In this document: one piece after another, positions 1 to 18,553 of the stretch
Layout of the letters: each line of letters begins with the position of its first letter
How positions within the stretch are numbered: the stretch's first letter is position 1
Origin: Candidatus Methylomirabilota bacterium
Lineage (GTDB): Bacteria; Methylomirabilota; Methylomirabilia; Methylomirabilales; Methylomirabilaceae
Direction of reading: 5' to 3'
NCBI GenBank assembly: GCA_028869615.1
Contig: JAGWRQ010000014.1
Coordinates: 1 to 18,553 of the forward strand
Length of the DNA: 18,553 nt
Program-made: the position numbers and the translations under genes
Notes under the pieces: model-generated
Database searches by the model: none
Told to the model about the DNA's origin: nothing
What the model saw: the letters and a program-made list of their open reading frames with translations, nothing else

Positions 1-26
1 TGATTCAAGCACAGTTGGAGCGAGGC

Positions 27-90
27 GTCTACGTGGGCATCAGCCGCCCGCGAGCGCAGCGAAGCGGGTCGGCTGCATGCCGCGTTAGGT
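27..90 (-). other. attC-like integron recombination site
   Basis: Read on the minus strand, the site begins with a perfect RYYYAAC box (ACCTAAC, 90-84). It then forms an imperfect palindrome in which AGCCGACCCGC (about 75-65) pairs with GCGGGCGGCT (about 51-42), leaving one unpaired A that looks like the extrahelical base of attC hairpins. The far end, where GTTRRRY is expected, reads GTAGAC (32-27), which is GTTAGAC with one T missing. The stop codon of the PIN-like gene lies 3 bp before the first box, as in integron cassettes. The layout is seen directly; recombination activity is not shown, and the damaged box suggests reduced function. Confidence 0.72.
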
Positions 91-92
91 CG

Positions 93-605
93 CTATCCCG
101 ATTTCATCTCGTTCACCGTTTTCAATGCACCTTTAGGGGACATCACCCTCAAGCCCAAATCTGACAATAGCACCCTGGACTTCCGCAAAATCTCCTTCTC
201 CTTCGTTACGAACAAATCCCAGTTGTGTGCCCGATGAATGGCAAGGTGCATGATATCTCGCTGTGTATGTTCGTCGAGTTCATGCCACTCCAGATCGGGT
301 TGAATGATGCGAGCGATGCGATCAAGGTAGACGTATGCGTTTGGCGCGCCAAGCGCATCGCCACCCCTAAGTGTGGAGCGTCGCATGACAAAGCCGGAGG
401 TTCCAGACTGCAGTTGACTAGCCTTCGCGCGACGATTGGGTCCGAACTGGGTCTTGTCCCTCGCTAGCTCTTCGGCAAGGATTCGCGTGCTCGTGATCTC
501 GATAACCCTCTGCTTTGCCAAGACCTCAAGGGCGTTGAGAGCGGGGATGTGTCCACGAGCGTTAATACACATCGTGTCAATTGTTATACGGATAACTACT
601 GCCAT
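93..605 (-). CDS. PIN-like domain protein in an integron cassette
   Basis: A 170-residue protein with a PIN-nuclease-like outline. An N-terminal beta strand ends in Asp10 (ITIDTMCIN), a central acidic pair is at Glu45-Glu46, and a C-terminal DxxHLAxH segment starts at Asp117. It is followed by a strand with Asp130 and the typical hydrophobic-Val-Thr pattern (LFVTKEKEI), where the last acidic residue of the classic site is replaced by Lys or Glu. PIN proteins are usually RNases, often toxins of toxin-antitoxin pairs; no antitoxin ORF is visible next to it. GAGG lies just upstream of the ATG, and a second ATG 4 bp further upstream is out of frame. Cassette core sites flank the gene, so it probably moved in by integron recombination. 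The fold call is from motif reading and the exact function is open. Confidence 0.62.
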   Translation of the reverse strand: MAVVIRITIDTMCINARGHIPALNALEVLAKQRVIEITSTRILAEELARDKTQFGPNRRAKASQLQSGTSGFVMRRSTLRGGDALGAPNAYVYLDRIARIIQPDLEWHELDEHTQRDIMHLAIHRAHNWDLFVTKEKEILRKSRVLLSDLGLRVMSPKGALKTVNEMKSG

Positions 606-624
606 GCATCTTGCCTCAGTAGCG

Positions 625-631
625 GCCTAAC
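625..631 (-). other. Cassette-boundary core site (GTTRRRY)
   Basis: On the minus strand this reads GTTAGGC, a perfect GTTRRRY core site, 20 bp upstream of the PIN-like gene start. Together with the attC-like site at 27-90 it delimits a complete cassette of about 540 bp holding one gene in the expected orientation. A GCCCAAC box lies at 680-674 on the same strand, but the DNA between does not form a good stem, so I cannot say whether this end is an attI site, a worn attC or a secondary insertion site. Confidence 0.5.
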
Positions 632-774
632 TTGAGTAGACTGGTCAGCCTATCCCCATGAAGGAGATTTGCAGTTGGGCCAAATCCTATAACCCTATCC
701 AGCGCTTAGCAAGAAATTTTCAACGATCCGGAACATGGCACACACTGCAGAAACGGTCGGCCTATTCCGGCTGA

Positions 775-945
775 TCCGAAGGACTCTCCACCTTCAATCC
801 GAGGCGATCAGCCGGGCTCGGTTTCTACGATCCGTTTGCTGGTCTCCCGATGCTCTGGAATCCGGCGATCGGGCAGATCTACAGCGTGGGGAAGGACGGA
901 AAAGATGATGGCGGGGATACCACCCTTGACATTGCGGTGCAGATT
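775..945 (+). pseudogene. Remnant of a pseudopilin-like or secreted protein C-terminus
   Basis: One plus-strand frame reads AGLGFYDPFAGLPMLW and then GQIYSVGKDGKDDGGD. The pattern DPFxGxPL followed by YSVGxDGxDDGG is typical of the C-terminal ends of type II secretion pseudopilins and related exported proteins. A stop in the same frame at 772-774 cuts off any upstream part, there is no start codon with a ribosome binding site, and the pattern ends at about 940, just before the convergent CBS gene. I therefore read it as a decayed 3' fragment. The rest of the 632-975 spacer shows no other gene-like content. Confidence 0.42.
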
Positions 946-975
946 ACAACTATTTTTTCACCACCCCAACGATTT

Positions 976-1377
976 TTACATGTAAGCGACAAATTCCGGC
1001 TCGATGAGGCTCTTCAGAATATCACACCTGGAGACTACTCCCACCAGTTTTCCATTGTCGGTAATAGGGAGACGAATGATATTTTTCTCCTTCATGATCT
1101 TTACAATTTCAGCAACAGGAGTATCCTTGTCGGCGGTGATGGCCTTCTTAGTCATTAGTTCCCCTGCTGTGTACTTAACCAACTCCTTGCCTAACATCGC
1201 AGCCTCTAGAAGATCAAGCTCTGTCACAATACCTATAACCCCTCCTTCTTCATCTGTTACAGGTATGCCGCTGTAGAGGCCAGTAAGAAGTTGAAGTGCG
1301 ATATCTCTTGCTGATGCGTTCTTCTTTGCAGATATTACAGGTCTTACCATTACTTGTGATGCTTTTAACTCCTTCAT
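976..1377 (-). CDS. Tandem CBS-domain protein
   Basis: This 133-residue protein consists of two CBS domains (about residues 5-60 and 70-126) and nothing else, forming one Bateman module. Each ends in the nucleotide-contact pattern: GIVTELDLL (Thr52, Asp55) and GVVSRCDIL (Ser116, Asp119). Such stand-alone modules bind adenine nucleotides and tune partner enzymes or transporters; the partner cannot be told here. AAGGAGG sits just upstream of the ATG, so the start is well supported. The gene is rich in AAA, ATT and TTA-type codons and clearly lower in GC than selB next door, suggesting acquisition from an AT-richer donor. It is divergent from selB. Confidence 0.88.
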   Translation of the reverse strand: MKELKASQVMVRPVISAKKNASARDIALQLLTGLYSGIPVTDEEGGVIGIVTELDLLEAAMLGKELVKYTAGELMTKKAITADKDTPVAEIVKIMKEKNIIRLPITDNGKLVGVVSRCDILKSLIEPEFVAYM

Positions 1378-1462
1378 GTAAATTCCTCCTTCTATTTTTT
1401 CGCTGTTTTTTCTTTTTAATTCCTTCTGTTCCCTGTCTTTAGGGGTAGAACTGCGTAGCCGA

Positions 1463-1492
1463 CTTGTAGCATTCAGCTTGTACGGGTGTCAA
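1463..1492 (-). promoter_or_regulatory. Candidate sigma70-type promoter for the CBS gene
   Basis: On the minus strand TTGACA (1492-1487) is followed after 18 bases by TACAAG (1468-1463). The -35 is consensus and the -10 matches four of six positions. It would give an untranslated leader of roughly 80 bases ahead of the CBS gene. No experimental support. Confidence 0.4.
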
Positions 1493-1641
1493 TGGAAAAA
1501 TGAGCAGTATTGGGGGCCTGCATGGGTGGGTGTGGCAATGTAGGTTACAACTACAAAGCTGCGAAGTCTCGACGTAACGAATTGCCTGCGGGAGTTCAAC
1601 CTTGCTGCCAAGAAGCCCCGTATGTTACGATGACGCCCGTG

Positions 1642-3552
1642 ATGACGAAGCACGTTATCATCGGAACGGCTGGCCACATCGATCATGGCAAGACCGCGCT
1701 CGTTAAGGCCCTGACCGGCATCGATACCGACCGGTTGAAGGAGGAGAAGGAGCGAGGGATCTCCATCGAGCTGGGTTTCGCCAACCTGGCCCTGTCCGAC
1801 GACCTCCAGATCGGGATCGTGGACGTCCCGGGGCATGAACGGTTCGTCAAGACGATGCTCGCGGGCGTCGGCGGGATCGATCTGGTGGTGCTGGTTATCG
1901 GTGCCGACGAGGGGGTGATGCCACAGACGCGGGAGCACCTCCATATCTGCGAGTTGCTTCAGGTCAAGCGGGGCGTGGTGGCATTGACGAAGGTCGATCT
2001 CGTCGAGTCCGATTGGCTGGAGATGGTGCGGGCCGATCTGAAGGGGTTCCTGGCGGGGACCTTTCTTGAGGGCGCGCCGGTCGTTGCCGTGTCCGCTGTC
2101 ACCGGGCAGGGGCTCCCGCAGTTGCGAGCGGTCCTGCGCGAGGCGGCCGAGACGATCGAGCCGAAGCGCCATGACGGGATTTTCCGCCTCCCGATTGATC
2201 GGGTCTTTACCATCAAAGGGTTCGGCACTGTGGTGACCGGGACCCTGTGGTCCGGGACCGTGCGGGTTGGGGACGAGGTGGTCATCCTCCCTTCAGAGCT
2301 GCGTTCGCGGGTTCGCCGGCTTCAGGTTCACGGCCAAACGGTGGAGCAGGCCTGGGCCGGGCAGCGGATCGCCGTCAACCTGCCCGGTCTCGAAGTAGAT
2401 CAACTCAATCGAGGCGATCTTCTGGCGTTTCCGGGCGCTCTGAAACCTACGATGACCTTTGACGTGTCGTTAGCCCTGCTGAAGGACGCCCCTCGTGCCT
2501 TGCGGAACCGGGCAAGGGTCCGGTTCCACGTGGGAACGAGCGAAATCCTGGCCCGCGTCGTGCTGCTCGATCGTGAGGAGCTGAATCCCGGCGAAGAGAC
2601 GTTCGCCCACCTGCGACTGGAGGGAATGGCCGGCGCCCTGGCCGGCGACCGGTACGTGATCCGAAGCTACTCGCCTGCTCTGACGATCGGGGGCGGGACC
2701 ATCCTCGACCCAAACCCTCCCGTGCGGCGGCGGGCCAAGGCGTCGTTGGTCGAACACCTCAAGGTCCTGCAGACCGGCACATCGGGTCAGCAGGTCGAGC
2801 GCCTGCTGCTGCAAGCCGGTCCAGTACCGATCACGTTAGACGCGCTCAGGGTCTCGGCCAGCCTGGATGAGACCACGCTGCGGCGAGAGATCACGCGCCT
2901 CATAGAGAGCGGCGTAGCGGTGGCGTTGGACACGAAAGGCGATCTCGGATATGTTCACCGGCTGAGCTATGATCGCTTGGCGGCGGAGATCCTATCCCGT
3001 CTGGAGGAGTTCCACAGGCAAGAACCCCTCAAGGATGGACTGCCGAAGGAAGAGCTGCGATCCAAGCTCCGTCACGTTGGGCCGGTCCTGTTCGCTCGCC
3101 TGCTGCTGGGGCTCGCGGAGACGCAGCGAATCGCCATCGACCGGGAGAAGGTGCGGCATTTCCTGCACCGCCCCACCCTCTCAGCCCCGGAACAGGCCGT
3201 CAAAGAACGATTAGCCGCGATCTACCAGAAGGCAGGCTTACAGCCGCCGGACTTGGAGCCGGCGCTTGCCCAGGCCGGAGCGGACAGCAAGACCGGGATC
3301 ACGATCTTTCGTCGCCTTATCGATGAGGGGACAGTCATCAAAATCAAAGATAACCTTTATCTTCACCGCGACCATTACAGCCACGCGAAGGAGATGCTCC
3401 TCGACCACTTCAGGCTCCATGCTGCCATTACGGTCCAGCAGTTCAAGGAGCTCCTTGGGGTGAGTCGGAAGTTCGCTATCCCCTTTCTGGAGCATTTCGA
3501 CAGTGCCAAGTTGACCCGTCGGCATAATGATGAGCGGGTCCTCTACGTGTAG
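1642..3552 (+). CDS. selB: Selenocysteine-specific translation elongation factor SelB
   Basis: SelB is an EF-Tu-like GTPase that brings Sec-tRNA to UGA codons marked by a SECIS hairpin. From the ATG at 1642 the protein is 636 residues, close to known SelB proteins. The G domain shows GHIDHGKT (11-18), RGISIELGF (39-47), DVPGHE (61-66) and TKVD (116-119). Beta-barrel domains follow, and the last 250 or so residues look like the winged-helix repeats that bind SECIS RNA. The frame stays open upstream to an ATG at 1510, but that extension is Cys- and Gly-rich and unlike SelB. ATG 1630 is the other plausible start, and neither has a strong ribosome binding site. selA and selC are not visible in the window. 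tatA follows after 22 bp. Confidence 0.95.
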
Positions 3553-3574
3553 GAGGCCGCAAGGAGGAGGGCGT

Positions 3575-3781
3575 ATGTTTGGGTTGGGGATTCAAGAACT
3601 GCTGGTGATTCTGGTTATCGTGCTGCTCATCTTCGGCGTCAACCGGTTACCGGAGCTCGGTAGTGGCTTGGGCAAGGCAATTCGCGGCTTCAAAGATTCG
3701 TTGGCGGGAAAGGATGCCATCGATGTGACGCCGAAGAAAGAAAAAGGTGAGGAAAAGCGATCCGGCGAAGAGAAGGCTTAA
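3575..3781 (+). CDS. tatA: Sec-independent protein translocase subunit TatA
   Basis: A 68-residue TatA/E-type protein, the pore-forming part of the twin-arginine system that exports folded proteins. It begins MFGLGIQEL, has one membrane helix (about residues 7-21) ending in the conserved FG, then the hinge and amphipathic helix ([11 protein letters not shown]) and a charged Lys/Glu tail. The ATG is preceded by AAGGAGGAGG at a 4-base spacing, which settles the start; an upstream in-frame ATG would overlap selB and add non-TatA residues. It probably shares a transcript with selB. TatA rather than TatB is suggested by the short tail, but this is not decisive. tatB and tatC are not in the window. 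Confidence 0.93.
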
Positions 3782-4410
3782 CGCGCGTTACGACGAGCCA
3801 ATTGTACCCCCTGCCTTAGCTCTCGGCAGGCTCGCTCCAGTGCCCGCACGGTCCGTTGAGAGGTCACGGATCGTGACCCTTTCGCTTGCTTGATCAGCCG
3901 CTCCAGCGCGTCGATCGCCTCCTGAAGCACTTCCACCGGCGATCCTGCTCCCTTGATCCCGTATTGGCCTACCCGCTCCGCCGCCCGTTGTAGCTTACTG
4001 CGTTCGACCGAATACTGGACGGCCTCCCGCTTGCCTCCTGTCATGCTGCGATGGACGTTGAGGACGCGGATGATCTCCAATAGCAGTGGGATATCGCCGT
4101 GCGATAGCTTGGCGACCTCCCGCAGCAGCGCCGTTCTTTCCGCCTCTCCGCTGAGTTTTCGGAGTTCCTCCGGCAGCAGATGAGACGAGACCTCTTCCTG
4201 GAAAAAAAACGCAAGAGGGGTAGCTAATGCGTCGCTGAGCTTCCCCAATACCTTGAGTGAGGGCAGTTGCTCCCCCCGCTCAATCTTCCCGATATACGTG
4301 TAATCCACCTTCCCCACAGTCTTATTGGCCAACTCCTTCTGGGTCAGATTTCGCATCCTTCGAATCCGCCTCAGGCGTCTGCCAATTTGGATTGTCAGCT
4401 CTACGCTCAC
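3778..4410 (-). CDS. XRE-family transcriptional regulator
   Basis: A 210-residue protein with an N-terminal Cro/C1-type helix-turn-helix (about residues 9-68: [18 protein letters not shown], then [24 protein letters not shown]). The remainder is mostly helical and charged, without a recognisable ligand domain, so the signal is unknown. The start is GTG at 4410 with AGGAGG five bases upstream; an ATG at 4414 is out of frame and sits on the ribosome binding site. Its stop overlaps the tatA stop (shared TTAA, convergent). It is divergent from the 4621 gene, and the AT-rich DNA between holds palindromes it may bind, so control of itself and that gene is likely but inferred. Confidence 0.85.
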
Positions 4411-4504
4411 GCATTCCTCCTAGGAGCGAAAAGTACTTCGCTTTTCTACTGAAGTCAATAGGATTCCCGGTTCTCCTGGAATGGGAGGTTTCCGAGAAAA
4501 CGAT

Positions 4505-4517
4505 ATATAGTCTATAT
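4505..4517. promoter_or_regulatory. AT-rich palindrome, candidate operator
   Basis: ATATAG-T-CTATAT is a perfect odd palindrome immediately upstream of the -35 box of the divergent promoter. A related half-site pattern (CCTATAG) recurs over the -10 at about 4545-4551. It stands out in a GC-rich region and lies between an XRE regulator and its divergent neighbour, so an operator role is plausible but unproven. Confidence 0.4.
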
Positions 4518-4523
4518 TTTATC

Positions 4524-4552
4524 TTGACAATAATGTGTATATATCCTATAGT
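4524..4552 (+). promoter_or_regulatory. Near-consensus sigma70-type promoter
   Basis: TTGACA (4524-4529), a 17-base spacer and TATAGT (4547-4552) make one of the best promoters in the window. Transcription would start near 4559, giving a leader of about 60 bases before the 4621 gene. The leader contains two short overlapping reading frames (4578-4601 and 4598-4672). Confidence 0.65.
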
Positions 4553-4620
4553 TCCGCGCGTAGAGAAACCCAACAACATGGAAGAGTGTGAAAGGCCATG
4601 AAAGCAATACGTAAAGACGT

Positions 4621-5022
4621 ATGTCGCGCCTTATGGCAGCAGACGCCATGGATGAGCGAGTTGCACTGTTAACGTTGGTCTGCCGATCTCGATGGTTTTC
4701 ATCTATGTCTACGGAGGAGCTGAAGTTGTACCTCCTCCTCCTGGTTTCCACCGTGAGGATTGGGGAGGAAGGGCAGATCGTCTGGGAGGTCGTGAAGCGC
4801 GGGCTGGGAGAGTCGCTGACCGTCGAAAAGATAGGGCGGCTTGGCGAAGCTCTGGGCCGGCATGGGCTTGCCAGGGTGCGCGTAACCTACCCGCCAGAAG
4901 TCGGTGGGCGTGAGCGAGGCGATGCAGCCCCTGTGGTCTACTCAACAGTCTTTGGTTTAGAGCGGTTAAGAGGTCCGGCGTCGAGGGGCCGGAGACGCGG
5001 ACGAGAGAAAGGCGATGGTTGA
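4621..5022 (+). CDS. Small protein with probable winged-helix domain
   Basis: A 133-residue protein I cannot name. Residues 15-90 look like a compact DnaD-N/winged-helix type fold: FSSMSTEELKLYLLLLV, then a G-x-x-G turn, then a helix with LGEALGRHGLARV that resembles a recognition helix. The tail (118-133) is Arg- and Gly-rich, which would favour nucleic acid binding. The start is uncertain: the ATGs at 4621, 4633 and 4648 are in frame and none has a clear Shine-Dalgarno. Its end overlaps the following response regulator by 8 bp, so the two are probably co-translated, and a promoter and candidate operator lie upstream. A regulatory role with the receiver is inference only. Confidence 0.6.
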   Translation: MSRLMAADAMDERVALLTLVCRSRWFSSMSTEELKLYLLLLVSTVRIGEEGQIVWEVVKRGLGESLTVEKIGRLGEALGRHGLARVRVTYPPEVGGRERGDAAPVVYSTVFGLERLRGPASRGRRRGREKGDG

Positions 5023-5416
5023 TCCGAGCCTGGACGGGAGCAAGCTGTTTCGGGTCCTGGTTGCAGATGATAGTAGCGAGATCCGCGAACTGCTCTTTGA
5101 GGCCCTCAGCTCGATAGAGTGCAGCGTGACCTGCGTGAAAGACGGTCTGGAGGCGCTTGCCAGCTTACAGGCCGGGACGTACGATCTCCTCATCACCGAC
5201 TATCAGATGCCCCGTCTTGACGGGCTGACCCTGCTCAGATACCTGCGAACCGGCGACTGCTGCCCGCCGTCGATTCTGATCACTGCGCAGAGCTCACCCG
5301 ATCTCATCAAGGAGGCCAAGCAGACGGGAGCCACCTTCGTGCTTCTCAAGCCTGTTGCTATTTCTTATCTCCTTTCCCTTGTCAAGACTATGAGGGCTCA
5401 GCAGCCTGAGGGCTAG
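5015..5416 (+). CDS. Single-domain response regulator (receiver only)
   Basis: A 133-residue CheY-like receiver with no output domain. The acidic pair Asp18-Asp19, phospho-acceptor Asp62 (LLITDYQMP), Thr90 and Lys112 (LLKP) are all present, so it should be phosphorylatable. Such proteins pass phosphate to or act on partner proteins instead of binding DNA. The only obvious partner here is the small protein encoded just upstream, whose gene overlaps this one by 8 bp; no histidine kinase lies in the window. The ATG at 5015 is preceded by GAGAAAGG, a modest ribosome binding site. Confidence 0.93.
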   Translation: MVDPSLDGSKLFRVLVADDSSEIRELLFEALSSIECSVTCVKDGLEALASLQAGTYDLLITDYQMPRLDGLTLLRYLRTGDCCPPSILITAQSSPDLIKEAKQTGATFVLLKPVAISYLLSLVKTMRAQQPEG

Positions 5417-5677
5417 CGTTCGAGCGAACCCCAGCCAGAATCTAGGATTGGGTATCGACCAGTCGTATCTCATTCGGGCCATCCCTGAGACCTGCCAGGA
5501 TCTGACTCATGTACGGATGCGGTACTCGGCGGACACCAGGCGCCTGGCGTTCTACCCTCGCTTGCGTTGGGTGCGGTCACGGGGCAGTTCGGGCTCTTCA
5601 CCGACTTGGGGGCTGGGACCATGAGCCTGGACGGTTCTCAGCGAATGATAGCTATACTTCCATGAAATTTTTTATGG

Positions 5678-5707
5678 TTGACGTCGGATGTTGCGTTTTA
5701 GTACACT
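5678..5707 (+). promoter_or_regulatory. Possible promoter for the pnt operon
   Basis: TTGACG (5678-5683), an 18-base spacer and TACACT (5702-5707). Five of six and four of six consensus matches make this only a moderate candidate. If used, the pntAA mRNA would have a leader of about 180 bases. Confidence 0.35.
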
Positions 5708-5717
5708 GTGCCGCCAC

Positions 5718-5870
5718 GGGTGATGCGAAAGCGCATCAGACCCAAGTCATTTGTTTAATAGCTATCTCTAGCCTGTAAAGTATCTATCGAGTCCATTGCG
5801 TCTGTTGCGTCCGGGGGTCCCGGAGAGTCATGACTGTTATCGGGGTGATAACGCGTGTAAGGCGACAGTC
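5718..5870 (+). other. Cluster of perfect hairpins, possible structured leader RNA
   Basis: Three clean stems fall within 150 bases. TGATGCG-AAAG-CGCATCA (5721-5738) can be extended by GGG/CCC; TCCGGG-GGT-CCCGGA is at 5810-5824; GTTATC-GGGGT-GATAAC is at 5836-5852. GACTGT (5832-5837) can also pair with ACAGTC (5865-5870), which shares two bases with the third stem, so alternative folds are possible. None has a terminator-like T run. I do not recognise a known riboswitch. Confidence 0.4.
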
Positions 5871-5895
5871 TAACCATATTCGAGAGAGCCGATAG

Positions 5896-7047
5896 ATGAG
5901 GGTCGCGGTCCTAAAGGAGATCGAGTCCGGAGAAAAGCGCGTCGCGATCGTCCCGGAAACGGTCAAGCGGTTGGTCAAGAAAGGGATCGAGGTTTGCGTA
6001 GAGTCCTGCGCTGGTGAAGGGTCGTGCTTCCGGGATGGAGAATATGAGGAGGCCGGCGCCACAATAGAACCCTCAGCGGAAGCGCTGCTTGCCGCCACAG
6101 ACGTGATCATTAAGGTTCAGCGTCCTACCCCGGCGGAATTACTCAAGATCCGTGAAGGCACGACGATCATCAGCTTGCTGTATCCGCTGGTCAACCCGGA
6201 CCTCGTTCACACCCTTGCCACCCGTAAGATTACCGCGATTGCGGTGGACAGCATCCCTCGGACTACGCTGGCCCAGATGATGGATGTCCTGAGCTCACAG
6301 GCGACCATCGCGGGATATTATGCGGTGATTATGGCTGCGTACGCGCTTCCGAAGTTTTTTCCCATGCTGATGACCGCGGCGGGCACGATTGCGCCGGCCA
6401 AGGTGCTGATTCTGGGCGCCGGCGTAGCCGGGTTGCAAGCCATCGCCACCGCAAGGCGGCTTGGCGCCTCAGTGGAGGCGTTCGACACGCGCAAGGTGGT
6501 GAGGCAGCAGGTCGAGAGCCTGGGGGCGCGGTTCGTTGAGGTGGACGCAGCCGAGGATGCTCAGACGGCGACCGGATATGCGAAGGAGCTTTCTGAAGAG
6601 TACAAACGGCGACAGACGGAGCTGATATACCGGCACATCGCGAAATCCGATGTCTGCATCACGACAGCGCTGATCCCTGGCCAGCGCGCTCCCATCCTGA
6701 TCACAGAAGAGATGGTTCAGGCCATGAGGCCCGGGTCGGTGATCGTGGACCTTGCGGCGGAGCAGGGGGGCAACTGTGCTCTGACTGAGCCTGGAAATGA
6801 AGTGGTAAAGCATGGGGTGACGATTATCGGCCGCTTGAATCTTCCAAGCCGCCTGGCAGTCCACGCGAGCCAGATGTACTCGCGCAATATGGAGAAGCTC
6901 CTCCTGCACTTGATGGGCGATGGCGGGCTGAAGCTCAACCTCCAGGAAGAGATCACCCAGGGATGTGTGATCACCATGGGGGGAGAGGTTGTGCACCCGA
7001 AGGTCAAGGAACTCCTGGCCCGGAAAGGGGAATCCCATGCAAGCTGA
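5896..7047 (+). CDS. pntAA: NAD(P) transhydrogenase subunit alpha, NAD(H)-binding part
   Basis: This is the soluble dI component of the proton-translocating transhydrogenase, which transfers hydride from NADH to NADP+ using the proton gradient. At 383 residues it matches the separate PntAA of bacteria with a three-gene enzyme. It resembles alanine dehydrogenase: MRVAVLKEIESGEKRVAIVP at the start, SQATIAGYYAV around 134-144, the NAD-binding GAGVAGLQA (174-182), FDTR at 196-199 and DLAAEQGGN (285-293). The protein ends before any membrane segment. The ATG follows a weak GAGAG site. The stop overlaps the pntAB start by 11 bp, indicating coupled translation. Confidence 0.96.
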   Translation: MRVAVLKEIESGEKRVAIVPETVKRLVKKGIEVCVESCAGEGSCFRDGEYEEAGATIEPSAEALLAATDVIIKVQRPTPAELLKIREGTTIISLLYPLVNPDLVHTLATRKITAIAVDSIPRTTLAQMMDVLSSQATIAGYYAVIMAAYALPKFFPMLMTAAGTIAPAKVLILGAGVAGLQAIATARRLGASVEAFDTRKVVRQQVESLGARFVEVDAAEDAQTATGYAKELSEEYKRRQTELIYRHIAKSDVCITTALIPGQRAPILITEEMVQAMRPGSVIVDLAAEQGGNCALTEPGNEVVKHGVTIIGRLNLPSRLAVHASQMYSRNMEKLLLHLMGDGGLKLNLQEEITQGCVITMGGEVVHPKVKELLARKGESHAS

Positions 7048-7333
7048 GCTCCTGTTCGGCTTCTACATCTTTATGCTGGCCGCGTTTCTTGGATTGCAGG
7101 TCATCTCAAAGGTCCCGCCGCTGCTTCACACGCCCCTGATGTCCGCCACGAATGCGATCTCGGGCATTTCGCTGGTTGGCTCACTGGTGGCGGCAGGGGC
7201 CCATTACAACCCGGTCAGCACGGCCCTGGGATTCATCGCGGTCACGGCAGCCACGATTAATGTGGTCGGCGGCTTCATGATTACGGATCGGATGCTGAAG
7301 ATGTTCAAGAAGAAGGAAGGGAAGAAGTCGTGA
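7037..7333 (+). CDS. pntAB: NAD(P) transhydrogenase alpha subunit, membrane part
   Basis: A 98-residue membrane protein with three predicted helices (about 5-22, 38-55, 60-82) and a Lys-rich cytoplasmic end. It supplies the alpha-side helices of the dII proton channel. The segment HTPLMSATNAISGI (31-44) is characteristic of the family. I chose the ATG at 7037 because it follows GGGGAA and gives the family length; the frame is open further upstream but that part has no PntAB features. It overlaps pntAA by 11 bp and ends in GTGA shared with pntB. Confidence 0.95.
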   Translation: MQAELLFGFYIFMLAAFLGLQVISKVPPLLHTPLMSATNAISGISLVGSLVAAGAHYNPVSTALGFIAVTAATINVVGGFMITDRMLKMFKKKEGKKS

Positions 7334-8709
7334 GCGCCACGCTGATACAGCTTACATACTTCATCGCATCCGCGCTGTTTATTCTGGGGTTGAAGGCCTT
7401 GGGCTCTCCGGAAACGGCCCGACGAGGCAATCTCTTCGCCGCGGCGGGAATGTTTCTGGCCATCGTGGGGACGCTTGTTCACCAGGATATCGTCAGTTAC
7501 GAATGGATCATCATAGGGATGATCATCGGATCGGCGATCGGGGGAGCCATGGCGATTTTCATGCCCATGACGGCGATGCCCGAGCGGATTGCGCTCTCCC
7601 ATGCGTTCGGAGGATTGGCCGCTGCGTTTGTCGGGGTGTCCGAATATTACCGCCATGGCGCAGAGATGGAACTTATCAAGACTGTGCCTGTCGGGTTTGA
7701 GGTCATCTTCGGGGCCTTGACCTTCACGGGCAGTCTAATGGCCTTCGGGAAGCTGTCTGGGTGGGTCACCCAAGTTCCAGTGACATATAAGTTGCAGAAC
7801 CAATCGAATATCTCCCTCTTTGGGATTGCGTTAGCGCTGTACCTTGCGTGGCTGTTTACTCCGGCGTATCCTATTTTATTTTACATCATGCTGGGGCTGG
7901 CCTTCCTGATCGGCGTGCTCATGGTGCTTCCGATCGGTGGGGCGGATATGCCGGTTGTCATCTGCCTGCTGAACTCGTATGCCGGCCTGGCTGCATCGGC
8001 CACAGGATTCGTGCTGTCGAACAACATCTTGATTATTGCCGGCTCCCTTGATGGGGCCTCTGGTCTCATCCTGTCGATTATGATGAGTAAGGCCATGAAC
8101 CGTTCCTTCACGAATGTGCTCTTCGGGGCCTTCGGCGCGGTGGCCGAGACGACCCCTGGGGCCGCCGCGTCTGCCGTCGGTAGTGTCAATGAGGGGACGA
8201 TCGATGATGCGGTGACCGTCCTGCGAAACGCGCAGCGGGTCATCGTCGTTCCCGGCTACGGAATGGCGGTATCCCAGGCCCAACATGCCCTGCGGGAGCT
8301 GGCCGACCTGCTGGACTCTGACGGCACCACAGTGAAGTACGCGATCCACCCGGTGGCGGGCCGCATGCCGGGCCACATGAATGTTCTCCTGGCCGAGGCC
8401 AATGTTCCGTATGACCAGATCTTCGATCTTGAGGATATTAATGACGAGTTTCCCAAGACGGACGCGGTGATTGTCATCGGCGCAAACGACGTCGTCAATC
8501 CTGCCGCGAAGACGAACCCGTCCAGTCCGATCTATGGAATGCCGGTCCTCAATGTGGAGGAGGCGCGCACGGTCATCGTGCTCAAGCGTAGCATGAGCGC
8601 CGGCTTTGCGGGCATCGACAATGAGCTCTTCGGGCTGCCCAATACCATGATGGTGTTCGGTGACGCGAAGCAGACGCTTACGAAGATGGTGCAGGCGCTG
8701 AAGAATTAG
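7330..8709 (+). CDS. pntB: NAD(P) transhydrogenase subunit beta
   Basis: A 459-residue protein carrying the remaining dII membrane helices (about residues 1-260) and the NADP(H)-binding dIII domain (about 290-459). Seen in sequence are His91 (ALSHAFGG) in the membrane part, the GYGMAVSQAQ loop (309-318), HPVAGRMPGHMN (340-351), GANDVVNPAA (384-393) and KRSMSAGFAGIDNELF (419-434), all expected of an active enzyme. Translation starts at GTG in a GTGA overlap with pntAB. The complex probably supplies NADPH for biosynthesis or H4MPT-linked C1 reactions. The following 124 bp to the next gene contain no clear terminator. Confidence 0.97.
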   Translation: MSATLIQLTYFIASALFILGLKALGSPETARRGNLFAAAGMFLAIVGTLVHQDIVSYEWIIIGMIIGSAIGGAMAIFMPMTAMPERIALSHAFGGLAAAFVGVSEYYRHGAEMELIKTVPVGFEVIFGALTFTGSLMAFGKLSGWVTQVPVTYKLQNQSNISLFGIALALYLAWLFTPAYPILFYIMLGLAFLIGVLMVLPIGGADMPVVICLLNSYAGLAASATGFVLSNNILIIAGSLDGASGLILSIMMSKAMNRSFTNVLFGAFGAVAETTPGAAASAVGSVNEGTIDDAVTVLRNAQRVIVVPGYGMAVSQAQHALRELADLLDSDGTTVKYAIHPVAGRMPGHMNVLLAEANVPYDQIFDLEDINDEFPKTDAVIVIGANDVVNPAAKTNPSSPIYGMPVLNVEEARTVIVLKRSMSAGFAGIDNELFGLPNTMMVFGDAKQTLTKMVQALKN

Positions 8710-8833
8710 GACGTACGACGCCTTCACAGCAAATGACCGGGTTCTGCACGCATACCCCTCCCAGGATGAGACAGTACCCGCACGCCGCATAACCTGCTAT
8801 TATTAGCTCCCGCCTCGGCAGAAAGAGGAATCG

Positions 8834-9988
8834 GTGGATATCCTGATCGTGGGAGTCAGCGTGCGCGGTTTAGCGGAGTCGGCGGTTCGGAGCGGACTGG
8901 AGCACCGGATCGTTGGGGTCGACTACTTCGGGGATTTCGACCTGGGACTGCTGTGTCCGCATCGTTCGATTAAGAGGGACCTGAGCCTCCCGTATGATAG
9001 CCGTCATCTGATCACGGCGTCTTCAGGGCTGCCGTTCGACGCCCTTACCTATGTTGCGAATCTGGAAAACTATCCATCAGTGATCGAGGCGGTGGCCGGC
9101 GGGAAGCCGATCCTTGGTAACAGCCCCGTTGTTCTGGCGTCGGTGAGAGACCCTGCTCGATTCTTCGGGTTCCTTGCTCAAGCCGGTATTCCTGCGCCGA
9201 AGATCGCCTTTGACTCCACGTCCCTCAATCTCGATTCCGGTACCATCTGGCTGCGCAAACCGCTACGAAGCGGGGGCGGCCATGGAATCGCTGCTCGCCC
9301 GCCGGGGGATCGTCTTGAGCCCGGTTTTCTCCTTCAGGAGTATCTGGACGGCCTGTCAGGTGGCGCGGTATTTGCCGCGGATGGTCGAGATGCGTGTCTG
9401 CTGGGTATCTCCGAGCAGCTTATCGGCAGGAATGAGTTCGGAGCGGACGGCTTTCGCTACTGCGGGAGCATCCTCGGACCGATAGGGGCGAGGCAAGCCG
9501 AATGGGCCGACTTCGTGAATAGCATAAGACAGATCGTTCGCGCCGTCACCCGGGAGTTTCATCTTGTGGGCGTCAACGGGATCGATTTCATTCTGAAGGG
9601 GAAGACCGTCTATCCGCTTGAGGTCAATCCTCGCTACACCGCCTCGATGGAGCTGGTCGAATGGGCCTATGGCCTGAACATCTTCAGGACACATCTCGAC
9701 GCCTGCCATGGGAAACTACCTGACTTTGACCTCCTCGCGCGCTCCGACGCGGGCTACTTCGGGAAGGCCATTTGTTTCGCCTTGCGAGCTCTGATCTTCC
9801 ACGATCCACAGTGGTGGTTCGATCGAGGTGTTCGAGATCTGCCGTTCGAAGGCGAACAGATCGCACAGGGGAAGCCTGTCTGCACACTATTCTCACGTGG
9901 GCAAAACCGTTCGGAGTGCTACAATCGGCTCACGCAGGCGGCCGCCGAGGTTGAACGGGCATGCCTGCACGCGACGACATCGGTATGA
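8834..9988 (+). CDS. ATP-grasp ligase of the type found in C1-cofactor clusters
   Basis: A 384-residue ATP-grasp protein. Residues 1-35 form a nucleotide-binding-like strand-helix-strand with VDYFGDFD; LENYP is at 77-81. The ATP-grasp core shows WLRKPLRSGGGHGI (139-152), the LLQEY strand (166-170), Asp251 and EVNPR (263-267), so the Mg-ATP ligands are kept. The N-terminus and FRYCGS segment resemble, from memory, the ATP-grasp family encoded with tetrahydromethanopterin C1 genes in methylotrophs and planctomycetes (Orf17 or COG2232-like). Such enzymes join a carboxylate to an amine or similar nucleophile; the substrate is unknown. Translation starts at GTG 8834 after AGAGGAA. The 3' end overlaps the PLP enzyme gene. 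Confidence 0.82.
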   Translation: MDILIVGVSVRGLAESAVRSGLEHRIVGVDYFGDFDLGLLCPHRSIKRDLSLPYDSRHLITASSGLPFDALTYVANLENYPSVIEAVAGGKPILGNSPVVLASVRDPARFFGFLAQAGIPAPKIAFDSTSLNLDSGTIWLRKPLRSGGGHGIAARPPGDRLEPGFLLQEYLDGLSGGAVFAADGRDACLLGISEQLIGRNEFGADGFRYCGSILGPIGARQAEWADFVNSIRQIVRAVTREFHLVGVNGIDFILKGKTVYPLEVNPRYTASMELVEWAYGLNIFRTHLDACHGKLPDFDLLARSDAGYFGKAICFALRALIFHDPQWWFDRGVRDLPFEGEQIAQGKPVCTLFSRGQNRSECYNRLTQAAAEVERACLHATTSV

Positions 9989-11292
9989 CAACACGCGCGA
10001 CCCGCGACATACGCCTTTCCGCATCAATAGCCACGCGCCGCTTCCTCAATCAGGACGGCCCGTTTCATGCGGAGGGTGAGGAGGTATGGATTGAACACCT
10101 TTCCTGCCGGGAGATTGTCAAGCCGCTCGGCACGCCGCTCCTGGTCTATTCGTCAGCGCGCTTGCGCGACAACATCGCAGAGGTTACAGCCGCTGCCGAT
10201 GCGTCCGCCTGGCCGATTCGGATCCACTTCGCCCTGAAGGCATGCTATCTGGTGGGGGTGGTGTCGCTCCTGCAACAGGCCGGGTTGAATGTCGAGGTGA
10301 TATCCGAATATGAATACCTGCTGGCCAGGCGGATCGGCTTTTCCCCTGCTCAGGTCGTTGTGAACGGTCCGGCCAAGCGACCGGAATTCCTGGAGCGCGC
10401 TGTCATCGATGGGGTGTCGCTCATCAATGTCGAGTCGCTGTCGGAGATCGACTTTCTGGAGAGCTTGGGTCAGAGACTCGGAAGGACGATTGAGGTAGGT
10501 ATCCGGATCAACCCCCTTCTGTCGCGGCGTCTCCGGGGCCCGTTCGCCCCCCCTGGATCAAAATTCGGCTTTGACGTGCCCGGCGGCGAGGCGGCAGGTG
10601 CGGTGCGAAGAATCGTCACATCGCGTTCCCTCTCCCTTCGGGCGGTGCATTGCCACAGCTACACAAGGCAATACAGGCCCGATGCGCATCGAGCCTGTGT
10701 GGCCGCAGTGGTGAAGTTTCTCCGGCGGGTGGAAGCCGACCTCGGGATCCGGATCCCCGTCCTCGACTTCGGAGGCGGATTCGGCAGTCGCTATCTTATG
10801 GAGGCACAGGGGCAGATATTTCGAGAGTTCATTCGTGAGATGTTGGATCCGCTTGTCGGGCTGTCCGGCGACCGACAGGTGATCGTTGAGCCCGGACGGT
10901 ATCTGGTGAACGACGCCGCTGCGTGCCTGACGAGCGTGTTGGCATGCAAGCGAACAGCCCACAGACGCTGGGCGTTGGTGGATGCGGGCCGGAATATCTT
11001 GCCGCCCCGGGAAAACGCCGAATATGTCGTCATGCCGTGTCAGGTGTCGCGGGGACGAACTCTATATCATGTCGGTGATTTCCTCTGTATGCCGTCGGAG
11101 CCCGTTCCGCTCTCGCTGGTCAGCGGGGCGATCACGCCAGGCGATCTGCTCGCGGTGTTCAATGCCGGGGCCTACACCTTTTCCATGGCCCAAAACTTCG
11201 GGGAGCCGATCCCGAATGCGATTCTGGTCGACAAAGGTGAGTGGACCTGGCTGTTTAAGAAACGATCTGTTGAAGAGCAGTTTATGAGATGA
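9961..11292 (+). CDS. Fold-type III PLP-dependent decarboxylase-like protein
   Basis: A 443-residue member of the alanine racemase/diaminopimelate-ornithine decarboxylase superfamily. Lys93 in FALKACY is the expected Schiff-base lysine. GGGFGS (271-276) and EPGRY (310-314) bind the PLP phosphate, Cys376 (DFLCMPSE) fits the catalytic cysteine, and AGAYTFSMA (402-410) is the usual C-terminal motif. Departures are HCHSYT (230-235) where HIGSQ-like sequence is usual, and Ser instead of Asp after the cysteine motif, so the substrate probably differs from diaminopimelate. Starts are 9961 (GAGG 10 bases upstream) or 9985, an ATGA overlap with the ATP-grasp stop but no Shine-Dalgarno. Coupling suggests a decarboxylated amino acid is used by, or made from, the ligase product. 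Confidence 0.85.
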   Translation: MPARDDIGMTTRATRDIRLSASIATRRFLNQDGPFHAEGEEVWIEHLSCREIVKPLGTPLLVYSSARLRDNIAEVTAAADASAWPIRIHFALKACYLVGVVSLLQQAGLNVEVISEYEYLLARRIGFSPAQVVVNGPAKRPEFLERAVIDGVSLINVESLSEIDFLESLGQRLGRTIEVGIRINPLLSRRLRGPFAPPGSKFGFDVPGGEAAGAVRRIVTSRSLSLRAVHCHSYTRQYRPDAHRACVAAVVKFLRRVEADLGIRIPVLDFGGGFGSRYLMEAQGQIFREFIREMLDPLVGLSGDRQVIVEPGRYLVNDAAACLTSVLACKRTAHRRWALVDAGRNILPPRENAEYVVMPCQVSRGRTLYHVGDFLCMPSEPVPLSLVSGAITPGDLLAVFNAGAYTFSMAQNFGEPIPNAILVDKGEWTWLFKKRSVEEQFMR

Positions 11293-11351
11293 GGCGACGC
11301 GCTCGTCTGACGCATAGGAAAGCATGCTACACAAGGGGAGCGAGAGAAAGA

Positions 11352-13526
11352 ATGGCGCTGACAGGTAAGGCAAAGTCCGGGTCGTATTCGATCATCATTG
11401 CTGTCGCCGGGCTTGTCGCCCTCGGCGCCCTCATGCGACCGTCTCCGGTTGCGTGGGGAGCCGATACTGACTCGCCGGCGCCAAGTGGACCAGGGGAGAC
11501 GGTTCGACTGGAGCCGGTTGTGGTTTCCGCCAGTCGTGTCGAGCAGCGGCTACGGGACGTCCCGGCCAATGTCACGGTCATTACGCGGGAGGAGATCGAG
11601 CAATCACCGGCCAGGACGGTGGACGATCTGCTGCGGCAGGTCCCGGGGTTCAGTCTGTTTCGACGCAGCAGCAGCCTGGTGACCCATCCGACGGCTCAGG
11701 GGGTCTCGCTTCGCGGGATCGGGCCCAGCGGCGTCAGTCGGACACTGGTGCTGTTGGATGGGGTTCCGCTTAACGATCCGTTTGGCGGCTGGGTCTACTG
11801 GAGCAAGGTGCCGTTGGAGAGTGTCGAGCGGATTGAGGTGACGCGTGGCGGCGGCTCCGGCGTTTACGGCAACTATGCGCTGGGCGGCGTCATCAACATT
11901 ATCACCAGGCGGCCTGAGGCGCGAGTCGCTCAAGCCAAGCTTGATCTCGGAAATCGGGACACCGTAGATGCCGACCTGCTGGTGAGCCATGTCACGGGGC
12001 CATGGGGCGTCTCTCTTGAAGGTAACTACTTTCGGACGAACGGCTATAAAATCGTTCGGGAGGATCAGCGGGGGGCCATAGATATCGATGCCGACTCAAC
12101 CCATAAGACCTTTAACGGCCGGGTCGAGTACACCCCTTCCCTGACCTCCTCGCTCTTTCTCGCCGGCAGCTTTTTTCGGGAGGACCGCGGCAACGGGACC
12201 CCGCTTCAGAGTAATGAGACCGAAACGGGCTATGTGGCGACTGGAGGCCGGCTGAAAACCGCCGACGGCAGCGACTGGCAGCTCACGCTCTTTTCCCACC
12301 TCCAGACCTTTAGTAGCACCTTCAGCTCTGCGGCTCCGGATCGGAACTCAGAAACCCCCTCGCTCAATCAGTTCGACGTCCCCTCAACGGATGCAGGGGC
12401 AAACCTGCAGTGGTCGAAGCGGATCTTCCAATCCCATCTGCTGACGGCCGGTACTGATCTGAGATGGATCAACGGCGAAACCAACGAAGACTTCACATTC
12501 AATCCGACCCTGGATGACTTCACTCGGCGACGGAAGGCCGGAGGTGAGCAGTTCTTGACCGGCGCCTATCTTCAGGATATTTTCACCCCCGCATCCGGAT
12601 GGCAGGTGACGATTGCCGGTCGGTTCGACTCCTGGCAGAGCTTCAGTGCCTCCCGCGTTGAGAGGAATAAACAGACCGGGGCGATCACCCGGAATAATCA
12701 GTTCGACGATCGGGCTGAATTCGCCTTCAGCCCCAAGGTGGCTCTTCTCTACCATGCTACCGATCAACTCTCGCTGCGAAGCTCGTTTTATAAAGGGTTT
12801 CGGGCGCCGACCATCAATGAGCTCTTTCGGCCATTCAGGGTCCGGAACGACATTACCGAAGCCAACGCAGATCTGGATCCGGAGCGGTTGATCGGTGGAG
12901 AGGTCGGCATGGACTATGCCATGATGCGCAATCTTCTCGGTCGGCTGACGACTTTTTGGAACGAGGTGAAGGACCCCGTCGTCAACGTGACCAAAGGGAT
13001 CGGTCCAGGAACTGTAGCGCCTTGCGGGTTCGTTCCGGCCGGCGGCGTCTGCCGCCAGCGGCAAAACCTGGACAGAACGCGGATCAGAGGGATCGAGGCC
13101 GAGCTGGAATACCGCCCGTTTCTGTACTGGACCTTCTCGGGCAGTTATCTCTATAACCACACCGAAGTCGTAAGCGCTCCAAACCAGCCGGAGTTGGAGG
13201 GGAAACGGATCGCGCAGGTTCCGAGGCATCAGTTTACCTTAAAACTGGGCTATACGAACCCGGCCCTCATCAACTTTTATGTTCAGGGACGGTTTGTCGG
13301 GGACCAGTTCGAAGATGATATCAACTCGCTGAAGCTCGGCGACTACTTTGTGATGGACCTGATGCTCTGGCGGCCGATCCCTGTTCCCAAGCTGTCTGCA
13401 GGAGAAATCTTCCTGGGGGTGGAAAACCTTTTCAATCGGACGTACGACGTCGGCAAAACCGCCGACGGCGTCGTCACCATCGGCGCCCCCGTGCTGGTCC
13501 ACGGCGGCGTCAGGGTCCGGTTCTGA
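11352..13526 (+). CDS. TonB-dependent outer-membrane receptor
   Basis: A 724-residue receptor for TonB-driven uptake across the outer membrane. From the ATG at 11352 (GAGAAAGA upstream) it has a signal peptide ending near AWGA (34-37), a TonB-box-like segment (RLEPVVVSAS, 52-61), a plug domain with LRGIGPSG, VLLDGVPLNDP and GGVINIITRRP, and a beta barrel of about 540 residues ending in Phe, as outer-membrane proteins do. The frame is open to an ATG at 11289, which would put non-signal residues first. Its substrate (iron chelate, cobalamin, other metal complex) cannot be read from sequence. It lies 59 bp after the PLP enzyme gene with no visible terminator, so co-transcription is likely. Confidence 0.94.
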   Translation: MALTGKAKSGSYSIIIAVAGLVALGALMRPSPVAWGADTDSPAPSGPGETVRLEPVVVSASRVEQRLRDVPANVTVITREEIEQSPARTVDDLLRQVPGFSLFRRSSSLVTHPTAQGVSLRGIGPSGVSRTLVLLDGVPLNDPFGGWVYWSKVPLESVERIEVTRGGGSGVYGNYALGGVINIITRRPEARVAQAKLDLGNRDTVDADLLVSHVTGPWGVSLEGNYFRTNGYKIVREDQRGAIDIDADSTHKTFNGRVEYTPSLTSSLFLAGSFFREDRGNGTPLQSNETETGYVATGGRLKTADGSDWQLTLFSHLQTFSSTFSSAAPDRNSETPSLNQFDVPSTDAGANLQWSKRIFQSHLLTAGTDLRWINGETNEDFTFNPTLDDFTRRRKAGGEQFLTGAYLQDIFTPASGWQVTIAGRFDSWQSFSASRVERNKQTGAITRNNQFDDRAEFAFSPKVALLYHATDQLSLRSSFYKGFRAPTINELFRPFRVRNDITEANADLDPERLIGGEVGMDYAMMRNLLGRLTTFWNEVKDPVVNVTKGIGPGTVAPCGFVPAGGVCRQRQNLDRTRIRGIEAELEYRPFLYWTFSGSYLYNHTEVVSAPNQPELEGKRIAQVPRHQFTLKLGYTNPALINFYVQGRFVGDQFEDDINSLKLGDYFVMDLMLWRPIPVPKLSAGEIFLGVENLFNRTYDVGKTADGVVTIGAPVLVHGGVRVRF

Positions 13527-13530
13527 CGAA

Positions 13531-13600
13531 AGCTTTCAGCGCTCAACTTTCAGCATAAGAGCTTTGACTGAATGCTGATCACTGGTAGCTGAACGCTATC
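13531..13600. repeat. Degenerate short repeats downstream of the TonB receptor
   Basis: CTTTCAGC occurs at 13533-13540 and again at 13547-13554, followed by inverted variants (GCTGA, GCTGAA). TCAGCAT (13550-13556) pairs perfectly with ATGCTGA (13572-13578). With no T run this is not a classic terminator, though it could stop or stabilise the operon transcript. Confidence 0.4.
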
Positions 13601-13678
13601 TCCATATCATGCTGATCCGAACACGGCTTCATATTGGGTACTTCTAGCGGCTTTAGCACGCTAGAGACTGTAGTATCA

Positions 13679-13798
13679 TCATCCTCGGATGGCCTGCGAG
13701 GAGCACCCGAGCCGCGTGGCCACCTCTGCCAGCGCGTGTTGCCCTTGCATGAGCTGGTGGATGAGATGATGCTTCAGGCTGCATCTGTCCTGACCCAT
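13679..13798 (-). pseudogene. Transposase-type helix-turn-helix remnant
   Basis: A short minus-strand frame from ATG 13798 gives 39 residues that include LIHQLMQGQHALAEVATRL and GCSSQAIR, which look like the N-terminal helix-turn-helix of an insertion-sequence transposase. It then hits two stops and nothing recognisable follows, so it is at best a fragment. The rest of 13600-13890 shows no gene that I can support. Confidence 0.4.
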
Positions 13799-13897
13799 CG
13801 ACACCTTCTTGTTGTGGGAGATAGCCTACAAGTGGAGACAGGCCAGCGCCCAAGGAAGGTGGGCAATTCAGATGTTGAACAACAACGCACGATTGCC

Positions 13898-13926
13898 TTG
13901 ACAATGAAAATGCATAAAGATATAAC
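13898..13926 (+). promoter_or_regulatory. Near-perfect sigma70-type promoter
   Basis: TTGACA (13898-13903), exactly 17 bases, then TATAAC (13921-13926). Predicted transcription start near 13933, about 15 bases before the structured RNA candidate. It is one of the two strongest promoters in the window and drives no ORF directly. Confidence 0.75.
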
Positions 13927-13947
13927 GAGCTTATTTGTAAAGACATA

Positions 13948-14042
13948 GCCCGACTGTACCCCCCCGTAATTCATGGGGGAAGAAACGAAAAGAGGTCAGG
14001 GTAAAGCCGATGAACAAGCAGGCACCGAATTACCTGTCGGGC
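13948..14042 (+). ncRNA. Pseudoknotted structured RNA candidate (riboswitch or small RNA)
   Basis: A closing stem GCCCGAC (13948-13954)/GTCGGGC (14036-14042) surrounds a compact fold. A C-run (13959-13965) pairs with GGGGG (13975-13979), and the hairpin loop GTAATTC (13966-13972) is perfectly complementary to GAATTAC (14027-14033), which would form a pseudoknot. A third stem is GGT/ACC (13994-13996/14024-14026) plus GCC/GGC (14006-14008/14021-14023), with purine-rich joins. A promoter lies upstream and a strong terminator begins 8 bases after the closing stem, so the transcript would be about 160 bases. I could not match it to a known riboswitch or ribozyme. It could control the 14256 gene by attenuation or be a free small RNA. 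Confidence 0.6.
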
Positions 14043-14049
14043 CAAACGA

Positions 14050-14093
14050 ACGCCTTCTGGGACCGTGAGCACCCAGAGGGCGTTTTTGTTTTT
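14050..14093 (+). terminator. Strong Rho-independent terminator
   Basis: A stem of 11 pairs or more (from CGCCTTCTGGG at 14051-14061 to CCCAGAGGGCG at 14072-14082, one G-T pair) has a 10-base loop and is followed directly by TTTTTGTTTTT (14083-14093). It ends the transcript of the structured RNA candidate and lies 160 bp before the next gene. Confidence 0.9.
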
Positions 14094-14243
14094 GTATAAA
14101 AAATTTTCCCGAGTTGTAAGGTTTGACTCCAATCTAGCGTTATTTGAAGCGACGGGTACAAAGCAGAGTCCTTAGCAGAATCGAAAACGAATCGAAACCC
14201 GACCGTAGTTCACTAGACGGGCCTCTCGGTGAAGTTTTTTGTT
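14094..14243. other. Leader region before the repeat-domain protein
   Basis: No ORF or clear promoter. It contains a short direct repeat (AATCGAAA twice, around 14179-14198) and several short complementary pieces (CGGGT/ACCCG, CCCG/CGGG) that could fold weakly. Whether the next gene is read from the 13898 promoter through the terminator or from a promoter here is unclear. Confidence 0.3.
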
Positions 14244-14250
14244 GAGGAGG
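14244..14250 (+). promoter_or_regulatory. Ribosome binding site that decides a TTG start
   Basis: GAGGAGG, five bases before TTG 14256. Starting there gives a protein that begins directly with a clean signal peptide (MKRFMMLVLVGIV), whereas the in-frame GTG at 14229 lies upstream of this site and adds acidic residues in front. Confidence 0.7.
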
Positions 14251-14255
14251 GTAAG

Positions 14256-16883
14256 TTGAAAAGATTTATGATGCTCGTGCTGGTGGGAATTGTCTGCCTT
14301 CTTGCCTCGAATGGTGCGGTCCTAGCCGCTAACGTCAAGTATGTGGTGGTTGTTGACAATAGGAACTACACGGTAGAGGAGGCCGAGGGCAAGGGTGAGC
14401 TGTTTCGGGATGACCACGGTAACCCGGTGACAGATCTCAACCTTGCCAGGAGGATTGCCCAGATAGCCTTTGTCAAAGAAAGTATTCTGGCAAAAAAGCT
14501 ATCTGGCCTTCAATCTGCTATTGCCAGCATTGATACCCTCGTGAGAACGCAAGAAGGCATTGGTTACTTGGGGGCGGGTCGAGACTTGCTGGCCAGAACC
14601 TTTGCGGACTGCATAGTTGGCGGTGGAATTGCCGGCTGCTTGGTCCCAACTACCCCTATCCAAATCCTTGTAGACACTGTTAAAGATCCCAAAGTCTACT
14701 TGGGATCGGCCGCGAGGGCAATGGCGAAGGATGCGCAAGGTCGCTATCAACGGATATTGACAGAGGCGGAGCGCTTTCTCCAGGCTCACAAACCGCTTGA
14801 TGACAAAACTGCTGGTGCTATATATGCCGACTACGTTCAGGCGGTTCGTGAGCATTACCCCTCCACCGCTCTGCTCATTGCTCTGAGCGGGCTGAATGAA
14901 CGGTTGTACGATGACCTGTTGAAAATGGGGAAGGTGGCCAGCGACGAATTCTTGAGGCGTAGCGTTGGAAGTGTTGGTCTGATTGCAACGACTGACGAGG
15001 TTAGAAGAGCTCTCCAGTATGGGCAGAAGTGGATCGAGTCCACTCCTCACGTACGGCAATTTAATCAGGACCTCCAGGATCAGGCGCGAGTGGTCGATCA
15101 ACTTGCTGCGCAGATTGCTCAGCGCGCTACGCGGGCCGTACACCTTGCTACCGCTGCATTACAGACTCCACAGCCACAGCCATTACCGGTTCAGTCTACG
15201 CCCCAGGCTCCCGCGCCCCTGGACGCCGCCCAGTTCGTGGCGGACGTCACGATCCCGGACGGGACTACGCTACAGCCAGGCCAGAGCTTCACGAAGACCT
15301 GGCGTCTGCGGAACACCGGGGGCACCACGTGGGGGAGCGGCTACCGCTTGGGCTTCGTGAGTGGAGCCGCCCTCAGTGCACCTAACAGCGTTCCCGTGCC
15401 CGTCATGGCCCCGGGCAGCACTGCCGACGTCAGCGTGAACATGGTCGCCCCCAGCGCCGCCGGGCCGTACCAGAGTTCTTGGCAGCTCACGAACGCGCAA
15501 GGCGGGCGTTTCGGTCAGACGATCTGGGTGAAGGTCGCGGTGAGTACGCCCGCGGCGGTCCCGTCGCTCACGCCGACCCCTGTGCCGCCTCCATCCCCCA
15601 GTCCGGTGATCAGTGGCCTCAGCCCTAACCCAGTGTCCGGTACAAACACTCGACAGACGCTCACCCTGCTGGGGAGCGGCTTCGCGCCTGGCCTCACCGT
15701 TACGCTCCGTACGGGCGGCCAGAGTTACCCCATCCCGCCAGACCGGACAACGGTGATGAGCGCCACCCAGGTCCAGATTCTCGCGGATGTCACGACCCAG
15801 GCGGCCACCTGGACCGCGCAGGTCACCAACCCTGGCGGGGCCAGCTCGAATCCCTTCAGTTTCACGGTGAGCGCGCCCCCGGCCGCTCCACCGCCCCCGG
15901 CCCCAACTCCTGCCCACATGGACGCCGCCCAGTTCGTTGCGGACGTCACGATCCCCGATGGGACCACGCTGAGCCCCGGCCAGACCTTCACGAAGACCTG
16001 GCGCCTCCGGAACACCGGGACCACCATCTGGAGCAGCGGCTACCGCTTGGCCTTGGTGAGCGGGGCCTCTCTGGGCGCCCCTAGCACCGTCGCGGTGCCT
16101 CCTACAGCTCCCGGCAACACTGCCGACGTGAGCGTGCCCATGACCGCCCCTAGCGGTGCAGGGCCGTACCAAGGGACCTGGCAGTTGATGAACGCGCAGG
16201 GCACCCGCTTCGGCCAGACGATCTGGGTGAAGGTCGCGGTGAGTACGCCTGCTGCGGCGCCACCGCCACCCACGGCCGCCAATCAGGCGCCCACGCTGCT
16301 GAAAACCTTCTCCACCGGGGCCAGTGTGATGGTCGGGCAGGGCTATGCCCTGACCTTCACCGCAACGGACCCCGACGCAAATCTGGCCAATATCGACGTG
16401 AACTGGAATGATGGAAGCGCGGTGGAGCACAAGACCGTGAGCGGGAACCAGGCAAGTGTGACGTTCACGCGCACGTTCCCCACCGCCCGGACCGTTAACT
16501 GGTCTGCGACCGCCTACGACACCAAGGGGGCGTCCAGCCCGATGCTGGGCGGCTCCTTTACCGTGACGGCTGTGCCCGTGCCGCAGTCGCCACCACCGGC
16601 CTCCCCGCGGATCACCGGCCTCAGCCCCAACCCCGTCACGGGGGCCAACGTCCGGCAGGCGCTCACCCTGCTCGGGAGCGGCTTCGTACCTGGCCTCACC
16701 GTCACGCTTCGTACCGGTGGCCAGAGCTACCCGATCCCGCCGGAGCGGACGACGGTCGTCAGTCCGACCCAGGTTCAGGTGCTCGTCGATGTCACGACTA
16801 CCTCTGCCGCCTGGACTGCGCAGGTCACCAACCCCGGGGGGGCGGGATCGAATTTGTTCTACTTCAATGTGAAAGGAAAGTAG
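14256..16883 (+). CDS. Exported protein with duplicated NBR1-Ig-like and TIG-like domains
   Basis: About 875 residues from the TTG start. A signal peptide ends near AVLA (residue 24), followed by a mostly helical region (25-300) I do not recognise and a Pro/Gln linker. The rest is modular: NBR1-type Ig-like domain (about 322-432; DAAQFVADVTIPDGT, KTWRLRNTG, FGQTIWVKVAV), TIG/IPT-like domain (450-540; GLSPNPVSG, LLGSGFAPGLTVTL), second NBR1-like domain (555-666), PKD/cadherin-like domain (677-771; DPDANLANIDVNWNDGS), second TIG-like domain (786-874). Such domains mediate adhesion or protein contacts; no catalytic domain is visible. The repeat half is visibly more GC-rich than the N-terminal half. 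Probable partner: the lipoprotein encoded 95 bp downstream. Function unknown. Confidence 0.85.
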   Translation: MKRFMMLVLVGIVCLLASNGAVLAANVKYVVVVDNRNYTVEEAEGKGELFRDDHGNPVTDLNLARRIAQIAFVKESILAKKLSGLQSAIASIDTLVRTQEGIGYLGAGRDLLARTFADCIVGGGIAGCLVPTTPIQILVDTVKDPKVYLGSAARAMAKDAQGRYQRILTEAERFLQAHKPLDDKTAGAIYADYVQAVREHYPSTALLIALSGLNERLYDDLLKMGKVASDEFLRRSVGSVGLIATTDEVRRALQYGQKWIESTPHVRQFNQDLQDQARVVDQLAAQIAQRATRAVHLATAALQTPQPQPLPVQSTPQAPAPLDAAQFVADVTIPDGTTLQPGQSFTKTWRLRNTGGTTWGSGYRLGFVSGAALSAPNSVPVPVMAPGSTADVSVNMVAPSAAGPYQSSWQLTNAQGGRFGQTIWVKVAVSTPAAVPSLTPTPVPPPSPSPVISGLSPNPVSGTNTRQTLTLLGSGFAPGLTVTLRTGGQSYPIPPDRTTVMSATQVQILADVTTQAATWTAQVTNPGGASSNPFSFTVSAPPAAPPPPAPTPAHMDAAQFVADVTIPDGTTLSPGQTFTKTWRLRNTGTTIWSSGYRLALVSGASLGAPSTVAVPPTAPGNTADVSVPMTAPSGAGPYQGTWQLMNAQGTRFGQTIWVKVAVSTPAAAPPPPTAANQAPTLLKTFSTGASVMVGQGYALTFTATDPDANLANIDVNWNDGSAVEHKTVSGNQASVTFTRTFPTARTVNWSATAYDTKGASSPMLGGSFTVTAVPVPQSPPPASPRITGLSPNPVTGANVRQALTLLGSGFVPGLTVTLRTGGQSYPIPPERTTVVSPTQVQVLVDVTTTSAAWTAQVTNPGGAGSNLFYFNVKGK
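15219..16252 (+). repeat. Duplicated NBR1-like domain coding repeat (units 15219-15552 and 15919-16252)
   Basis: Two units of about 334 bp lie 700 bp apart inside one gene and are highly similar as DNA, including long identical runs such as GACGCCGCCCAGTTCGT at each start and CAGACGATCTGGGTGAAGGT near each end. Silent differences are few enough to suggest a recent duplication or continuing gene conversion. Confidence 0.8.
15602..16872 (+). repeat. Duplicated TIG-like domain coding repeat (units 15602-15872 and 16612-16872)
   Basis: Both units encode a TIG/IPT-like domain beginning GLSPNPV and including LRTGGQSYPIPP and WTAQVTNPGGA. The DNA is close as well as the protein. The unit order NBR1-TIG-NBR1-PKD-TIG suggests duplication of a two-domain block with later insertion of the PKD-like domain. 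Confidence 0.75.
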
Positions 16884-16978
16884 CTATTGAGTCGCGTATT
16901 GAATCGTTTGAGATGGTGGGGTGCGCTGGTGGGTGGCAGCGAGGTTCTCGTCCGAGAGCCGACTTGAAGGAGGAAGCA

Positions 16979-18553
16979 ATGTTCCAGGTCAAACTAGCCC
17001 GATGTCTCAGTCTTCTTGTGCCGTTGTTTCTGGCAGCATGCGCGACATCTGGAGTCAGCCCCACGGGGCTGTATGGTGACCCAGTGCAGTGCGTCGAGGG
17101 ACCGCGCCAAACACTGGATTGCCGGGGTGCCGCCGAGCAGTATAAACGTGATATTCGGGCGGACTTCAGCTACGTCGGGCAGGCAACGGCTGGCGTTGGC
17201 CTCTCGACCACGAAATTGATGGAGGCCGACGCCCTGAGCACCGACCTGAAGGAACAGTATTTTCATCTCTGTGCCCAATATAACGCCTGTCTGATCTCCC
17301 GACAGGAGTTTGTTGAGAAGACCGAGCGGCTTCGGGAGATCCAGGCGCGCGTCCGCAATGCCGCGTACGGGTATTTTGCAGGCCAGAACATCCAAATCAA
17401 TCCACCCCCCTATGGCGTACCACCACCGATGGGAGGGTACCCTCCGCCGGGAGGTGTCAGCTTCCCCCCACCACCGCAGAGCGGCATGCCTCAACCCTCA
17501 GGGAGTGTTAGCGCTCCCGCTTCTCCCGCGCCAACCCCCGGTGGCGTGGTTGGCAGCACACCCTCGCAGCAGGACCGCGTAGACGCGATTCTAAACATCC
17601 TGCGGGAGGGGAACCGCCTCCTGAAAGAGAAAGGCCCCACGCCACCAGGTTCATCGCTCCCGGATCAGATAAAGTCGGCCAGCGTTGCACCCCTACCGGA
17701 ATCGGCTGCACTAGGCATCGCCTCTACGCCACGTCCGGAGCAGGACCTCGACGGCAGCCTGCGGTCCATGCTCGTGTCCTTGAAGGAGACAATTGCCCAA
17801 CAGCATCCCACGCTCGCCGTCGGGCGGACGGTAGTCGGCAACATCACAGAGGAAGGTCAGACCTGGGCCAGCCCGTTGGGCGCGTTCTTACAGGAGCGCG
17901 TGGCGAGACTCGTGGAAGAAGAGAGTATCTTCAAGCCGGTCCTTGCGTTACGGACGCGTGGGATCACCATTACGCAGGTAGCAGCCGCGGACCATCCGAA
18001 CGACCCGAAGTCACTTGGGGCTCTCTATCAGGCCGATATGGCCATCATGGGTCGATTCAAGCCCGTCGGCGAACAGGTCGAGGTGCAGCTTGCTGCGTTG
18101 GACGGGGCCGGAACAAGTGAACTGGCGAAAGTCACGGGGGTCATCTCGGCCCTCGCAATCCCGAGTACGTTACCAGTGACCGCGACCAATGCGGCAGAGA
18201 CCGGCCAGCTCCTCCAATCATTGAATCAGTTGGGCCAGCAATCGGGGAACGGCAGGAGAGTCGAGATCACGACCAATCGCCCCGGCCTGGGGACTTCATT
18301 CAAACGCGGCGAAGAGATCAGATACTTCGTGACCTCCTCCCTGGATGGCTATCTCTATCTCTTTCATGTTGATGCCGAGGGAGGGATCAAACGGGTTTTC
18401 CCGAATATGTACCAGCGAGAGACGCGCATCGAGGCCGGCGCATGGGTGCAGGTGCCCGGACCGGGAGCACCCTTCAAGTTCGAGGCATCGACACCCTATG
18501 GCCTCGAGACCACCTTTGCGATTGTTACCGACGCAATGCTCGATGAGCGCGAA
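16979..18553 (+). CDS. DUF4384-like lipoprotein, 3' end beyond the window
   Basis: The frame is open from ATG 16979 (GAAGGAGG upstream) to the window end, 525 residues visible, so the C-terminus is missing. A type II signal peptide has the lipobox LAAC (Cys21), so it should be lipid-anchored. Residues 22-125 hold several Cys and a helical segment. About 140-190 is Pro/Gly-rich (YGVPPPMGGYPPPGG) and likely a flexible linker. About 257-395 resembles CsgG/FlgO-type periplasmic domains (AVGRTVVGNITEEGQTWASP, LGAFLQERVARLV). From about 426 a DUF4384-like domain appears (DGYLYLFHVDAEGGIKRVFP, then AGAWVQVPGP and PYGLETTFAIVT). Probably surface or periplasmic and linked to the preceding exported protein; biochemical role unknown. 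Confidence 0.82.
   Translation, partial: MFQVKLARCLSLLVPLFLAACATSGVSPTGLYGDPVQCVEGPRQTLDCRGAAEQYKRDIRADFSYVGQATAGVGLSTTKLMEADALSTDLKEQYFHLCAQYNACLISRQEFVEKTERLREIQARVRNAAYGYFAGQNIQINPPPYGVPPPMGGYPPPGGVSFPPPPQSGMPQPSGSVSAPASPAPTPGGVVGSTPSQQDRVDAILNILREGNRLLKEKGPTPPGSSLPDQIKSASVAPLPESAALGIASTPRPEQDLDGSLRSMLVSLKETIAQQHPTLAVGRTVVGNITEEGQTWASPLGAFLQERVARLVEEESIFKPVLALRTRGITITQVAAADHPNDPKSLGALYQADMAIMGRFKPVGEQVEVQLAALDGAGTSELAKVTGVISALAIPSTLPVTATNAAETGQLLQSLNQLGQQSGNGRRVEITTNRPGLGTSFKRGEEIRYFVTSSLDGYLYLFHVDAEGGIKRVFPNMYQRETRIEAGAWVQVPGPGAPFKFEASTPYGLETTFAIVTDAMLDERE

Follow-up and report, generated by a model that had tools for sequence, protein, structure and literature searches.

Genomic context of the locus

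The window, the whole stretch of 18,553 nucleotides analysed here, corresponds to contig C143 of a 2.06-Mb genome. Its transhydrogenase gene is found at 90–95% identity in 10 of 14 further genomes from the genus, and its TonB receptor gene at 78% identity or more in 12 of these 14 (partially in two); the contig is native. Similarity to the genus extends 3′ of the TonB gene up to about position 13640 (13641 at most). A search of 14 stretches from relatives (E ≤ 1) returned no match at 13642–14255, with one stretch (L076) ending too early and another (L079) matchless throughout. Positions 13641–18553 constitute a segment not common to the 14 relative stretches compared 3′ of the TonB gene, and at its end lies an incomplete reading frame encoding a DUF4384 domain. 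On the minus strand at 13650–13830, a frame (KHHLIHQLMQGQHALAEVATRLGCSSQA) looks by eye like part of a helix-turn-helix and may be left over from a transposase; the open frames in this interval gave no Pfam match.

On the plus strand, the segment carries a promoter, an RNA element and a terminator (13898–14094), followed by a gene at 14256–16883 that encodes a secreted protein carrying two NBR1-type Ig domains. The TTG start codon of the gene at 14256 was inferred from GAGGAGGG, and the N-terminus of the protein appears signal-peptide-like by eye. RNA and gene thus lie on the same strand, with 161 nt between the terminator and the start codon. None of the genus's 14 other genomes contains the N-terminal part of the gene. 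Since neither this part nor the RNA region has matches in relatives, both fall in the segment not seen there. Among the best 7996 candidates, the protein has one relative (P0001, annotated as candidate division NC10 bacterium), identical to it over the first 320 residues. P0001 has a CHAP domain and the window copy has none; the gene at 14256–16883 also contains two pairs of internal repeats of approximately 300 bases each.

The sequence separating terminator and gene (14098–14245) shows no unusual folding stability (z −0.11) and no Rfam score better than E 1.7. Small inverted repeats occur at 14140–14230 (AATCG-AAAA-CGAAT, and CGGGT with ACCCG). A consensus promoter scan listed no site between terminator and gene; its rule overlooked the promoter at 13898 as well, and the downstream gene may have its own promoter that such a scan misses.

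Promoter, terminator and predicted core fold

The σ70-type promoter TTGACA-17-TATAAC spans 13898–13926 on the plus strand, with the −35 element TTGACA at 13898–13903, a 17-nt spacer and the −10 element TATAAC at 13921–13926, and matches 11 of the 12 consensus bases. Two sites of this quality occur in the window, compared with a mean of 0 in 20 dinucleotide shuffles of the whole window, and such a site arose in 0.7% of 300 shuffled versions of the intergenic region. The promoter reported in the preliminary description is therefore present and exceeds chance expectation in shuffles, even though the stock consensus scan, whose rule requires T at −10 position 6, did not list it. The textbook terminator reported alongside it was likewise recovered: in the predicted fold, 14048–14061 pairs with 14072–14085 in a 14-pair hairpin followed by a T-rich tail (14048–14094, plus strand), with z −5.3 and none of 200 shuffles equally stable. 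An own promoter and an intrinsic terminator are thus found within one intergenic region, as in bacterial intergenic sRNAs, and with all the listed elements in place the parts form the compact promoter-to-terminator unit that had been described.

The whole element, core plus terminator, folds with z −4.5, while the core without the terminator reaches z −2.5 (4 of 500 shuffles as stable; z −2.6 and 2 of 200 in a repeat run). Much of the whole-element signal is therefore due to the terminator, and a compact core fold is plausible, by prediction moderately beyond chance, though not overwhelming. The 7-bp closing stem P1 noted earlier is confirmed in the predicted fold on the plus strand, with GCCCGAC at 13948–13954 facing GTCGGGC at 14036–14042. 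The P2 hairpin of the most stable fold (13961–13979, plus strand) pairs CCCCCGU at 13961–13967 with AUGGGGG at 13973–13979, and the third internal stem of the preliminary description corresponds to predicted stem P3 (14000–14026, plus strand), in which GGU and GCC (14000–14008) pair with GGCACC (14021–14026).

The P2 loop supplies the 5′ arm of a candidate pseudoknot: GTAATTC at 13966–13972 is the exact complement of GAATTAC at 14027–14033 (both plus strand), the 3′ arm, whose last two bases are also paired in the nested fold. A 7-nt exact loop complement of this kind arose in 9 of 1000 core shuffles. The perfect complementarity claimed for the loop of this C/G hairpin thus holds, but the pseudoknot does not belong to the most stable fold. 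Specifically, its 3′ arm overlaps ACCU at 14032–14035, the partner of AGGU at 13993–13996 in the nested fold, its 5′ arm uses the top two pairs of P2, and forcing both arms to be unpaired costs 5.6 kcal/mol before any pseudoknot gain. We regard the pseudoknot as a candidate sensor fold and leave it unclaimed, because the core yielded no homologue and hence no covariation.

The element had been described as lacking an ORF, which is not strictly true. A 29-codon reading frame on the plus strand crosses core and terminator, from ATG 14010 to TAA 14097–14099, with AGGG 8 nt 5′ of the ATG. It is probably a product of chance: by our own arithmetic, a run of sense codons this long has a chance of approximately 25%, and used as a protein query against 95 genomes the frame gave a best non-self E of 0.096 and no convincing relative.

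When the RNA was folded to position 14060 only, the 5′ arm of the terminator stayed unpaired, and neither an antiterminator nor a mutually exclusive pairing was visible in this fold. The earlier proposal of a riboswitch with a terminator platform is weakened by this free 5′ arm. A genuine metabolite riboswitch representing a new class, with the pseudoknotted core as its putative aptamer, is in our estimate the least probable of the accounts we considered. The rarity of the loop complement among shuffles, the junction-like layout and the lack of an Rfam match argue for it, but the missing antiterminator is the main argument against a switch, the pseudoknot would displace part of the most stable fold at the cost given above, and the core yielded no homologue from which comparative support could come.

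The same absence of a visible antiterminator suits a stand-alone sRNA of approximately 160 nt, always terminated, that would act in trans by base pairing or protein binding and be unrelated to the downstream gene. Its own promoter, the strong terminator and the 161 nt separating the latter from the gene also fit such an RNA, whereas its position before a same-strand gene does not, and a trans-acting RNA without a relative in the genus would be very young. We consider this sRNA possible rather than probable, and the main rival, next after an attenuated leader of the downstream gene.

Searches for known RNA classes and for homologues of the core

Rfam 15 at gathering scores returned no match over the whole window, and a permissive search of 13850–14150 (E ≤ 10) gave three sub-threshold scores only, the highest being that of the terminator against ctRNA_pGA1, in line with the earlier statement that no known class could be recognised. 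The faint echo of the SAM-I core mentioned at the same time finds no support, as no SAM family was among the matches in this interval even at E ≤ 10. In the literature collection searched, no paper combines Methylomirabilis and riboswitch, and the top-listed titles for Methylomirabilis small or noncoding RNA and for NC10 structured RNA or riboswitch held nothing relevant. Neither Methylomirabilis nor NC10 is named in the main text of PMC8632094. According to that paper, for many orphan intergenic regions of this sort no homologues exist, at times not even in closely related organisms.

No credible relative of the core was detected in the window's own 2.06-Mb genome, nor by blastn in 99 genomes including it. 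Recurrent 19-nt blastn matches in the genus appear, from 12 stretches inspected by eye, to be coincidental similarities within coding sequence, and many other matches comprised the terminator arm only. With R2, a single-sequence covariance model of the window RNA, 95 genomes of the class gave one non-self match at E ≤ 5, a 17.4-bit hit inside an opposite-strand 418-codon open frame, which we rejected. In 388 genomes of mixed kinship, R2 gave nine non-self matches at E ≤ 0.5, the best at 24.6 bits (E 0.01 per genome). This is no more than chance yields for that many genomes, and among eight alignments inspected by eye none was seen retaining both pseudoknot arms. An exact-pattern search of viral contigs found none; in the GTDB species genomes it found three matches, judged coding by eye, two of which read ETKRGQGTF, a motif of GntR regulators. 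No match was obtained by blastn against phages and plasmids. Several of the collections searched may lack the records of the window itself or of its closest kin.

These results bear on whether the element could be a chance or decayed assembly, with promoter, inverted repeats and terminator left in a young, poorly conserved segment and a fold without function. The moderate core signal (z −2.5), the end of similarity to the genus near 13640 and a core found nowhere else are consistent with such an origin. We nevertheless judge it unlikely, as three features packed into 200 nt, namely the 11/12 promoter, the compact fold and the strong terminator, are individually uncommon.

A family of leader RNAs in the same order

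The window terminator matched several places in two genomes of the same order, G020 and G029, by blastn, and upstream of these matches lie copies of one RNA element. The element runs from a promoter through the motif ATGNNNCCGGGGTNNNCATAG, two small hairpins and GGCGCA to a GC-rich terminator, the loop of which is conserved (in family f3 as CGGAGCACG); the characteristic motif is CCGGGG...CATAG with GGCGCA. Of 20 stretches fetched for the terminator similarity, 16 were run against Rfam 15, with no match up to E 1. For the alignment A3 we retained 14 of the 20, omitting L088, L089, L094, L098, L103 and L104, where the match was confined to the terminator or to coding sequence, and from these 14 copies we built the covariance model R3.

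At E ≤ 0.01, R3 matched at least 163 places, distributed over 14 of the 95 class genomes searched, a count that includes opposite-strand matches of one hairpin (two of the eight in G006). All seven genomes of family f3 carry between 6 and at least 40 matches (at least 40 in G020 and G029), two of the four of f4 carry one each, and 5 of the 14 other genomes of the window's genus carry one to eight. In a sample of 388 genomes, the 14 that were matched at E ≤ 0.001 all belong to the window's order. The loci of the family are L085–L146 and L151–L227, from G020, G029, G026, G016, G023, G031, G033, G024 and G017 and, in the window's genus, G001, G002, G006, G011 and G013. A promoter with at least 9 of 12 consensus matches precedes 54 of 97 elements, compared with 4% of shuffled upstream sequences, and 47 of these 54 promoters end 20–35 nt before the element.

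In 102 distinct rows, the R3 structure showed 66 cells in which both partners of a pair had changed, spread across three helices, where shuffles gave 21 (sd 3.5; 0 of 500), counts that come from an alignment fitted to the structure, are inflated by related sequences and include four opposite-strand or partial rows; with partners slid by three columns, 37 such cells were still obtained. A de-novo scan of a MAFFT alignment of 98 elements (A6, 104 rows minus four opposite-strand or partial and two duplicate rows) failed to bring out the two core hairpins. A mutual-information scan of the 98 elements was dominated by relatedness, many of its top pairs not being standard base pairs, and RNAalifold on the 98-element alignment yielded part of the terminator only; both outcomes count against a well-resolved family core. 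The core GGCG, or a similar sequence, can pair with the 5′ arm of the terminator in a helix of at least four pairs in 84 of 92 elements (a count without a null), and this predicted pairing is a possible antiterminator in the family. A conserved five-codon mini-ORF (M-x-P-G-stop) was also considered; as the four-residue peptide can be read in 36 of 98 elements only, we treated the motif as RNA.

A same-strand open frame of at least 60 codons starts within 350 nt downstream of 32 of 39 elements (again without a null), and among the remainder five or more lie at contig ends. Pfam matched 13 of 20 such downstream frames and none of the other seven. The matched products include PAS/sigma-54 activators, PAS sensor proteins (one with an ethylene-receptor-like N-terminus) and a PhoU-type protein, as well as cupins and metallo-beta-lactamase-fold, peroxiredoxin-like, Kelch, beta-helix and TPR proteins. 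Two PAS/sigma-54 activators, one from f3 (L136:572–1960) and one from the window's genus (L138:3–1262), are orthologous, with 69% identity, and an element precedes each. In addition, a sensor gene encoding an ETR1_N ethylene-receptor-like N-terminus and PAS (L149:3–1457, L228–L231) occurs in four genomes of the window's genus, G005, G002, G012 and G008, and its leader is a member of the family that can be aligned in all four genomes over the available sequence. Taken together, the family looks like an undescribed riboswitch-type leader class.

Relationship of the window RNA to the family

The window RNA resembles a member of the family in layout, with its own promoter and its placement before a same-strand gene, but membership is not supported by the core tests. 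HMMs of the family core found nothing at the window locus (L147), which also has no R3 match at E ≤ 1e-4. R3 scored 17.8 bits there, the best value in the genome, while the hairpin alone gave 13.2 on the other strand and an unrelated hairpin of the same genome, beside a tRNA-like sequence (by eye), reached 17.2 bits, level with the window RNA. For a terminator of the family type the score in the window was 12.9 bits (E 0.0019), against the 17.2 bits that the unrelated hairpin reaches with R3, and the terminator similarity is not independent, because the window RNA was the query that led to the family. As its core does not match, and the CCGGGG...CATAG motif with GGCGCA is unrecognisable in it, we have not filed the window RNA in the family. 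It might be a strongly diverged, enlarged member with a remodelled core, whose hairpin loop acquired a pseudoknot partner, which we think doubtful. If true, it would place the window RNA in a new riboswitch-like class with tens of copies per genome in part of the order, controlling sensor and secreted-protein genes.

Interpretation

The most probable account, held tentatively, is that the window RNA is a lineage-specific, promoter-driven, intrinsically terminated 5′ leader of approximately 160 nt belonging to the secreted Ig-like protein gene. Transcription would begin near 13932, RNA polymerase would make the P1-closed core and normally stop at the intrinsic terminator at about 14094, and read-through would allow expression of the gene. 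We infer that promoter, core, terminator and gene form one cis-acting attenuated unit, in which the core fold is a predicted one. Such a leader is favoured by a promoter and terminator beyond chance and a core moderately so, by the same-strand position 161 nt upstream of the gene, by the joint presence of RNA and gene in a segment absent from the compared relatives, and by the precedent, in the same genus and order, of promoter–hairpins–terminator leaders before genes. Against it stand the lack of a visible antiterminator and of any homologue in our searches.

Taken alone, the window RNA adds one to the number of orphan structured leaders or sRNAs. What makes it valuable is that it led to a large family of NC10 leaders that match nothing in Rfam 15 (16 loci), and this family merits follow-up more than the window RNA itself. 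The function of the family is directly testable, as it offers many copies, paired changes above shuffled controls and orthologous downstream genes in different families of the order.

Comparison with known systems

Among known RNAs, ctRNA_pGA1 (RF00236) is similar in its terminator hairpin only (19.8 bits, compared with a gathering score of 45), and the window RNA differs from it in having no adjacent plasmid replication gene. The likeness to the SAM-I riboswitch is the short string resemblance pointed out earlier, to which the SAM covariance models gave no match. The guanidine-IV and HMP-PP riboswitches described in PMC8632094 are likewise short leaders using a terminator-like stem 5′ of a gene, from which the window RNA differs in having no Rfam match; the same source describes terminator stems with conserved loop bases that serve as aptamers. 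The NC10 leader family and the window RNA both have a promoter, a short structured leader and a GC-rich terminator, the sequences of which appear similar, and both lie, within the same genus, upstream of genes, some of which encode secreted proteins.
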